59,891 bases of DNA from Clostridiales bacterium (GTDB lineage: Bacteria; Bacillota; Clostridia; Christensenellales; Pumilibacteraceae): positions 5,237 to 65,127 of the forward strand of contig JAFLVH010000003.1 in NCBI GenBank assembly GCA_022508365.1, in the 5' to 3' direction. The notes beneath the pieces were generated by a model. That model saw only the letters and a program-made list of their open reading frames with translations. It did not search any database and had not been told where the DNA came from. The position numbers were made by a program, and so were the translations under genes. Shown here in pieces: positions 1-59,891 of this stretch (within the stretch, counting starts at the first letter, position 1; every line of letters begins with the position of its first letter).

Positions 1-266
1 AACTCAATAGGAACAACCGGCTCAATGGTAACAGTTTCAATCAGTAACACTTCATTTATTGAATCCTCGATTTCTTCATCGGAATAACTGTTATACGTAA
101 CTGTAACTACGTGTTTGCTATCTCTGTATATTTTACAATTTTCATTAAAAAAAACCAAACCATTTTCATCATGATGAGGCCCACAACCTAAAAAGAAAAT
201 TGCAAAAACGCCAACCAAAGCTATAATGAATAATATTCTCTTATTGATACAATTTGCAGAATTCAT
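1..266 (-). CDS. Putative lipoprotein, C-terminus cut by window edge
   Basis: I translated this by hand: an ATG at 266-264 opens 88 codons that run off the window without a stop. The product starts with a short basic stretch (NKR), a hydrophobic segment at about residues 11-24, and a lipobox-like FFLGC, so a type II signal peptide with lipidation of the Cys is likely. After the Cys the chain is polar and acidic (GPHHDENG, SDEEIEDS). Shine-Dalgarno AAGGAG lies 8 nt before the ATG. The ATG overlaps the stop of a 40-codon ORF (ATGA), suggesting translational coupling. Codon use is more AT-rich than in the housekeeping genes. I do not recognise the mature domain. Confidence 0.7.
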   Translation of the reverse strand, partial: MNSANCINKRILFIIALVGVFAIFFLGCGPHHDENGLVFFNENCKIYRDSKHVVTVTYNSYSDEEIEDSINEVLLIETVTIEPVVPIE

Positions 267-385
267 AATTTGCACTCCTTAACTAACAAATTTATAAACA
301 TCAACTTATGGCATTGTTTGTAAGTTTTATATCCTTTTACAATTTTTTTAGGTTTTACCACCTCGTAAGTATTGAAATATTCCAT
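263..385 (-). CDS. Possible 40-residue basic peptide coupled to lipoprotein gene
   Basis: A small ORF opens with ATG at 385-383 and ends with a TGA sharing bases with the lipoprotein ATG (ATGA overlap). The product is Lys-rich (VKPKKIVKGYK, TYKQCHK) with a short hydrophobic patch (LMFINLL) near the end. No good Shine-Dalgarno precedes it. It sits about 28 nt below the start site predicted from the promoter at 420-448, so it would be the first ORF of that transcript. It may be a real small protein, a leader peptide that controls the lipoprotein gene, or chance. No family recognised. Confidence 0.35.
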   Translation of the reverse strand: MEYFNTYEVVKPKKIVKGYKTYKQCHKLMFINLLVKECKL

Positions 386-419
386 AAAATGCTGAAAGCG
401 TACAATTTCAATTTCTATT

Positions 420-448
420 ATAATAGTACAATGTTATATAGTAGTCAA
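420..448 (-). promoter_or_regulatory. Promoter candidate for the lipoprotein transcript
   Basis: On the minus strand TTGACT (448-443) is followed after 17 bp by TATTAT (425-420). A second TATAAT overlaps at 422-417, at 20 bp spacing. The site lies just downstream of the DUF3267 stop and reads toward the lipoprotein gene. No intrinsic terminator is visible between the two genes. Confidence 0.5.
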
Positions 449-453
449 TCATA

Positions 454-1023
454 TTATACCGACGGAATATAAACGACAATATCCGTGCCGTTATCCACCA
501 CAATGCTGTGCTTTGGCGACGACAAAACCAGCCTAATCATAAAAAGATCGGCGACGCTACCAAACACGTTGTACATAAGCGGCATAAAGGGCAAAACAAA
601 ATACTTTGCCGGCAATAATACACAAAGCGGAATCAAAACCGCGCAGTAAAAAAAGAATGGAAACGACGCCACAAAAAAGTATTGCGCTTTAGTGAATATT
701 ATATCGGGAGAACCGCAGTAAGCCGCAAACTTTCCGAACTTTATGTACGGTCTTTTCCACTTGCGAATTACTATGGCAAACGCGTGCGCAAACTCATGCA
801 CGTACGGATATATTAAGCAAAGCACAACACCAGACAAAATCATTACAAAGTACAATCCGCCCGGCGAACCTGGTATGCGCAAACAGTAATTGAGCACAAT
901 CCCAATCACGCAGCTTGCCGTAATGGAAATCAGCGCAAAAAGATTTAGCTTATTTAGCATTTTAAACTTGGGGTCGGATAGATCCAGTCTATTTATCGCT
1001 TTGTAATCGTAAACCGGTTTCAT
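454..1023 (-). CDS. DUF3267-type membrane zincin
   Basis: A 189-residue integral membrane protein with an HExxH zinc-protease motif (HEFAH, residues 76-80) at the end of a hydrophobic helix. Segments at about 28-47, 57-75, 113-136 and 140-160 look membrane-spanning. This matches the DUF3267 family, thought to be membrane-embedded metallopeptidases related to site-2 proteases. The substrate cannot be read from sequence. It begins 27 nt after hemW, so it is probably the last gene of lepA-hemW-DUF3267. The start has only a weak ribosome site. Family assignment rests on motif and topology. Confidence 0.75.
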   Translation of the reverse strand: MKPVYDYKAINRLDLSDPKFKMLNKLNLFALISITASCVIGIVLNYCLRIPGSPGGLYFVMILSGVVLCLIYPYVHEFAHAFAIVIRKWKRPYIKFGKFAAYCGSPDIIFTKAQYFFVASFPFFFYCAVLIPLCVLLPAKYFVLPFMPLMYNVFGSVADLFMIRLVLSSPKHSIVVDNGTDIVVYIPSV

Positions 1024-1050
1024 ACTTTTATTTTACCAAAAGATAAAGCT

Positions 1051-2157
1051 TCAGTCAAGCATCAACTGTTCTATTATGTAATTCATTACAAACATTTTGT
1101 TTTCAGCAATTTTAACGCTGCCGTCCGCACAAACGATAAGCTCTTCGCCTTGCAGCCTTTTTACTGTGTCGGCATTGTTATGAAAAAAGTCATATCCGAA
1201 CCTTTCGGCAAAATCGTCGAGCACAATCCCCCTCTCTGTGCGCAGTCTCAGCATAACATATTCGTTGTACATATCCTTATCGGTAAGCGTGTAGCTTTGC
1301 GCCTTGGGCGACATAATATATTCTGCAATGTCGTCACCGTGCATGTACCTTGTACGTTCGCCGTCATAGCCGTGCGCGGCAACGCCAAACCCGATATACG
1401 GCAGGCAATTCCAATATTTTTTGTTGTGCATACTCTCGTAACCGATTTTTGCAAAATTACTCACCTCATAACGGCAAAATCCTAAATCGGCGAGCTTTTC
1501 GCAAGCAAAATCGTAAAAATCGGCAATTCTATCGTCATCCGCTGTGTATCCCTCGGCAAACAGCGGAGTTCCTTGCTCTACGGTCAACGCGTAAACCGAA
1601 ACATGCTTGAGTTCGCTTATTACGCTTATCGATTTGTCTACGTCGGAGATATCCTGTAACGGTAGTCCTAAAATTATATCCGAGGAAATATTATTAAACT
1701 TTTCGGAAAGAATGTCTATCGCCTTTTCGTACTGCTCTAATGTGTGAATTCTTCCGGCGGCACGAAGGACAGCATTGCATTGCGATTGCAGCCCCATGCT
1801 TATTCGGTTGGCGCCTAGATCCTTACTCTCGTCGGCAAATTCTTCCGTAACGCTTTCCGGATTGCATTCCACTGTGATTTCCGCATCGCGCAAGAGAGTA
1901 AAATTATCTTTTACCGCGGACATTATATCCGTAAGAGCGCCGCGATATAAACATGACGGCGTTCCACCGCCTATATATACGGTGTCAATCGCACTGCCGA
2001 TTAATGTACTGTCATTGATTTCTTTTATCAATGCTTTTACATAATTTTTTTGCAACGAAAAATCGGGCGTAGATACAAACGCGCAATATTTGCACTTAGC
2101 CTTGCAAAAAGGTATATGAATATATAAGCCGAACATTTTGTCTTTTCGGTCTGTCAT
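1051..2157 (-). CDS. hemW: HemW-like radical SAM heme chaperone
   Basis: A radical SAM protein of 368 residues. The cluster motif CxxxCxYC is at Cys18, Cys22 and Cys25 ([12 protein letters not shown]), followed by GGGTPS, which binds SAM. It lacks the fourth cysteine that marks true coproporphyrinogen III dehydrogenase HemN (CxxxCxxCxC), so it belongs with HemW, which carries heme to apoproteins. Length is normal. Its ATG overlaps the lepA stop by four bases (ATGA), so the genes are translationally coupled; lepA-hemW is a common Bacillota pairing. Older annotations call this oxygen-independent coproporphyrinogen oxidase. Confidence 0.92.
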
Positions 2158-3959
2158 TTTTTATCGCCGTCAAGCTTGAGCACGGACATAAACGCCTCGG
2201 ACGGAATTTCCACCGTGCCGAACTGACGCATGCGCTTTTTGCCTTCCTTTTGCTTTTCCAAAAGCTTCTTTTTGCGCGTAACGTCACCGCCGTAGCACTT
2301 GGCAAGAACGTCCTTTCTAAGCGCCTTAATGGTCTCCCTTGCTATGACCTTACCGCCGATAGCCGCCTGAATGGGAATTTCAAACAGCTTGCGCGGAATA
2401 ACGTCCTTAAGCTTTTCCGCCATAGCGCGGCCGCGCGCATACGCCTTGTCGCGGTGCACTATTATGCTGAGCGCGTCGCAAATCTCGCCGTTTAGCACTA
2501 TATCCAGCTTGACCAAATCGCTCTTGCGGTAGCCCGCCTGCTCGTAATCGAAGCTCGCATAGCCGCGCGATCTGCTTTTTAACCCGTCAAAAAAGTCGTA
2601 AACAATCTCGTTAAGCGGCATAGTGTAAGTGATAAGCACGCGCGTTTTTTCTATATACGTCATGTTGATAAACTCGCCGCGCTTGTCCTGACAAAGATCC
2701 ATTATAGGTCCGATATATTCGGGCGGCGTGTAGATGGACGCCGTGACGACGGGCTCCTCCATATAATCTATCTCGCCCGCAGGCGGAAGATTGGACGGAT
2801 TGGTCACTTCGGTCATGCCGCTGCTCGTATAAACCTTGTACACAACACCGGGCGCGGTTGTGATAATGTCCAGATCGAACTCACGCTCCAACCGCTCCTC
2901 TATGATTTCCATGTGCAAAAGCCCCAAAAAACCGCAACGGAAGCCAAAGCCGAGCGCGGATGACGTTTCAGGCTCGTAAAACAGCGACGCATCGTTCAGT
3001 TTTAGACGTTCGAGTGCGTCCTTTAAATCCTCGTACTTTGATCCGTCAGCAGGATAAATTCCGCTGTAAACGACGGGTTTAACTTTTTTGTAGCCCGGAC
3101 AAGGCTCGGCAGTGGGATTGTTTGCAAAGGTTATCGTGTCGCCGGGCGCGGTATCGGCAATGGACTTAATAGACGCACACAGATATCCGACGTCGCCTGC
3201 AGACAATCTGTCAATAGATACTGGCTTGGGTTGAAACACGCCCACTTCGGTCACGTCGTACACCTTGCCGTTAGACATCATAGTGATACGGTCGCCGGCT
3301 TTTGCAGAGCCGTCAATGACGCGAATAAGGCACACGGCGCCCTTGTAATTATCATAATAAGAATCGAAAATCAACGCTTTAAGCGGTTTGTCTACATCGC
3401 CCTTAGGCGGAGGCACATACTCGGCAATTGCGCGCAGTACGTCGTCTATGTTTATGCCCTCTTTTGCGGAGATACACGGCGCGTCATCTGCAGGCAGACC
3501 TATTATGTCCTCTATCTCTTTTTTTACTTCTTCCGGTCTGGCTGCAGGCAAATCTATCTTGTTGATAACCGGCACAATCTCCAAGTTGTTGTCAAGCGCC
3601 AAGTACACATTGGCGAGGGTTTGCGCCTCCACACCCTGTGCGGCGTCCACTACAAGCACCGCGCCCTCGCAAGCGGCAAGCGAACGCGACACCTCGTATG
3701 TGAAGTCAACATGCCCCGGTGTGTCGATTAGGTTAAAGGTATACCTTTGCCCGTCATGCTCGTAAAACATTCTGACCGGCGTAAGCTTGATTGTGATTCC
3801 ACGCTCGCGCTCTATGTCCATACTGTCCAGCATTTGGTCGGAAAGCTCGCGCTTGGTAAGCGTGGCAGTAGCCTCCATAAGCCTGTCGGCAAGCGTCGAT
3901 TTTCCGTGATCGATGTGTGCTATTATACAAAAATTGCGTATAAGCTTTTGTCTGTCCAT
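2154..3959 (-). CDS. lepA: Elongation factor 4 (LepA)
   Basis: A translational GTPase of 601 residues, normal for LepA/EF4, which acts on stalled or strained ribosomes. The GTPase motifs are plain: P-loop AHIDHGKST near residue 15, switch [14 protein letters not shown] for guanine specificity. The LepA-specific C-terminal domain is present, ending in the basic [17 protein letters not shown] region. It heads a hemW operon. No Shine-Dalgarno precedes the ATG; instead an extended -10 (TGGTATAAC) ends five bases before it, so the mRNA may be leaderless. Confidence 0.97.
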
Positions 3960-3964
3960 AGCTC

Positions 3965-3973
3965 GTTATACCA
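3965..3973 (-). promoter_or_regulatory. Extended -10 of lepA, possibly leaderless
   Basis: Minus-strand TGGTATAAC ends 5 nt before the lepA ATG; +1 would fall on the start codon. No recognisable -35 lies 16-18 bp upstream, so support is weaker than for the other leaderless candidates here. The intergenic region 3960-4184 is AT-rich and holds this site and the divergent GDPD promoter; nothing else is seen. Confidence 0.4.
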
Positions 3974-4147
3974 CAATCAAAGATTGGTTTTAGATTTGAC
4001 TCCCGTTAATCAATATCGCAAGTCAATTTTACTGTTTGCGATTGGTAAAATTATATCACATATCGCCAAAAACAGCAATTATTTTGACCGATAAGCTTAA
4101 AAATTAATTAAAATATAGCAAAATTCGTTAAATCTTATAAAAAACTA

Positions 4148-4176
4148 TTGTAAAATAAAATTAAAGATGATATAAT
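4148..4176 (+). promoter_or_regulatory. Promoter of GDPD/GtrA genes, predicted leaderless
   Basis: TTGTAA (4148-4153), 17 bp spacer, TATAAT (4171-4176), preceded by TGA (extended -10). Predicted +1 is about 4183-4185 and the ATG is at 4185, leaving no room for a Shine-Dalgarno; none is present. Confidence 0.75.
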
Positions 4177-4184
4177 TATTCCGT

Positions 4185-4931
4185 ATGGAAACTAAAACTT
4201 CATGGGTGCTTGATAAACCCATTTCACATCGCGGATTGCATGATTCCGATAATATTCCCGAAAACTCACTTCCGGCATTTGAAAATTCCGTTAAGCACGG
4301 CTACGCAATAGAGCTGGACGTTCGCTTGATAGACGACCAAACGGTTATAGTATTTCATGACGAAAAGCTTAGCCGAATGACAAATAGAGACGGCTACGTG
4401 TCCACGCTTAAAGCGTCGGACTTGAGCGAAATTAAGCTACTTAAAACGGACATCTCTATCCCCACATTCGAACAAGTGCTGGAGACAGTAAACGGCAAGG
4501 TTCCCCTTTTGATAGAAATCAAACGGGCCGAGCAAGCGTTTGGTTTGGAAGAAAAAATAATAGACATGCTCAAATCCTACGACGGCGATTATGCCGTACA
4601 GTCGTTTGACCCTCGATCTATGCACTATTTTTATAAGAACGCGCCGCACATCATGCGCGGACAGCTTTCTTCGTACTTCCACCACAACGATATCGACGTG
4701 CCGCGCCGCGAAAAAAAGCGGCTGAAAAAGCTTAAGTACAACGATCTCTCCCACCCTAACTTTATCTCGTACAAGGCAACCAACCTGCCCAATAAATACG
4801 TGACCGCAACAGGACTTCCTGTGCTTGCTTGGACAATCCGCGGCGAGCTGGAGGCGCAAAAGGCGCAAAAATTCTGCGATAACTACATCTTTGAAGGGTT
4901 TATTCCCAACAAAACGGATATTGAGCAATAA
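4185..4931 (+). CDS. Glycerophosphodiester phosphodiesterase
   Basis: A cytoplasmic GDPD-family enzyme of 248 residues with no signal peptide. It would hydrolyse glycerophosphodiesters to glycerol 3-phosphate and an alcohol. Catalytic and metal residues are visible: HRG at 15-17, EN at 26-27, ELD at 43-45 (IELDVR) and the second His in VFHDEKL near residue 58. The C-terminus carries the usual LAWTIRGE strand. It is followed after 16 bases by a GtrA-like gene on the same strand. These two are the only plus-strand protein genes in the window. Substrate head group is not predictable. Confidence 0.92.
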   Translation: METKTSWVLDKPISHRGLHDSDNIPENSLPAFENSVKHGYAIELDVRLIDDQTVIVFHDEKLSRMTNRDGYVSTLKASDLSEIKLLKTDISIPTFEQVLETVNGKVPLLIEIKRAEQAFGLEEKIIDMLKSYDGDYAVQSFDPRSMHYFYKNAPHIMRGQLSSYFHHNDIDVPRREKKRLKKLKYNDLSHPNFISYKATNLPNKYVTATGLPVLAWTIRGELEAQKAQKFCDNYIFEGFIPNKTDIEQ

Positions 4932-4947
4932 CGGCACTCTCGTACAT

Positions 4948-5463
4948 ATGAAGATATGGGAAAAACTAAAACAACAAACCACTCTGGAATTTTTAAAATC
5001 CGTTGCGGTAGGTCTGGCGTCAAATGCGGTTGACTTTTTGTTGACCGCTGTGTTTTTATATGCATACGGGCATGCACATTACGACGGGTTTTGGGGCGTG
5101 TTTTCGGGTGCGACGGTCGGAGGACCGTACGAACCGCAATTTTCCGTGTACATAACTGCAACCGTAATCGGCTACATATCTGCAGTGCTTGTCAACTATT
5201 TGCTGTCGTCTGTATTTGTGTTTAAGTACGGAAACGTGGGCAAAAACAAGTACGGATTTATTAAATTTTTAATTTTTTCCGGTATCGGATTGGGCTTAAC
5301 ATCGCTTGGCAGCTGGATCGGCTACGACCTAATCGGCGGCAACATATGGGTTGTTAAGCTTATTGTACAATTTATAGTGTTTATTTATAACTTTGTCACC
5401 CGCCGAAAGTTTATATTTAACGTAAACTTGATACGTGACGATGAAAATACTATAAACTTATAA
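4948..5463 (+). CDS. GtrA-like four-helix membrane protein
   Basis: A small membrane protein of 171 residues. I chose ATG 4948 over an earlier in-frame start at 4825 because the earlier one lies inside the GDPD gene and adds a non-conserved basic stretch. From 4948 the protein begins MKIWEKLK, then a GtrA pattern: helix (FLKSVAVGLASNAVDFLLT), a second with VNYLLSSVFVFK, FIKFLIFSG, and the last helix ending NFVTRRKFIF. GtrA proteins are thought to help move lipid-linked sugars or to partner glycosyltransferases. An insert of about 25 residues with GGPYEPQF lies after the first helix. No strong ribosome site is seen. Confidence 0.8.
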   Translation: MKIWEKLKQQTTLEFLKSVAVGLASNAVDFLLTAVFLYAYGHAHYDGFWGVFSGATVGGPYEPQFSVYITATVIGYISAVLVNYLLSSVFVFKYGNVGKNKYGFIKFLIFSGIGLGLTSLGSWIGYDLIGGNIWVVKLIVQFIVFIYNFVTRRKFIFNVNLIRDDENTINL

Positions 5464-5483
5464 ATACATATTTTTTCAACAAA

Positions 5484-5508
5484 AAATCGCGCTCAATGAG
5501 CGCGATTT
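5484..5508. terminator. Bidirectional intrinsic terminator
   Basis: Perfect 11-bp inverted repeat (arms 5484-5494 and 5498-5508, 3-nt loop), with A/T runs on both sides. It can end the GtrA transcript on the plus strand and the converging transcript of the unknown gene on the minus strand. Confidence 0.85.
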
Positions 5509-5523
5509 AAATTTTATTTATAA

Positions 5524-6282
5524 TCATCTTGCCATCTGCTTTATGTCATACTCAAGCTTTTTATATACGTCCAATGCGGATTTGTTGGATTTAAAGAAGT
5601 ATGCAACGGCATATTTTACGCCCAAAAAAGCAGAAATCATGTTTTCGTAGTCGTTGTTTTCTATCGCGCGCGTCAGACCGTTGAGACATGCCATGTATTC
5701 CGCCCGCTCAATAGCGCCGGTGATATTTTTTTCGGCAATATCGGTGAGCGCGGCTATGCAGTCCAAAGAGTCAGTTTTCAAGTCGGATTTAATTCTGCCG
5801 TTGACTTCCTCATATGCGTCTTTTAATTCCACCTTCAGCGAAATATCCTGCCAAGAAACAGGCTGACCGAACAGACTGCTGCAATACGTCCTAAACGGCG
5901 TTATAACCTCCAAACAGAAGCGCGCATACGATTCATTTATCATGGGACTGTAAAAATACGCTTCCAAAAAGTTTTTTAGCTCAATCTTGCCGCTGTCTAT
6001 GTCCAACAACAAGCGGAACACAAGCGCTATCGCCTTTTTGGGATCGGTCGGCAAAACAAACGTTCCGTTAATTAAACAGGCGTTGAATGTTTTGTTGTAA
6101 TCAAACCCGTAAAGCGATGAAGCAAACATGGTGTAGAGCTGTTTATTATCCGCAATAGACTTAAGCAGCGCCGTGATTTTGCTTTCCGCAAGCACATATT
6201 TACAATTTTTCAAATAATCGCACGCAGACAAAAACTCGCCGAGTCCGTCCGACTTCATGCTTTCCAAATAGTTACGACGCAT
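5524..6282 (-). CDS. Unrecognised helical protein, 252 aa
   Basis: I do not recognise this protein. It has no signal peptide or clear membrane helix. It reads as soluble and mostly helical, with several hydrophobic/charged repeats (SKITALLKSIAD, AIALVFRLLLDI, YEVNGRIKSDLK), and ends in a basic segment (LEYDIKQMAR). No catalytic motif stands out. It begins 39 bases after the HPr-like gene and probably shares its transcript; a GGGG-rich ribosome site precedes the ATG. Next to an HPr-like protein and pgi it might belong to carbon regulation, but that is only context. Confidence 0.75.
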   Translation of the reverse strand: MRRNYLESMKSDGLGEFLSACDYLKNCKYVLAESKITALLKSIADNKQLYTMFASSLYGFDYNKTFNACLINGTFVLPTDPKKAIALVFRLLLDIDSGKIELKNFLEAYFYSPMINESYARFCLEVITPFRTYCSSLFGQPVSWQDISLKVELKDAYEEVNGRIKSDLKTDSLDCIAALTDIAEKNITGAIERAEYMACLNGLTRAIENNDYENMISAFLGVKYAVAYFFKSNKSALDVYKKLEYDIKQMAR

Positions 6283-6321
6283 AAACGCCCCTATTGATTT
6301 TTATTATGTAATCTAAACCGA

Positions 6322-6552
6322 TTACTTAGCGATGAATTTGCCTATATCCTTAAGCAGCTCGTCGCAGTTGTCGTTGTAGATTTCGCAGACGATTGGCTTG
6401 CCGAGATCGAGCGAGAAAATGCCCAAAAGCGACTTAGCATCCACAACATATCTGCCGCTGTGCAGATCGACTTCGTAAGGATATGCGGAAACTGCGTTGA
6501 CAAATTCTTTTACGCTATCCATGGTGGGAAAATAAACATTAACAGCTTTCAT
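6322..6552 (-). CDS. HPr-like (Crh-type) protein lacking the active His
   Basis: A 76-residue HPr-fold protein. The part around the regulatory serine is well kept: DAKSLLGIFSL at 38-48 matches the AKSIMGVMSL of HPr, with Ser41 at the HPrK/P target position (Ser46 in HPr). The catalytic GLHARPA segment is absent; the matching place reads YFPTMDSV, so His15 is gone and phosphotransfer to sugar enzymes II is not possible. That combination is what Bacillus Crh has (Gln15, Ser46). A strong AGGAGG and a good promoter precede it. Its role is inferred to be regulatory. Confidence 0.8.
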   Translation of the reverse strand: MKAVNVYFPTMDSVKEFVNAVSAYPYEVDLHSGRYVVDAKSLLGIFSLDLGKPIVCEIYNDNCDELLKDIGKFIAK

Positions 6553-6584
6553 AAGATCCTCCTAACGGATATTTTGTTATTTTA

Positions 6585-6613
6585 ATTCTAACACAAGTAT
6601 TTATATTTTGCAA
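6585..6613 (-). promoter_or_regulatory. Promoter of HPr-like gene
   Basis: Minus-strand TTGCAA (6613-6608), 17 bp, TAGAAT (6590-6585) with TGT before it (extended -10). Leader of about 25 nt with AGGAGG. Confidence 0.7.
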
Positions 6614-6673
6614 TATTTTTAACAATAGATTTCACAAACCTTGTCGAATTGTTAATTAATAGGTTATTACGCC

Positions 6674-8065
6674 TTAACAAATGATATATTCGTCTTTTTT
6701 GACGGCGGAATTAAGCTCTTTAAGCTTTTCCTCATAACCCTTTCTACCTATCATGGCGAATGTGGCTTTTTTGCCCTCTTCCACTCCGGGCTGGTTGAAA
6801 GTATCTATGTTAAGATACGCACCGGCAAACGCCGTTTGATACATAAAATACATCAACAGCTCGCCCACCGTTTCGGCATTAACTTCGGGAAGAAGTATGG
6901 TAAAGTTGGACCTGCCCGCTTTGGTGAGCGCGAACTCCGTGGACTTACGTTCTGCGGTAATCAGCTCGTTAAGCGTATGGCCTTTAAGGAAGTCACCCAC
7001 GTCTGCGCTGTCGTTAGGGATATCCACCGTAGCGCCGTACTGCTCAACCCCGATAAACGTGACAACCTTGTCATAAGGTCCCTCTGTATAAAGCTGAACC
7101 TGGCTGTGCTGATCGGTAACACCCAAAGATTTTGCGGGTGTCTGTCCGTAGTTAACCGTCTTTCCGGCTTTGTCAACCGCTTTTCCGAGCGATTCCGCCC
7201 AGATCTGGCAGTAAAAGTCCGCCATTGTTCTAAGCCCGTCGGCATAGGGCATCATTACGGAAATGTTTTTGCCGGCCTGCATTGACTTAACCTGCAAAAA
7301 CGCGGTCATAAGCGCGGGATTTTTGTAGACATCCTTGTTTTCGCACGCCTTGCGCATTGCACGCGCGCCGGCAAGCATGCTCTTTATATCCAAGCCCATA
7401 ACGGCAAACGGCACAAGTCCGACGTTGGAAAGAACCGAAAATCTGCCGCCCACACCGGAAGGAATACCGAAAATCTTAAAGCCTTCCTTTTTGGCAACGT
7501 TATACAGCGAGCCCTTTCCGTCTGTTGTGGTTACAAAAATATGCTCTTTTGCCGCGGTCTCGCCCAACGCCTTTTTAAGCATGTTATACAAAATGATAAA
7601 CTGGCTTAGCGTTTCACTTGTTTCGCCGGATTTGGTAATTACGTTAAAATACGATGTTTTAATATCGATTACGTCAAGGAGCGACGCCATACGTTCGGGA
7701 TCCACGTTGTCCTCTACGTAAATCTTGGGCGCCTTGCGCATCTCCTTGGGCAACTCGTTGTGGTGCAAATGCAAAAGTGCGTTAAATACGCAGATGGGAC
7801 CGAGCGCAGAGCCGCCGATGCCAAGCACGACAAAGCTTGTCGCCTTGTCACGAATGGACTTTCCGAATGCGCAAAGCTCATCCACCGTCGCATCGGAAAT
7901 CATAGGCGTTTCCGTCCACTCCTGCCAGCCTTTGCCGCTGTTTGCGATAACCTCGGTAAAAGCGCTTTGGTGCGCGGTCATGGCGCCGTCAATTTCGGAT
8001 TTTTTAATGCCGTGTGCGCCGATTGCGCAGTCCATCATGTTGTTGTAATCGAATTTCAGCTTCAT
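6674..8065 (-). CDS. pgi: Glucose-6-phosphate isomerase
   Basis: Interconverts glucose 6-phosphate and fructose 6-phosphate in glycolysis. The 463-residue length and the motifs fit the shorter bacterial PGI group: SIS sugar-phosphate site GIGGSALGP, ITKSGETSET, PSGVGGRFSVLS, and the C-terminal FNQPGVEEGK. It has its own promoter and a good AAGGAGA ribosome site, so it is probably a single-gene transcript. No clear hairpin terminator lies after its stop; the 121-bp gap to the HPr-like gene holds only that gene's promoter. Confidence 0.97.
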   Translation of the reverse strand: MKLKFDYNNMMDCAIGAHGIKKSEIDGAMTAHQSAFTEVIANSGKGWQEWTETPMISDATVDELCAFGKSIRDKATSFVVLGIGGSALGPICVFNALLHLHHNELPKEMRKAPKIYVEDNVDPERMASLLDVIDIKTSYFNVITKSGETSETLSQFIILYNMLKKALGETAAKEHIFVTTTDGKGSLYNVAKKEGFKIFGIPSGVGGRFSVLSNVGLVPFAVMGLDIKSMLAGARAMRKACENKDVYKNPALMTAFLQVKSMQAGKNISVMMPYADGLRTMADFYCQIWAESLGKAVDKAGKTVNYGQTPAKSLGVTDQHSQVQLYTEGPYDKVVTFIGVEQYGATVDIPNDSADVGDFLKGHTLNELITAERKSTEFALTKAGRSNFTILLPEVNAETVGELLMYFMYQTAFAGAYLNIDTFNQPGVEEGKKATFAMIGRKGYEEKLKELNSAVKKDEYIIC

Positions 8066-8091
8066 AAAATTTTCTCCTTTTACACAAAAGT

Positions 8092-8120
8092 ATTATATCA
8101 TTTATATATAATAAAATCAA
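8092..8120 (-). promoter_or_regulatory. Promoter of pgi
   Basis: Minus-strand TTGATT (8120-8115), 17 bp, TATAAT (8097-8092), with TGA extending the -10. Start site expected about 20 nt before the pgi ATG. Confidence 0.8.
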
Positions 8121-8144
8121 GCGTTAATACAAAACTTTCAATAT

Positions 8145-8174
8145 AAAAAAGTGCCCGAAATATGGCACTTTTTT
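8145..8174. terminator. Intrinsic terminator after hpf
   Basis: GTGCC/GGCAC core extended by A6/T6 to an 11-bp stem (8145-8155 with 8164-8174), 8-nt loop. On the minus strand it gives a U-run directly downstream of the hpf stop. Confidence 0.85.
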
Positions 8175-8178
8175 ATCT

Positions 8179-8724
8179 TTACACAACAGTTTCTATAAGC
8201 CCGTAGTTTCCGTCGTTGCGAACGTACAACACGTTTATGGAATTAGTGGACTTGTTGAGAAAAACGTAAAAATTGTGTCCGACAAGCTCCAATTCCTCTA
8301 TTGCGTCGTCAATAGACATGGGAATAAGCGTGTAGCATTTGGACCTGACAACCGCTTTTTCTTGCGGCTCGTCGTCGACAACCTCCTCCGGCATAGAAAA
8401 ATCTTTGCCGCGGAACTTTTTAGATTTGCTTTCCAGTTTTTTATGGTGACGGATAATCTGCTTTTCCAGCTTAGGCAAGGCAAGGTCTATGTTGTTGTAC
8501 ATATTGTCGCTTGTCACCTCGGCGCGGAGGACGGCGCTGTCCAAAAGAATGGTTAGCTCCAGCGTGTACAGGTCGTCAGTGCTTCTGGTATTGCCCTTTT
8601 TAAGAGCTATTTTAATGCGCGTGTCGTCGGAAAAAAACTTGTCCAGCTTTTGCACTTTTTTGTCGATAATCGACTTTAGCTTATCGCCGGCTTCGTAGTT
8701 TTTGCAAAGATATTCTATTGTCAT
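8179..8724 (-). CDS. hpf: Ribosome hibernation promoting factor, long form
   Basis: A 181-residue long-form HPF. The N-terminal S30AE/YfiA-like domain (about 1-100) binds the decoding region of the 30S subunit; the C-terminal domain (about 125-181, from KCYTLIPMSIDDAIEELELVG) drives 100S ribosome dimer formation. The long form is the usual one in Bacillota. It stands alone between its own promoter and a terminator. In related bacteria it is made in stationary phase; no special regulatory site is visible here. Confidence 0.95.
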   Translation of the reverse strand: MTIEYLCKNYEAGDKLKSIIDKKVQKLDKFFSDDTRIKIALKKGNTRSTDDLYTLELTILLDSAVLRAEVTSDNMYNNIDLALPKLEKQIIRHHKKLESKSKKFRGKDFSMPEEVVDDEPQEKAVVRSKCYTLIPMSIDDAIEELELVGHNFYVFLNKSTNSINVLYVRNDGNYGLIETVV

Positions 8725-8749
8725 ATTAACCCTCCTATTTTATGGTTAT

Positions 8750-8778
8750 ATTTTATCATAAATGCGGTGTATTGTAAA
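8750..8778 (-). promoter_or_regulatory. Promoter of hpf
   Basis: Minus-strand TTTACA (8778-8773), 17 bp, TAAAAT (8755-8750) preceded by TGA. A strong AGGAGGG follows before the ATG at 8724. Confidence 0.75.
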
Positions 8779-8793
8779 TGCCTTTTTAAAAAT

Positions 8794-11292
8794 TTATTCT
8801 ATCACAATCCTATCACCGACAAGGCCTACGCGTACGGCGCTGTTGTCGCGCACTCTACCGTTTATAATCGCCTCGGCAATCTCGTCTTCAACGTTCTGCT
8901 CTATGACGCGCCTTAACGGCCTTGCGCCGTATTCGGAGTCGTAGCCTTTTTCTATCAGCCAATTAAGCGCCTCGGGCGTTACGGTAAGCGTGATATTCCT
9001 TTCTTTTAACGATTTTTCCACTTTTTTCAGCATAATTTCGGCTATGCGCGCGACGTCGTCCTTTGTCAGCTTGTCAAACACGCAAATTACGTCTATTCGG
9101 TTTAAGAATTCGGGACGGAACATTCTTTTAAGCGCGTTCATGTACGCCTCGTCGCGCGCCGCGTCCTCCTTTCTGCCAGCCGCGCTAAAGCCTATTTCGC
9201 GTTTTGCCGCCGCCTCGGTTGCGCCGACGTTGCTTGTCATTATTATTATGGTGTTTTTAAACGACACGGTCCGACCCTGCGAATCGGTCAGTCTGCCGTC
9301 GTCCAAAATCTGAAGCAGCGCGTTAAACACGTCCGGATGCGCCTTTTCTATCTCGTCAAACAGCACTACGGAATACGGATGCCGCCGCACCCTTTCGGTA
9401 AGCTGTCCGCCGTCGTCAAAGCCCACGTACCCGGGAGGCGCGCCAATCAGCTTGGACACGGAATGCGCTTCCATAAATTCGCTCATATCAAGACGAATAA
9501 TGGAATTTTCGTTATCAAACATCGCCTCGGCAAGAGCCTTGGTAAGCTCAGTTTTGCCCACACCGGTAGGTCCGAGGAATATGAACGAGCCGATGGGTCT
9601 GTTGTCGCTCTTTAGTCCGGCGCGCGCCCTACGTATAGCCTTGGCTACAGCCTCTACAGCGCGGTTTTGCCCTATTACGCGCTTATGGAGCAGAGACTCC
9701 AAGTTTTGCAGCCTTGTCGTTTCCGTTTCCGTAAGCTTGCTGACCGGGATTTTTGTCCAGCGCGATACAACGTCCGCAATATCTTCCGCCGAAATAGTTT
9801 TTACCGTCCGCTCCTGCTGTGCGGAATTATGCAATGACAGCTGCTTTATGTTGTTTTCCAGTTCCTCGGCCTTGCGCTTGCAGGCGTCCGCCGTGGTGTA
9901 ATCCTGCCTGTCCGCGGCCTCTTTCATCTTCTTTTTATATTCTTCTAGTTCCGCAGTCAAATGCGTCAAATCTGCAGGCGCGGAGCTCATGCCCACCTTG
10001 GCACAGCTCATAGCCTCGTCAATGAGGTCTATCGCCTTATCGGGCAAAAATCTGTCCGCAATATACTTGTCGGAAAGCTTTGCCGCGGCGACTATTGCCT
10101 CGTCGGACAGCTTAACCTTGTGGAAGTTCTCATAATTGCTGCGCAGACCTTTTAGTATCTCTATCGTCTGTTCGACTGTGGGCGGTTCCACTATAATCGG
10201 CTGAAATCTACGTTCCATTGCCTTGTCCGCTTCTATATATTTGCGGTATTCGTCCGTAGTTGTTGCGCCTATAGTCTGCATTTCGCCGCGCGCGAGATAG
10301 GGTTTAAGTATATCGGCAGGCGTAACCTCGCCGTCCTTGGACCCCGCCTGCATGAGCGTATGCAACTCGTCGATAAACACTATTATGTTGCCGCTGTTTA
10401 TTATAAGATCTATTGCGGATTTAAGCTTTTCCTCCAGCTGTCCGCGATACTTGGTGCCAGCCATCAGCGAGCCGATATTAAGCGAAAAAATTATGTTGTT
10501 TTGCAGTTGGCGCGGAACCTTGCCGTCCACTATCGCCTTTGCAAGCCCGTCTATAATCGCGCTTTTTCCTACGCCCGGCTCACCTATCAGCACGGGATTG
10601 TTTTTGGTCTTGCGGCACAATATTTCTATCAACCGCGACACCTCTTGTTCCCTGCCGATAACCGGATCAAGCTTGTTTTGCTTGGCCTTTGCCGTCACGT
10701 CCACACCAAGATCGGCAAGCAGCGGCGGCAATACGCTTGCATTGTTATTTTTTATTTCGCCTTGCGAAGGAGAATCGTTTACGGGAGAATAGAATCCGGT
10801 AAAATGCGTGGGAATTCCGAACAAGCCGCTTACAAACATAGGATTGTCCGGTCTTTGCGCGCTCGACCCTTGCAAATGCTTGAATATTGCCAAACGGTAT
10901 TTTACGCTGTTAATATTGTATAACCTGTATAATGCGTCTACGGCAACGCAGCCCTGATCCTCGAGAATAGCCATCATAAGATGATCGGGCGAAATCTGCG
11001 ACGCGCCCAATTGCGCCGCTATGCCGTACGCCTCAAACGGAATAGATTCACTAATGCGCGAAGAATCCTGCGGCTCCACTTCGCCACTGACCGAGGCCTC
11101 CGCCTCGAACATAGAAATCAAGCCCTCGGGGTTGTGGTGGTTGGCAAGAAAGAGCTTTGTCGCATAACAATCCACCTTAAGTATGCCGTACAAAAGGTGC
11201 TCTGTTCCCGCAAACTCGTTATTAAACTGCTTAGCTGTTTTTCGTGCAATCTCATACGCCATGCACGCATTTGCATCCATTGAATAATCCAT
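8794..11292 (-). CDS. clpC: ClpC AAA+ unfoldase
   Basis: An 832-residue Hsp100 unfoldase that feeds proteins to ClpP. In order: Clp N-domain (1-140), a poorly conserved linker (140-190), AAA+ 1 with Walker A GEPGVGKS at 237-244, a UVR-bearing middle domain (LEEYKKKMKEAADRQDYT), AAA+ 2 with GPTGVGKTEL, and a C-terminal D2-small domain. The ClpP-docking tripeptide reads IGF (KREIGFSAA), a normal variant. In Bacillota ClpC with McsB degrades phosphoarginine-tagged proteins. It is the last gene of the ctsR operon, 12 nt after mcsB. Confidence 0.97.
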   Translation of the reverse strand: MDYSMDANACMAYEIARKTAKQFNNEFAGTEHLLYGILKVDCYATKLFLANHHNPEGLISMFEAEASVSGEVEPQDSSRISESIPFEAYGIAAQLGASQISPDHLMMAILEDQGCVAVDALYRLYNINSVKYRLAIFKHLQGSSAQRPDNPMFVSGLFGIPTHFTGFYSPVNDSPSQGEIKNNNASVLPPLLADLGVDVTAKAKQNKLDPVIGREQEVSRLIEILCRKTKNNPVLIGEPGVGKSAIIDGLAKAIVDGKVPRQLQNNIIFSLNIGSLMAGTKYRGQLEEKLKSAIDLIINSGNIIVFIDELHTLMQAGSKDGEVTPADILKPYLARGEMQTIGATTTDEYRKYIEADKAMERRFQPIIVEPPTVEQTIEILKGLRSNYENFHKVKLSDEAIVAAAKLSDKYIADRFLPDKAIDLIDEAMSCAKVGMSSAPADLTHLTAELEEYKKKMKEAADRQDYTTADACKRKAEELENNIKQLSLHNSAQQERTVKTISAEDIADVVSRWTKIPVSKLTETETTRLQNLESLLHKRVIGQNRAVEAVAKAIRRARAGLKSDNRPIGSFIFLGPTGVGKTELTKALAEAMFDNENSIIRLDMSEFMEAHSVSKLIGAPPGYVGFDDGGQLTERVRRHPYSVVLFDEIEKAHPDVFNALLQILDDGRLTDSQGRTVSFKNTIIIMTSNVGATEAAAKREIGFSAAGRKEDAARDEAYMNALKRMFRPEFLNRIDVICVFDKLTKDDVARIAEIMLKKVEKSLKERNITLTVTPEALNWLIEKGYDSEYGARPLRRVIEQNVEDEIAEAIINGRVRDNSAVRVGLVGDRIVIE

Positions 11293-11304
11293 ATTATCTG
11301 CTCC

Positions 11305-12312
11305 TTATATTATTTTTTTACAAAAAGATGTGAGTGATTTGCCTATATGCCGTGCGCGCAATACGTCGCGCTCATCGGCGCTCATATCAAGCCCACCCGA
11401 TTTTTGCATATTGGCAGGCTGACAGTCAACTATAAGTTTTTGGAATGCATTTACGTCCGAAATCTCTATATACTTATAAAATGCACCCAAGCGAATTAGC
11501 GCAAGATACTTCATTGCCTCCTCGGTGGAAAGTCGATACGCATTGACGGCTATTCCCCAGGCACGGCAAATTCTGTCCTTTAGCTCGTCTTCGTCACGCA
11601 GTAATAGCTGACGCGCCCTAAGCTCGGCCTCGACAAGATGATTAATCGCACCCTTCACCGAATCTATTATGTCAGATTCCTTTAACCCGAGAGAGCGCTG
11701 ATTGCTTACTTGATACAAATATCCTTCCGCATTACTGCCCTCGCCGTACACGCCGCGAACCGTCATGTTAAGCCGACCCACGTAGTTGATAGAGCTTTCT
11801 ATCATGTTAAGAATAGTGAGCGCCGGCAAAAACATCATAACCGAGGCGCGCATACCTGTGCCGAGGTTTGTCGCGCAGGAAGTCAAGTATCCGAATCTGC
11901 CGTCAAACGCAAAATTCAAGCTCTTTCCAAGTACGTCGTCTATGCGGTTAACCCTGTCAAACGCCTGATCTAGCGACAGTCCGGGCAAAATCACCTGTTC
12001 GCGTATGTGATCCTCTTCGTTGACCATTACGGACACGTTTTCGTCCGAGCTGATAAGAACTGCGCCGAACGGGCATTCTTCCAGCAAATCCGGGCTTATT
12101 AGGTGTTTTTCCTGCAGAATAGTACCTTCAAGCTTGGAGATACCCTTCATGTCATAGCGGTTAAACCTATCCAACGGAGACAGTGCGCTTTGCACATTGT
12201 CAATGATCTTTCGCGCCGGGCCCTCGCTTAGCTTATGCGGAAACGGCAAACCGGCGATATTTCTTGCAAGGCGCAGACGGGTGGAAACAATGATATTATC
12301 AAAAACGTTCAT
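11305..12312 (-). CDS. mcsB: Protein arginine kinase McsB
   Basis: Phosphorylates arginines on damaged proteins and on CtsR, marking them for ClpCP. The phosphagen-kinase fold is clear: STRLRLARN at 10-18, NEEDH at 98-102, and the active cysteine Cys146 in LTSCATNLGTG. At 335 residues it is slightly shorter than the Bacillus protein. It overlaps mcsA by four bases, which fits tight co-expression with its activator. Catalytic residues look complete. Confidence 0.96.
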   Translation of the reverse strand: MNVFDNIIVSTRLRLARNIAGLPFPHKLSEGPARKIIDNVQSALSPLDRFNRYDMKGISKLEGTILQEKHLISPDLLEECPFGAVLISSDENVSVMVNEEDHIREQVILPGLSLDQAFDRVNRIDDVLGKSLNFAFDGRFGYLTSCATNLGTGMRASVMMFLPALTILNMIESSINYVGRLNMTVRGVYGEGSNAEGYLYQVSNQRSLGLKESDIIDSVKGAINHLVEAELRARQLLLRDEDELKDRICRAWGIAVNAYRLSTEEAMKYLALIRLGAFYKYIEISDVNAFQKLIVDCQPANMQKSGGLDMSADERDVLRARHIGKSLTSFCKKII

Positions 12313-12821
12313 CGGTTATCCTCCTGTTTTTTTGCAAGCAATTTCTTAAGCCGTTCGCCAAGCTCTACTGCTCTGTTGTAGTCTCCGCTGTCCATTGCGG
12401 CCTGCATCTCGGTCTTTAATGTGTTTTCGTCCGTGTCGTCAATCTGCCCGTACGGCGTCTTGCCTATGTGCCTATCCGATTGCTGCAGTTTTTTTACCGT
12501 CTGCACCACAAGCGGCTCAAACGCCTTGTAGCACTTGGGGCAACCGACAAACCCGGTCTTTAAAAATTCCTCGCTTGTGGTTTTGCACTCCGGGCAGATA
12601 ATCGTGCGCTGCGTGGGCGTACCGAACAAACTGCCAAAGCTGTTAATCAGCCCCATCGGAGATCCGACAAGCTTGTTGAGCATATTAAAGCTGCCCATAT
12701 CCATATCGGGACGAAAGTTTTTTGCGCACTCACTGCACAAAAACATCTTTTCTACGTGATCGTTGCGCCTTACTACCACCTCTGTGGTGGCGTCGCGCAA
12801 TCCGCAATTAGTACACTTCAT
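12309..12821 (-). CDS. mcsA: McsA, zinc-binding activator of McsB
   Basis: A 170-residue adaptor with four CxxC zinc-binding pairs (CTNC, CSEC, CPEC, CPKC) and a C-terminal UVR motif (about 135-168, EMQAAMDSGDYNRAVELG). McsA activates McsB and tunes CtsR. It lies 2 nt after ctsR and overlaps mcsB. The middle linker (about 45-75) is Gly/Asn/Phe-rich and not conserved. Assignment is secure from motifs plus operon position. Confidence 0.95.
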   Translation of the reverse strand: MKCTNCGLRDATTEVVVRRNDHVEKMFLCSECAKNFRPDMDMGSFNMLNKLVGSPMGLINSFGSLFGTPTQRTIICPECKTTSEEFLKTGFVGCPKCYKAFEPLVVQTVKKLQQSDRHIGKTPYGQIDDTDENTLKTEMQAAMDSGDYNRAVELGERLKKLLAKKQEDNR

Positions 12822-12823
12822 AA

Positions 12824-13291
12824 TTATTCTCCGTCATCGTGGGATTTAAGCGTGGAGAGCAACACACATTTTAGTATGGAACCGCGAAGTTTGTTTTTTG
12901 CGACGGTAGGCGCGAGCAGCGCTTTGTCGGAAATCGCCGCCTTTATAAGCTGCGCCTCGTTTTCGGTAAATATGCCGTCCACGGTGAGCCGCTCCAATAT
13001 CTGACAGGCCTTGCCGTAATCGATACCCTCGGACAAAGTCTGATCTATATAGTTAGCAAGTACGTCGTCTATATTTTGATTTACACGTATCAATGTAATA
13101 TATCCGCCACCGCCCCGCCTGCTCTCGGTCATGTATCCGCGCTCGGGCGTAAAACGCGTCGCCAGTACGTAATTTATCTGACTGGGCGCAACGGCAAAAT
13201 ACGCGGCAAGCTCATTACGGTTAAAATTGACCGACAGCTCGTCGCCGAGCGTATCCAGCAAAAACTTTTCTATTATGTCGCTGACATTCAT
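12824..13291 (-). CDS. ctsR: CtsR, class III heat-shock repressor
   Basis: A 155-residue repressor. The open frame extends 15 codons further (to 13336), but that stretch lies over the operator. The ATG at 13291 has a perfect AAGGAGG six bases upstream, so I start there (MNVSDIIEKFLL). The N-terminal winged helix reads NRNELAAYFAVAPSQINYVL, with the glycine-rich wing RRGGGGYI whose conserved Arg touches DNA and is the McsB target. It represses its own operon through direct repeats at 13315-13347. Confidence 0.96.
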   Translation of the reverse strand: MNVSDIIEKFLLDTLGDELSVNFNRNELAAYFAVAPSQINYVLATRFTPERGYMTESRRGGGGYITLIRVNQNIDDVLANYIDQTLSEGIDYGKACQILERLTVDGIFTENEAQLIKAAISDKALLAPTVAKNKLRGSILKCVLLSTLKSHDDGE

Positions 13292-13314
13292 ACCGCGCCT
13301 CCTTATAGAATTAG

Positions 13315-13347
13315 TTTGACCAAGGTCAAAGGTCAAAGTTAGTCAAA
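13315..13347 (-). promoter_or_regulatory. CtsR operator
   Basis: Heptad direct repeats GGTCAAA (13331-13337) and AGTCAAA (13341-13347), 3 bp apart, match the CtsR box. A third GGTCAAA (13324-13330) abuts them, and an inverted TTTGACC (13315-13321) completes a palindrome with 2-bp centre. The set lies just downstream of the predicted start site (about 13353), a place where binding would block transcription. Confidence 0.88.
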
Positions 13348-13359
13348 CTTTCTGATGTG

Positions 13360-13388
13360 AGTATATAACATAAAATAGCCTATGTCAA
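13360..13388 (-). promoter_or_regulatory. Promoter of ctsR-mcsA-mcsB-clpC
   Basis: Minus-strand consensus TTGACA (13388-13383), 17 bp, TATACT (13365-13360). Predicted +1 near 13353, with CtsR boxes starting about 6 nt later. Confidence 0.88.
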
Positions 13389-13428
13389 GTGTTTTTATAA
13401 AATTCTTTAAAAAATTTTTAACAAAAAA

Positions 13429-13447
13429 GGCGCGGAATATCCGCGCC
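13429..13447 (-). terminator. Intrinsic terminator after zinc-ribbon gene
   Basis: 8-bp stem (13429-13436 with 13440-13447), 3-nt loop, followed on the minus strand by six T. It separates this transcript from the ctsR promoter. Confidence 0.85.
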
Positions 13448-13461
13448 GAAATTAATTATAC

Positions 13462-14001
13462 TTACGGTTGCATGGACCCCAGCAAATCCAAAGCATCTTG
13501 AACTTCCTTTGCTGCGTCTATAACGGCTACGGCTGAAATCAACACGTAGAAGAACGCTATAATGCCCAAGGCCAAACATATTATATCGCCTACGGAATGC
13601 TTTTTGCCGTCTATGGGGTGTGCGCAAACTACAAACTTAACAATTGCAACTGCCAAAAATGCAATAGAGCATATTATAGCAAAAACCGCCAACGTTATGC
13701 TAAACCCGGTAGAAAGTGTAACCACGCTGCCCGACAACTGAATAAGAGCGACAGTCACAACGCCGAGTATAACGTACAGGGCCATAGCGTAATTTTTAAA
13801 CCACCCTGTTACATTAAGCGTGCTTTTAGGCTGCTTTTCTGTTGGCGTGACAGGCGCTTCACTCTGCTCATACGCCTCTTGAACCGGCTCTGCCGGAATG
13901 TCGTCGTCCGGCGCGGCGGACACAGGATATTTCACTCCGCATTTGGAGCAAAACACCGCATATTCGGGCAATTCAGCCCCGCACTTTTTGCAATACGGCA
14001 T
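13462..14001 (-). CDS. Zinc-ribbon membrane protein, unknown role
   Basis: A 179-residue protein. The N-terminus is a zinc ribbon with two CxxC pairs (YCKKCGAELP, FCSKCGVKYP; residues 4-25), followed by an acidic/Pro linker to about residue 65 and three hydrophobic helices (about 70-90, 95-120 and 137-162). This zinc_ribbon_2 plus membrane layout is common in Bacillota, often without known function. It starts 26 nt after the dCMP deaminase gene, with GAGAGGA before the ATG, and ends at a terminator. No catalytic motif is seen. Confidence 0.8.
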   Translation of the reverse strand: MPYCKKCGAELPEYAVFCSKCGVKYPVSAAPDDDIPAEPVQEAYEQSEAPVTPTEKQPKSTLNVTGWFKNYAMALYVILGVVTVALIQLSGSVVTLSTGFSITLAVFAIICSIAFLAVAIVKFVVCAHPIDGKKHSVGDIICLALGIIAFFYVLISAVAVIDAAKEVQDALDLLGSMQP

Positions 14002-14027
14002 AATATTTTCCTCTCATTAAATAAATT

Positions 14028-14486
14028 TTATAATTTTTCGGGATCGAATTTTTCTATTTCAACCCCCGCTTCCGAAAAAAGCTCCAACGAAAAATCATCC
14101 GGATACCCGTGTTGGTATACGACGCGCTTGATACCGCTGTTGATTATCATTTTTGTGCAGATTGCGCAGGGTTGATGTGTGCAGTACAACGTTGCGCCGT
14201 CTATGCAAATACCCATCTTTGCCGCCTGAATAATAGCGTTCTGCTCGGCGTGCGTGGCATAGCAAAGTTCGTGCCGCGTGCCTGACGGAATATTCATCTG
14301 CCTGCGCAGGCAAAATCCCTTTTCCTTACAGCTTTTTATACCGGAGCTTGCGCCGTTGTAACCGGTAGTCATTATGCGTTTGTTTTTTGCGATAACCGCG
14401 CCGATCTGTCTATTCTCCTGATAGCAGCTAGACCACGTAGCAACCGTATGCGCAATCTCCATAAAGCGCGCGTCCCATTTGTCCAT
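14028..14486 (-). CDS. dCMP deaminase family protein (ComEB-like)
   Basis: A zinc-dependent deaminase of 152 residues, probably dCMP to dUMP for dTTP synthesis. Zinc ligands and catalytic Glu are visible: HAEQNAI and PCAICTKMI. A Cys/His-rich insert between (SCKEKGFCLRRQ) is typical of dCMP deaminases of this group, where it binds an extra zinc. Size and layout match ComEB of Bacillus. It has its own promoter and is followed by the zinc-ribbon gene. Confidence 0.9.
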   Translation of the reverse strand: MDKWDARFMEIAHTVATWSSCYQENRQIGAVIAKNKRIMTTGYNGASSGIKSCKEKGFCLRRQMNIPSGTRHELCYATHAEQNAIIQAAKMGICIDGATLYCTHQPCAICTKMIINSGIKRVVYQHGYPDDFSLELFSEAGVEIEKFDPEKL

Positions 14487-14550
14487 AGTAACTTCCCTTT
14501 TGTATTATTAATACGGGTCCGATTAAATCATCTCACCCATGACTCGGCAT

Positions 14551-14579
14551 ATTATATCACAAAAAATCGAAGTATGCAA
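14551..14579 (-). promoter_or_regulatory. Promoter of dCMP deaminase gene
   Basis: Minus-strand TTGCAT (14579-14574), 17 bp, TATAAT (14556-14551) with TGA before it. Leader about 58 nt, with an AAGGGAAG ribosome site. Confidence 0.8.
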
Positions 14580-14608
14580 TATTTTTTGGATTTTTATATT
14601 TGGTTTTA

Positions 14609-16258
14609 TCAAATTTCTATTCTGCTGTAAAATTCATTAACTTTTTTATACAGAACAAAATCAACCACGGCAAATATGACGAGTACAGAATAAATCAAAG
14701 CCCAAAACACCGCATTGATAACAGCCGATTGCAACTCGACAAAAAATAAAGCGGTAGATACAAAAATAGATATAAGTCCGCCTGTCATCATAATCATCTG
14801 TCCGCCGAACACATGCATGTTGTGCTTGATTGCCTGCATGGGATCCGTCCATTTAAGACTGGGCGCTTTCAGATCCCACAGAACGCCGAATATGATAAAC
14901 ACCACCGATATCGGCACAAGCGAAAAGAAAGAAAGGAACATGCATGCTAAATCAAAGTTCATCGCGTTTATTATGACAACAGATACTATTGTTACAGGCA
15001 CGGCAAGCATCGTCCACGCGGCAACCTTTGCCTTGACAACGGTCTCTATATCCACCGGCAGCACCTTTAGCGACGCAAACGCCGTCCCCTCTCGCGAAAA
15101 CGTTGTGCTTGCGCCGTTTCCGACCGTAGATAAAATTGCACACAGCGTGCAGAACGGAATAATCCGCAAATAATTGTTTATGTATTCCATATCCTCGCCG
15201 ACAACGATCGAGCTTTTAGTCATCAAGCTTAAAATTATAGACATAACTACTGGCAGAAGCAATACGACATAGCACTGAAACGCAACCTGCGTAGTGCGAA
15301 GAGAGCTTATATATTCGCGCTTTATAAGCGCGCGCATGCTTGTTGTTGACTTAAACTCTCCCACCTTTGCTTTGGAATTGTCGGTCTGGTTGTTTGCCTT
15401 TGCCGACTGCGCGTACATGAGCTTTGCCAAAAACCAAATAATCACAAGCAGCGCAGCGGAAATACCGACAAAGACACCCGCCGCCACAACGGTTGACGCG
15501 CCCATATTCAGCCCGTACATAGATATACCGCACACAGCATTAGCAAGTACAGTGTAAGGATACAGCGCATATTCCACGGCTTTCATGGCGTTTAACATTG
15601 CCGTCATGGATTCGGCAGTGAGCTCGCTTGACGACGACAAATATATAAAATAGATATACGCCGAAAAAAACAGCCCGAAAAGCAGCATATAGAACACGAG
15701 CGAAATAACGTTTCTGTTTTTCAGCTTGCTCGCAATCAGCATTACCGGAACGGCAACAATAGCAGCCACCACAAGCGGAAAAACCGGAACAATCAATAAC
15801 GTAAGTATTGTTATTATATAATACCAAACCCACATTTTGGCGACAATGCCTAAAACCATGAGCACAGGAAAAGCTATTGCCAAAACAATTGCTGCCTCGC
15901 ACAGATATACGTAGGAAAGCTTTGCAAAAAACACCGTTGAAGGCTTTACCGGCAGCATTGAATAAAAATCTGTATCCTTAGATAGATATAGCATCGAAAT
16001 AAGGTGGATTATGCCAAAGAACAACACGACAACCGCAGAGCTCATCAACACAAAAAAGTAAAACTTTTGCACAATAACGGTAAACTGCAAAAAAACATCT
16101 TTAAGCAAAACTATGACGCTTACGGCAAACGCCACCACCATAAGATAAACAAGTCCGAAAAGAAGAAAAAAAGCTAATTTTTTTCCCTTGGAATTGCTCT
16201 CGCTAAACCTGAATTTGTTTTTGAAAAGAGCCTTTAATATGATTATGTAATTATTCAT
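14609..16258 (-). CDS. ABC exporter permease
   Basis: A polytopic membrane protein of about 549 residues with roughly ten or more hydrophobic helices and no nucleotide-binding domain. It pairs with the ATPase gene just upstream. I start at ATG 16258 (MNNYIIILKALF), which has AGGGGAA six bases before it, rather than the in-frame codon at 16294, which lies inside the ATPase gene. The start overlaps the ATPase stop by eight bases. The pattern resembles ABC-2-type exporters with one large permease. Cargo cannot be told from sequence. Confidence 0.85.
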   Translation of the reverse strand: MNNYIIILKALFKNKFRFSESNSKGKKLAFFLLFGLVYLMVVAFAVSVIVLLKDVFLQFTVIVQKFYFFVLMSSAVVVLFFGIIHLISMLYLSKDTDFYSMLPVKPSTVFFAKLSYVYLCEAAIVLAIAFPVLMVLGIVAKMWVWYYIITILTLLIVPVFPLVVAAIVAVPVMLIASKLKNRNVISLVFYMLLFGLFFSAYIYFIYLSSSSELTAESMTAMLNAMKAVEYALYPYTVLANAVCGISMYGLNMGASTVVAAGVFVGISAALLVIIWFLAKLMYAQSAKANNQTDNSKAKVGEFKSTTSMRALIKREYISSLRTTQVAFQCYVVLLLPVVMSIILSLMTKSSIVVGEDMEYINNYLRIIPFCTLCAILSTVGNGASTTFSREGTAFASLKVLPVDIETVVKAKVAAWTMLAVPVTIVSVVIINAMNFDLACMFLSFFSLVPISVVFIIFGVLWDLKAPSLKWTDPMQAIKHNMHVFGGQMIMMTGGLISIFVSTALFFVELQSAVINAVFWALIYSVLVIFAVVDFVLYKKVNEFYSRIEI

Positions 16259-17021
16259 GAGTTTCCCCTGCAACCGAAAGGAAAATCTCCTCAAGGCTTT
16301 CGTCGCCCTTTGCGCGCTTGATTTCGTCCATGTCGCCGCAAAGCATCAGCTTGCCCTTGCCTATTATCGCCACACGGTCGCAAATCTTTTCCGCAACGTC
16401 CAAAACATGCGTGGAAAAGAATACCGTTTTTCCCTCTGCCTTGTGCTTTTTCATCAACTCTTTTAGCGCAAACGAGGACTGCGGATCAAGCCCCATCATG
16501 GGCTCGTCCAATATCCACAGGTCGGGACTGTGAATAAGCGATCCGATTATGGCGATTTTCTGTTTCATACCGTGCGAATAACCGCTTATGCGCTTATCAA
16601 AGGCGTCCTTTAAAGAGAAGAGTTCCAAAAGCTCTGCGGTAACAGACTCACGACGGGACTTTTCCACGCCGTAAATATCGCCCAAAAAGTCTATATACTC
16701 CCTGCCTGTATATTTATCGAATATAATCGGCGAATCGGGCACAAATCCGAAATTTCGCTTTGCTTCAATTGCGTCAAATGTTATGTCGTGTCCACAGACC
16801 TTGATACTGCCCGATTTTACAGGTAGAATGCCAGTCACCATCTTTAAAGTGGTGGTTTTGCCTGCGCCGTTGGCGCCCAAAAAGCCGAAGATTTCCCCTC
16901 GCTTAAGCGAAAAGGAAAGATCGTCCACCGCCCTTACGCTGCCGTTGGCATACGACATCGATACATGATCTATGTCCAAAATAGGCGCAGAAGAATTAGA
17001 TATAACATCTTTTTCCTGCAT
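16251..17021 (-). CDS. ABC exporter ATP-binding protein
   Basis: A 256-residue ABC ATPase. Walker A is GANGAGKTT (about residue 50), the signature is SGYSHGMKQK, Walker B is LWILDEPMMGLDPQ, and the switch His is in STHVLD. This is the ABC-2/CcmA class used by two-component exporters for drugs, peptides or lipids. It is first in a two-gene operon with the permease, with a strong GGAGGTGA ribosome site and a recognisable promoter. Complete; substrate unknown. Confidence 0.93.
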   Translation of the reverse strand: MQEKDVISNSSAPILDIDHVSMSYANGSVRAVDDLSFSLKRGEIFGFLGANGAGKTTTLKMVTGILPVKSGSIKVCGHDITFDAIEAKRNFGFVPDSPIIFDKYTGREYIDFLGDIYGVEKSRRESVTAELLELFSLKDAFDKRISGYSHGMKQKIAIIGSLIHSPDLWILDEPMMGLDPQSSFALKELMKKHKAEGKTVFFSTHVLDVAEKICDRVAIIGKGKLMLCGDMDEIKRAKGDESLEEIFLSVAGETHE

Positions 17022-17048
17022 GTTTCACCTCCGCATGCTACTACAATG

Positions 17049-17077
17049 ATTTTACCATACAAAATCAATGTAAGCAA
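17049..17077 (-). promoter_or_regulatory. Promoter of ABC exporter operon
   Basis: Minus-strand TTGCTT (17077-17072), 17 bp, TAAAAT (17054-17049) with TGG extending the -10. Confidence 0.65.
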
Positions 17078-17123
17078 TGAGATTTTCCGGCAGATATTAC
17101 AGAAAATATGTAAAAAATACAGA

Positions 17124-18422
17124 TTACTTACGTTTGTTACGCCTTATTGCGTCCAAAAACAGTTTAATCTTTTGCTCGTTGGGGTTATCCTGCGGAATAT
17201 AAAATCTATCTCCCTGCAGGCTTTTAGGCAGATACTGTTGTGTTATATATGCAGGCGAATCATGCGGGTAGATATATTCCGCGTCGCTGTCGTTCGGCGT
17301 TTTGTTATTCTTCAGATAATCGGGTACGACGTCGTCCGCGTGCTCTTTTACAGCCCTTTGCGCCGCAGCTTTTGCAAGATATACGGAATTGGATTTTGGC
17401 GCGGTGGTCACTTTGATTATAGCGTGCGCAAGCGAGAGATAGCCTTCCGGCACACCGATATGCTCGTATGCGGTAAGCGCGGACACAACCACGCTCAGCG
17501 CCGAGGAGTCCGCCATTCCCACGTCCTCGCTGGCGTGCGCCATCATTCTGCGGAACATCAAAAGCGGATCGCAACCTGCCTCGATAAGTCTAAACGCCCA
17601 GTACAGCGCCGCGTCCGGATCGCATCCGCGCAGGGACTTACAAAACGCGGATAGCATATCGTAATACATGCTGTCGTCAATAGAAAGCACGCGTTGCTGC
17701 GTAGATTCTCGCGCCACGTCTTTGTCTATAATTATCTTTCCGCCTTCCGATGGCGGAGTTGTTATGACTGCAAGTTCAAGTGCGTTATATGCGTTGCGCA
17801 GGTCCCCGTTTGCCGCCCAAGCAAAGTGACGGTATGCCTCGTCCTGCACTTCCAGACAGTACTCGCCCAATCCCGTAGGCGCTTCGACTGCGCGCTTCAA
17901 CCCGAGAATAATCTCCTCGTCGGTGAGCGGCTTAAGCTGAAACACGCGGCATCTCGACACTATGGCGCGTGTCATAGACACAAACGGATTTTCGGTAGTC
18001 GAACCTATAAATATAATACTGCCCGTCTCGATAGCCGAAAGCACGCAGTCCGACTGCGCCTTATTCCATCGGTGGCACTCATCCAAAAGAAGATATGTGC
18101 GCTTGCCGTATATGCGAAGCCGCTCCGTTGCCTCGTCAATTACCCGTTTTGCGTCGCCAACACCGGACGACACCGCATTAAGCTTTACAAATTCGCTCTT
18201 AGTGGAGGCGGCTATTATGCCGGCAAGCGTGGTTTTGCCCGTGCCGGGCGGACCGAAAAATATGCAGCTGCCAAGCCTGTCCGCCTGTATCGCGCGAAGA
18301 AGCAACGATCCACTGTGCAATAAGTGTGTTTGCCCGATAAATTCGCCAAGCGTCTTAGGGCGCATGCGCTCGGCAAGTGGCGCCGCTTTTTGTTTATTGT
18401 CAGACAAATCAAATAAATCCAT
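17124..18422 (-). CDS. rarA: RarA (MgsA) replication-associated AAA+ ATPase
   Basis: A 432-residue AAA+ protein that acts at stalled replication forks. Walker A FGPPGTGKTTLAG is near residue 60, Walker B LLLDECHRW, sensor 1 GSTTENPF. The C-terminal tetramerisation half (MMAHASEDVGMADSSAL, NSVYLAKAAAQRAV) is complete. The ATG follows the promoter directly: TATAAT, six bases, ATG, with no Shine-Dalgarno, so the mRNA is predicted to be leaderless. It is transcribed alone. Confidence 0.96.
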   Translation of the reverse strand: MDLFDLSDNKQKAAPLAERMRPKTLGEFIGQTHLLHSGSLLLRAIQADRLGSCIFFGPPGTGKTTLAGIIAASTKSEFVKLNAVSSGVGDAKRVIDEATERLRIYGKRTYLLLDECHRWNKAQSDCVLSAIETGSIIFIGSTTENPFVSMTRAIVSRCRVFQLKPLTDEEIILGLKRAVEAPTGLGEYCLEVQDEAYRHFAWAANGDLRNAYNALELAVITTPPSEGGKIIIDKDVARESTQQRVLSIDDSMYYDMLSAFCKSLRGCDPDAALYWAFRLIEAGCDPLLMFRRMMAHASEDVGMADSSALSVVVSALTAYEHIGVPEGYLSLAHAIIKVTTAPKSNSVYLAKAAAQRAVKEHADDVVPDYLKNNKTPNDSDAEYIYPHDSPAYITQQYLPKSLQGDRFYIPQDNPNEQKIKLFLDAIRRNKRK

Positions 18423-18428
18423 AAAAAC

Positions 18429-18457
18429 ATTATATCATGCGCACCGCATATAATCAA
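18429..18457 (-). promoter_or_regulatory. Promoter of rarA, predicted leaderless
   Basis: Minus-strand TTGATT (18457-18452), exactly 17 bp, TATAAT (18434-18429), TGA extended -10. The A of the ATG (18422) is the seventh base after the -10, the expected +1. The spacer contains the inverted repeat ATGCG-CAC-CGCAT (18437-18449, plus-strand reading), a possible operator. Confidence 0.82.
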
Positions 18458-18470
18458 GTATTTTATGCTT

Positions 18471-21400
18471 TTACATACTGCCGTCACGATAGAAAACAAT
18501 ATCGTCATTGATATTGCGTATATTCACACTGCCCACCGGATATACAATTCTTTTTATGCGCATCTTCCAACTGCCGACATAAGCGGTATCTTCAACGGTT
18601 ACATGCACGTCCTTGCTTTTTCCGTAAATATCAAAAGCAATTTTGGGCGTATTTAGCGCGGTGTGCGGATTGATTTTCAGCGTTTTTCCTCTGAATTTAA
18701 CGCCAAAAAGCTTTTCCGTAACGGTAACAAAGTACACGGCGGCAGCCACGCCGTCGCAAAAATAATCGAAGTCCCCGTTTGTCCGCTTTCCGTAATGGAG
18801 TACCCTTTCAATTGGATTGTTGAATTTGATAATGTTATAAGCCTTTTCGTTTAAACCGAGATCAAACAAAAGCTCGGCGCACATAAACGCGTCGGCTATA
18901 GAAGAGAAAGAGAAAAAAGTATTAGCAGTCAATCGCCCGACTTGCGCCGAATACTTATTGACCACGTCGGCAAGGCGTTGTTTATATAAGCCTGCAAAGT
19001 CATTTTTTCTTATCTTATCTTCAAAAAATCTCAGTACATATAAAAGACTTTTATATTGTCGTAAATTTTGTACGATGTTTGTTTTATTCGGCAACGGGTG
19101 TGAAAGAAGATACCCGACAGCACGTACAAGATGATTATAAACAGTGTCCTTTATTGCTTTTCCGCGAGCGTAATTGAACGGCAAATAATCAGCAAAAATT
19201 CTGTCGTCCCCTGTAAAACGGACATATTCTATTATGCTGTGAACAGCCTGCAAACAGTCGGAATAATCAGTGCCGATCTGCCCGTCCTGCTTTTGCGCGC
19301 CGATAATTTCGTAAATCCGTTTTTTAACCGCCGACGGAACGACATACTTTGCCGCGTCCCAAAGAAAACACTCGTCATAAAGCTTCATTGCTTTACGCGA
19401 AGCAAACGCACTGTAAGCGCGGTACAACGCTTGTCTATAAGATATATTCAAAATGTTATCGTCCGTTTTGGGCATTATTCGTCCCAATCTACCGAAAAAG
19501 CTTTTAACGCCGCAAAATATATCGTCTACTGCGCTTAGATTATTTATTTGCGACACACGATCCTCGCACCCAAGGCAAAACACAACTCTTGCCGTCTCGT
19601 TTGACTCAACCGTCTTACACACCGATGCAGTTGGTGCGGGAGTGCAGCCTCCTGTGCGAAATCCGCTTGCTCTGTCTATTTTGCCGTATACAAAGTAACC
19701 TTCCCGATAAGGTGTATACTCCGCTTGCTCATTCAGCGCACGCAATAGCAATCGAGATTTCCTTTTTTCGGCAACTACGCCGTTTTCGGTAATTTGAGTT
19801 TCCGCGTTGCTGAAAAGAGCGGAAAACATAATATCAAACCTTCTCTTTATATCGGTTGTATTATGCAGTGCAACCTCTATAAAAATGGCTTGATTGTTTT
19901 TTGACGCAAAGCACCGCTGTATGCAAACAGCACCGTTGTACGCGCAAGTGTATTCTGTATAACCGTGATAATGATCTGCTCTGTTTATTCCGTTTCCGAT
20001 CGGTTTAACCGTAGGCGACCATAACACACCGTCCTCGCCCACCGCGACAAACGCACGCGGAAAAAAAGTTCTGTCTTGCGGCGCTGTCTCGCATTCGCCA
20101 ATTGATATAGTTTGTATTCCGTATTGGTTTAACGTCATATAATCAAGCGTATTATTTATAGAATTAGGCGCATCGTTTTCGACGGATATACAATCTTCGG
20201 TTACTCCGCCAAACGGCAAAGAACATACATATTTTTTTTCAGGCAAAGCAGGCGGCACAAATCTCGGGCGTTTTGTCTCTTTTCGGCAAGCGCTTTGTGT
20301 GCGCTGCGTATCCGGCAATTTTCCCGTTTTGTCAAGCTCGCAAAAAACCGTCGCGCCCTCGGACGCTCGAAAAAAATACAACGGGTCGGATATATATTCT
20401 ATCATATTTTCCGCTTGTACTCTTGACGCATATACAACAGTCATGTACGTTGTCACTTTGGAAAACCGCGCGAGATGGAGCGTTTTTTTGCCGATAAGCG
20501 CGGGCTCCGTATCACCGTGCGACAATGCCCCTGTTTTACAATAGCAATCCAAATCCCCTCCGTATTGCCCACCAAACAGCGACAGCGCAAAAGGATTATC
20601 GCATAAAGCAATTGCACCACCGCGAATGTCTTCCGTATGGCATGTCTCTTTCGGAAAATTGCGCACAACGGCGCCCGTCAAATTTACCGACCTATCTTCG
20701 TCGCTCCGATTGATAACGGAAAGTCTAATCAATACAGTAGGCGTGCAGTCAATAGGAACAATAATCTCGGCACAAAGCTCCACTCCGTCCGTACATACTC
20801 GGTATGTCGCGCGGTGACGTTCGATTACTCCGTCACACTGCGATAGGCTTGTCTCTGTTCCGTCAGATTGTATTCCGATATATAGGCTATCGATAGTCGA
20901 ATTACATTTAATCTTTATTTCGCCGCGGTTGTCGCACATAAGCTTTATATCCGCGCCGTGTATTGCGCTTTCTAAATACTGCGGCTCGCTGCCGAAATAT
21001 GCCGTTTCGCTAAGCAATAACCTGTTTCTAACGTTAATATCCCGCTTTTTACGGTAAAACATTTTTCGCATTATTTTTTCTGTAGTAAAAAACAATGCGC
21101 CGCTTGCAGGTGAAAACAAGAGCACGGGAACGCGCATAACCCCGTATGTGATTACGGCAGCAACGGAAAAAAGCGCCACGTACTTTGGCGTGGCGAAAAT
21201 GCAGGTAAACACCGCATACAGTGCAATCAACGAAGGAAATACAATATTAAAAACTTTTGCGTAACGTTTGCCCTGTTCGTGGCGCGCTTCAACATATATG
21301 TCGCTGCTGCAACTATCTATTACTTCAATCGACCGCAAAACGGAATTAACCGCCAAATACACTTGCGAAAGCAATCTACGGCGACGCATGTCAGCAGACG

Positions 21401-22118
21401 CTATATCCACATCGTTATATTCAAAAAGTCTGTCTATCGCATTTTTCTCACCGTCTGTGCAACCATGCTTCAAACCGCAGACATAATCGTCAGAAAAAAG
21501 ATAGTCCAAATCCACTATGCCGTTTTTCCCGTCATTAGCGCCCTTATCGAATATATCGGCACGCGACACCGCGTCCAAGGCGGCGCCGCACAAATACCCT
21601 ATCAAACACAGCTTTAACATTCCGCACAAAATTTTACGTTCCGGCACGGAAAGCTTTGCATTTTCTTCAAACGCCGATATTGCAGAAAGCAGCATATCAC
21701 TTGTAAGCTCTAATCCGCTGTTTTTTACCAGTTCGTCGCAAAACAAAAAAATACGCGGATACTTTCCCACATGTCCGCAGTAAAAAGAATTGCGCGCCGC
21801 CTTTTTAGCGTCAGTAAACGCGCGAAGCAACACGTCACTCCCGTTGTATACCGAGTATTGCCAGTCATCGGCAAATTCCGTACACACACGACGCTTACAT
21901 ACGTCTATGATTTTGCGTAACTTGATATTGCCGATGCCAACGCCCAATCCATGCTCGGTGACAGCGCACCGTTTACCGAGCGCATGGATCTTGCGTAAAA
22001 GTGCATTTTGCGTAATGCGCTCAAAGCGATTATACTTAGGCACAGCGGCAGGCGCGGCAAATCGGACCAAAAGCACAACCGCCGCAAATATAGAAAATAT
22101 TATAAATGCCGTACGCAT
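18471..22118 (-). CDS. Large membrane-anchored GH94-like protein, probably inactive
   Basis: A 1215-residue protein. An N-terminal helix (about 4-24) is followed by a cytosolic helical region and two more membrane helices (about 290-345). Then come two beta-sandwich domains (about 375-600 and 640-850) and an (alpha/alpha)6-like domain (about 870-1140). Domain order resembles the C-terminal half of cyclic beta-1,2-glucan synthase (WSPTVKPI, FLWDAAKYVV). The GH94 general-acid segment, normally a DWND motif after LPLI, reads HPLPNKTNIVQNLRQ with no Asp, and the late TGSAGW loop reads CDGVAAAVY. I infer a non-catalytic or changed protein. No GT84 domain or ribosome site is seen. Confidence 0.65.
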   Translation of the reverse strand: MRTAFIIFSIFAAVVLLVRFAAPAAVPKYNRFERITQNALLRKIHALGKRCAVTEHGLGVGIGNIKLRKIIDVCKRRVCTEFADDWQYSVYNGSDVLLRAFTDAKKAARNSFYCGHVGKYPRIFLFCDELVKNSGLELTSDMLLSAISAFEENAKLSVPERKILCGMLKLCLIGYLCGAALDAVSRADIFDKGANDGKNGIVDLDYLFSDDYVCGLKHGCTDGEKNAIDRLFEYNDVDIASADMRRRRLLSQVYLAVNSVLRSIEVIDSCSSDIYVEARHEQGKRYAKVFNIVFPSLIALYAVFTCIFATPKYVALFSVAAVITYGVMRVPVLLFSPASGALFFTTEKIMRKMFYRKKRDINVRNRLLLSETAYFGSEPQYLESAIHGADIKLMCDNRGEIKIKCNSTIDSLYIGIQSDGTETSLSQCDGVIERHRATYRVCTDGVELCAEIIVPIDCTPTVLIRLSVINRSDEDRSVNLTGAVVRNFPKETCHTEDIRGGAIALCDNPFALSLFGGQYGGDLDCYCKTGALSHGDTEPALIGKKTLHLARFSKVTTYMTVVYASRVQAENMIEYISDPLYFFRASEGATVFCELDKTGKLPDTQRTQSACRKETKRPRFVPPALPEKKYVCSLPFGGVTEDCISVENDAPNSINNTLDYMTLNQYGIQTISIGECETAPQDRTFFPRAFVAVGEDGVLWSPTVKPIGNGINRADHYHGYTEYTCAYNGAVCIQRCFASKNNQAIFIEVALHNTTDIKRRFDIMFSALFSNAETQITENGVVAEKRKSRLLLRALNEQAEYTPYREGYFVYGKIDRASGFRTGGCTPAPTASVCKTVESNETARVVFCLGCEDRVSQINNLSAVDDIFCGVKSFFGRLGRIMPKTDDNILNISYRQALYRAYSAFASRKAMKLYDECFLWDAAKYVVPSAVKKRIYEIIGAQKQDGQIGTDYSDCLQAVHSIIEYVRFTGDDRIFADYLPFNYARGKAIKDTVYNHLVRAVGYLLSHPLPNKTNIVQNLRQYKSLLYVLRFFEDKIRKNDFAGLYKQRLADVVNKYSAQVGRLTANTFFSFSSIADAFMCAELLFDLGLNEKAYNIIKFNNPIERVLHYGKRTNGDFDYFCDGVAAAVYFVTVTEKLFGVKFRGKTLKINPHTALNTPKIAFDIYGKSKDVHVTVEDTAYVGSWKMRIKRIVYPVGSVNIRNINDDIVFYRDGSM

Positions 22119-22144
22119 GGAAAAAATTATTGACCGTACGTAAT

Positions 22145-22150
22145 ATTATA
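22145..22150 (-). promoter_or_regulatory. Possible -10 for the GH94-like gene
   Basis: Minus-strand TATAAT 26 bases before the ATG. No -35 at the right spacing. A TTGAC/GTCAA inverted repeat brackets it, which could be an operator. Weak call. Confidence 0.3.
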
Positions 22151-22180
22151 ATACCGCTGTCAATCACCTCTTTTTTGCAC

Positions 22181-22207
22181 AAAAAAAATCGGCGGAATCT
22201 CCGCCGA
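22181..22207 (-). terminator. Intrinsic terminator of rplS
   Basis: 8-bp GC-rich stem (22189-22196 with 22200-22207), 3-nt loop, followed on the minus strand by eight T. Strong. Confidence 0.92.
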
Positions 22208-22223
22208 CTTATTTAGCAGTAAA

Positions 22224-22565
22224 TTATTTTTCCTTAATCTTAGCGGCCTTGCCCGAAAGATTGCGAAGATAATAGAGCTTTGCTCTGCGAACGCGCCCGT
22301 GTTTGATTACAACAATGTCGGTAATGCGCGGAGAATGCAGCGGGAACGTACGCTCGATACCTACGCCAAAGGAAACGCGGCGCACGGTAAAGGACTCTCT
22401 GACAGAGCCGTTCTTTTTGGCAATAACAATCCCTTCAAACGCCTGAATACGCTCGCGGTTACCCTCTTTAACCTTGACGGAAACGCGCACGGTGTCGCCT
22501 ACGTTAAACTGCGGAACGTTTTCCTTCATATACTCTTTTTCGATCTCGGCTATGATGTTGCTCAT
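22224..22565 (-). CDS. rplS: Ribosomal protein bL19
   Basis: A 113-residue bL19 that sits at the subunit interface of the 50S ribosome. Typical motifs: [51 protein letters not shown]. In Bacillus this gene lies behind trmD; here it is alone, about 25 kb away from trmD, with its own promoter, a leader with a possible attenuator hairpin, and a strong terminator. An AGGAGG ribosome site precedes the ATG. Confidence 0.97.
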
Positions 22566-22585
22566 AGTGTACCTCCTATGTCGTT

Positions 22586-22624
22586 AAAAAACTCCGCACA
22601 ACTAAAAAACGCGTTTTGCGAAGT
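22586..22624 (-). promoter_or_regulatory. rplS leader hairpin, possible attenuator
   Basis: In the untranslated leader, ACTTCGCA (22624-22617) pairs with TGCGGAGT (22598-22591), 8 bp with one G-U. A T run follows on the minus strand (22591-22586), just before the ribosome site. This has the form of a weak intrinsic terminator. Leader-based control of L19 is known in Bacillota; I did not match the known consensus structure. Confidence 0.45.
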
Positions 22625-22645
22625 GACATTTAATATTGCTTATAA

Positions 22646-22674
22646 ATTATAACATACCTCTATGATATAATCAA
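22646..22674 (-). promoter_or_regulatory. Promoter of rplS
   Basis: Minus-strand TTGATT (22674-22669), 17 bp, TATAAT (22651-22646) with TGT extended -10. Leader about 74 nt. Confidence 0.82.
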
Positions 22675-22715
22675 GCGAATTTAACACATTTTTACGGAAT
22701 TTTTTATAAAATTTG

Positions 22716-23765
22716 TTAAGACTTTTTGTTGCGTTTCGCCTTTTCCTCTACTGTGCGGTTCTTAAGCTGTCCGCATGCTCCGGCTACGTCAGAGCCCATA
22801 GACCGCCTGACAGACGCCGAAACGCCGGCAGAGTTAAGCATATCGCAAAAGGCATAGGCGCGTTTTTTTGTAGGCGGCATATAGCTGCAATTGTCGGTAG
22901 GATTTAGAGGAATCAAATTCACATGACAGCACAATCCCTTCAGCAGATTTTTTATATCCGCAACATCGGCCTTGGTGTCGTTAAAGCCGTCTATAAGAAT
23001 GTATTCCAGTATCACCCTGCGCCCGGTTTTGTCAAAGTATGTCTTTAGCGCGTCCACAAGTTCGTCTACGCTATACTTTTCCGCCACTTTCATTATGGTT
23101 TTTCGTTTGGCGTCTGTCGCCGCATGGAGAGAAAGCGACAGAGTGCATGATATCCCATCATCGGGTAACTGCACGATCTTGTCCGGAAGTCCGCAGGTGG
23201 ACACAGATATAGACCGCATGCCGATATTCAGTCCGTCCGCCGAGTTGACAAGCTTAATAAACTTGACGGTGTTGTCGTAGTTTGCAAGCGGCTCCCCACT
23301 GCCCATCATCACTATTTTATTGACGCCGCCGTTATCCCTTTTTTCTCGCGCAATGTGCAGCACTTGCGAAAGAATCTCGCCTGCCGAAAGGTTGCGCACC
23401 AATCCGTGCTTGCCCGATGCGCAAAATACACAGCCCATGCCGCAGCCGACTTGGGCCGAGACGCACACGCTGTTTCCGTAATCATGCGGAAGGTAAACAG
23501 ACTCTATCAAATCCTCGTTTAAGGTTTTGAATAAGTATCTTACCGCGCCGTCTGACGAAGTGACGCGCGTTACCTCGGTAAGCGGCCTATCGGAATATTC
23601 TTCCTTTAGCTGTGCAATAAAGCTTTTCGGCAGGTCTGTGTACTCGTCAAAGCTGTCATACGCAGCAATATGGCGCATTATCTGCTTTGCTCGGTACTTT
23701 GGCTGACCGTATTTTTCGGAAGTAGCAACAAGCTCCTCGATATTCAAATCGCAAAGAGGTCTCAC
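22716..23765 (-). CDS. rlmN: 23S rRNA/tRNA adenine C2-methyltransferase RlmN
   Basis: A radical SAM methyltransferase of 349 residues that modifies A2503 of 23S rRNA and A37 of some tRNAs. The cluster motif is CGMGCVFCASG; the C-terminal methyl-carrying cysteine is in VAGACGQL. The start is GTG, overlapping the rsmB stop (GTGA). It is the last gene of the yicC-to-rlmN operon; I see no hairpin terminator after it. The Bacillus order usually continues with prpC-prkC, absent here. Confidence 0.95.
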   Translation of the reverse strand: MRPLCDLNIEELVATSEKYGQPKYRAKQIMRHIAAYDSFDEYTDLPKSFIAQLKEEYSDRPLTEVTRVTSSDGAVRYLFKTLNEDLIESVYLPHDYGNSVCVSAQVGCGMGCVFCASGKHGLVRNLSAGEILSQVLHIAREKRDNGGVNKIVMMGSGEPLANYDNTVKFIKLVNSADGLNIGMRSISVSTCGLPDKIVQLPDDGISCTLSLSLHAATDAKRKTIMKVAEKYSVDELVDALKTYFDKTGRRVILEYILIDGFNDTKADVADIKNLLKGLCCHVNLIPLNPTDNCSYMPPTKKRAYAFCDMLNSAGVSASVRRSMGSDVAGACGQLKNRTVEEKAKRNKKS

Positions 23766-25024
23766 TTTATACCTCGCAAAAACCGCGCGATATAAAATCC
23801 GTCGCAGTTATCGGTATCGGGCAAAAGCTTTGTGCTATCAATCATCTTGTAATTATCATGCTCGGCTAAAAAGCGCGTGGCTATTTGTTCGTTTTCCGCC
23901 TTTAATATAGAACAAGTGGAATAGCACAGCACGCCACCCGGACGGCAATATTCCGCCGCAGCATTCAATATTTTTGTTTGAAGCTCTGCAAGCTCTGCAA
24001 TATCATCCGCCTTACGGTTTAAAAGAATATCCGGCTTTGTCTTTAGCGTGCCTGTGCCGCTGCACGGACAATCGGCTATGACAATATCAAACTTGTTAAC
24101 AAAATCGTTGTTGAGCTGCGTGGCGTCGTTGAGCGCGACAGATATCTTTGCGCCCAGCTTTTTTGCGTAGCCGCGCATCAAATCCAGCTTGTGCGGATAT
24201 ATATCGCAAGCGGTTATATTAAAGTCTCCGAGCTCGCTCAAATATACTGACTTTCCGCCCGGCGCGGCGCAAAGATCAAGGACGTCGCCGTGGCTTATGC
24301 TATTTATGTACGCGTTCACCGCGCGAATGGACGACATTGACTGAACGGCATAGGTGCCCGCCTCCAATCTATCCAGTGCGGCACGGTCAACATAGCAACC
24401 GTATTCGGTAAACTGACCTTCCCCCACCGCCGATCTGAATTCGGCATCTGTAATCCGTTTTAAGACCGGGCGAATGTGCGTCCTTTGCGGCAAAACAGCG
24501 CCAAGTATAGCCGCGGCTTTTACCTCGCCGTAATCGGCAATCACCTGCCGACAAAGCCATTCGGGCGTGTTGTAGGTATAAGAAAATTTTTCGAGCTCGC
24601 TTTTGAATTTGGGTGTGTACCCTATTGATTTTTTAAGCACGGCGTTGATAAACCCACTGCACGCGCCGACAGCCTTGGCTAAATCCACTCCGCGGTTGAC
24701 TGCGGCATAGGACGGCATATCGGCATAGTTGCAGTAGTACATGCCGATTTTAAGTACGACCGTACTGTTTTTGTCCGGGCGTTTTTCGCACAGCTCTGAA
24801 ATAAGCTTTTCCAATCTAACATTGTTGTCCAACACTCCGTAAAATGCGCTGGTTACAAATGGATGCTGACGAGTGTTTTTAAAGCCTTTAAGCGCGCGCG
24901 TAATGGCAGGCGCACAATAGGATCCTTCCACAAACACCATTCTAAGCGCGTTGTAAAGAGCGCGGTCGGCAGACAGCCCGTTATCGTTGGTATTTTTGTT
25001 GATGTTTTTACGGTTGGTTTGCAC
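23762..25024 (-). CDS. rsmB: 16S rRNA m5C967 methyltransferase RsmB
   Basis: A 420-residue enzyme. An N-terminal NusB-like RNA-binding domain (about 20-150) is followed by a SAM methyltransferase domain with LDLCAAPGGKS, the catalytic cysteine region ADCPCSGTGTL, and CYSTCSI. Start is GTG 25024, with GGAG six bases upstream, inside the end of fmt (17-base overlap). It overlaps rlmN by four bases. All catalytic motifs are complete. Confidence 0.95.
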   Translation of the reverse strand: MQTNRKNINKNTNDNGLSADRALYNALRMVFVEGSYCAPAITRALKGFKNTRQHPFVTSAFYGVLDNNVRLEKLISELCEKRPDKNSTVVLKIGMYYCNYADMPSYAAVNRGVDLAKAVGACSGFINAVLKKSIGYTPKFKSELEKFSYTYNTPEWLCRQVIADYGEVKAAAILGAVLPQRTHIRPVLKRITDAEFRSAVGEGQFTEYGCYVDRAALDRLEAGTYAVQSMSSIRAVNAYINSISHGDVLDLCAAPGGKSVYLSELGDFNITACDIYPHKLDLMRGYAKKLGAKISVALNDATQLNNDFVNKFDIVIADCPCSGTGTLKTKPDILLNRKADDIAELAELQTKILNAAAEYCRPGGVLCYSTCSILKAENEQIATRFLAEHDNYKMIDSTKLLPDTDNCDGFYIARFLRGIK

Positions 25025-25925
25025 AAACTACTCCGTCCCTGATTTTTTTTCCGCGCAAAAAATCGGCTATTGGCATGGCGCGCTTTGACGGCGCCTGAAT
25101 AACCTCTACACTGATAGCGCCGTCGCCGCACACAATATTCATTTTGTCCTTTCCGCATATAACCTGGCCGATTGTACCGATGACGCCGCTGCAGACCGTT
25201 GCACGGTAAATCTTGTACTGCTCCCCATCAATAAAAGTTTTTGCGCAGGGATTAGGCGACAGTGCGCGAATTTTATTAACTACGCTGTTACAGTCCGCGT
25301 AAAAGTCGATTATCTGCTCGGACTTGGAAATGGTTTTGCAGTGCGTGGCTATATTGTCGTCCTGTTTAACAGGCTTAATGGCGTCAAAATTATCCAGCGT
25401 TTTTACAAGAAGCTCCGCACCCAGCACGGCAAGCCTGCATGTAAGCTCACCGGCCGTTTCATCTGCGCCTATTTCGGTCGTGACAGTGCTTAAAATATCG
25501 CCCGTATCAAGCCCTAACTCCGTGCGCATAATCGTAACGCCGGTGACGCGCTCGCCCGATAAAATAGCCGACTGAATGGGCGATGCGCCGCGGTACTTTG
25601 GAAGCAACGACGCATGCACGTTGATTACGCCGTGCTTAAATGCGTGTAGCACCGCGTTATCGAGTATCTGCCCGTACGCCGCAGTCACGGCGATATCTGC
25701 GCCGAATTGCTTAAGTGCATCCGCTTCGGCGCGAATTTTAACAGGCTGAAATATCGGTAAGTCCTTGCTTAGCGCCAGCTGCTTTACCGCCGAATATTCT
25801 GTTTTTCCGTGCTTTAGCGCGCGGTCTGGCTGTGTGACTACGCCCACCACGGTATGCTGCGAGTTTAGCAACGCATTAAGCGATACTGCGGCAAATTCGG
25901 GCGTCCCCATAAATAATACTTTCAT
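25008..25925 (-). CDS. fmt: Methionyl-tRNA formyltransferase
   Basis: A 305-residue enzyme that formylates initiator Met-tRNA using 10-formyl-THF. The catalytic core is present: NVHASLLPKYRGASPIQ, and LGLDTGDIL with the conserved Asp. The C-terminal OB-like domain (about 205-300) binds tRNA. It is two bases after def in the same operon, the usual pairing of formylation and deformylation. An AAGAAG ribosome site precedes the ATG. Confidence 0.96.
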   Translation of the reverse strand: MKVLFMGTPEFAAVSLNALLNSQHTVVGVVTQPDRALKHGKTEYSAVKQLALSKDLPIFQPVKIRAEADALKQFGADIAVTAAYGQILDNAVLHAFKHGVINVHASLLPKYRGASPIQSAILSGERVTGVTIMRTELGLDTGDILSTVTTEIGADETAGELTCRLAVLGAELLVKTLDNFDAIKPVKQDDNIATHCKTISKSEQIIDFYADCNSVVNKIRALSPNPCAKTFIDGEQYKIYRATVCSGVIGTIGQVICGKDKMNIVCGDGAISVEVIQAPSKRAMPIADFLRGKKIRDGVVCANQP

Positions 25926-25927
25926 AA

Positions 25928-26383
25928 CTATCTTCTTTTGGAAATAGATTTATCGGTAAATAAAATACCGTCAAGGTGGTCAATCTCGTGGCAGTAGCAG
26001 GACGCTTCAAATCCGTTTGCGACAAGCTTGATAGGATTGCCGTGGCGGTCGAACGCATTTACAACCACGTGGCGAGGCCGCTCAACCTTTTCCGAAACAT
26101 TGGGAATGGATAGGCACCCCTCCGCCGCGACGCGTTTTCCCTTGGCTTGAACGATTGTGGGATTTACCGCCTCTATAATAGTCCTGCCGCCGTCAAATGT
26201 GGCAACAAATATGCGCTTAAGCACGCCTATTTGCGGTGCGGCAAGGCCCGCGCCGTCCGCGTAGATCAGCGTGTCTATCATGTCGTCCATAAGCTGCGAC
26301 AGCTTGTCGTCAAACTCCGTCACAGGTTTGCTTACCTGCCTGAGCGTGTCGTCGCCTACTTGATAAATTTTTCGTCTTGCCAT
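25928..26383 (-). CDS. def: Peptide deformylase
   Basis: A 151-residue metalloenzyme that removes the formyl group from new proteins. All three motifs are present: GAGLAAPQIGV, EGCLSIP, and HEIDHLDG with the HExxH metal site. Short spacing between motifs suggests the type 1 class. It has an AAGGAGG ribosome site and sits between priA and fmt. Confidence 0.96.
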   Translation of the reverse strand: MARRKIYQVGDDTLRQVSKPVTEFDDKLSQLMDDMIDTLIYADGAGLAAPQIGVLKRIFVATFDGGRTIIEAVNPTIVQAKGKRVAAEGCLSIPNVSEKVERPRHVVVNAFDRHGNPIKLVANGFEASCYCHEIDHLDGILFTDKSISKRR

Positions 26384-26395
26384 GATTCCTCCTTA

Positions 26396-28594
26396 TTAGC
26401 TGAGATCGTTGGGATTAATTTCCGTAAAGCACGTTACCTGCGGATAAGCGGAGATAACGCTGTCCGCAACTGAATAAACGGATTTTCTGAGCACGTCGTT
26501 ATCCGGCTTTATGCGCATAAGCACTTGCATTCGGTGTTTTGTCTGGATGCGCTTTTTTGGTGCGCGCATGGCGTGTAAGTACACAAAGCAGCCGTCATTG
26601 TTTTGCGCCACTTCCTTCATCTTGTCAAAAGCGAGCTTTGTGGCGTCAAGTGCGAGCTGTTCGTCCTCGCATGATATGAGTATTCGCAATATTTCGGTAA
26701 ACGGCGGAAATCTCGTTGCTTCCAACAGGTTTATTTCCTTTTCGTAAAAACCTTGATAATCATAAGCGGAAGCGTATTTATAAACGTAATGCTTGGGCGT
26801 ATACGTCTGAAGTATTACACTGCCCGGCTTTTTTTCGCGGCCCGCCCTGCCTGCGACCTGAGTGATAAGCTGAAAGGTGCGCTCCACCGCGCGGTAGTCG
26901 GAAAAATGCAAGCTCATGTCCGCATCCATTATTCCGACCAGTGTGACGTTGGGAAAATCGTGTCCCTTTGCCACCATTTGCGTGCCGACAAGAACATCTG
27001 CGTTGCCGTTTGCAAACTCGCCGAGCAGCCTAAGGTGCGCGTCCTTTGTCCTTGTCGTGTCGTTGTCCATTCTTATAACGCGCGCCGAGGGAAACATCTT
27101 TTGCACCTGCTCGACAATGCGCTCCGTGCCCATAAACCCCTGTTTTATGTGCTGACTGTTGCAATTGGGACACCGATCAAGCATGGAATACCGCCGCTGA
27201 CAATAGTGACACTTTAGCAGGTTTTCGTCCTTGTGATAGACAAGCGACACGTCGCAGTCCTCGCACTTTGCCACATATCCGCACTTTCTGCACATTACAT
27301 ACGAGCTATATCCGCGCCTATTTAAAAATAATATAGCCTGATTGCCCGATTTTAAACATTCGTCCAGCGCGGTGACAAGCCGGTTGGAAAACATTCCGCC
27401 GTTGCCGTAAGTTACCTCGTTGCACATGTTCACGATCTGGATTTCCGGCATTGCGCGTTTATTGATTCGGTGCGGAAGGTCGACAAGATTGTACTTGCCG
27501 TTTTTTGCGGAGTAATAGCTTTCCACAGACGGCGTAGCCGAGCCCATGACGATCTTTGCGCCGTTGTACGCCGCGCGAAAAAGCGCAACCTCGCGCGTTA
27601 TGTAGCGCGGATTTGACGCGGACACATACGACGTGTCGTGCTCCTCGTCGATAACAATCAAGCCTACGTCGGATAGCGGTGCGAATATAGCGGAACGCGC
27701 CCCCACCGCGACCCTGGCTCCGCCTGTCAAAAGCCTTCGCCATTCGTCAAACCGCTCTCCGTCGCTAAGCCCCGAATGCAGCAACGCGACGTCGTCTCCA
27801 AACCGCGAGCGGAATATGCGCATAACCTGCGGCGTGAGCGAAATTTCTGGGACAAGCATTATGGCTGTTTTGCCTTGGGCGAGAACTCGCTCGATACAGT
27901 TAAGATACACCTCGGTCTTCCCGCTGCCCGTCACACCGAATAAAAGCGTGGGGTTATCGCTCGACATTATACTTTCGACCGCCGCAGCCTGCTCCTCTGT
28001 GAGCACAACCTCATTATCCTTTTGCACGATGCTTTTATACGGCGTACGAAGTGCGTCCTGCATACGCGTCAAAAACACTCCGCGAGATATAAGATTGCGA
28101 ACGGCCGCCGCAGAAAAGTTGGCGTTTAGATAGCTTTGCTCGGCGCACTCGGCGTCCAAAAGATACTCAAAAACCTCCATTTGAGAATGCGCGGTCTTTT
28201 TTATAAACAGATTTGGGTCGGTTTCCAAGTATTCGGGGTTGATGTATACAAAGATTTTTTGTAACGCCTTTATCCTGCCGCCGCGCATCTTTGCCGGCAA
28301 AAACAATCTGAACACGTCGATTTTTCTTAGGTGAAATCGCTCGGTCATGTAATCGCACAGCGCAAGAAATTCCTCCGACACAATCGGCCTGTCATCAAGC
28401 ACGGAAATAATATCTTTAATTTTATCCTGCGACAGATCGGTTGTTTCACAGATATCTATGACGTATCCCTCAGTGGTCTGCCGCCCGAACGGCACGCTGA
28501 CGCGCGAGCCGCGCTGTACTCCGTCTATTGCGCGATAGTCAAAAACTCTGTCGACCTCGCTGACCGAAATATCAACAATGACCTTTGCAATCAT
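26396..28594 (-). CDS. priA: Primosomal helicase PriA
   Basis: A 732-residue 3'-5' helicase that restarts stalled replication forks. The N-terminal DNA-binding region (1-190) is followed by helicase Walker A GVTGSGKTEVY (about 220), DEEHD, and a zinc-binding module with CxxC pairs (CRKC, CEDC, CHYC, CPNC). The helicase C-half has QVAGRAGR. It starts in the coaBC stop (ATGA overlap). Complete. Confidence 0.96.
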   Translation of the reverse strand: MIAKVIVDISVSEVDRVFDYRAIDGVQRGSRVSVPFGRQTTEGYVIDICETTDLSQDKIKDIISVLDDRPIVSEEFLALCDYMTERFHLRKIDVFRLFLPAKMRGGRIKALQKIFVYINPEYLETDPNLFIKKTAHSQMEVFEYLLDAECAEQSYLNANFSAAAVRNLISRGVFLTRMQDALRTPYKSIVQKDNEVVLTEEQAAAVESIMSSDNPTLLFGVTGSGKTEVYLNCIERVLAQGKTAIMLVPEISLTPQVMRIFRSRFGDDVALLHSGLSDGERFDEWRRLLTGGARVAVGARSAIFAPLSDVGLIVIDEEHDTSYVSASNPRYITREVALFRAAYNGAKIVMGSATPSVESYYSAKNGKYNLVDLPHRINKRAMPEIQIVNMCNEVTYGNGGMFSNRLVTALDECLKSGNQAILFLNRRGYSSYVMCRKCGYVAKCEDCDVSLVYHKDENLLKCHYCQRRYSMLDRCPNCNSQHIKQGFMGTERIVEQVQKMFPSARVIRMDNDTTRTKDAHLRLLGEFANGNADVLVGTQMVAKGHDFPNVTLVGIMDADMSLHFSDYRAVERTFQLITQVAGRAGREKKPGSVILQTYTPKHYVYKYASAYDYQGFYEKEINLLEATRFPPFTEILRILISCEDEQLALDATKLAFDKMKEVAQNNDGCFVYLHAMRAPKKRIQTKHRMQVLMRIKPDNDVLRKSVYSVADSVISAYPQVTCFTEINPNDLS

Positions 28595-29775
28595 AGCGCA
28601 ATAATTCTGTCCAAAATTATATCCGCAACCTCGCGCTTAAGTTTAAGCGGCAGGCGCTCGGTTTTTTCCGCCGTGATAAGCGTGACTATGTTTGTGTCAA
28701 CATCAAAGCCGGCATTTTTTTGCGTCACGTCGTTTAAAACGGCCATATCCGCGTTTTTAGCCTTGAGCTTTTTAGCCGCGTTGTTCTCCCCGTCCTCGGT
28801 TTCGGCGGCAAAAATAACAAGCTTGCCTGTTTTGTGTTTGCCAAGCCATGCCGCAACGTCAACCGCTTTATTAAGCTCCAAAACAACAGTCTGAGATTTT
28901 ATCTTTTGCGGCATTGGTGTAATATCGTAATCGCACGGCGCCGCGGCAAGTATTGATATATCCGCAGCTTTACAATGCTTTTTTACCGCCTCTAAAAGCT
29001 CTGCGGTTGTTCCGACGCTTTCTGTCACCCAATCGGACGGGAGCGAAAAATCATCGGTGTAACCGTGAATATATATTATATTCGCGCCGCGATTGTATGC
29101 CGCACACGCCAAGGCATAGCCCATTTTTCCGCTTGAGCGGTTTGACAAAAATCTTACCGGGTCTATATTTGTGCGCGTCGCTCCCGAAGTGACAAGAACG
29201 GTCTTGCCCTCCAAATCGCGCTTTGCCGAAAAAACCTCGTTAAGCGCATTAAATAATTCGTCCGGCTCCGCCATGCGTCCGCTGCCTACGTCGCCGCACG
29301 CAAGATATCCGCTGCCGCCGTAAATTGCCTTAAAGCCGCGAGAAGTAAGCTTGTTTATGTTTTCCACCGTAATCGGATTTTCCATCATGGCGGTGTTCAT
29401 GGCTGGCGCAAACAACACAGGGCATTTGCACGCAAGTAAAGTCGTAGTCAAAAAGTCGTCTGCAATACCGCACGCAAGCTTTGCAATAACGTTGGCAGTA
29501 GCCGGTGCAATGATAACCGCGTCGGCGCGCTTAGCTAAGCTGACATGCTCCACCTCGTACTTGAAGTTGCGGTCAAACATGTCAACCGTTACCCTGTTGT
29601 GCGACAAGCTTTCAAACGAAAGCGGCACGACAAACCGAGTCGCGCTTTTAGTCATTACAACATGGACGTCGGCTCCGCATTGATTGAGCTTAGACACCAA
29701 CGCACAAACCTTGTATGCGGCTATTCCGCCGCATACGCCGACAAGTATTGTTTTATTTTGTAGGCAGGTCGTCAA
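28591..29775 (-). CDS. coaBC: CoaBC bifunctional coenzyme A synthesis protein
   Basis: Makes 4'-phosphopantetheine in two steps: CoaB joins cysteine to phosphopantothenate, CoaC decarboxylates it. The flavin-binding CoaC part covers about residues 1-185 (GGIAAYKV, PAMNTAMMENP); CoaB follows (TSGATRTNIDPVRFLSNRSSGKMG). The open frame runs further upstream, but that part lies on rpoZ. I start at TTG 29775, four bases after the rpoZ stop with AGAAGG at good spacing, giving 394 residues, the normal size. Confidence 0.93.
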   Translation of the reverse strand: MTTCLQNKTILVGVCGGIAAYKVCALVSKLNQCGADVHVVMTKSATRFVVPLSFESLSHNRVTVDMFDRNFKYEVEHVSLAKRADAVIIAPATANVIAKLACGIADDFLTTTLLACKCPVLFAPAMNTAMMENPITVENINKLTSRGFKAIYGGSGYLACGDVGSGRMAEPDELFNALNEVFSAKRDLEGKTVLVTSGATRTNIDPVRFLSNRSSGKMGYALACAAYNRGANIIYIHGYTDDFSLPSDWVTESVGTTAELLEAVKKHCKAADISILAAAPCDYDITPMPQKIKSQTVVLELNKAVDVAAWLGKHKTGKLVIFAAETEDGENNAAKKLKAKNADMAVLNDVTQKNAGFDVDTNIVTLITAEKTERLPLKLKREVADIILDRIIAL

Positions 29776-29779
29776 CGGT

Positions 29780-29977
29780 TTAACCTTCTTCCACGCCCTC
29801 AACTTTGCCGTCCACAACCTCTTTGGCGGCAAAAGAAACGGCGTTGATGCCCTCCTGCTCCAAATAGTCGTGACGCTTATCCATAAGCGCGCGCGCACGC
29901 TTGCTGAGCACGCTGACCAGCGCGTACTTGTTGCCCACTGTTTCTACCATTTTATCGATAGGCGGATCAATTAACAT
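29780..29977 (-). CDS. rpoZ: RNA polymerase omega subunit
   Basis: A 65-residue omega subunit, which helps assemble RNA polymerase. It shows the family pattern: DKMVETVGNKYALVSVLSKRARAL, then INAVSFAAKEVVDGKV. It lies between gmk and coaBC, the standard Bacillota position, with an AGAGGT ribosome site. The gap of 56 bases to gmk holds no other signal. Confidence 0.94.
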   Translation of the reverse strand: MLIDPPIDKMVETVGNKYALVSVLSKRARALMDKRHDYLEQEGINAVSFAAKEVVDGKVEGVEEG

Positions 29978-30033
29978 ATTTTTACCTCTTTAAAGATTTA
30001 TTACTTGATTAAAAAGCTTTATCGCTGTTTTAC

Positions 30034-30639
30034 TTAATTTTCTTCGAGCAATTTTTTTATTGCCGAAATGTTGTTTTTTATTTTGCGTTTTTCGGCGGCG
30101 ATGATGCTAAGCACCTCATGCACCGCAACATCCAAAACGTCGTTAAAGACGATATAATCGAACAAAGGATATTGGCTTAACTCGCGCCTTGCCGCCGACA
30201 GACGAATTTTAAGACTAGATTCAGTTTCGGTATTTCTGTCGCGCAAACGCTGCTCCAGTATTTCCCATGTCGGGGTCATCAAAAAAATGCCGACTGCATC
30301 CGGGTACTTCTTTTTTATCGATTTTGCGCCGTTAACGTCGATATCAAACAGCACGTCGTGTCCGTTTTCCAAATACTCAAATACTGGCGCCTTGGGCGTG
30401 CCGTAGTAATTTTGGTGTACCTCGGCGGTCTCCAAAAATTCGCCTGCGGCTATCATCTGCTGGTACTGCTCCTCGGTGCGGAAGTAGTAATGCACTCCCT
30501 CCACCTCGCCGGGACGCGGCTTACGTGTGGTGACTGAGATGGATTTTTTCATGTCCGTTGCCGCGATAACGCGGTTGTATATGGTACCTTTGCCCGCACC
30601 CGACGGACCGGATATAATAAAAAGAGAGCCTTTGTGCAT
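30034..30639 (-). CDS. gmk: Guanylate kinase
   Basis: Phosphorylates GMP/dGMP to the diphosphate. The P-loop is SGPSGAGKGT (residues 10-19), followed by the GMP-binding stretch SVTTRKPRPGEVEGVHY. At 201 residues it is of normal length. Its ATG shares one base with the yicC stop (TAATG), so expression is coupled. No unusual features. Confidence 0.97.
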   Translation of the reverse strand: MHKGSLFIISGPSGAGKGTIYNRVIAATDMKKSISVTTRKPRPGEVEGVHYYFRTEEQYQQMIAAGEFLETAEVHQNYYGTPKAPVFEYLENGHDVLFDIDVNGAKSIKKKYPDAVGIFLMTPTWEILEQRLRDRNTETESSLKIRLSAARRELSQYPLFDYIVFNDVLDVAVHEVLSIIAAEKRKIKNNISAIKKLLEEN

Positions 30640-31517
30640 TATTCGACGTTCCTTATTTGCTCTTTTATTTTTTCCACTTCGTTCTTCATGGCGATAACGA
30701 AGCCGGTAAGCGTAATATCATTGGACTTGCTGCCCATAGTGTTTACCTCGCGCACCATCTCTTGCGACAAAAAGTCCAGCCTGCGCCCCTGCGGAGCATC
30801 CTTTTCTTTGCAAATTGCTTTAAACTGACTTATATGCGAATTGAGCCTGGAAATTTCCTCGTTGATATCCGCCTTGTCGGCAAAGAACGCCACCTCGTTT
30901 AAAAGCTTGCTCTCGTCCACCTCGTGACCGTCAAGAAGCTCCTTTACCCTTGCAAGAAGCGACTTATTGTAATCGGCAACCACCTGGGGCGCGCGTTCTG
31001 TAGCTTTTTTCAGATATTTCTCCAGATTTCCTATAAGCGACATCAAATCGGCATACACGCCGTCGCCCTCAAGAAGGCGCATTTTATTAAGATTGCAAAG
31101 CGCTTCCTCTACGGCCTGTTTTGTTAAAGACGCCACAAGTTCGCGGTCGTCATCGGGCACGGTAACGGAAGCGACGTCCGGCGTGCGCAATAGCGCCGTC
31201 ACGTTAAAGTCGTCCTCCAGCATAAACTCCGCCCTAAGCGTTTTGGCGGCGGCAACATATTCGGCGGCAAGCACCTTGTCCACCGTCACCTTTTTTGCGC
31301 TTTCCGATAAATTAACGTACGAAAAATACACATCAAAGCTGCCGCGAGAAAAATACGCCTTGATGGTTTTTTGTATAATATCGTCAATATACATCATGGA
31401 TTTAGGGAGCTTGCATGCAACCTCCAAAAACCTGTTATTGACCGATTTGATTTCCACGGTGACGGTGCGCTTGTCATTAACGGCAACGCCCTTACCGTAG
31501 CCCGTCATGCTCTTCAT
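30639..31517 (-). CDS. YicC/YloC family endoribonuclease
   Basis: A 292-residue protein of the YicC family, shown in E. coli to be an endoribonuclease. The N-terminus MKSMTGYGKG is diagnostic, and VNNRFLEV and the C-terminal domain from about residue 210 (GRRLDFLSQEMVREVNTMGSKS) are intact. I start at ATG 31517 with AGAGGT upstream, dropping 19 codons of a longer open frame that extends across the leader. First gene of the long operon ending at rlmN. Confidence 0.95.
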   Translation of the reverse strand: MKSMTGYGKGVAVNDKRTVTVEIKSVNNRFLEVACKLPKSMMYIDDIIQKTIKAYFSRGSFDVYFSYVNLSESAKKVTVDKVLAAEYVAAAKTLRAEFMLEDDFNVTALLRTPDVASVTVPDDDRELVASLTKQAVEEALCNLNKMRLLEGDGVYADLMSLIGNLEKYLKKATERAPQVVADYNKSLLARVKELLDGHEVDESKLLNEVAFFADKADINEEISRLNSHISQFKAICKEKDAPQGRRLDFLSQEMVREVNTMGSKSNDITLTGFVIAMKNEVEKIKEQIRNVE

Positions 31518-31579
31518 ACAAACCTCTGTTAGATAAAGCAAAAGTGTAAAATAGTTAAGCCTACATTTTTGCAATATAT

Positions 31580-31608
31580 ATTATAACAGATTTTTGCCTC
31601 GATTTCAA
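31580..31608 (-). promoter_or_regulatory. Promoter of yicC-gmk-...-rlmN operon
   Basis: Minus-strand TTGAAA (31608-31603), 17 bp, TATAAT (31585-31580), TGT extended -10. The -35 overlaps the stop codon of ligA. Confidence 0.83.
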
Positions 31609-33542
31609 CTATTTAACATAGCTTTAAACTGACTTTCGTCAATAATTTTTTTGCCGAGCGCGCGCGCTTTTTCCAGCTTGCTGCCGGCGCTCTCACCCGC
31701 AATGACAATATCCGTAAGTTTGGAAACACTTGATTGAACGACACCGCCGTTTTGCTCAATCAGCTTTGCCGCATCGCCGCGGGTATACTCCTGCAATGTA
31801 CCTGTCAAAACAAACTTAAGCCCGGCAAATTTGCCATCACTCTTTTTTGCATAAACGGGATTTATGCCTAGTGACTTATACTTTTGCACAAGCTCTCCGT
31901 GCAGCGAAAAGTACTCAACTATGGACTGTGCAACAATTTCGCCGACGTCCTGAATTGCAGTCAATTCCTCGGCGTTCGCCGCGGCAAGCGCGTCGATAGA
32001 TCCGAAATGCTCGGCAAGCGCGCGCGCAGTAACCTTTCCGACGTTTTCTATGCAAAGTGCGCTTATAAAATGCGGCAAATCGGCGTTTACGGACGCTTTG
32101 ACCGCTGCAATAAAGTTGGATATTTTTTTGTCCTTAAAGCCATCTATCCGAGAAAGCTGTTCGGCGGTCAATTCGTAAAGCTCCGTCGGCGAACGAACGC
32201 CCAAAATATCGTAAAGCTGTTCCGCGGTCTTTATGCTGACGCCCTCTATATCCATACAGTCCTTTGAGCAAAACTGCACAATGCGTGCGACAATCTGCGC
32301 CCTGCATCCGTCAAAGTTGGGACAGAAAAGATGCGCGCCTTCCTCGGTAAGCCCGTGTCCGCAGCAAGGACAGGCTGTAGGTTTTATAACTTCGACGTCG
32401 TTTTCGCCATGCTCCGCCACGCCCAAAATTTCAGGAATGACGTCATTGCTTCGGCGTATAAAAACACGCGAGCCGATTTTTACACTCTTACGCAGGATAT
32501 CGCCGTAATTGTTTAGCGTGGCGCGCTGAACCGTTGCACCGCACAGCTCCACCGGATCGAGCACGGCAAGCGGCGTAAGCTTGCCAGTCCTGCCCACCTG
32601 CCATATTACGTCACGCAAAACGGTGGTGGTTTCCTCCGCCTCGAATTTGTACGCAATAGCCCACTTGGGGAATTTGTCGGTGTAGCCTATTGTGTCGCGA
32701 ACGCTCATGTCGTCTACCTTGATTACCATGCCGTCTATGGCAAAGTCAAGCTTGGACCTATCCACTTCCTCGATTTTTGCGATTATCGCCTCTATATCGT
32801 CGGAGACAAAGCACATGCCGGTTTTAAACCTGTTTTCGGTCAAAAATTCAATTTGTTTAACTTGCGACCCGAGCGGATTGTCCATAAAGTTCACGTTATA
32901 AAACACCACGTCAAGGTTTCTTTTGGCGGTTTCTTTCACGTCCAGATTGCGGATGGCGCCGGCGACTGCGTTTCTGGGGTTTTTGAGCGGAACAGCGGCG
33001 GTAGCGTTATACGCGTTTAAAGCGCTTATTCGCATAATTCCCTCGCCCTGGACCTCCACAGTGCCCTTAAACGGAATGGACAGCGGAACGGACTTGATTG
33101 TCTTTACCTGCTCCGTAACGTTTTCCCCGACCTCGCCGTTGCCGCGAGTTGCGCCCGAGACAAGCTGTCCGTCACGATACGTCAAGCAAATCGTAAGCCC
33201 GTCAAGCTTATATTCCAGCGTGCATTTGGGATTCATTCCGCATGCAGATTTCAGCTTTTCAAACCAAGAACGCAGCTCGTCAAAGCTATTACACTTGTCA
33301 AGGCTGTAAAGACGGTTGATGTGCGTGTGCGGCTCAAAGCTTTTAAGCGGTTCGCCGCCCACACGCTTTGTAGGAGAATTGCCGAGTACCGTGCCCGTCT
33401 TATCCTCCAAGGCGCGCAATCTGTCATATAGCTCGTCATACTCCTTATCGGACACGATAGGCTCGTCCAAGACATAATATCTGTAAGCAAGGTCGTTGAG
33501 CCTTTCCACAAGCTCTTCCATGAGTTTGATATCGCTGTTCAT
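31605..33542 (-). CDS. ligA: NAD-dependent DNA ligase
   Basis: A 645-residue ligase sealing nicks in replication and repair. In order: Ia domain with the NAD-binding Tyr pair (YRYYVLDEPIVSD, about 20-32), adenylation domain with the active lysine in EYKLDGL (about 110), OB fold, a four-Cys zinc finger (CPCC...CPNFDGC), helix-hairpin-helix repeats, and a C-terminal BRCT domain (from about 570, GLKFVLTGTLQEY). It follows pcrA by nine bases, the usual Bacillota order. Confidence 0.97.
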   Translation of the reverse strand: MNSDIKLMEELVERLNDLAYRYYVLDEPIVSDKEYDELYDRLRALEDKTGTVLGNSPTKRVGGEPLKSFEPHTHINRLYSLDKCNSFDELRSWFEKLKSACGMNPKCTLEYKLDGLTICLTYRDGQLVSGATRGNGEVGENVTEQVKTIKSVPLSIPFKGTVEVQGEGIMRISALNAYNATAAVPLKNPRNAVAGAIRNLDVKETAKRNLDVVFYNVNFMDNPLGSQVKQIEFLTENRFKTGMCFVSDDIEAIIAKIEEVDRSKLDFAIDGMVIKVDDMSVRDTIGYTDKFPKWAIAYKFEAEETTTVLRDVIWQVGRTGKLTPLAVLDPVELCGATVQRATLNNYGDILRKSVKIGSRVFIRRSNDVIPEILGVAEHGENDVEVIKPTACPCCGHGLTEEGAHLFCPNFDGCRAQIVARIVQFCSKDCMDIEGVSIKTAEQLYDILGVRSPTELYELTAEQLSRIDGFKDKKISNFIAAVKASVNADLPHFISALCIENVGKVTARALAEHFGSIDALAAANAEELTAIQDVGEIVAQSIVEYFSLHGELVQKYKSLGINPVYAKKSDGKFAGLKFVLTGTLQEYTRGDAAKLIEQNGGVVQSSVSKLTDIVIAGESAGSKLEKARALGKKIIDESQFKAMLNS

Positions 33543-33551
33543 TTTAGCTCC

Positions 33552-35774
33552 TTACTCCTCTATCACCGTAATGGGCGCGAAATCGGCGGCAAGCATCATC
33601 ACGCCGCCGCGCTCGAAGTCTATCTTTACGTAAACGCTGTCGCCCAATGTTTCCATATCGATAATCTTGCCTTTTCCCAATCTTTTATGCATGACCGATG
33701 CGCCGACCTTAAGCCCGGCTTTTTGTGTGGGTTGCGATTTTTCCGCAGACTTTCCGAAATTACTCTTGTACGTTGCGCTAAATGTACTGCCTTGCAAGGG
33801 CTGGGTCGCACCGAATGAGCCTTGCGATGAATACGAATGTGACGGCGATGCGGTGAACACGTCTTCTTTTCTCTGCGGTCTTGCCACAAGTCCGCATTCG
33901 GACAAAAACCTTGACGGCGTACAGTACCGCGTTTCGCCGTACAAAAATCTGGATTTTGCGTAAGTTAAAAACAGTCTTTTCTTTGCGCGCGTAACCGCAA
34001 CGTACATCAGCCTGCGCTCTTCCTCCATGTGATCGGCCTCGTTTTCGTTTTGCCGCAGCGACGGAAAAATGCCGTCCTCCAAGCCGACCACGAACACGAC
34101 GGGAAACTCCAAGCCCTTTGCGCTGTGAACGGTGGCAACGGTTACGCAGTTGTCGTCGTTCATATCGTCCGTATCGCTGTACAGTGATACTGTTTGCAAA
34201 TAGTCAAAAAGCGTTGAATCGGGCGGATTTCTCTTTACAAAATCGCGCACCGAGCTGATAAGCTCGTTTAGGTTTTCTATTCGCGCTTCGCCCTCCTCGT
34301 CGTCGGAAAACAATCTGTCCACATCGAGTACAGTGTAAAGCAAATACTTAAAATAATCGATGATTGAATTCTCCGACATAGCGCACAATTGTAAAAGCAG
34401 TTTTCCAAAGTCATACAGCTTGCTTTTTAACGCAGTAGGCAGTGGATAATCTGCGGCGTTTACAATAATATCAAACACGCTCTTACGGTGTTTTTGCGCA
34501 AGTTCGCGAATTTTTTCTATCGAAGTGTCGCCGATGCCGCGCCGAGGAAAATTGATTATGCGAAAAATCGCCTCGTCGTCCTTGGGATTGACTGAAGCGC
34601 GCGCATATGCAAGCACATCCTTTATCTCCTTGCGGTCGTAGAACTTTATGCCGCCGTAAACCCTGTGCGATATGCCGTATTGCATAAACCGCTCTTCAAA
34701 ATGCCTTGAAAGCGCGTTCATTCGCAACAGCACGGCAATATCCGAATAATTATATTCGCCGTCGTCAACCAAATCCAATATTGTTCTGACGACATAATCC
34801 GCCTCAAAGCCCTCGGTGGCAGCCTGGTAGCACACCACTTTATCTCCCGCGCCGCTATTTGTCCACAGCTTTTTATCCAGTCTCTTGCTGTTGCACTTTA
34901 TAATCTTGTTAGCGGTGTCAAGAATATTGGAAGTCGATCGATAGTTTTGTTCGAGCTTGTAAACCTTGCAATCGAAATCCTTTTGCAGCTGAAATATATT
35001 TGCAATAGACGCGCCGCGCCAGGTGTAAATACACTGGTCCTCGTCGCCGACCGCAAAGATATTTCCGTGCTTGCCGGCAAGAATGGTTGCAATCTCGTAC
35101 TGAATAGTATTGGTGTCTTGAAACTCGTCTATATGTATATAGCGGAATTTGTTTTGATAGTACTCGCGCGCCTCTTCACACGTCTTTAACAAATACAAGG
35201 TCTGTATCAACAAGTCGTCGTAATCGAGCGCGTTGTTCGCTTTTAACACGCTCTGGTACTGCGCATACGCCTTGGCGATATCTTCCGCGTCCTGCGAAAA
35301 CTTGTGTGCTTGTTCGTACTCATCCGGACCGATTCCCCTGTTTTTTGCATTAGAAATTTCGGCTAGGATGCGCTTTGCCATGTCCTCGTTGAACTCGTTA
35401 TTTTTGACAATGCGCTTTATTACGCTTTTGGTTTCGGACTCGCCGTAAATTGTAAAATTTTTATCAAACCCGATTCTGTCGATAAAATGCCTAAGTATGC
35501 GCACGCACGCCGCATGAAAAGTAAAAATCCAAATGCCGTCCACGCTGCCAAGCATTTTTTCAAGCCTAACTCGCATCTCGTTTGCCGCTTTGTTGGTAAA
35601 CGTGATGGCAAGAATGTTGTAAGGCGGCACATGCAATTCATCTATCAAGTGCGCAATGCGGTGAGTAAGTAACCGCGTTTTTCCGCTGCCGGCTCCGGCT
35701 GTTACCAGTACCGCGCCTTCTGTGTCGAGCACCGCGCGCCGTTGTACTTCGTTTAGTGTTTCAAGACTGTACAT
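33552..35774 (-). CDS. pcrA: PcrA/UvrD-type DNA helicase
   Basis: A 740-residue SF1A helicase for repair and plasmid replication. Motifs: Q motif LNEVQRRAV, Walker A TAGAGSGKTRLL (about 30), DEFQDTN, EQNYRST, VHSAKGLEFPVVFV, VAVTRAKKRL. The C-terminal tail (about 685-735, VGASVMHKRLGKGKIID) is the PcrA Tudor-like fold that binds RNA polymerase. The linker before it is Ser/Gln-rich and variable. In an operon before ligA. Confidence 0.96.
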   Translation of the reverse strand: MYSLETLNEVQRRAVLDTEGAVLVTAGAGSGKTRLLTHRIAHLIDELHVPPYNILAITFTNKAANEMRVRLEKMLGSVDGIWIFTFHAACVRILRHFIDRIGFDKNFTIYGESETKSVIKRIVKNNEFNEDMAKRILAEISNAKNRGIGPDEYEQAHKFSQDAEDIAKAYAQYQSVLKANNALDYDDLLIQTLYLLKTCEEAREYYQNKFRYIHIDEFQDTNTIQYEIATILAGKHGNIFAVGDEDQCIYTWRGASIANIFQLQKDFDCKVYKLEQNYRSTSNILDTANKIIKCNSKRLDKKLWTNSGAGDKVVCYQAATEGFEADYVVRTILDLVDDGEYNYSDIAVLLRMNALSRHFEERFMQYGISHRVYGGIKFYDRKEIKDVLAYARASVNPKDDEAIFRIINFPRRGIGDTSIEKIRELAQKHRKSVFDIIVNAADYPLPTALKSKLYDFGKLLLQLCAMSENSIIDYFKYLLYTVLDVDRLFSDDEEGEARIENLNELISSVRDFVKRNPPDSTLFDYLQTVSLYSDTDDMNDDNCVTVATVHSAKGLEFPVVFVVGLEDGIFPSLRQNENEADHMEEERRLMYVAVTRAKKRLFLTYAKSRFLYGETRYCTPSRFLSECGLVARPQRKEDVFTASPSHSYSSQGSFGATQPLQGSTFSATYKSNFGKSAEKSQPTQKAGLKVGASVMHKRLGKGKIIDMETLGDSVYVKIDFERGGVMMLAADFAPITVIEE

Positions 35775-35788
35775 ATAACCTCTTTTGT

Positions 35789-36154
35789 CTAAGAACCCGT
35801 GCGTTCACGGTAATATCGTTCCTGCAATTCTCTGAATTTTTCGGATAGCTCCAAGATGTACCGTTGTTTTCCCGTGGCGTCCAGCTCGTCGTACACGTCG
35901 CGCTCTATAAGCTGGCCTATGGGGTTGAGCGTTATCTCGTTGCTGTCAAGTATTTCGCAAACCTTGCGGTACATTTTTTCGTCGGCTACGGACGTTGTAG
36001 CCACCTCCGCAAATCGGGTCCGCATGGAATATGCCGCAATCGGTTCGGCAGGTAGCGGAGTCTCCGTGTCACGCCTAGAGTCGAAATAGCCCATTTTCAA
36101 TCGTTGCTTTGCAAGCCAGCACCGCTTTTTTAGTTCGCCTGTTTTTCTTGTCAT
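35789..36154 (-). CDS. Unrecognised 121-residue basic protein upstream of pcrA
   Basis: I do not recognise this family. It is a soluble protein: a basic N-terminus (MTRKTGELKKRCWLAKQRL), a Pro-rich middle (TPLPAEPIAAYSMRT), then a helical C-terminal half (KVCEILDSNEITLNPIGQL, LELSEKFRELQERYY). No catalytic motif. It heads pcrA-ligA with a strong GGGAGGGC ribosome site and its own extended -10, so it is very likely expressed. The link to DNA repair is only by position. Confidence 0.8.
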   Translation of the reverse strand: MTRKTGELKKRCWLAKQRLKMGYFDSRRDTETPLPAEPIAAYSMRTRFAEVATTSVADEKMYRKVCEILDSNEITLNPIGQLIERDVYDELDATGKQRYILELSEKFRELQERYYRERTGS

Positions 36155-36186
36155 GTTTTTGCCCTCCCGTTTAATAGCTTGAGTGC

Positions 36187-36195
36187 ATTATATCA
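36187..36195 (-). promoter_or_regulatory. Extended -10 for pcrA-ligA operon
   Basis: Minus-strand TGATATAAT (36195-36187). The hexamer at 17 bp upstream (AATAAT) is a poor -35, so the call rests on the extended -10. The rest of 36196-36292 shows only a small ATGCG/CGCAT inverted repeat and no U-run terminator. Confidence 0.6.
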
Positions 36196-36292
36196 CGACA
36201 TAAACAGTGATTATTGTAATCGCCAAATGTTGACCTTATACGACATAACTCGGCAAGATGCGCTTATAATAAACGCATATAGGCTTTTCGAG

Positions 36293-36766
36293 CTATGCCC
36301 TGTTTGCGACATCCGCCGAGCGCAGCTCTTCGCGGTTGGTGCGCACAACCGATAGCGTGGAACATAAAAAGTTTTCAGTTTGCTTAAACAAATTGTCAAG
36401 GTGTGACTTTGTTCGCAAAATAAGATTGTCGCACCGAGTATAGGCATTTTCTATGATCTGCCCGGAAGCTATTTGCGCCGAGCGCACGATTTCCGACTCG
36501 GATACGATTTTGTTTGCCTGTTCTTCTGCTGCGCGAATGGTGTTTTTTGCCACCACGTCGGCGTTTTCGAGTATCTCCTTGCGCTTGCTCTTTATATACG
36601 CCGCTTCCTTTATGTACTCGGGCATGATACGCATAAGCTCGTCGCAAAGCTGCAGACAAAAATCCCAATCGGGCTTTTTGGAAAACAATCCGCGTCTGCC
36701 GTCAAGCTCCGCCTTTAGCTGTTCCAAAATCTCCAGTGCGTCCTGTTGCTCTTTCATAACACTCAT
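36293..36766 (-). CDS. Coiled-coil protein, DivIVA/AtpF-like, role unknown
   Basis: A 157-residue, strongly helical protein without membrane segments. The stretch from about residue 55 to 135 (KSKRKEILENADVVAKN, IRAAEEQANKIVSESE) has the heptad look of DivIVA or ATP synthase b proteins, so automated annotation often mislabels it. Similar genes sit next to coaD in other Clostridia. The ATG follows the coaD stop directly (GAGTAAATG), with AAGGAG supplied by the end of coaD. Last gene of alr-fau-rsmD-coaD. No function is assigned. Confidence 0.75.
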   Translation of the reverse strand: MSVMKEQQDALEILEQLKAELDGRRGLFSKKPDWDFCLQLCDELMRIMPEYIKEAAYIKSKRKEILENADVVAKNTIRAAEEQANKIVSESEIVRSAQIASGQIIENAYTRCDNLILRTKSHLDNLFKQTENFLCSTLSVVRTNREELRSADVANRA

Positions 36767-37243
36767 TTACTCCTTTTTACCGTAAATTTCGGTTATCTTT
36801 TGCACTGTACTTTTTACAACAAACTGTGATATATCCCCACCGAGCGCCGCAATCGTACGCACTACGCTTGACGACACGTGAGCAAGCTCGGGTGAAGAAA
36901 TGATTATAAGCGATTCTATACCGCTCATGCTTTTGTAAACATTGGTAAGATCTCGCTCGTAATCCAAATCGGCGGCATTCCTAACGCCGCGGATAAGCAA
37001 GGCGCTTCCCTGTTTCTTTGCAAAATCGGTAAGTAGTCCGCTAAAGCCTACCACCGTGACGTTTGGTAAATCGTTTACGGCGGTTTTTGCTATCTCCGTG
37101 CGAACATCAAGCGGCGCGGTGGATTTTCCTGTATCTTCCGCAACTGCCACCGTGACGGTGTCAAAAAGCCCTGCCGCGCGCACGACAATATCCCTATGTC
37201 CGATTGTGAACGGATCAAACGTTCCCGCAAATATCGCTTTCAT
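36767..37243 (-). CDS. coaD: Phosphopantetheine adenylyltransferase
   Basis: A 158-residue enzyme making dephospho-CoA. The nucleotidyltransferase motifs GTFDPFTIGHRDIV (TxGH) and ISSPELAHVSSSVVR (equivalent to ISSTxVR) are present. Together with coaBC it covers two blocks of CoA synthesis in this window, on separate operons. It overlaps rsmD by 29 bases, the common rsmD-coaD pairing. Confidence 0.96.
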   Translation of the reverse strand: MKAIFAGTFDPFTIGHRDIVVRAAGLFDTVTVAVAEDTGKSTAPLDVRTEIAKTAVNDLPNVTVVGFSGLLTDFAKKQGSALLIRGVRNAADLDYERDLTNVYKSMSGIESLIIISSPELAHVSSSVVRTIAALGGDISQFVVKSTVQKITEIYGKKE

Positions 37244-37769
37244 TTTTACCTCGCACTATGTCAAACGCCGACACGCCAAACACCCTGCTTTCTATAATAT
37301 TTTGCTTCGGGAGGTTAAGAGGCTTGTCCGTAGCGTGCTCCAACACCGCAACACCGTTTTCATTAAGCATACCGTACTTTACAAGAAGATTAAACACCTC
37401 TTCGGCATAATCGGTTTTGTACGGCGGATCGCAAAACACCAAATCGAATTTTTCATTCTTTAGCGTGCGCAATGCCCGCCTGAAGTCCTGTTGCAAAACC
37501 TGCGCTTTAATCTTTAGCTTATCGAGGTTGGCATTTACGTTTTTGCAATCGACGTCCACAAAAACGCAGGACAACGCATTGCGAGACAAAGCCTCTATGC
37601 CGAGCGCACCGCTGCCGCAAAACACGTCCAAACACACCGCGCCGTTAAGCATACCCCGTGACTGAAGCATGGAGAACAGACTGCCCTTGACCAAATCGGT
37701 AGTCGGTCGCACCTCGCCACGAGGAGAAAGCAATTTAGCGCCCTTGTATTGTCCGGAAATTACTCGCAT
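37215..37769 (-). CDS. rsmD: 16S rRNA m2G966 methyltransferase RsmD
   Basis: A 184-residue SAM methyltransferase. The N-terminus MRVISGQYKGAKL is typical, with RPTTDLVKGSLFSML, the SAM-binding LDVFCGSGALGIEAL, and catalytic CDPPY. Three bases separate it from fau upstream; it has no strong ribosome site, so translation is probably coupled. It overlaps coaD. Confidence 0.95.
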   Translation of the reverse strand: MRVISGQYKGAKLLSPRGEVRPTTDLVKGSLFSMLQSRGMLNGAVCLDVFCGSGALGIEALSRNALSCVFVDVDCKNVNANLDKLKIKAQVLQQDFRRALRTLKNEKFDLVFCDPPYKTDYAEEVFNLLVKYGMLNENGVAVLEHATDKPLNLPKQNIIESRVFGVSAFDIVRGKNESDICGNV

Positions 37770-37772
37770 ACT

Positions 37773-38318
37773 TTAAAAGTATATCACATCTTTATCGGTA
37801 ACGCAACAATCAAGCGGTACATCGGTGGGCTCGGGCAAAAACTTTATCGCTTGTCCGTCAAAGGCAAGCCCTATCTTAAAGACGTCACAACCTGCAAAAA
37901 ACCTGTCGTAACAGCCTTTACCATAACCTATGCGATAACCCTTTTCGTTAAAACCGAGTAGCGGCGTTATGCAAAAGTCTATCTTTGCCGAAATATCGGA
38001 CATTTCGTAACATTCCTGCGGAAGATTGCCAAATCTGTCGGGGACGCCTCGCTTTTTCAGCTTTAGCGGCGTTATAATTCCGTCATGAGTATACGGCGCA
38101 TACACCGTACAATCGGAAGCTAGCAAGCTATCTATCAAATAATCGGTGCTAACCTCCGAACCCATGGAAATATACGCCATAATATTGCCGCGCAGCATGG
38201 GCAACACCTTGTCCGCTATCACGCGCGATCTCTCGGGCTTGTCCGTCAGTTCACTGCGGTATTTCTTTAGCATAACGCGCAGTTCTTTTTTACATATAAA
38301 TTCGTTCGCTTCGTCCAT
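37773..38318 (-). CDS. 5-formyltetrahydrofolate cyclo-ligase
   Basis: A 181-residue enzyme returning 5-formyl-THF to the folate pool with ATP. Seen: N-terminal KKELRVMLKKYRSEL, and the phosphate-binding core LLGFNEKGYRIGYGKGCYDRF (split here as GYRIGYGKGCYDRF). The ATG at 38318 lies inside the end of alr (29-base overlap) with GGGA upstream. All family motifs are intact. Confidence 0.93.
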   Translation of the reverse strand: MDEANEFICKKELRVMLKKYRSELTDKPERSRVIADKVLPMLRGNIMAYISMGSEVSTDYLIDSLLASDCTVYAPYTHDGIITPLKLKKRGVPDRFGNLPQECYEMSDISAKIDFCITPLLGFNEKGYRIGYGKGCYDRFFAGCDVFKIGLAFDGQAIKFLPEPTDVPLDCCVTDKDVIYF

Positions 38319-39282
38319 TAAATCCCGTTAAAACCTCGTAAACGATTGTTCCGTAGCACTTAGCCAAATATTCCGTATCTTCCTTGCTAGATATAAGATA
38401 GGCAAACTCGCCTATTCTGCACGGAATTCCTGTGACGTCTATCATGCACAAATCCATACACGGCATTCCGACAATCTTGCATTTTACGCCGCGCACTGTC
38501 ATGTAAAGCTGCTTATCCGTGCGCCTTAGTCCGTCCGCATATCCGCACCGTACCGTAGCTATAGTCGCGTCGCGATCGAGAATATAATCGCCGTACCCAA
38601 CATGACTGCCGCGCTCCACGTGGGCAAGTTCCACGATTCTTGCGCGAACTCGCATGCATATGTCCATGCCCGTATGGTAGCCGTACATTGCTATTCCGGA
38701 CCTTGTCATATCGTACAGGTTAAACCCCGGCAAGTCAAGTGCGGTCGAACAGTATAAGTGCCGTTTCGCTTGCAAAATTTTATCGGCTGTCAACCTTTCA
38801 AACTCCGACGCTTGCTCGGGTGCAGCGGACATCGCATACAAATGCGAGTACACCGACCAAGGCATAATATCGTTTTGCTTGCAGTAAGAAACAATTTCGT
38901 TAAGCCTTTGCTCGTCTGCTCCCAACCTGTTCATGCCGGTGTTGACGGCGACGGAAAAGCGGTTATATCCGCTTTTTACAACCGCATTCAATCCGTTTAC
39001 GTCGCAAACCGTGGGAATAATCTGCGGAGAATACACGCGGGTAAAAGGATAAATTTCGCCGCCAAGTGACAGTATGGGCTTATTTACAAGCGCAGAAAGC
39101 TCAAACGCCTCGTCCGCCGTTGCCACCATAAAGCAATCGACAAGCGGCTCGATATACTTTGCTACGGCAAATCCGTGTCCGTACGCATTAGATTTGACAA
39201 CCGCGCAAAATTCATTGTGCGTTAAAGCGCGAAACCTGCGTATGTTATGCCTTAACCGCGAAAGATCTATTACTGTTTGCAT
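38290..39282 (-). CDS. alr: Alanine racemase
   Basis: A PLP enzyme making D-alanine for peptidoglycan. The PLP lysine is in AVVKSNAYGHG (Lys29 region), and the late catalytic-tyrosine region reads RGSHVGYGDYIL. At 330 residues it is on the short side (usual 360-390): the N-terminus begins at the first strand and the C-terminal beta domain is compact. It starts 47 bases after atpC without a Shine-Dalgarno; its AUG lies in the 3' arm of a palindromic hairpin. It leads fau-rsmD-coaD. Confidence 0.93.
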   Translation of the reverse strand: MQTVIDLSRLRHNIRRFRALTHNEFCAVVKSNAYGHGFAVAKYIEPLVDCFMVATADEAFELSALVNKPILSLGGEIYPFTRVYSPQIIPTVCDVNGLNAVVKSGYNRFSVAVNTGMNRLGADEQRLNEIVSYCKQNDIMPWSVYSHLYAMSAAPEQASEFERLTADKILQAKRHLYCSTALDLPGFNLYDMTRSGIAMYGYHTGMDICMRVRARIVELAHVERGSHVGYGDYILDRDATIATVRCGYADGLRRTDKQLYMTVRGVKCKIVGMPCMDLCMIDVTGIPCRIGEFAYLISSKEDTEYLAKCYGTIVYEVLTGFNGRSERIYM

Positions 39283-39299
39283 AGTAAATTTATCTATGC
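39279..39299 (-). repeat. Palindrome covering the alr start codon
   Basis: GCATAG (39299-39294) and CTATGC (39284-39279) on the minus strand, with an AT-rich self-complementary centre (TAAATTTA). The 3' arm contains the alr ATG. On the plus strand it is followed by GGTTTTTTT and so also resembles a terminator, but no plus-strand gene ends here. Confidence 0.5.
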
Positions 39300-39329
39300 G
39301 GTTTTTTTGTAAGCCGTTACAAAAATCAC

Positions 39330-41940
<2,611 letters not shown>

Positions 41941-41948
<8 letters not shown>

Positions 41949-43794
41949 GGGCACCCTTCAAAAAATACAGTGAAAACTCGTCTACAGCTTCGTCTATTCT
42001 TTTCTCGTCATTTGCCGTTACCTTTCCGCCACGGGCAATTTTTTCGGAAATGTCAAGACAATTTATGTCGAAGTATTTTAAAAACTTATCCTTAAATTCC
42101 GATATGCGTTCTAACGGAATATTCTTCAAAAGATCTTTGGACGTCAAATACAACAGCACAACTTGATGCTCTTCCCTCATAGGCACGTGGACGTCCTGTT
42201 TGATAACTTCCGTCATGCGCTTGCCCTTTTCCAGCACTCGAGACGTGGATTCGTCAAGTTCCGCGCCGAACCCCGCAAACACAGACAGCTCGCGGTATTG
42301 CGACAGATCCAGCCTGAGCTTGCCGGACACCTTGCGCATGGCGTTGCTTTGTGCGCTTCCGCCAACGCGCGACACAGACAATCCGACATTAATAGCAGGC
42401 CGAATACCTGCGTTAAACAAATCGCTTTCCAAAAAGATTTGTCCGTCGGTAATGGATATTATATTGGTGGGAATATATGCGGAAATATCGCCGGCAAGCG
42501 TCTCCACTATGGGAAGCGCCGTCATAGATCCGCCGCCAAGCTCCGGACTGAGCCGAGCAGCGCGCTCAAGTAGACGCGAATGAAGATAGAATATATCGCC
42601 GGGATATGCCTCTCTGCCCGGCGGACGCTTAAGCAATAAGCTCATAGCTCTGTATGCAACGGCGTGCTTGGATAAATCGTCGTAAACGATGAGAACGTCC
42701 TTTCCGGCGTACATAAACTCTTCGGCTATGGCGCAGCCCGCATACGGCGCTATATATTGCAGCGGCGCGCTGTCCCTTGCCGTTGCGCTGACTATTACGG
42801 TATAATCCATTGCGCCGTGCTCGGTAAGTGTGCCGACTATGTTTGACACCGTGGAGGATTTTTGCCCGATGGCAACGTAAACACAAATCACACCCTTGCC
42901 CTTTTGATTGAGTATGGTGTCCACAGCAATAGATGATTTGCCTGTCTGTCTGTCGCCGATAATAAGCTCGCGCTGACCGCGACCTATGGGTATCATGGAG
43001 TCAACCGCCAAAATACCCGTCATCATCGGTTTGTTTACTTTATCTCTGTCCTTAATGGGCGGAGCTGCCGCTTCGATTGCGCGGTACTTATCGGGCACAA
43101 ACGCGCCCAAGCCGTCGATTGGCTTGCCCATGGGATTTACCACTCGCCCCAAAAGCCTCTCGCCGACGGGCACGGAAACGATTCGACCCGTTGTTTTAAC
43201 TACCATGCGCGCCGAAACCTTGTCATCGTCGTCAAGCACTATCGCGCCCACGCCGTCCTCTGACAAGCTTAAAACAATCGCCTGCGTGCCGTTCTCTATT
43301 TCCAGCATTTCGCCGTATTCGGCGTTGGACAAACCCGAACACATTATTACGCCGTCGCCGCAAAATTCCACACTGCCTGCCTGACGCGGCGTAAAAGCTC
43401 TTTTGTACCGATTTACAGTACGAAAAAGCTCCCTGTCGGTGTTAGTTCTTATATGCTCTGCGGAATCACTATCGGGTGTGGGAACCGAATCCATCTCCCC
43501 CGAAGGCGCAGATTTTTCTTTTGTGCTTTTTCTACGCCTCTTGGGTGTAGAAGCTTCCAAATAGTTTTCGCTGTGCCGAAGATCGCTGTTTATATTATCT
43601 ATCTGCGAGCGCAGTGTGCCGTCGTAATATTTATCACCGTCAACTACAAGCACACCGCCTATAAGCTCTTTGTCTATAGTATAGACAAACTCTACGTCCT
43701 CTTTAGGATGCTTTGCGCAAAAGATTTTTTGGATTTTATTTTTTTGATCGACCGAAAGCTCTGCCGCAGACGAAACTTGAATGACTACGCTCAT
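41941..43794 (-). CDS. atpA: Fused ATP synthase delta (C-terminal half) and alpha subunit
   Basis: 617 residues, about 110 longer than a normal alpha. Residues 1-75 match the C-terminal (OSCP) half of delta: SSAAELSVDQKNKIQKI, IDKELIGGVLVVDGD and DGTLRSQIDN align to E. coli delta ISAAALSEQQL, IDKSVMAGVIIRAGD and DGSVRGRLER. A basic/Ser-Pro linker (76-112) follows, then alpha from about 113, with Walker A GDRQTGKS at 280-287 and the AQYREL region. There is no separate atpH, and the delta N-terminal domain is absent. Met101 (ATG 43494-43492, after GGGGGAG) would give a 517-residue alpha. TGATG overlap with atpF; overlaps atpG. Confidence 0.93.
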
Positions 43795-44312
43795 CAGTCA
43801 TTCTCCCAATCGGACAAAACCTGCTCGATAAGCTCGTTATTATCGGTTTCCGTTATCTCGCGTTCCAACAGCTTTTGAACAACCTTAACGGCAAGCGTGT
43901 TGACGCTGTCGCGGTACTCGCCTTTAAGCTGTTCCCTTTGCGTTGCGGACTCCTTTTTTGCGGCGTCAACAATGCTTTTGGCCTGTTCCTGCGCTTCGGA
44001 GATAATGGCGTCCGCTTGTGCCTGCGCCGCCTCTGCCGCAGATGCGGCAATACGCGCGTTTTCCAGCTTTAGCTCTTCCATCTTTTTGTTGTATTCCGCG
44101 TCTCTGGCATCGCTTTCCGCTTTTAGCTTTTCGTTTTCGGCATACACTTCGTCCAGGCTTTCGCGCTTTTTTCCTAGCATTTTTTTGACGGGCTTGTACA
44201 GCAAAAAGATTATTGCAACAAGCAATAACAAAAAGTTGACAACATAAAAAAGCATGGACTTCCAATCAAGCCCGAATACTTCGAGTATGTTTTCACAGAG
44301 TAATTGCGTCAT
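43794..44312 (-). CDS. atpF: ATP synthase b subunit
   Basis: 172-residue stator subunit: short periplasmic N-terminus, one membrane helix (about 20-38, FYVVNFLLLLVAIIFLLY), then a long charged coiled coil to the end (KKMLGKKRESLDEVYAENEK, then AEAAQAQADAIISEAQEQ). I start at ATG 44312; upstream in-frame codons lie over atpE and give no sensible protein. Its stop shares a base with the start of the delta-alpha fusion. Its C-terminus should dock to the OSCP domain now carried by alpha. Confidence 0.93.
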   Translation of the reverse strand: MTQLLCENILEVFGLDWKSMLFYVVNFLLLLVAIIFLLYKPVKKMLGKKRESLDEVYAENEKLKAESDARDAEYNKKMEELKLENARIAASAAEAAQAQADAIISEAQEQAKSIVDAAKKESATQREQLKGEYRDSVNTLAVKVVQKLLEREITETDNNELIEQVLSDWEND

Positions 44313-44320
44313 AGTTTTTC

Positions 44321-44578
44321 TCACATAACTATCAGCATGATAGCAATAAGAAGTCCGTAGATTGCCGTGGTCTCGCAAAACGCCAAACCTATAAACAGCG
44401 AGGAACGTATTTGCGGTGTGGCTTCGGGCTGACGCGCCATGCTTTCCACAGCCTTGCTGGTGGAAATACCCATGCCTATAGCCGCGCCAACGCACGCAAT
44501 AGAGGCAAGCCCCGCACCCAAGGCGGCCATGCCTTCAACACCCAAAAACGCCATAACGGCAGACAACAACATTTGCAT
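44321..44578 (-). CDS. atpE: ATP synthase c subunit
   Basis: 85-residue proteolipid of the c-ring: two hydrophobic helices joined by the conserved loop ARQPE. The ion-binding carboxylate is Glu69 (FCETTAIYG). Thr70, Thr71 and Tyr74 resemble Na+-binding c subunits (ESTGIY in Ilyobacter), but the helix-1 Gln is Met36 here, so a full Na+ site is missing and H+ coupling is more likely. Between atpB and atpF as expected. Confidence 0.95.
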
Positions 44579-44594
44579 AATTACCTCCGAACGG

Positions 44595-45263
44595 CTATTC
44601 TATAGCCTCGTTAATAAAGTTCATAGAAAGGAACATGAATATATACGCCTGCATAAGCGCGTGAAAAAGCGTAAACAGCGGATCGAGCACCACAGGCAAA
44701 ATGTTTTTTAGCGCAGTCTGATACACGATATCCATGATAAGATAGCCCGAAAACACGCTACCGAATAGCCTGAGCGCCATGGAAAACGGTACAACGCAGT
44801 CGGTTACAAGCGGAATGATTGCGCCGTAGTGCGTAAGCCGCCTTGTGCGCTTTTTCATAAACCCGATGATAAAAATCGCAAAAAATGTTATCATGCCGAG
44901 AATGATATTGCAGTTTAAATCTGACATCGGCGACCGCAATCCAAACAGCTCTATCAATATCCCAAACATAATAAACGCCGAGCATCCGAAGTAAATAGCG
45001 CCGACCGCCCCGGCGTAATTTTCAGTCATATCTCTTGAATTTTTGTCGAATAACCCAACCGACCACTCCACAAGCATGCGAAATCCCGACGTATGCTTTA
45101 AGTCGGCATTCCAACGCGGAACAAAGACCACGCGCACCACAACGGCAAACAATATTAAAAATACCGTAACTACCATGGCGGAAAACATGGTCACGGTAAT
45201 GTCAAAGCTGCCTATTGAAAAAAGCACCTTAGGTGCAATAGTGGGTAAATGCTCAATATTCAT
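44595..45263 (-). CDS. atpB: ATP synthase a subunit
   Basis: About 222-residue membrane stator carrying the half-channels. The essential Arg is in [13 protein letters not shown] and the helix-5 Gln in [13 protein letters not shown]; the usual Asn after LRLFG is Ser. Two Met codons are adjacent (45266 and 45263). I take the second, because the promoter -10 ends only four bases before the first, so transcripts should begin at about the second. First gene of atpBEF-(HA)-GDC. No Shine-Dalgarno. Confidence 0.93.
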
Positions 45264-45270
45264 CATGCCT

Positions 45271-45299
45271 AATATATCACTTTACCAAAACAATAGCAA
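45271..45299 (-). promoter_or_regulatory. Promoter of the atp operon, predicted leaderless
   Basis: Minus-strand TTGCTA (45299-45294), 17 bp, TATATT (45276-45271), TGA extended -10. Expected +1 is 45264-45263, at the second ATG of atpB. An ACCAAA/TTTGGT inverted repeat (45284-45308) spans the -35 and might be an operator. Confidence 0.75.
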
Positions 45300-45347
45300 C
45301 CGTTTGGTGAAGGTATTATGAAATAATGTGAGTAATTTCGCATAAAG

Positions 45348-45734
45348 TCAGTAGTTTAAATAGCTGTCGAAGGCGTTTTTTATGTGATTGACGGTGTTGT
45401 CGGATAAATAAACTTCCACGACGTCAAAGCGCACAGGCACGCCAAACAGCCTAAACTGCTTTATATATTGCGCGGTGACCTGCGAAATCTTCTTTACCTT
45501 TTGGTGACCCACCGCCTCGGCAGGCGTGCCGTACTCAAGCGACAGGCGCGATTTTACCTCGACCGCAATAAGCGTTTTTTCATCTGTGACAAATATATCC
45601 ACTTCGCCTACCGAAGTGGTGTAATTTCTGTCAAGCACGCGGTAGCCGTGCGTTTCCAAATACTTGACGGCTAAGTCCTCGCCCTTTGTCCCGCGCTTGT
45701 TAACGCGTTTTTTTCTGTCGCCTGCCATAGTCAT
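45348..45734 (-). CDS. YraN/UPF0102 nuclease-fold protein
   Basis: A 128-residue protein of the UPF0102 (YraN) family with an endonuclease-like core: GEDLAVKYLETHGYRVLDRN, GEVDIFV, and VEVKSR provide the E-D-ExK acidic/Lys pattern. Function is not established; related proteins are placed in DNA processing. It overlaps rnhB by four bases and ends the rpsP-side operon. No hairpin terminator follows; the next feature is the atp promoter. Confidence 0.9.
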   Translation of the reverse strand: MTMAGDRKKRVNKRGTKGEDLAVKYLETHGYRVLDRNYTTSVGEVDIFVTDEKTLIAVEVKSRLSLEYGTPAEAVGHQKVKKISQVTAQYIKQFRLFGVPVRFDVVEVYLSDNTVNHIKNAFDSYLNY

Positions 45735-46396
45735 TCTCCCGATATTATGGGCAAATCGTCATAAAAATCGCCGTCAAAAAAATTCTTAATAAAGGTACGA
45801 CGGTGCTCGGGACAGTATCCGTGTTTCTTTAATGCCGCTATATGCTCCGCCGTGCCGTAGCCCTTGTTGCCTGCAAAGCCGTACACGGGATACTTTTTGT
45901 CAAGCTCGCGCATATACCTATCACGCGTAACCTTGGCGATTATTGAAGCTGCGGCCACGCAATAGCTTTTTGCATCAGCCTTAATTACAGAACTGCACTT
46001 TACGTCCGTGTCAAGATTTTTTACCGCGTCTATTATCGCTACGTCGGGTTTTGTTTTCAGTCCGAATAACGCTTTTGCCATGCCCTGCTTTGTCGCCTGC
46101 AAAATGTTAATGCTGTCTATAACGCGGCGGTCAATCATAACTACGCAGTAGTCTGCAACCTCTATTATTTGTTCGTAAAGACTTTCGCGCTTTTTTTCGC
46201 TAAGCTTTTTGCTATCGTCTATGCCGACAATAATATTGTCGTACGGCATAATGCACGCGCACACAGATACAGGCCCAGCAAGCGGTCCGCGCCCTGCCTC
46301 GTCCACGCCGCAAACAACAGGCACATTGTACGCCTTGTCGAATTCGACAAGCCGCATAGCTTTTTCTAAAGCAATTTGCTGCCGTGCATCATTCAT
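45731..46396 (-). CDS. rnhB: Ribonuclease HII
   Basis: 221-residue nuclease cutting RNA in RNA-DNA hybrids and single ribonucleotides. Active-site motif GVDEAGRGPLAG (about 30-41) plus DDSKKLSEKKRE and the later Asp in AIIDAVKNLD. A 25-residue N-terminal extension (QQIALEKAMRLVEFDKAY) is usual in Bacillota. It overlaps rbgA and yraN by four bases each. Confidence 0.96.
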   Translation of the reverse strand: MNDARQQIALEKAMRLVEFDKAYNVPVVCGVDEAGRGPLAGPVSVCACIMPYDNIIVGIDDSKKLSEKKRESLYEQIIEVADYCVVMIDRRVIDSINILQATKQGMAKALFGLKTKPDVAIIDAVKNLDTDVKCSSVIKADAKSYCVAAASIIAKVTRDRYMRELDKKYPVYGFAGNKGYGTAEHIAALKKHGYCPEHRRTFIKNFFDGDFYDDLPIISGE

Positions 46397-47223
46397 TTTG
46401 CATACTCCAGCGCAATTTTGCCCAAGCGTCCTTTTCGATAATCGTCGATGATTGCAGCCGCCGCTCTATCTATATCCGCCTCCCCGCCGCGGATGCGAAA
46501 GCCGCGCGATATGGCTATTTTTTCCAGCCCGGAAACTACGTCTATTTCCGCTCCGTAACGCCCGACTAAAATGTTACGATCTATTGTGTTTAGCCGGTAG
46601 ATAAGCGCGACGGCAAGCTCGGTTACGTCCAAAACCTCGTCTTTTATGCTTCCGATTATGGCAAGGTTTTCACCCACGCGCCTGTCTGTTATTTTGGGGT
46701 AAAGCGTGCCCGGAGTGTCCAATACGTCAAGCGTGGCGTCCACACGCGCCCACAAGGCAGATCTCGTCACGCCTGCACGGTCGCCCGTGACAAGCCGCGC
46801 TCTTCCGCATAGGCTGTTGATTATGGTTGACTTGCCCGTGTTCGGAACGCCGATAACCACCGCCTTTAAATGCTCGTTAAGTCCGCGATTGCGCTGACGG
46901 GAAAGCACTGCGCCGCATGCGCGTTTAATCGCCGGAAGCAGCTTCTTTTTGCTCGACGCGCTGTTGCCCTCCAAAGCGACGACAATGCGGTTATCCGAAG
47001 ATAATTTTGCTATCCAATCGGACACACACTCCGCGGAAACCGTGTCGCACTTATTTAACACATACACTATTGGGATATTAATCATTTTATCAAACGCAGG
47101 ATTAAAGCACGACAAAACGGCGCGACTATCCAATACGTACACCGCGCAGTCCGCCGTCTTTAGGTTTGCCTCAATCTCCCGAGTGGACTTTGCCATGTGC
47201 CCCGGGAACCAGTTAATATCCAT
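46393..47223 (-). CDS. rbgA: Ribosome biogenesis GTPase RbgA (YlqF)
   Basis: A 276-residue circularly permuted GTPase needed for late 50S assembly. The motif order is permuted: NKCD (G4) near residue 58 comes before P-loop GVPNTGKSTIIN (about 123) and DTPG. N-terminal INWFPGHMAKSTREI is diagnostic. Located between trmD and rnhB as in Bacillus. Complete. Confidence 0.96.
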   Translation of the reverse strand: MDINWFPGHMAKSTREIEANLKTADCAVYVLDSRAVLSCFNPAFDKMINIPIVYVLNKCDTVSAECVSDWIAKLSSDNRIVVALEGNSASSKKKLLPAIKRACGAVLSRQRNRGLNEHLKAVVIGVPNTGKSTIINSLCGRARLVTGDRAGVTRSALWARVDATLDVLDTPGTLYPKITDRRVGENLAIIGSIKDEVLDVTELAVALIYRLNTIDRNILVGRYGAEIDVVSGLEKIAISRGFRIRGGEADIDRAAAAIIDDYRKGRLGKIALEYAK

Positions 47224-47233
47224 ATTTCCTCGT

Positions 47234-47914
47234 TTATTCTTCCTCTCCGGACAGCAAATCCGGTCTTAACTTTTTTGTAAGCTCCAGGCTCTTTTGCTTG
47301 CGAAAAGACGCGATTTCCTTGTGATTGCCGTTTAGCAGCACTTCGGGCACCTTAAGCCCCATAAACTCTGGCGGACGCGTGTACTGCGGATATTCGAGCA
47401 GACCGTCCGAAAAGCTTTCGTCCTCGTGCGAGTCAAAGCTACCCAAAACGCCGTCGACAAACCGCGACACACCGTCTATTACAACCATTGCGGCAAGCTC
47501 GCCGCCGGACAGCACATAATCGCCGATTGATACTTCGCGGTCTATGCACAGGTCAAGCACGCGCTGATCTACGCCCTCGTAATGACCGCATAACAAAAGA
47601 ATATTGTCGTTTTGGGCTAAGCTGCGGCACAATCCGTCCGAAAGCAGCTCTCCCTTGGGCGACATATATATGCGCAAATACTCGTGATTGGGGTCCACGG
47701 CGTTTATGCAATCGTATATGGGCTGAGCGGTCATCACCATGCCGGCGCCGCCGCCGTACGGAGTGTCGTCGCATTTAGAGTGTTTGTCCTTGGAATACGC
47801 ACGGATATCAACCGCCGCAAAGTCCAATTTGCCGCTTTTGATTGCCCTGCCGATTATGCTCTCGTTGAGACAATCGAACATTTGCGGGAATAAAGTAAGC
47901 GCCCTAATCTTCAT
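47234..47914 (-). CDS. trmD: tRNA m1G37 methyltransferase TrmD
   Basis: A 226-residue SPOUT methyltransferase that protects reading frame by methylating G37. Motifs: IRALTLFPQMFD, DDTPYGGGAGMVM, LCGHYEGVDQR, and the trefoil-knot SIGDYVLSGGELAAM. The C-terminal LLEYPQYTRP region is intact. It overlaps rimM by 11 bases; rplS, which follows it in Bacillus, is elsewhere. Confidence 0.97.
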   Translation of the reverse strand: MKIRALTLFPQMFDCLNESIIGRAIKSGKLDFAAVDIRAYSKDKHSKCDDTPYGGGAGMVMTAQPIYDCINAVDPNHEYLRIYMSPKGELLSDGLCRSLAQNDNILLLCGHYEGVDQRVLDLCIDREVSIGDYVLSGGELAAMVVIDGVSRFVDGVLGSFDSHEDESFSDGLLEYPQYTRPPEFMGLKVPEVLLNGNHKEIASFRKQKSLELTKKLRPDLLSGEEE

Positions 47915-48416
47915 CGTAGACCGCCACTTCCTTCAATCTGTCACCGTCAACGTAAAGCTCGTTAGCCTCTTCGTTGAACTCGGCGTTAAGCGCCTTGACA
48001 AACGCAAATGTCATTTCTCCGCGCAATGTTTGCACGGTAAAAACGTCCGCCGCGCCAAACGACTGCACCGACTGAATAGTGCCTATCCTTCGGGTTGCTT
48101 CGCCCTCACGCGCAACAAGCATTGCACCTACAAGGTCGTCAATAAAGAACTCGCCGTCATCAAGCGCCACGGCCGCCGCGCGGTCTATTTCTATATATTT
48201 TCCGCGAAGTAATTCTGCGGCGTTGCGATCGTCAATCCCGCTTAAGCGTAAAAACACGTCGTCGCCGCTGACCCTAACTGCCGAAAGCTTATAAAGCCGC
48301 CCGTCTATATACGCCGATTTAAGCACGCAAAAGCGCGACGGGTCATTGGTCATAGGTCTGACCTTGACTTCGCCGCGCACGCCCTGCGGTTTTGTAATTT
48401 GCCCTACGGTAATCAA
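47904..48416 (-). CDS. rimM: Ribosome maturation factor RimM
   Basis: A 170-residue 30S maturation factor. The RimM domain begins VGQITKPQGVRGEVKVRPMT; the PRC-barrel half starts at about residue 90 (EFFIDDLVGAMLVA). Start codon is TTG, two bases beyond the KH gene stop, without a strong ribosome site, so coupling to the KH gene is likely. Confidence 0.94.
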   Translation of the reverse strand: MITVGQITKPQGVRGEVKVRPMTNDPSRFCVLKSAYIDGRLYKLSAVRVSGDDVFLRLSGIDDRNAAELLRGKYIEIDRAAAVALDDGEFFIDDLVGAMLVAREGEATRRIGTIQSVQSFGAADVFTVQTLRGEMTFAFVKALNAEFNEEANELYVDGDRLKEVAVYDED

Positions 48417-48417
48417 G

Positions 48418-48636
48418 TTACTCGTCTATTTCCACGGAGCAGCTTCTGCCCTGCTTGATTGCAGCCGCTTTAACCACCGAACGAATGGACTTGATAATAC
48501 GGCCCTGCTTGCCGATAATCTTGCCTATGTCGTCCTTGGCAACCTTGACGGTGATAACGTCTCCGTCCTCGGTAACGGACACCTCGTCCTTGTTATCGAC
48601 AAGCGCGGTAACAATATAGTTAACAAGCTCGGTCAT
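48418..48636 (-). CDS. KH-domain RNA-binding protein (YlqC/KhpA type)
   Basis: 72 residues forming a single KH domain with the loop GKIIGKQGRIIKSIRSVV (GxxG is GKQG). KhpA proteins bind RNA and help shape cell division and ribosome work in Gram-positives. It lies between rpsP and rimM, the standard position, with a GGAG ribosome site. Confidence 0.93.
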   Translation of the reverse strand: MTELVNYIVTALVDNKDEVSVTEDGDVITVKVAKDDIGKIIGKQGRIIKSIRSVVKAAAIKQGRSCSVEIDE

Positions 48637-48642
48637 TATATA

Positions 48643-48933
48643 TTACTCCGCTTTCTTTTTCTTTTCGACCTTGGTCTTTTGCGTGGACTTTTTGGTCTCC
48701 AATGCGCCGGCATTTACAAGCAACGCGCGCACGGTGTCAGTGGGCTGAGCGCCGTTTTTTATCCACTGCTTCGCCTTTTCAACGTCAACTTTGACGCCGT
48801 CTTCAAGATGCGGATCGTAAGTACCGATAATGTCGATAAACCTGCCGTCACGCGGCGAGCGCGAATCGGCAACGATTATGCGGTAGAACGGGGATTTGTG
48901 ATCGCCCATGCGAGTGAGTCTGATTTTTACCAT
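48643..48933 (-). CDS. rpsP: Ribosomal protein bS16
   Basis: A 96-residue 30S protein. [20 protein letters not shown] and [16 protein letters not shown] are the family signature; a Lys-rich tail follows ([16 protein letters not shown]). AAGGAG precedes the ATG by about ten bases. The 248-bp gap to ffh upstream holds a GC-rich structured element rather than a clear promoter. Confidence 0.97.
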
Positions 48934-48987
48934 GATTTATTTTCTCCTTAAATGGTTTTTGATATCTTTATGTTATTGTTGATAAGT

Positions 48988-49147
48988 GCACATTCGAGAG
49001 TGCGGAGAACCGCGTCAGACAAGTAAGTCCGAGCGGCGACGAGTGGGAGTGTAGAACCACCTACATGACCCGAGGCGCCGCGACGGCTGACGCCGTATAC
49101 TTCGTGAGCCACTGCGTAAAATTGCATTTGCAAGCAAGCAATTTTAC
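48988..49147. ncRNA. GC-rich self-complementary element between ffh and rpsP
   Basis: Unlike the AT-rich gaps elsewhere, this stretch is GC-rich and heavily paired. Nested helices: 49012-49018 with 49087-49093 (GCGTCAG/CTGACGC), 49033-49038 with 49076-49081 (GCGGCG/CGCCGC), 49050-49054 with 49061-49065 (TGTAG/CTACA). A separate perfect 10-bp hairpin (GTAAAATTGC, 49116-49125 with 49138-49147) lies on the ffh side. It could be a structured RNA or leader of rpsP, an ffh 3' end, or a dispersed repeat. A 61-codon minus-strand frame crosses it but has no ribosome site. Strand and function unknown. Confidence 0.45.
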
Positions 49148-49181
49148 TTGCGGCTTAGCACGCGAGTTATACGCGCTCGAA

Positions 49182-50525
49182 TTATCTAAAACGCCTTTTT
49201 TGTCGTATAATCTTTTGCGGTTGCATAGGCAACTTTCCGCTCTGCGCCGCCTTCATCATTTCGCGCGTTTGGTCGTACTGCTTTAAAAGTGCGTTAACCT
49301 CCTGAACGGAAGTGCCGCTTCCTGCCGCTATGCGCTTGCGGCGCGACGACTTGATTACCTCCGGATGATTGCGCTCGTACGGCGTCATGGAAAGTATAAT
49401 CGCTTTGTACTTGCCGATGCGCTCGTCAATCTGCTTGGAATCCACATTTGCCCTGCTCATGCCGGGAATCATGGCGACAACCTCGTTGATGTCGCCCATC
49501 TTGGCAAGCGACTTGAACTGCGTTAAAAAGTCCTCCAACGTGAACTTGTTTTCACGCATGCGCTTTTCCAGTTTTTTAAGCTCTTCTTCCGAAACGGCCT
49601 CTTGCGCCTTTTCTATAAGCGACAGCACGTCGCCCATGCCGAGTATGCGTGACGCCATTCTGTCCGGGTAGAAAGGTTCTATGTCGCCCGGTTTTTCGCC
49701 CGTGCCGCAAAACTTGATGGGCTTGCCTGTGACCGAACGAATGGAAAGCGCCGCGCCGCCCCTGGTGTCGCCGTCGAGCTTGGTGAGGATAACGCCGGTA
49801 ATATCAAGCTCATCGTTAAACGTTTTTGCAACGTTTACCGCGTCCTGACCCGTCATTGCGTCCACGGTCAAAAGAATCTCGGTGGGATTGGTCTTTTGCT
49901 TGATCTCTTTAAGCTCGCGCATCAGCTCCTCGTTGATATGGAGCCTGCCCGCCGTGTCTATGATTACGGTGTCGTAGCCTAGCTTAACAGCCTGTTCTAC
50001 GGCGTTTGCGGCGATTTTTACCGGATTGCCCGCGCCCTGCTCAAATACCGGGATATTCACCTTTTTGCCTACCACCTGCAACTGTGTGATAGCCGCGGGA
50101 CGGTATACGTCGCACGCCGCAAACATCGGCTTTTTGCCCTGTTTGGTAAGGTATGTGCCCAGCTTTCCGCAAAACGTGGTTTTGCCCGCGCCCTGAAGTC
50201 CGCACATCATGATTACCGTGGGCGGTTTGGGTGCAACCTCCAGCTTGGCATTGGTGGAACCCATAAGCTCAATAAGCTCGTCATTAACTATTTTTACAAC
50301 CTGCTGACCGGGCGTAAGCGACTTTAGCACCTGCTCGCCCACCGCCTTTTCGGACACGCGCGAAACAAAGTCCTTTACAACAGCATAATTGACGTCAGCC
50401 TCAAGTAGAGCAATGCGAATCTCGCGCATAGCCTGTTTTATATCGCCCTCGGTCAGCTTGCCGCGCGACGTTATTTTGGCAAAAACATTGCCTAATTTGT
50501 CCGCCAGTGATGAGAATAAACCCAT
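49182..50525 (-). CDS. ffh: Signal recognition particle GTPase Ffh
   Basis: A 447-residue SRP protein: N domain (1-90), G domain with GLQGAGKTTFCGKLG (about 107), DTAGRLH and TKLDGDTRGG, and a C-terminal M domain binding signal peptides and SRP RNA (RRKRIAAGSGTSVQEVN is the RNA-binding part). It follows ylxM by 11 bases with an AAGGAAG ribosome site. The SRP RNA gene itself was not found in this window. Confidence 0.97.
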   Translation of the reverse strand: MGLFSSLADKLGNVFAKITSRGKLTEGDIKQAMREIRIALLEADVNYAVVKDFVSRVSEKAVGEQVLKSLTPGQQVVKIVNDELIELMGSTNAKLEVAPKPPTVIMMCGLQGAGKTTFCGKLGTYLTKQGKKPMFAACDVYRPAAITQLQVVGKKVNIPVFEQGAGNPVKIAANAVEQAVKLGYDTVIIDTAGRLHINEELMRELKEIKQKTNPTEILLTVDAMTGQDAVNVAKTFNDELDITGVILTKLDGDTRGGAALSIRSVTGKPIKFCGTGEKPGDIEPFYPDRMASRILGMGDVLSLIEKAQEAVSEEELKKLEKRMRENKFTLEDFLTQFKSLAKMGDINEVVAMIPGMSRANVDSKQIDERIGKYKAIILSMTPYERNHPEVIKSSRRKRIAAGSGTSVQEVNALLKQYDQTREMMKAAQSGKLPMQPQKIIRQKRRFR

Positions 50526-50536
50526 GATATCTTCCT

Positions 50537-50863
50537 TTACCGCATTATGTCGGCAACTATTTGACGCAGTTCCTTTTTTGCAAGGTCAACGTCCGTGTCG
50601 ATGTTTGATAAAATACTGTCAATCTTAGCTTGAAGCCTGTCGAAGGACTCAACCATCTTGAGCTTAGACTCGTAATCCATAAGCTGCTTTTCCGCCTGCT
50701 TGATGCTGCAAAGCGCCGCCTGCCGCGTGATTCCGAGGTTTTCCGCAATCTCGGCAAGCGACAAATCGTAATCGTAATAGCTGCGGATAATCTCCCGTCT
50801 ATGCTCTGTGAGAAGCGTCCCGTAGGCGTCGCACAGCCTTGTAATGTTTAAGTCCTTGCTCAT
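50537..50863 (-). CDS. ylxM: YlxM helix-turn-helix partner of SRP genes
   Basis: A 108-residue UPF0122 protein with sigma-70 region-4-like helix-turn-helix (YYDYDLSLAEIAENLGITRQ). YlxM is known to modulate SRP GTPase activity in streptococci. First gene of ylxM-ffh. No Shine-Dalgarno: a terminator-like hairpin ends just before the ATG (CACCGTTTTTATG), and the predicted start site is inside that hairpin. Confidence 0.93.
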   Translation of the reverse strand: MSKDLNITRLCDAYGTLLTEHRREIIRSYYDYDLSLAEIAENLGITRQAALCSIKQAEKQLMDYESKLKMVESFDRLQAKIDSILSNIDTDVDLAKKELRQIVADIMR

Positions 50864-50867
50864 AAAA

Positions 50868-50897
50868 ACGGTGTAAAGCTAATTTACTTTACACCGT
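50868..50897 (-). terminator. Hairpin plus T-run between ftsY and ylxM, overlapping the ylxM start site
   Basis: 11-bp perfect stem (50868-50878 with 50887-50897), 8-nt loop, followed on the minus strand by TTTTT and the ylxM ATG. It can terminate transcripts coming from ftsY. Transcripts from the ylxM promoter begin at about 50892, inside the 5' arm, so they keep only about 6 bp of the stem. Confidence 0.7.
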
Positions 50898-50898
50898 G

Positions 50899-50927
50899 AT
50901 TATACACCATATAACAAATTATTGCAA
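50899..50927 (-). promoter_or_regulatory. Promoter of ylxM-ffh
   Basis: Minus-strand TTGCAA (50927-50922), 17 bp, TATAAT (50904-50899). The -10 abuts the hairpin at 50868-50897. Confidence 0.78.
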
Positions 50928-50979
50928 CTGTTTTTGCAAAAGTTTTTTAAAAAGGTAAATAGTAATTTGCAGCCGTATG

Positions 50980-51882
50980 TCAATCGCCCATAATGCCGGC
51001 GACAAAGCTTTCGGAATCGAAATCCTCAAGGTCATCTATTCCCTCGCCTACGCCGACGTATACGACAGGCACGGACAGCTCGCCGGCTATTGCAAGCACC
51101 ACGCCGCCCTTTGCCGTGCCGTCCAGCTTGGTGAGCACTATTCCGTCTATGTCTATCGCCTCGTTGAATAAATCCACCTGCGAAATTGCGTTTTGCCCCG
51201 TGGTGGCGTCAAGGACTATATAGTTGTACACCGTTGCGTCCGGAAGCTCTCTGTTCACGACGCGCACTATCTTTTTAAGCTCCTCCATGAGGTTCTTTTT
51301 GTTATGAAGCCGTCCCGCCGTGTCTATGAGCAGCACGTCGCCCTTTTTGCTCTTTACGCTCTGCGCCGCATCATACACGACAGCCGCAGGGTCGGCGCCC
51401 TCCGCATGCTTGATTATGCGCACGCCTGCGCGCTCCGCCCACACGGTAAGCTGGTCCGCCGCCGCCGCACGGAACGTATCCGCCGCAGCGATTGTAACGG
51501 ATTTGCCCATGGACTTGAACTTTTTTGCAAGCTTGCCTATAGCCGTTGTCTTGCCAACGCCGTTAACGCCGGACAGCATAATAACAAGCGGATAATCGTA
51601 TTCCGGCTTTTCGTTTTCCTCTAAAAGCTCAACAAGAATATTCTTTAATAAATCCCTGACAGACGCAGTATCGCGTATATGTTTTTTATCGATTTCTTCC
51701 TTGAGCCTGTCCATTATCTGCTCGGTTGTTTCCGCGCCGATATCGGACGTTAAAAGAGTTTCTTCAAGCTCGTCGTAAAAATCATCCGTGAGCACGCCGC
51801 CGGTAAAAAGCTTGTTCAGCTTGTACGCTATGGCTTCCTTTGTGCGTTTAAGACCTTCTTTTATCCTGGAAAACAGTCCCAT
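50980..51882 (-). CDS. ftsY: SRP receptor FtsY
   Basis: A 300-residue SRP receptor GTPase with the NG domains and almost no acidic A domain, as usual in Bacillota. P-loop [16 protein letters not shown] (about 105), [23 protein letters not shown]. It docks ribosome-SRP complexes at the membrane. 11 bases after smc; AAGGGT ribosome site. Complete. Confidence 0.96.
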
Positions 51883-51893
51883 AATACACCCTT

Positions 51894-54800
51894 TTATCCG
51901 TCGTTTTTAGCTTTAATAGTCACCGCGCCCTTTAGCGCGTCGCTTAGACGCACGGAGACGATTGTGGACACACCCTCTTCCTCCATGGTTACGCCGTACA
52001 GACAGTTGGCTTCCTCCATAGTAGGCTTTCTGTGCGTGATGACGATAAACTGCGTGGTGGCGGAAAAACGCTTGATCATAGCGGCAACTCTGCCCACGTT
52101 GGCCTCGTCGAGCGCCGCCTCAATTTCGTCCAGTATGCAGAACGGCATAGGGCGCAGCTTGATTATGGCAAACATGATAGCGATTGCCGTGAGCGTTTTT
52201 TCGCCGCCCGAAAGCAGCGATATAGATTGAAGATTTTTTGACGGAGGCTGAGCCACTATCTCCACACCGCGGAGCAGCGGATCCTCGTTTTCGGTCAGCT
52301 GAAGATCGGCATTGCCGCCGCCGAACAGCTCGCGGAAAATGTTTTTAAAGTTTTCGCGGATCTGCTCGAAGCAGGTGTCAAAGTCACGCATCATATTGGC
52401 AGACATTTCCTTTATGATTTGCTCCTCGTCGGCAAGGCTCTTCATCATATCGTCGCGTTGAGAGGACAGCTTGCCCACCTTTTGCGACAGCTCTTGCGCC
52501 TCCTCTATGGCGTTTTCGTTTATATTGCCGAGGTTGACTATGCGGCGGCGAAGCTTGGCAATCTCTATCTCGCCGGCTTCCGCGTCGTAGTTTTCCTCCT
52601 TGTACTCCAAACAACCCTCGTACGTAAGAGAGTAGTTTTCGTTAATGGCGGACTGCATATTGTCCATATTTACGTCAACCTGAGCAAGCAAAATTTCCTG
52701 CTCATGCTTCTTTTCGGTCAATTGCGAAATTTGGTCGTTGTACTCCAAACGCGCCTTGTCGCTTTCCACCGTTTTTACATTCAAATCGGACTTGCGCTTT
52801 AACACTTCGTCAAGCTTAGCTTGAGCCTGCTGTCTGTTTCTGTCGTTGCCGTCCGAACCTAGAACGGAAAGCTCTTTAATTTTTTCCTCGCACTCCTGCA
52901 TAGCGCGGTTGTTGCTGAGTATTGTCATGTTGTTGCTTTCAAGCCGTGATGCAGTGCCTACAGCCTCGCTCTTTAACCTGGCAATCTCGTTTTGAAGCGA
53001 CTCAATGTCTTTTTCCAAAGTGACAATTTGAAGGTTTTTGGCTGCAACGTCGTCGCGGAGCTTATCGCGCCTGCTTCTAAGCTCCTCTAACTCCTTGTTG
53101 ATGCGCGAATCGGCCTCGCCTGGAGCGTCCGCGCCTATGTCATCCTGCGTCTGTTCCACCGCGTCGAGATCGGCATTTGTTTCCGACAGCCTTTGCGTCA
53201 ACTGTTCAAGCGTTTTTTTGTCCGCCGCCAAACTCTCGGCAAGAGAATCGAGCTCGCTCTTCATAGCGTTGCTTTCCGCAGTCTTTGCGGCCTCGGCAAG
53301 GTCGTATTCGTGAATATCTTCGGTAAGCTCGCGCACGCGCTTGATAAGCGCCTCGTTTCGCGCCGTAAGACTATCGCGTTCGCCGTACAACCCGTCTATA
53401 CGCGATTTTAACGTCTCCGTATCTGTAACAATCTCCTTAAGTGTTCGCTCATGCGCAAACACATTGGACGTATCGGTCTTTTTGCTTCCGCCCGTGATAG
53501 CGCCCTGCGGTGTCACTATATCGCCGTCCAGCGTTACAATGCGAAATCCGTACTTGCTGTCACGCGCAAGACTGACGGCCGTATCCATGTTGTCTACTAT
53601 TACTGTGCCGCCCAACAGACCGCGAATAACGGGATCGAATATATTGTCGTAAGTGAGCGCACTTGTGGCAATACCGAAGCAACCGCGTCTTTCGAGAAGC
53701 GGCAACAGTTCCTTATCTATCGAGCGCGGCTTAAAGCTGGAGATCGGCAGGAATGTAGCTCTGCCGTACTTGTTGGACTTAAGATGCTCGACAAGCAGCT
53801 TGGCGTCGTCCTCGTCCTTTGTGACGATGTTGTTGACGGCGTTTCCGAGCGCAACGTCAATGGCCGCTTCAAAGCCGTCCTTGACGGTGATAACCTGCCT
53901 GATTACGCCTACAACAGCATCCTTGATGCGCGGATTGCTTTGCGCGTCCTCAAGCAGCTTGCGCACTGCATACGAATAAGTGTCGCGCTGAACATCCTCT
54001 ATAGTGCGCCGACGCGATACCAATGCGGACATCTCCTGCTCGGCACGACTTATCTCGCCGGCAATGGTCGCAAGCTTTGCTACAACGTTTGTGTTTTCTT
54101 CAGATGTATTATCCTTGAGCGAAATAAGTCCGTCACGCTCCGAACGCAGCGAAATCATTTCCTCGCCCTTGGCTTTTATACCGTCTGTTACAGCGGAAAT
54201 CTTTGCCTCGCCTTCCGCAAGCTTTGTGTTAAGCTCCTCTATCTGCGCGGCGAGCGCGGTGCGCTCCGCGGATAGCTCGCCCACGCTACGGTTGACTGCG
54301 GCACGGCGCTCCATAGCCGCAAGAAGCGCAAGGCGCGCAGCGTTAATCTTTTGCTCCTCGGCAACAACGGCTTCGGAAATCCTAATATATTCAGCGTTTA
54401 ATCTGTCGAACTCTTCGCGCGAATGCTTTAGCTCTTCGCTCTTGCGATGCAGCTCATCCTGCTTTTCCGCAGCGGACACCGTAAGAGCGCCGTAATTGTC
54501 GTTGAGCGTGGAATTGGCTGACATCAACGACCGCGTCTGCGCACTTATATTATCTATTTGCTGTTTCAACAAATCAATCTGACCGGCAATCTTTTGCTTG
54601 TCAACATCCAATGTGGTAAGCTGATTGCGGTATGCCGTAATGGTATCGTCTATGGTCTGCAATTCCGCCATTGCGGAGTTATAATCATCCGTTGCGGCAG
54701 TATATGCGCGCTGTGCTTCCCTAATCTGCTCCTCGATACCGGAAATAATATCGGAAAGCTTGTCCTTTGTACCGGACGCGGTTTCGTAGCGGTTTATGTA

Positions 54801-55493
54801 AAGATTGATTTCGTGAAACTTTAACTTTTCTTTTATGTCGAAATATGTACGGGTCTTTTCGGCCTGCTTGGCAAGCGGCGCAAGCCGCTCTGTATCGTTG
54901 GATAAAATATCGTTTAGCCTGATAAGATTTTCACGAGTACGGGCATTTTTTCGCTCCGCCTCGTTCTTTTTGTATTTGTACTTGCTGATACCCGCGGCTT
55001 CCTCAAATACGGAACGGCGGTCCTCCGGCTTGGCATTGATTATTTCCATAACCCTGCCCTGACCGATAATGGTATAGCCCTCTATGGCAAAGCCGGCGTC
55101 GCGAAGCATATCGTGAACGTCGCGAAGCCTGCATTGGCTGCCATTTATAAAATATAAGCTGTCGCCCGAACGGAAAAGCTTGCGCGTAATAACGACTTCC
55201 TCAAACTCGCACGACGGAAACAACGACCTGTTTTGATTGTCAAAAGTCAACGAAACTTCCGCATAAGACAAAGCCTTGCGCTTTTTGGATCCGTTAAAAA
55301 TAACGTCCAGCATTTTTGATCCACGTAAAAGCTTTGCCGACTGCTCGCCGAGAACCCAGCGCACAGCGTCCGCAACATTGCTTTTTCCGCAACCGTTAGG
55401 TCCTACGATTGCCGTTATGCCTTCCCCAAACTTGACTTCAAGCCTGTTGGCAAAGGATTTAAACCCCAAAAGGGCAAGCTTTTTAAATTTCAA
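51894..55493 (-). CDS. smc: Chromosome segregation ATPase SMC
   Basis: A 1199-residue SMC: N-terminal Walker A GPNGCGKSNVADA, long coiled coil (about 170-500), hinge (about 500-680, GVIRQVITVKDGFEAAID), second coiled coil, and C-terminal signature LLSGGEKTLTAIA with Walker B FCILDEIEAALDE. It compacts and separates chromosomes with ScpA/ScpB, not encoded here. It has its own promoter, although it also lies downstream of rnc. Confidence 0.97.
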   Translation of the reverse strand: MKFKKLALLGFKSFANRLEVKFGEGITAIVGPNGCGKSNVADAVRWVLGEQSAKLLRGSKMLDVIFNGSKKRKALSYAEVSLTFDNQNRSLFPSCEFEEVVITRKLFRSGDSLYFINGSQCRLRDVHDMLRDAGFAIEGYTIIGQGRVMEIINAKPEDRRSVFEEAAGISKYKYKKNEAERKNARTRENLIRLNDILSNDTERLAPLAKQAEKTRTYFDIKEKLKFHEINLYINRYETASGTKDKLSDIISGIEEQIREAQRAYTAATDDYNSAMAELQTIDDTITAYRNQLTTLDVDKQKIAGQIDLLKQQIDNISAQTRSLMSANSTLNDNYGALTVSAAEKQDELHRKSEELKHSREEFDRLNAEYIRISEAVVAEEQKINAARLALLAAMERRAAVNRSVGELSAERTALAAQIEELNTKLAEGEAKISAVTDGIKAKGEEMISLRSERDGLISLKDNTSEENTNVVAKLATIAGEISRAEQEMSALVSRRRTIEDVQRDTYSYAVRKLLEDAQSNPRIKDAVVGVIRQVITVKDGFEAAIDVALGNAVNNIVTKDEDDAKLLVEHLKSNKYGRATFLPISSFKPRSIDKELLPLLERRGCFGIATSALTYDNIFDPVIRGLLGGTVIVDNMDTAVSLARDSKYGFRIVTLDGDIVTPQGAITGGSKKTDTSNVFAHERTLKEIVTDTETLKSRIDGLYGERDSLTARNEALIKRVRELTEDIHEYDLAEAAKTAESNAMKSELDSLAESLAADKKTLEQLTQRLSETNADLDAVEQTQDDIGADAPGEADSRINKELEELRSRRDKLRDDVAAKNLQIVTLEKDIESLQNEIARLKSEAVGTASRLESNNMTILSNNRAMQECEEKIKELSVLGSDGNDRNRQQAQAKLDEVLKRKSDLNVKTVESDKARLEYNDQISQLTEKKHEQEILLAQVDVNMDNMQSAINENYSLTYEGCLEYKEENYDAEAGEIEIAKLRRRIVNLGNINENAIEEAQELSQKVGKLSSQRDDMMKSLADEEQIIKEMSANMMRDFDTCFEQIRENFKNIFRELFGGGNADLQLTENEDPLLRGVEIVAQPPSKNLQSISLLSGGEKTLTAIAIMFAIIKLRPMPFCILDEIEAALDEANVGRVAAMIKRFSATTQFIVITHRKPTMEEANCLYGVTMEEEGVSTIVSVRLSDALKGAVTIKAKNDG

Positions 55494-55531
55494 GAGTTGC
55501 TCCGACCTTTACGTGCGTACATACATTTTAC

Positions 55532-55560
55532 AGTTTAACACATATACCGAAAAAAATCAA
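55532..55560 (-). promoter_or_regulatory. Promoter of smc-ftsY
   Basis: Minus-strand TTGATT (55560-55555), 17 bp, TAAACT (55537-55532), TGT extended -10. Lies in the 99-bp gap after rnc. Confidence 0.65.
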
Positions 55561-55592
55561 TCGAAATAACAGATAACCGCGCGAATTTTGTA

Positions 55593-56249
55593 TCATCGGC
55601 TATCGGCTTCTGTCAAAGCCTTGTAAACGGTTTCGGCAAGCTTTTTTTCCGCCTCGTGTTTTGACCTGCCTTTTTCGCTGTATCTGTGCCCCACTGCGTC
55701 CATTTCCGCAACAAACATTCCGCCAGCCTCGTAAATGTCGTACCAGAACAAAAATATATTGTGCTTGTTGCTGTAATTTTTCAGCTCGCTTATGTAGTCG
55801 CGCTCAGGAATGACACGTGTATAATATATCTTTTCCAGCACGGCTTTGCATGCGTCCATGCCGCCGTCAAGATACACCGCGCCGATAAGCGCCTCAAAAA
55901 CGTCCGACCTCGCCTTGGCGGAAAAAGCGTTTTTGTTTACTCCGGCGCCCACGCGCAAATATTGCATAAGCCCCAGCTCGTCAACTATACGCGCAAGCGG
56001 AGTGCGCGACACAATAGCGGCGCGCTTACCGGAAAGTCCGCCCTCGCTTGCGGTGCGGTCCATAAGAAACAGCTTTTCACCAACAAGAAAATTAAGCACG
56101 CAATCCCCAAGGAACTCTATGCGCTCGTTGCCCTCTGCCGGGTGTTCGTTTACGTACGAGGAATGAGTGAATGCTGCCGTCAAATATTTGCAATCGTTAA
56201 ATTTATAACCGATAAGCGATTGGATAGAATCTATTTGTTCGTTATTCAC
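55593..56249 (-). CDS. rnc: Ribonuclease III
   Basis: 218-residue double-strand RNase for rRNA and mRNA processing. The signature ERIEFLGDCVLNF (about 41-53) and later acidic site DVFEALIGAVYLD are present, followed by a dsRNA-binding domain (about 150-215; SKHEAEKKLAE). Start is GTG 56249, overlapping the plsX end by eight bases. Complete. Confidence 0.95.
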   Translation of the reverse strand: MNNEQIDSIQSLIGYKFNDCKYLTAAFTHSSYVNEHPAEGNERIEFLGDCVLNFLVGEKLFLMDRTASEGGLSGKRAAIVSRTPLARIVDELGLMQYLRVGAGVNKNAFSAKARSDVFEALIGAVYLDGGMDACKAVLEKIYYTRVIPERDYISELKNYSNKHNIFLFWYDIYEAGGMFVAEMDAVGHRYSEKGRSKHEAEKKLAETVYKALTEADSR

Positions 56250-57261
56250 CGGCGCTCTCTGTTTCGGTCTCTACCGCCATACCGCTCTTTATACTTTCTA
56301 CAATGTTGTTTTTATGCATTCTTATTATATTACGGATTGAAGCTTTGGTGGAGACCTCGTTGGACGAGCCGTGCGTTTTGACTACTATCTTTTTTACTCC
56401 CAAAAACGCCGCGCCGCCGTATGCGTGGTAGTCCATCTTGTCCTTAAGCCCATACACCGCCTTTTTCATAAACAGCGCGCCTATCTTGGCCTTGGTTGAG
56501 GACAGCATCGCCTCTTTAAGCTTGGACATGACAAGCTTTGCCGTGCCCTCCACAGACTTAATAAGAACATTGCCCGAAAAGCCGTCGGTTATGATTATAT
56601 CGTATTCGCCCGTCAGTGCGTAACGCGCCTCAACGTTGCCGGCAAAGTTAAGCTCGGCGTTTTGCTTAAGCAACGCGAATGTCGCCTTGGAGCGCTCGTC
56701 GCCCTTGTGATCTTCCGACCCCACGGACAACAGACCGATCCTCGGTTTATCTATGCCGAACAGCGCGCTAACATACAAGTTGGCCATAACGGCAAACTGC
56801 GCCAAAAACTCGGGCTTGGAATCGACGTTTGCGCCGCAGTCCGCAACGCATACTAGCTTATTATCTATCGCGGTAGGCATAAAGCACGCAAGCATGGGAC
56901 GGTGCACGCCTTTTATGCGCCCAACCATAAGCGTTGCACCCGTAAGAACGGCGCCCGTGCTTCCGCCGCTAAGCAGTCCTATCGCATCATCCGAGCCGTT
57001 AAGCAAATTTATTGCTTTAACAAGCGAGGAGTCCGGCTTTTGCCTAATTGCACGCGTTGGCGTATCATCGTTGGAAATTACGTCCGGCGCGTGTTCGATT
57101 GCAAGATTGGAAGGCATTTTCGCGCCGATAGTGGACTTTATAAACTGCTCGTCGCCCACCACCACTATAGTGTAATCTTTATATTCGTTGGCTGCAGCGA
57201 CAGCGCCCAAAACCATTTTTGCGGGATTGTCGCATGCGCCTATATCGACAATAATTTTCAT
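56242..57261 (-). CDS. plsX: Phosphate acyltransferase PlsX
   Basis: 339 residues; converts acyl-ACP to acyl-phosphate at the start of phospholipid synthesis. IIVDIGACDNPAKMV (the usual DxMGGD is changed to DIGACDNP), GLLSGGSTGAVLTGA, and DGFSGNVLIKSVEG are seen. The start lies just after a strong intrinsic terminator that follows rpmF. GAGGAGAT ribosome site. acpP, common downstream, is not present. Confidence 0.95.
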   Translation of the reverse strand: MKIIVDIGACDNPAKMVLGAVAAANEYKDYTIVVVGDEQFIKSTIGAKMPSNLAIEHAPDVISNDDTPTRAIRQKPDSSLVKAINLLNGSDDAIGLLSGGSTGAVLTGATLMVGRIKGVHRPMLACFMPTAIDNKLVCVADCGANVDSKPEFLAQFAVMANLYVSALFGIDKPRIGLLSVGSEDHKGDERSKATFALLKQNAELNFAGNVEARYALTGEYDIIITDGFSGNVLIKSVEGTAKLVMSKLKEAMLSSTKAKIGALFMKKAVYGLKDKMDYHAYGGAAFLGVKKIVVKTHGSSNEVSTKASIRNIIRMHKNNIVESIKSGMAVETETESAGE

Positions 57262-57276
57262 AATAATCTCCTCACT

Positions 57277-57303
57277 AAAAAAATACCCCGCTACTACGGG
57301 GTA
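57277..57303 (-). terminator. Intrinsic terminator between rpmF and plsX
   Basis: 7-bp stem TACCCCG/CGGGGTA (57284-57290 with 57297-57303), 6-nt loop, seven T on the minus strand. Placed between rpmF and the ribosome site of plsX, with no clear new promoter after it. Confidence 0.88.
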
Positions 57304-57308
57304 AATTT

Positions 57309-57497
57309 TTAGTCGTTACCTTGTTTTTGTGCGATTTTTACTTCGCCGTCATAGCTACCGCAGAACGGACAGACGCGGTGCATCTGAATCTGCTGATGGC
57401 AGTTTTTGCACTCCACCAAAGACGGAGCGGACAACTTCCACTGCGATCCGCGCGTATGTGTGCGCTGCTTTGATGTTTTATGTTTGGGGACAGCCAT
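57309..57497 (-). CDS. rpmF: Ribosomal protein bL32, zinc-binding form
   Basis: 62-residue bL32. MAVPKHKTSKQRTHTRGSQW is the standard N-terminus; four cysteines in two CxxC pairs (CKNC, CPFC) bind zinc, the C+ form. Strong AGGAGGTGG ribosome site and a consensus promoter. Followed at once by a terminator, so it can be made in excess over plsX. Confidence 0.96.
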   Translation of the reverse strand: MAVPKHKTSKQRTHTRGSQWKLSAPSLVECKNCHQQIQMHRVCPFCGSYDGEVKIAQKQGND

Positions 57498-57523
57498 AAT
57501 CCACCTCCTTATGTTACAAAAAG

Positions 57524-57552
57524 ATTATACAGCAAAAAGAATATCTTGTCAA
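57524..57552 (-). promoter_or_regulatory. Consensus promoter of rpmF-plsX-rnc
   Basis: Minus-strand TTGACA (57552-57547), 17 bp, TATAAT (57529-57524): both hexamers match the sigma-A consensus exactly. Confidence 0.9.
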
Positions 57553-57592
57553 ACATTTTTTAACCAATAATCGATTTTTTATTGAAAAATGC

Positions 57593-57622
57593 TTGACAAA
57601 TATATTTGATAAGTGCTATATT
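57593..57622 (+). promoter_or_regulatory. Promoter of tRNA-Gly
   Basis: TTGACA (57593-57598), 18 bp, TATATT (57617-57622). Start site about 30 nt before the tRNA. Confidence 0.78.
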
Positions 57623-57660
57623 TACTATGCTGTCTGCAAGATAGCGATTTCGCAAAATAT

Positions 57661-57736
57661 GCGGAAGTGGCTCAGTTGGTAGAGCATCACCTTGCCAAGG
57701 TGAGGGTCGCGGGTTCGAGTCTCGTCTTCCGCTCCA
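57661..57736 (+). tRNA. tRNA-Gly (GCC)
   Basis: 76-nt cloverleaf read by hand: acceptor GCGGAAG pairs with CTTCCGC, D arm with GGTAGAGC, anticodon stem around CTTGCCAAG with anticodon GCC at 57694-57696, T arm GGGTTCGAGTC. CCA is encoded (57734-57736). Own promoter and terminator, so a single-gene unit. Confidence 0.96.
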
Positions 57737-57737
57737 C

Positions 57738-57764
57738 AAGGAACGTTATTAACGTTCCTTTTTT
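57738..57764 (+). terminator. Terminator of tRNA-Gly
   Basis: 10-bp stem (57738-57747 with 57751-57760), 3-nt loop, then a T run. Begins two bases after CCA. Confidence 0.92.
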
Positions 57765-57808
57765 GTTTGCGTCAATCTAACTACATCACCTAAATTTTCA
57801 AAACAAAA

Positions 57809-57824
57809 GGCGGAATAATCCGCC
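57809..57824 (-). terminator. Terminator after the 166-residue unknown gene
   Basis: 6-bp GGCGGA/TCCGCC stem with a 4-nt loop; TTTTGTTTT follows on the minus strand. Confidence 0.8.
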
Positions 57825-57845
57825 ATTCATACGCAAAATTGAAAT

Positions 57846-58346
57846 TTATTTGTGTCTTCTTTTTTGCCACTCATTCCAAAATGCAATATATCCGTTGCGG
57901 TCTATTTTGTCGTTTGGAAGTTTTTTGGGTGCGCTTGTTTTATAAAAAGCCTCCACTTTATCCGCAAACTCAAAAACGGCTTTTTTGTATTCGTCAATCG
58001 AAATTTTTTCTTTCGTGCCGTCCTCTAATTCCAAAATAACAGTATCGCCCTCATGAATAACAGACCAATCAATACCGTTTGGGCACCCTAAAATAGTTAC
58101 ATTATCTAACGTGTCATTAGGTAATATTGAAAAGCCGCAACAAGGTAATAGTTGATTATCGGTGTTGATAATATGATCTTCAGTCAATGTTTTTAATAAA
58201 TAAAGTGCAGTTGCGCTTATGGTAGCTTCATATTCAAGTTTCTTTTCTCCAATATAAACTACGGCATGACCGTGTAAACATAAGTCTTCCGTTTCAGTAA
58301 TTCCGTCCAACCATTTGATGTTTGTAGCATCTATTGAAAAACCCAT
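57846..58346 (-). CDS. Unrecognised 166-residue soluble protein
   Basis: No signal peptide or membrane helix. Conserved-looking features: an N-terminal IKWLDGITETEDLCLHGHA, SATALYLLKTL, a Cys pair LLPCCGF, GCPNGIDWSVIHEG, and a Trp/Arg-rich end (YIAFWNEWQKRRHK). It could be a small enzyme or immunity-type protein, but I cannot assign a function. It starts 24 bases after focA with a GGAGAAT ribosome site and ends at a terminator; codon use is more AT-rich than in the core genes. Confidence 0.75.
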   Translation of the reverse strand: MGFSIDATNIKWLDGITETEDLCLHGHAVVYIGEKKLEYEATISATALYLLKTLTEDHIINTDNQLLPCCGFSILPNDTLDNVTILGCPNGIDWSVIHEGDTVILELEDGTKEKISIDEYKKAVFEFADKVEAFYKTSAPKKLPNDKIDRNGYIAFWNEWQKRRHK

Positions 58347-58370
58347 AATTATTCTCCGTTAAATTATTGT

Positions 58371-59135
58371 TTATATTACAATTTTTTCCTTTCGCTTAAA
58401 GTGCAACACCCAAAACGCCACGGCGATTAATGCCCCGCCTATTATGTTGCCGATCGTGGGCGCGAGAAGCCCGTTGAGAATAGCGTAGCCGAAGTTGAAT
58501 CCACCGCTATTCACCATTGCAGCCGACATTATGTAAAACATATTTGCAATGCTGTGCTCAAAGCCGCACACTACAAATGCAAACACAGGCATATACACGG
58601 CAAGCAATTTCCCTGCCGCACTCTTGCTTGCCATAGCCATCCACACCGCAAGGCACACAAGCATATTGCACAGTATACCTTTTAGCAGCGAAACACCGAA
58701 GTTAAGCTCGCTTTTTGCGGCAACGACCGATACAGCAGCCACTCCTACATTGCCGCTATAAGTTTTGCTGTAAACAACAAGCACGGCAATTAGCGTCGCG
58801 CCAATAAAGTTTCCGAGGTACGCAAGCCCCCAATTTTTGAGCATTCCGCCAATCTTGATATCTTTATTCAACAGCGGCGCGACAAGCAAACAATTGCCTG
58901 TAAAAAGCTCCGAGCCGCAGACCACTACAAGCATCAGCCCCAAAGGAAAAACCGCACCTTTAATAAGCAGAGCATTTTCCGACGCCGCAGCGCCCGCAAC
59001 GGTGGCCAGCGCACCGGCCAGCGCAATAAAAGCCCCGGCGAGAACTGCCAGAAGCAATAACCTATGCCATACAGCGGAAGTTTTTTCTTTCGCCGAGATT
59101 ATGTAGTTATTCGCAATTTCTTTCGGTCCGTTCAT
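58371..59135 (-). CDS. Formate/nitrite transporter (FocA/NirC family)
   Basis: 254-residue channel with six membrane helices and the family's broken-helix layout: KGAVFPLGLMLVVVCGSELFTGN (ELFTGN is diagnostic), LAYLGNFIGA, and ILCNMLVCLAVWMA. In fermenters it usually exports or imports formate, but nitrite or hydrosulfide cannot be excluded. A consensus promoter ends six bases before the ATG and there is no Shine-Dalgarno, so a leaderless mRNA is predicted. No pyruvate formate-lyase gene is nearby. Confidence 0.9.
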   Translation of the reverse strand: MNGPKEIANNYIISAKEKTSAVWHRLLLLAVLAGAFIALAGALATVAGAAASENALLIKGAVFPLGLMLVVVCGSELFTGNCLLVAPLLNKDIKIGGMLKNWGLAYLGNFIGATLIAVLVVYSKTYSGNVGVAAVSVVAAKSELNFGVSLLKGILCNMLVCLAVWMAMASKSAAGKLLAVYMPVFAFVVCGFEHSIANMFYIMSAAMVNSGGFNFGYAILNGLLAPTIGNIIGGALIAVAFWVLHFKRKEKIVI

Positions 59136-59141
59136 AGCTTT

Positions 59142-59170
59142 ATTCTATCAATATAGCAGGCATTTGTCAA
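59142..59170 (-). promoter_or_regulatory. Promoter of focA-type gene, predicted leaderless
   Basis: Minus-strand TTGACA (59170-59165), 17 bp, TAGAAT (59147-59142), TGA extended -10. The ATG A (59135) is the seventh base after the -10, the expected +1. Confidence 0.82.
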
Positions 59171-59187
59171 CAATATTCGACAAAGCG

Positions 59188-59766
59188 TTAAAAGTTGCGC
59201 CGAGACGCATAGTTCCAGTCAATCTTTTGCGGCGGATTTTTTAATTGATCAAAAGCAAACCACATCATTTGCGCAACGGTATTACGCGGAACGCACCCCG
59301 TAAGCCCACCGAACGCCGGAACAACAATTGTGTTTACGTCGCTGTTAAGCGCGGTAATAAGGCAAGAACGCGTGCAGTGATAAACTATTCTATTGTCGGT
59401 GATGACACCTGGAATTCGCATTGTGGGCGTATGGATAAGCTTAACCCCCTGCACGTCCGTATCGATGATAAAGCTTGTGCAAAGCGGCTGTTCGCCGTAC
59501 ATATTGTCTACAATGTACTGCTGCACCTTTTTCATCAGAGGTTCGCCAAACCACGCGGTAATTGCATCGTCGTATCCGCCGTCCATAATCCCGTAGCTGT
59601 TAGCCGGCGATACCACGCAGTCCACCTTGTTCCGCCGCATAAATTCCGTAAACTCCGAGCAAACAACCGTAACGTTATCCTGACCGGAAAAATACTTGTT
59701 CCAGGCGGCATACATTTCCGGATTTCTGTCAAGAAGGTAAATTTTTAAGTCCTCGATTTTTCTCAT
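59188..59766 (-). CDS. Macro-domain protein
   Basis: 192-residue macro domain likely to bind or hydrolyse ADP-ribose-type ligands. VDCVVSPANSYGIMDGG (about 50-66) is the ligand loop, and VVPAFGGLTGCVPRNTVA the second glycine-rich loop. I start at ATG 59766 with GAGGTGATT upstream, not at the TTG six codons earlier. It stands just downstream of the tRNA-Thr terminator. Possible roles are ADP-ribose signalling or RNA repair; not decidable. Confidence 0.88.
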   Translation of the reverse strand: MRKIEDLKIYLLDRNPEMYAAWNKYFSGQDNVTVVCSEFTEFMRRNKVDCVVSPANSYGIMDGGYDDAITAWFGEPLMKKVQQYIVDNMYGEQPLCTSFIIDTDVQGVKLIHTPTMRIPGVITDNRIVYHCTRSCLITALNSDVNTIVVPAFGGLTGCVPRNTVAQMMWFAFDQLKNPPQKIDWNYASRRNF

Positions 59767-59801
59767 AATCACCTCGCGCAACAAATGCTAAAAAACAAAA
59801 A

Positions 59802-59833
59802 CGCCGAAATAGATATAAGAATCAATTTCGACG
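59802..59833 (-). terminator. Terminator of tRNA-Thr
   Basis: 9-bp stem with one G-U pair (59825-59833 with 59802-59810), 14-nt loop, then TTTTTGTTTTTT on the minus strand. Confidence 0.75.
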
Positions 59834-59836
59834 CTT

Positions 59837-59891
59837 TGGAGCCGAAGATGGGACTTGAACCCGCAACCTACTGATTACAAGTCAGTTGCTC
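59837..59891 (-). tRNA. tRNA-Thr (TGT), 5' end outside window
   Basis: Minus-strand reading gives the anticodon loop CTTGTAA (anticodon TGT), T arm GGGTTCAAGTCC, acceptor end CTTCGGC and encoded CCA (59839-59837). The D arm and 5' acceptor are cut off. Confidence 0.9.

Follow-up and report, generated by a model that had tools for sequence, protein, structure and literature searches.

A natural fusion of the C-terminal half of delta with the alpha subunit of an F-type ATP synthase, and the repeated loss of the delta N-terminal domain among its relatives

How many peripheral stalks can an F-type ATP synthase carry when every copy of its alpha subunit brings along its own half of delta? The question is raised by an operon from a Clostridiales bacterium, encoded in a window of 59,891 nucleotides (the whole stretch of DNA that was analysed), for which an earlier note had proposed that the alpha subunit carries the C-terminal, b-binding half of delta and that no separate atpH accompanies it. 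The proposal holds for the gene itself, since both parts lie in one frame: PF00213 (delta/OSCP) matches residues 3-72 and TIGR00962 (atpA) residues 125-611, the latter with 712.6 bits for a cut-off of 484.45. The delta match, with 51.4 bits (cut-off 22.3; E 1.8e-13), covers profile positions 103-172 of 172, and as it begins only at position 103, the N-terminal domain of delta is indeed missing, as had been claimed. This delta part aligns with that of PDB 9jc1 chain I and also with that of 6n2y. After it come a variable linker and the alpha N-terminal helix segment (helical by its alignment position), which in the window genus has not been replaced by the delta half but kept behind the linker, and finally the alpha core with its beta-barrel, nucleotide-binding and C-terminal domains (Table 1). 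The ATG of the fusion gene shares one base with the stop codon of atpF (TGATG).

Table 1. Coordinates of the fusion gene, its parts and the remaining genes of the operon in the window
Feature	Position	Strand	Basis or remark
delta-C-alpha fusion gene (atpH C-half + atpA), 617 aa	41941..43794	minus	ATG at 43794
delta C-terminal (OSCP, b-binding) domain, residues 3-72	43579..43788	minus	PF00213
variable K/R-rich linker, residues 73-111	43462..43578	minus	25% median identity within genus
alpha N-terminal helix segment, retained, residues 112-138	43381..43461	minus	56% median identity within genus
alpha core, residues 139-617 + stop	41941..43380	minus	PF02874, PF00006, PF00306; TIGR00962
atpB, subunit a	44595..45266	minus	PF00119
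atpE, subunit c, 85 aa	44321..44578	minus	PF00137
atpF, subunit b (start picked by eye at the methionine at 44312, giving about 172 aa)	43794..44312	minus	PF00430, E 4.5e-17
atpG, gamma	41112..41954	minus	PF00231
atpD, beta	39698..41128	minus	TIGR01039, 748.5 bits
atpC, epsilon	39330..39701	minus	PF02823

The gene order read in the earlier note was confirmed on the minus strand (atpB, atpE, atpF, delta-C-alpha, atpG, atpD, atpC), so that subunits a, b, c, alpha, beta, gamma and epsilon are all encoded in one operon, with a single atpB and a single atpF. When the whole genome, which is 91.8% complete, was searched with PF00213 (E<=10), the fusion was the single match; no second OSCP/delta, and therefore neither a separate atpH nor a full-length one elsewhere, was found, and atpA gave likewise one match (E<=1e-60). 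At the position where the Na+ motif of subunit c has a glutamine (Q), the window genus has a methionine (M). By the rule given in the part of PMC11738941 drawn on here, this would be a proton enzyme. The window subunit c (85 aa) is also unlike that of the loci L087, L088, L104-L106, L109, L110, L122, L132 and L134, where frames of 124-179 residues include a long N-terminal leader-like extension. Elsewhere in the window genome, A- and B-like subunits of an A/V-type ATPase are encoded (L285:6020-9138), and the best match to RnfC in that genome reaches 36.2 bits for a cut-off of 245.95, with nothing above it, for which reason the idea that Rnf drives a low proton-motive force was rejected.

Could the fusion be an artefact, in which a frameshift or a misjoin has merged two neighbouring genes and deleted the delta N-domain? 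The window genome is a draft in 81 contigs, but the identical in-frame fusion recurs in 19 of 20 genomes sampled from the genus, its own among them, and in many further genera and collections, so an assembly error, which the earlier note had itself named as a danger, is contradicted by the relatives, and an artefact of annotation or assembly is exceedingly improbable. In the one exception, G008 (78% complete), alpha itself went unmatched. Of the 19, three (G007, G013 and G015) show extra OSCP matches, each under the family cut-off. The N-terminal parts, inspected in 18 of the 19 fused members (all except G006), have the same layout throughout, that is, delta-C, variable linker, retained alpha N-terminal helix segment and alpha. 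Across these 18 members (153 pairs) the median amino acid identity is 64% in the delta half, 25% in the linker, 56% in the helix segment and 81% in the alpha core, with pN/pS of 0.33, 0.69, 0.42 and 0.17, respectively; the ratios are rough because pS (0.68-0.74) is near saturation. This pattern indicates that selection acts on the delta half, and to a much smaller degree on the linker.

The behaviour of such an architecture has been studied in an engineered enzyme by Ueno et al. (2025). According to the parts of their paper used here (PMC12229609), the delta subunit of Bacillus PS3 was stripped of residues 2-104 and the remainder was joined to alpha, which resulted in an enzyme with up to three peripheral stalks and one a-subunit for each of them, an H+/ATP ratio of 5.8 against 3.0 and an equilibrium proton-motive force lowered by roughly one half (68 instead of 133 mV at a Q of 2.5). 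Triple-stalk molecules were few in cryo-EM, ATP-driven pumping was reduced and some particles had a single stalk, fitting the wild type. In the same parts, all ATP synthases characterised so far are given one a-subunit per complex, the restriction to one stalk is attributed to the delta N-domain on the threefold axis, and a natural fusion of the delta and alpha genes without this domain is named for Acidaminococcus fermentans and for the UniProt entries G4Q3K6 and A0A1I2C5T3, all of which resemble the window fusion by that description. The earlier note knew of no description of the fusion and left its stoichiometry as an open puzzle. On both points it has to be corrected from the same text (PMC12229609): the architecture is in print, engineered and, in A. 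fermentans, natural, and the puzzle has an answer, in that the delta N-domain limits F1 to one stalk and that up to three stalks and a-subunits were found experimentally in its absence. Its idea that a covalent link takes over the grip of the N-domain is consistent with the engineered enzyme as described there. The window enzyme is, then, a new natural member of a printed architecture. What is new here is that loss of the delta N-domain is both convergent and widespread, and that a triple fusion opens the idea of natural multi-stalk enzymes to a direct test.

The likeness between both enzymes can be followed in PDB 9jc1 chain I, which we infer from the name of the molecule and from its 580 aa to be the construct of Ueno et al. 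Its match to the window protein covers delta at 9-72 (E 4.7e-5) and alpha at 125-611 (E 4.5e-179), in identical order. As in the engineered enzyme, the delta N-domain is gone, delta-C sits on the alpha N-terminus and no separate delta was found; unlike it, the window fusion is natural, and by alignment it has about 34 residues more between delta-C and the alpha core (the delta match ends and the alpha match starts at 72 and 125 in the window, at 73 and 92 in 9jc1_I). As regards epsilon, Pfam recognises in the window subunit the N-terminal beta-sandwich domain alone and no C-terminal domain, and the engineered PS3 enzyme is also without the latter, by design.

Other systems offer partial parallels. 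In the mycobacterial b-delta chain delta is joined to b, and one copy per complex is expected. This chain, so named in PDB 7jg5 (chain d; see also PMC5709465, in part), is also an F-ATPase delta fusion, but in the window delta-C is on alpha and atpF is separate, so the distinction between the two drawn in the earlier note is borne out; b and delta-C meet on one chain only in triple-fusion relatives, alpha included. N-type ATPases, in which delta is absent or fused with b and the gene order is beta-epsilon-XX-a-c-b-alpha-gamma (from the part of PMC11738941 drawn on), share with the window the lack of a separate full delta, but the order a-c-b-delta/alpha-gamma-beta-epsilon of the window is not their beta-epsilon-first order. 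Membership in the N-type was rejected, the window alpha having 587.3 bits against the alt_F1F0 alpha family (TIGR03324, cut-off 750.5) and 712.6 against ordinary atpA. With ordinary F-type ATP synthases the window enzyme shares the other subunits in one operon, but it differs from them in that no separate full-length delta (OSCP) was found. No alpha-delta fusion is described in the portions of PMC5709465, PMC5706428 and PMC11738941 that were covered. In keyword searches of open-licence papers no description was recognised of b-delta-C-alpha chains or of repeated origins, nor of separate delta-C genes, for which the search terms were general ones.

Is this architecture confined to the genus? 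A delta without its N-domain is common in the window order and class and occurs also outside the class. An OSCP match (E<=0.001) was found in 187 of 396 genomes of the order; of the 187, 33 have a strong, full-length best match (E below 1e-30, from profile position 1-3) and 154 a weak one (E no better than 7.9e-18), which among the matches listed is C-terminal. In about 12 genomes of the order the match extends upstream across a stop codon. The C-half is located in a frame of about 560-800 residues (fused) or in one of about 71-136 residues directly upstream of alpha (separate). A profile of delta-C plus alpha was matched by 236 of 391 genomes of the class (E<=1e-15), and at least 47 have both parts in one stop-free frame, a count that includes G498, which ends at a contig edge, and that does not tell full-length delta fusions apart. 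At the level of the phylum the profile was matched by 342 of 398 genomes, with both parts in one stop-free frame in at least 21 (including G982, which ends at a contig edge), 16 being outside the class. A scan of named genomes gave, in the best 80 of 591 candidates, 16 delta-alpha fusions (10 delta-C-alpha, three b-delta-C-alpha and three full delta-alpha), all with MAG, uncultured or Candidatus labels. The survey of related genomes that the earlier note had proposed returns a fusion present in nearly all sampled members of the genus, widespread in the order and class, and found beyond the latter.

For the comparison of architectures a delta profile was built from 43 canonical deltas, on which full deltas start as a rule at positions 1-16 and N-domain-less ones at 96-123, with the exceptions of the fused L127 (from 33), of L125, L135 and L138 (59-74), of the weakly matched L112 and of the frame-broken L093. 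The 184 loci considered (G067 counted twice and G300 with two operons) consist of 89 canonical, 63 delta-C-alpha, 15 separate delta-C, six b-delta-C-alpha, three full delta-alpha, two fused tandem delta-C and one separate tandem delta-C, with five left unassigned; 44 of the 55 loci L230-L284 were classified. Some classes were set by hand, namely separate delta-C for L176_G020, L182_G033, L186_G042 and L223_G271, tandem separate delta-C for L224_G167, and canonical for L093, whose delta is split over two frames. L135, L138 and L125 (a Doudnabacteria bin and two other bins), entered as canonical, have short deltas in frames of 133-140 residues, a further instance in which the delta N-domain is partly trimmed.

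The most elaborate form is the b-delta-C-alpha triple fusion (L210, L211, L219, L095, L096 and L140), with open frames of 753-791 residues, and of 746 and 750 residues in G318 and G368. In all six inspected loci (three scanned with Pfam and three by eye) a separate b'-like gene lies immediately upstream. By Pfam, one chain comprises ATP-synt_B, the OSCP C-half and alpha in L095, L140 and G326; ATP-synt_B is matched at 5-128 with 42.6 bits in L095, at 6-125 with 29.4 bits in L140 and with 24.0 bits, under the cut-off of 28, in G326, and the upstream b-type gene scores 67.7, 54.5 and 27.8 bits in these three, respectively. Five of the 396 genomes of the order have a triple fusion (G231, G300, G318, G326 and G368), with a completeness of 91-94%, the only triple-fusion genomes for which this value is known. 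In seven of the eight triple-fusion genomes checked (G326, G231, G318, G368 and those of L095, L096 and L140) there is one atpA (E<=1e-60), and since this single alpha gene is the triple fusion, each alpha should bear a membrane anchor unless the chain is cut. The exception, G300, has a second, ordinary operon with an unfused alpha; a second, unfused alpha is also present in the genomes of L117 and L127, two of the three full-length delta-alpha fusions (the other being L067), and a fused enzyme can therefore be an extra one.

Duplications are found on both sides of the contact between delta and b. L214 and L215 have two tandem delta-C domains on alpha together with a duplicated C-tail of the b subunit, and the separate frame of L224 (G167), of 136 residues, consists of two tandem delta-C domains. 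In G272 and G282, the two genomes with two delta-C copies in the fusion, the duplicated C-terminal segments of b have local scores of 57 and 69, which none of 2000 shuffles equalled in either genome, in a post hoc test where the cut between the copies was placed at the motif. Out of ten relatives with a single delta-C, for which a looser pattern of the b-tail motif was used than for G272 and G282, seven have one copy, three have none (among them G026, with a long upstream frame of 264 residues) and none has two. The paired duplication ties the fused delta-C to b, as would be expected of delta-C domains that each take a b tail of their own.

Has the N-domain been lost once or repeatedly? Two alpha trees were built, one with 162 rows, which leaves out 13 of the 18 genus rows, L230, L226, L240 and L268 (duplicate or cut) and L069, L078, L102, L111 and L124 (no delta call), and one with a hand-picked subset of 60 rows. 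On both of them the N-domain-less enzymes form three supported groups, with canonical ones in between. Group I, with the window order and two other families, has an SH-aLRT of 98 (162 rows) and bootstrap/SH-aLRT values of 99/97 (60 rows); group II, of Oscillibacter-, Mogibacterium- and Geddesella-labelled MAGs, has 99 and 100/98, and adjoins canonical Anaerovorax and Hungatella as well as the full delta-alpha fusions L117 and L127; group III, that of the triple fusions, has 99 and 100/99. G271, whose class was set by hand, is a further separate N-domain-less case, and the triple-fusion and tandem forms belong to other clades than that of the window. On the 60-row tree, with G271 omitted, a single clade of groups I and II was rejected (p-AU 0.00022), as was a single origin of all three (p-AU 5.8e-6), the AU test presuming a group named in advance and the group being defined here by domain content. 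The minimum number of changes is six for three states (canonical, N-domain-less and full fused) and 11 for fused versus separate (162-row tree). The delta N-domain has thus been lost independently several times, in at least three alpha clades. The trees suggest that in group II the fusion came first and the loss of the N-domain second, and that in group I the loss came first, because separate delta-C genes are numerous there and a full-delta fusion is not seen; neither order is proved, since fission is possible.

What would these features mean for the enzyme at work? On the grounds of its domain content, and with somewhat better than even confidence, we take the window enzyme to be a natural F-type ATP synthase of the delta-delta-N-alpha kind, most likely with peripheral stalks and a-subunits in more than one copy each, and with a lower gear. 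Each alpha would carry its own stalk-binding half of delta, and with the N-domain gone, which in ordinary enzymes lies on the threefold axis of F1 and limits them to one stalk, b2-a units could bind at each of the three alphas. More stalks and a-subunits would entail more protons per ATP, and the higher H+/ATP would allow synthesis at a low proton-motive force and, in reverse, the pumping of more protons per ATP against a small gradient. We infer this by extending to the window enzyme the behaviour of the engineered one (multiple stalks, multiple a-subunits and doubled H+/ATP), and the benefit of a multi-stalk enzyme to the cell is likewise deduced.

The same genes could nonetheless encode a single-stalk enzyme with spare anchors, in which one of the three delta-C domains would hold a b2-a unit and two would stay empty, with a and b at ordinary levels, and in which the fusion would be an assembly convenience or a neutral simplification. 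The single atpB and single atpF in ordinary gene order would fit this, as would the single-stalk particles that the engineered enzyme gave and that fitted the wild type (PMC12229609, in the parts used). Moreover, full-length delta-alpha fusions exist, so the two genes can fuse without any multi-stalk rationale, and the loss of the N-domain could simply have followed the fusion. We consider this reading unlikely, albeit deserving of serious weight, given that precisely the stalk-limiting domain has been lost repeatedly and independently, and that b-delta-C-alpha relatives with one alpha gene should bear three b anchors as long as the chain stays whole. Yet another possibility is that part of the alpha lacks the delta half, through internal initiation or through proteolysis within the linker, so that F1 would carry one delta-C. 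The linker of the window genus, long, variable and rich in K and R, would lend itself to this, but it is almost missing in G054. Furthermore, in a scan of 74 rows (G067 being present twice) linkers were not enriched in in-frame start-like codons with respect to alpha bodies; such codons are rarer there (106 in 3061 codons against 2085 in 29454), and so are those with a Shine-Dalgarno match of at least five bases (seven against 138). In the linker stretch scanned in the window, two codons are start-like and in frame (a TTG and an ATG), and a Shine-Dalgarno match is absent from both. The test is a weak one, and the absence of a match indecisive, because in just 37 of 65 fused frames does a start codon located at or before delta have a match of at least five bases, and the fusion's own start in the window has one of four. 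All in all, we regard a mixture of alphas as quite improbable.

Returning to the reading with more than one stalk, it may extend well beyond the window, and we see an even chance that F-type ATP synthases with more than one stalk form a natural class that is widespread in Bacillota and often met in gut metagenomes, with at least three independent origins by different routes (a separate delta-C; a full delta-alpha fusion followed by loss of the N-domain; b-delta-C-alpha). On this reading the enzyme of the triple-fusion lineage would of necessity have three stalks, with a b/b' pair and a covalent anchor on each alpha, and all these organisms would run their ATP synthase in a very low gear so as to live on a small proton-motive force. 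The natural fusions, above all b-delta-C-alpha beside a single alpha gene, make the number of a-subunits decidable from one purified enzyme. If these enzymes are multi-stalk, the proton cost of ATP would be an evolvable trait, set by stalk number and c-ring size, and many anaerobic bacteria would operate in a bioenergetic range so far unmeasured.
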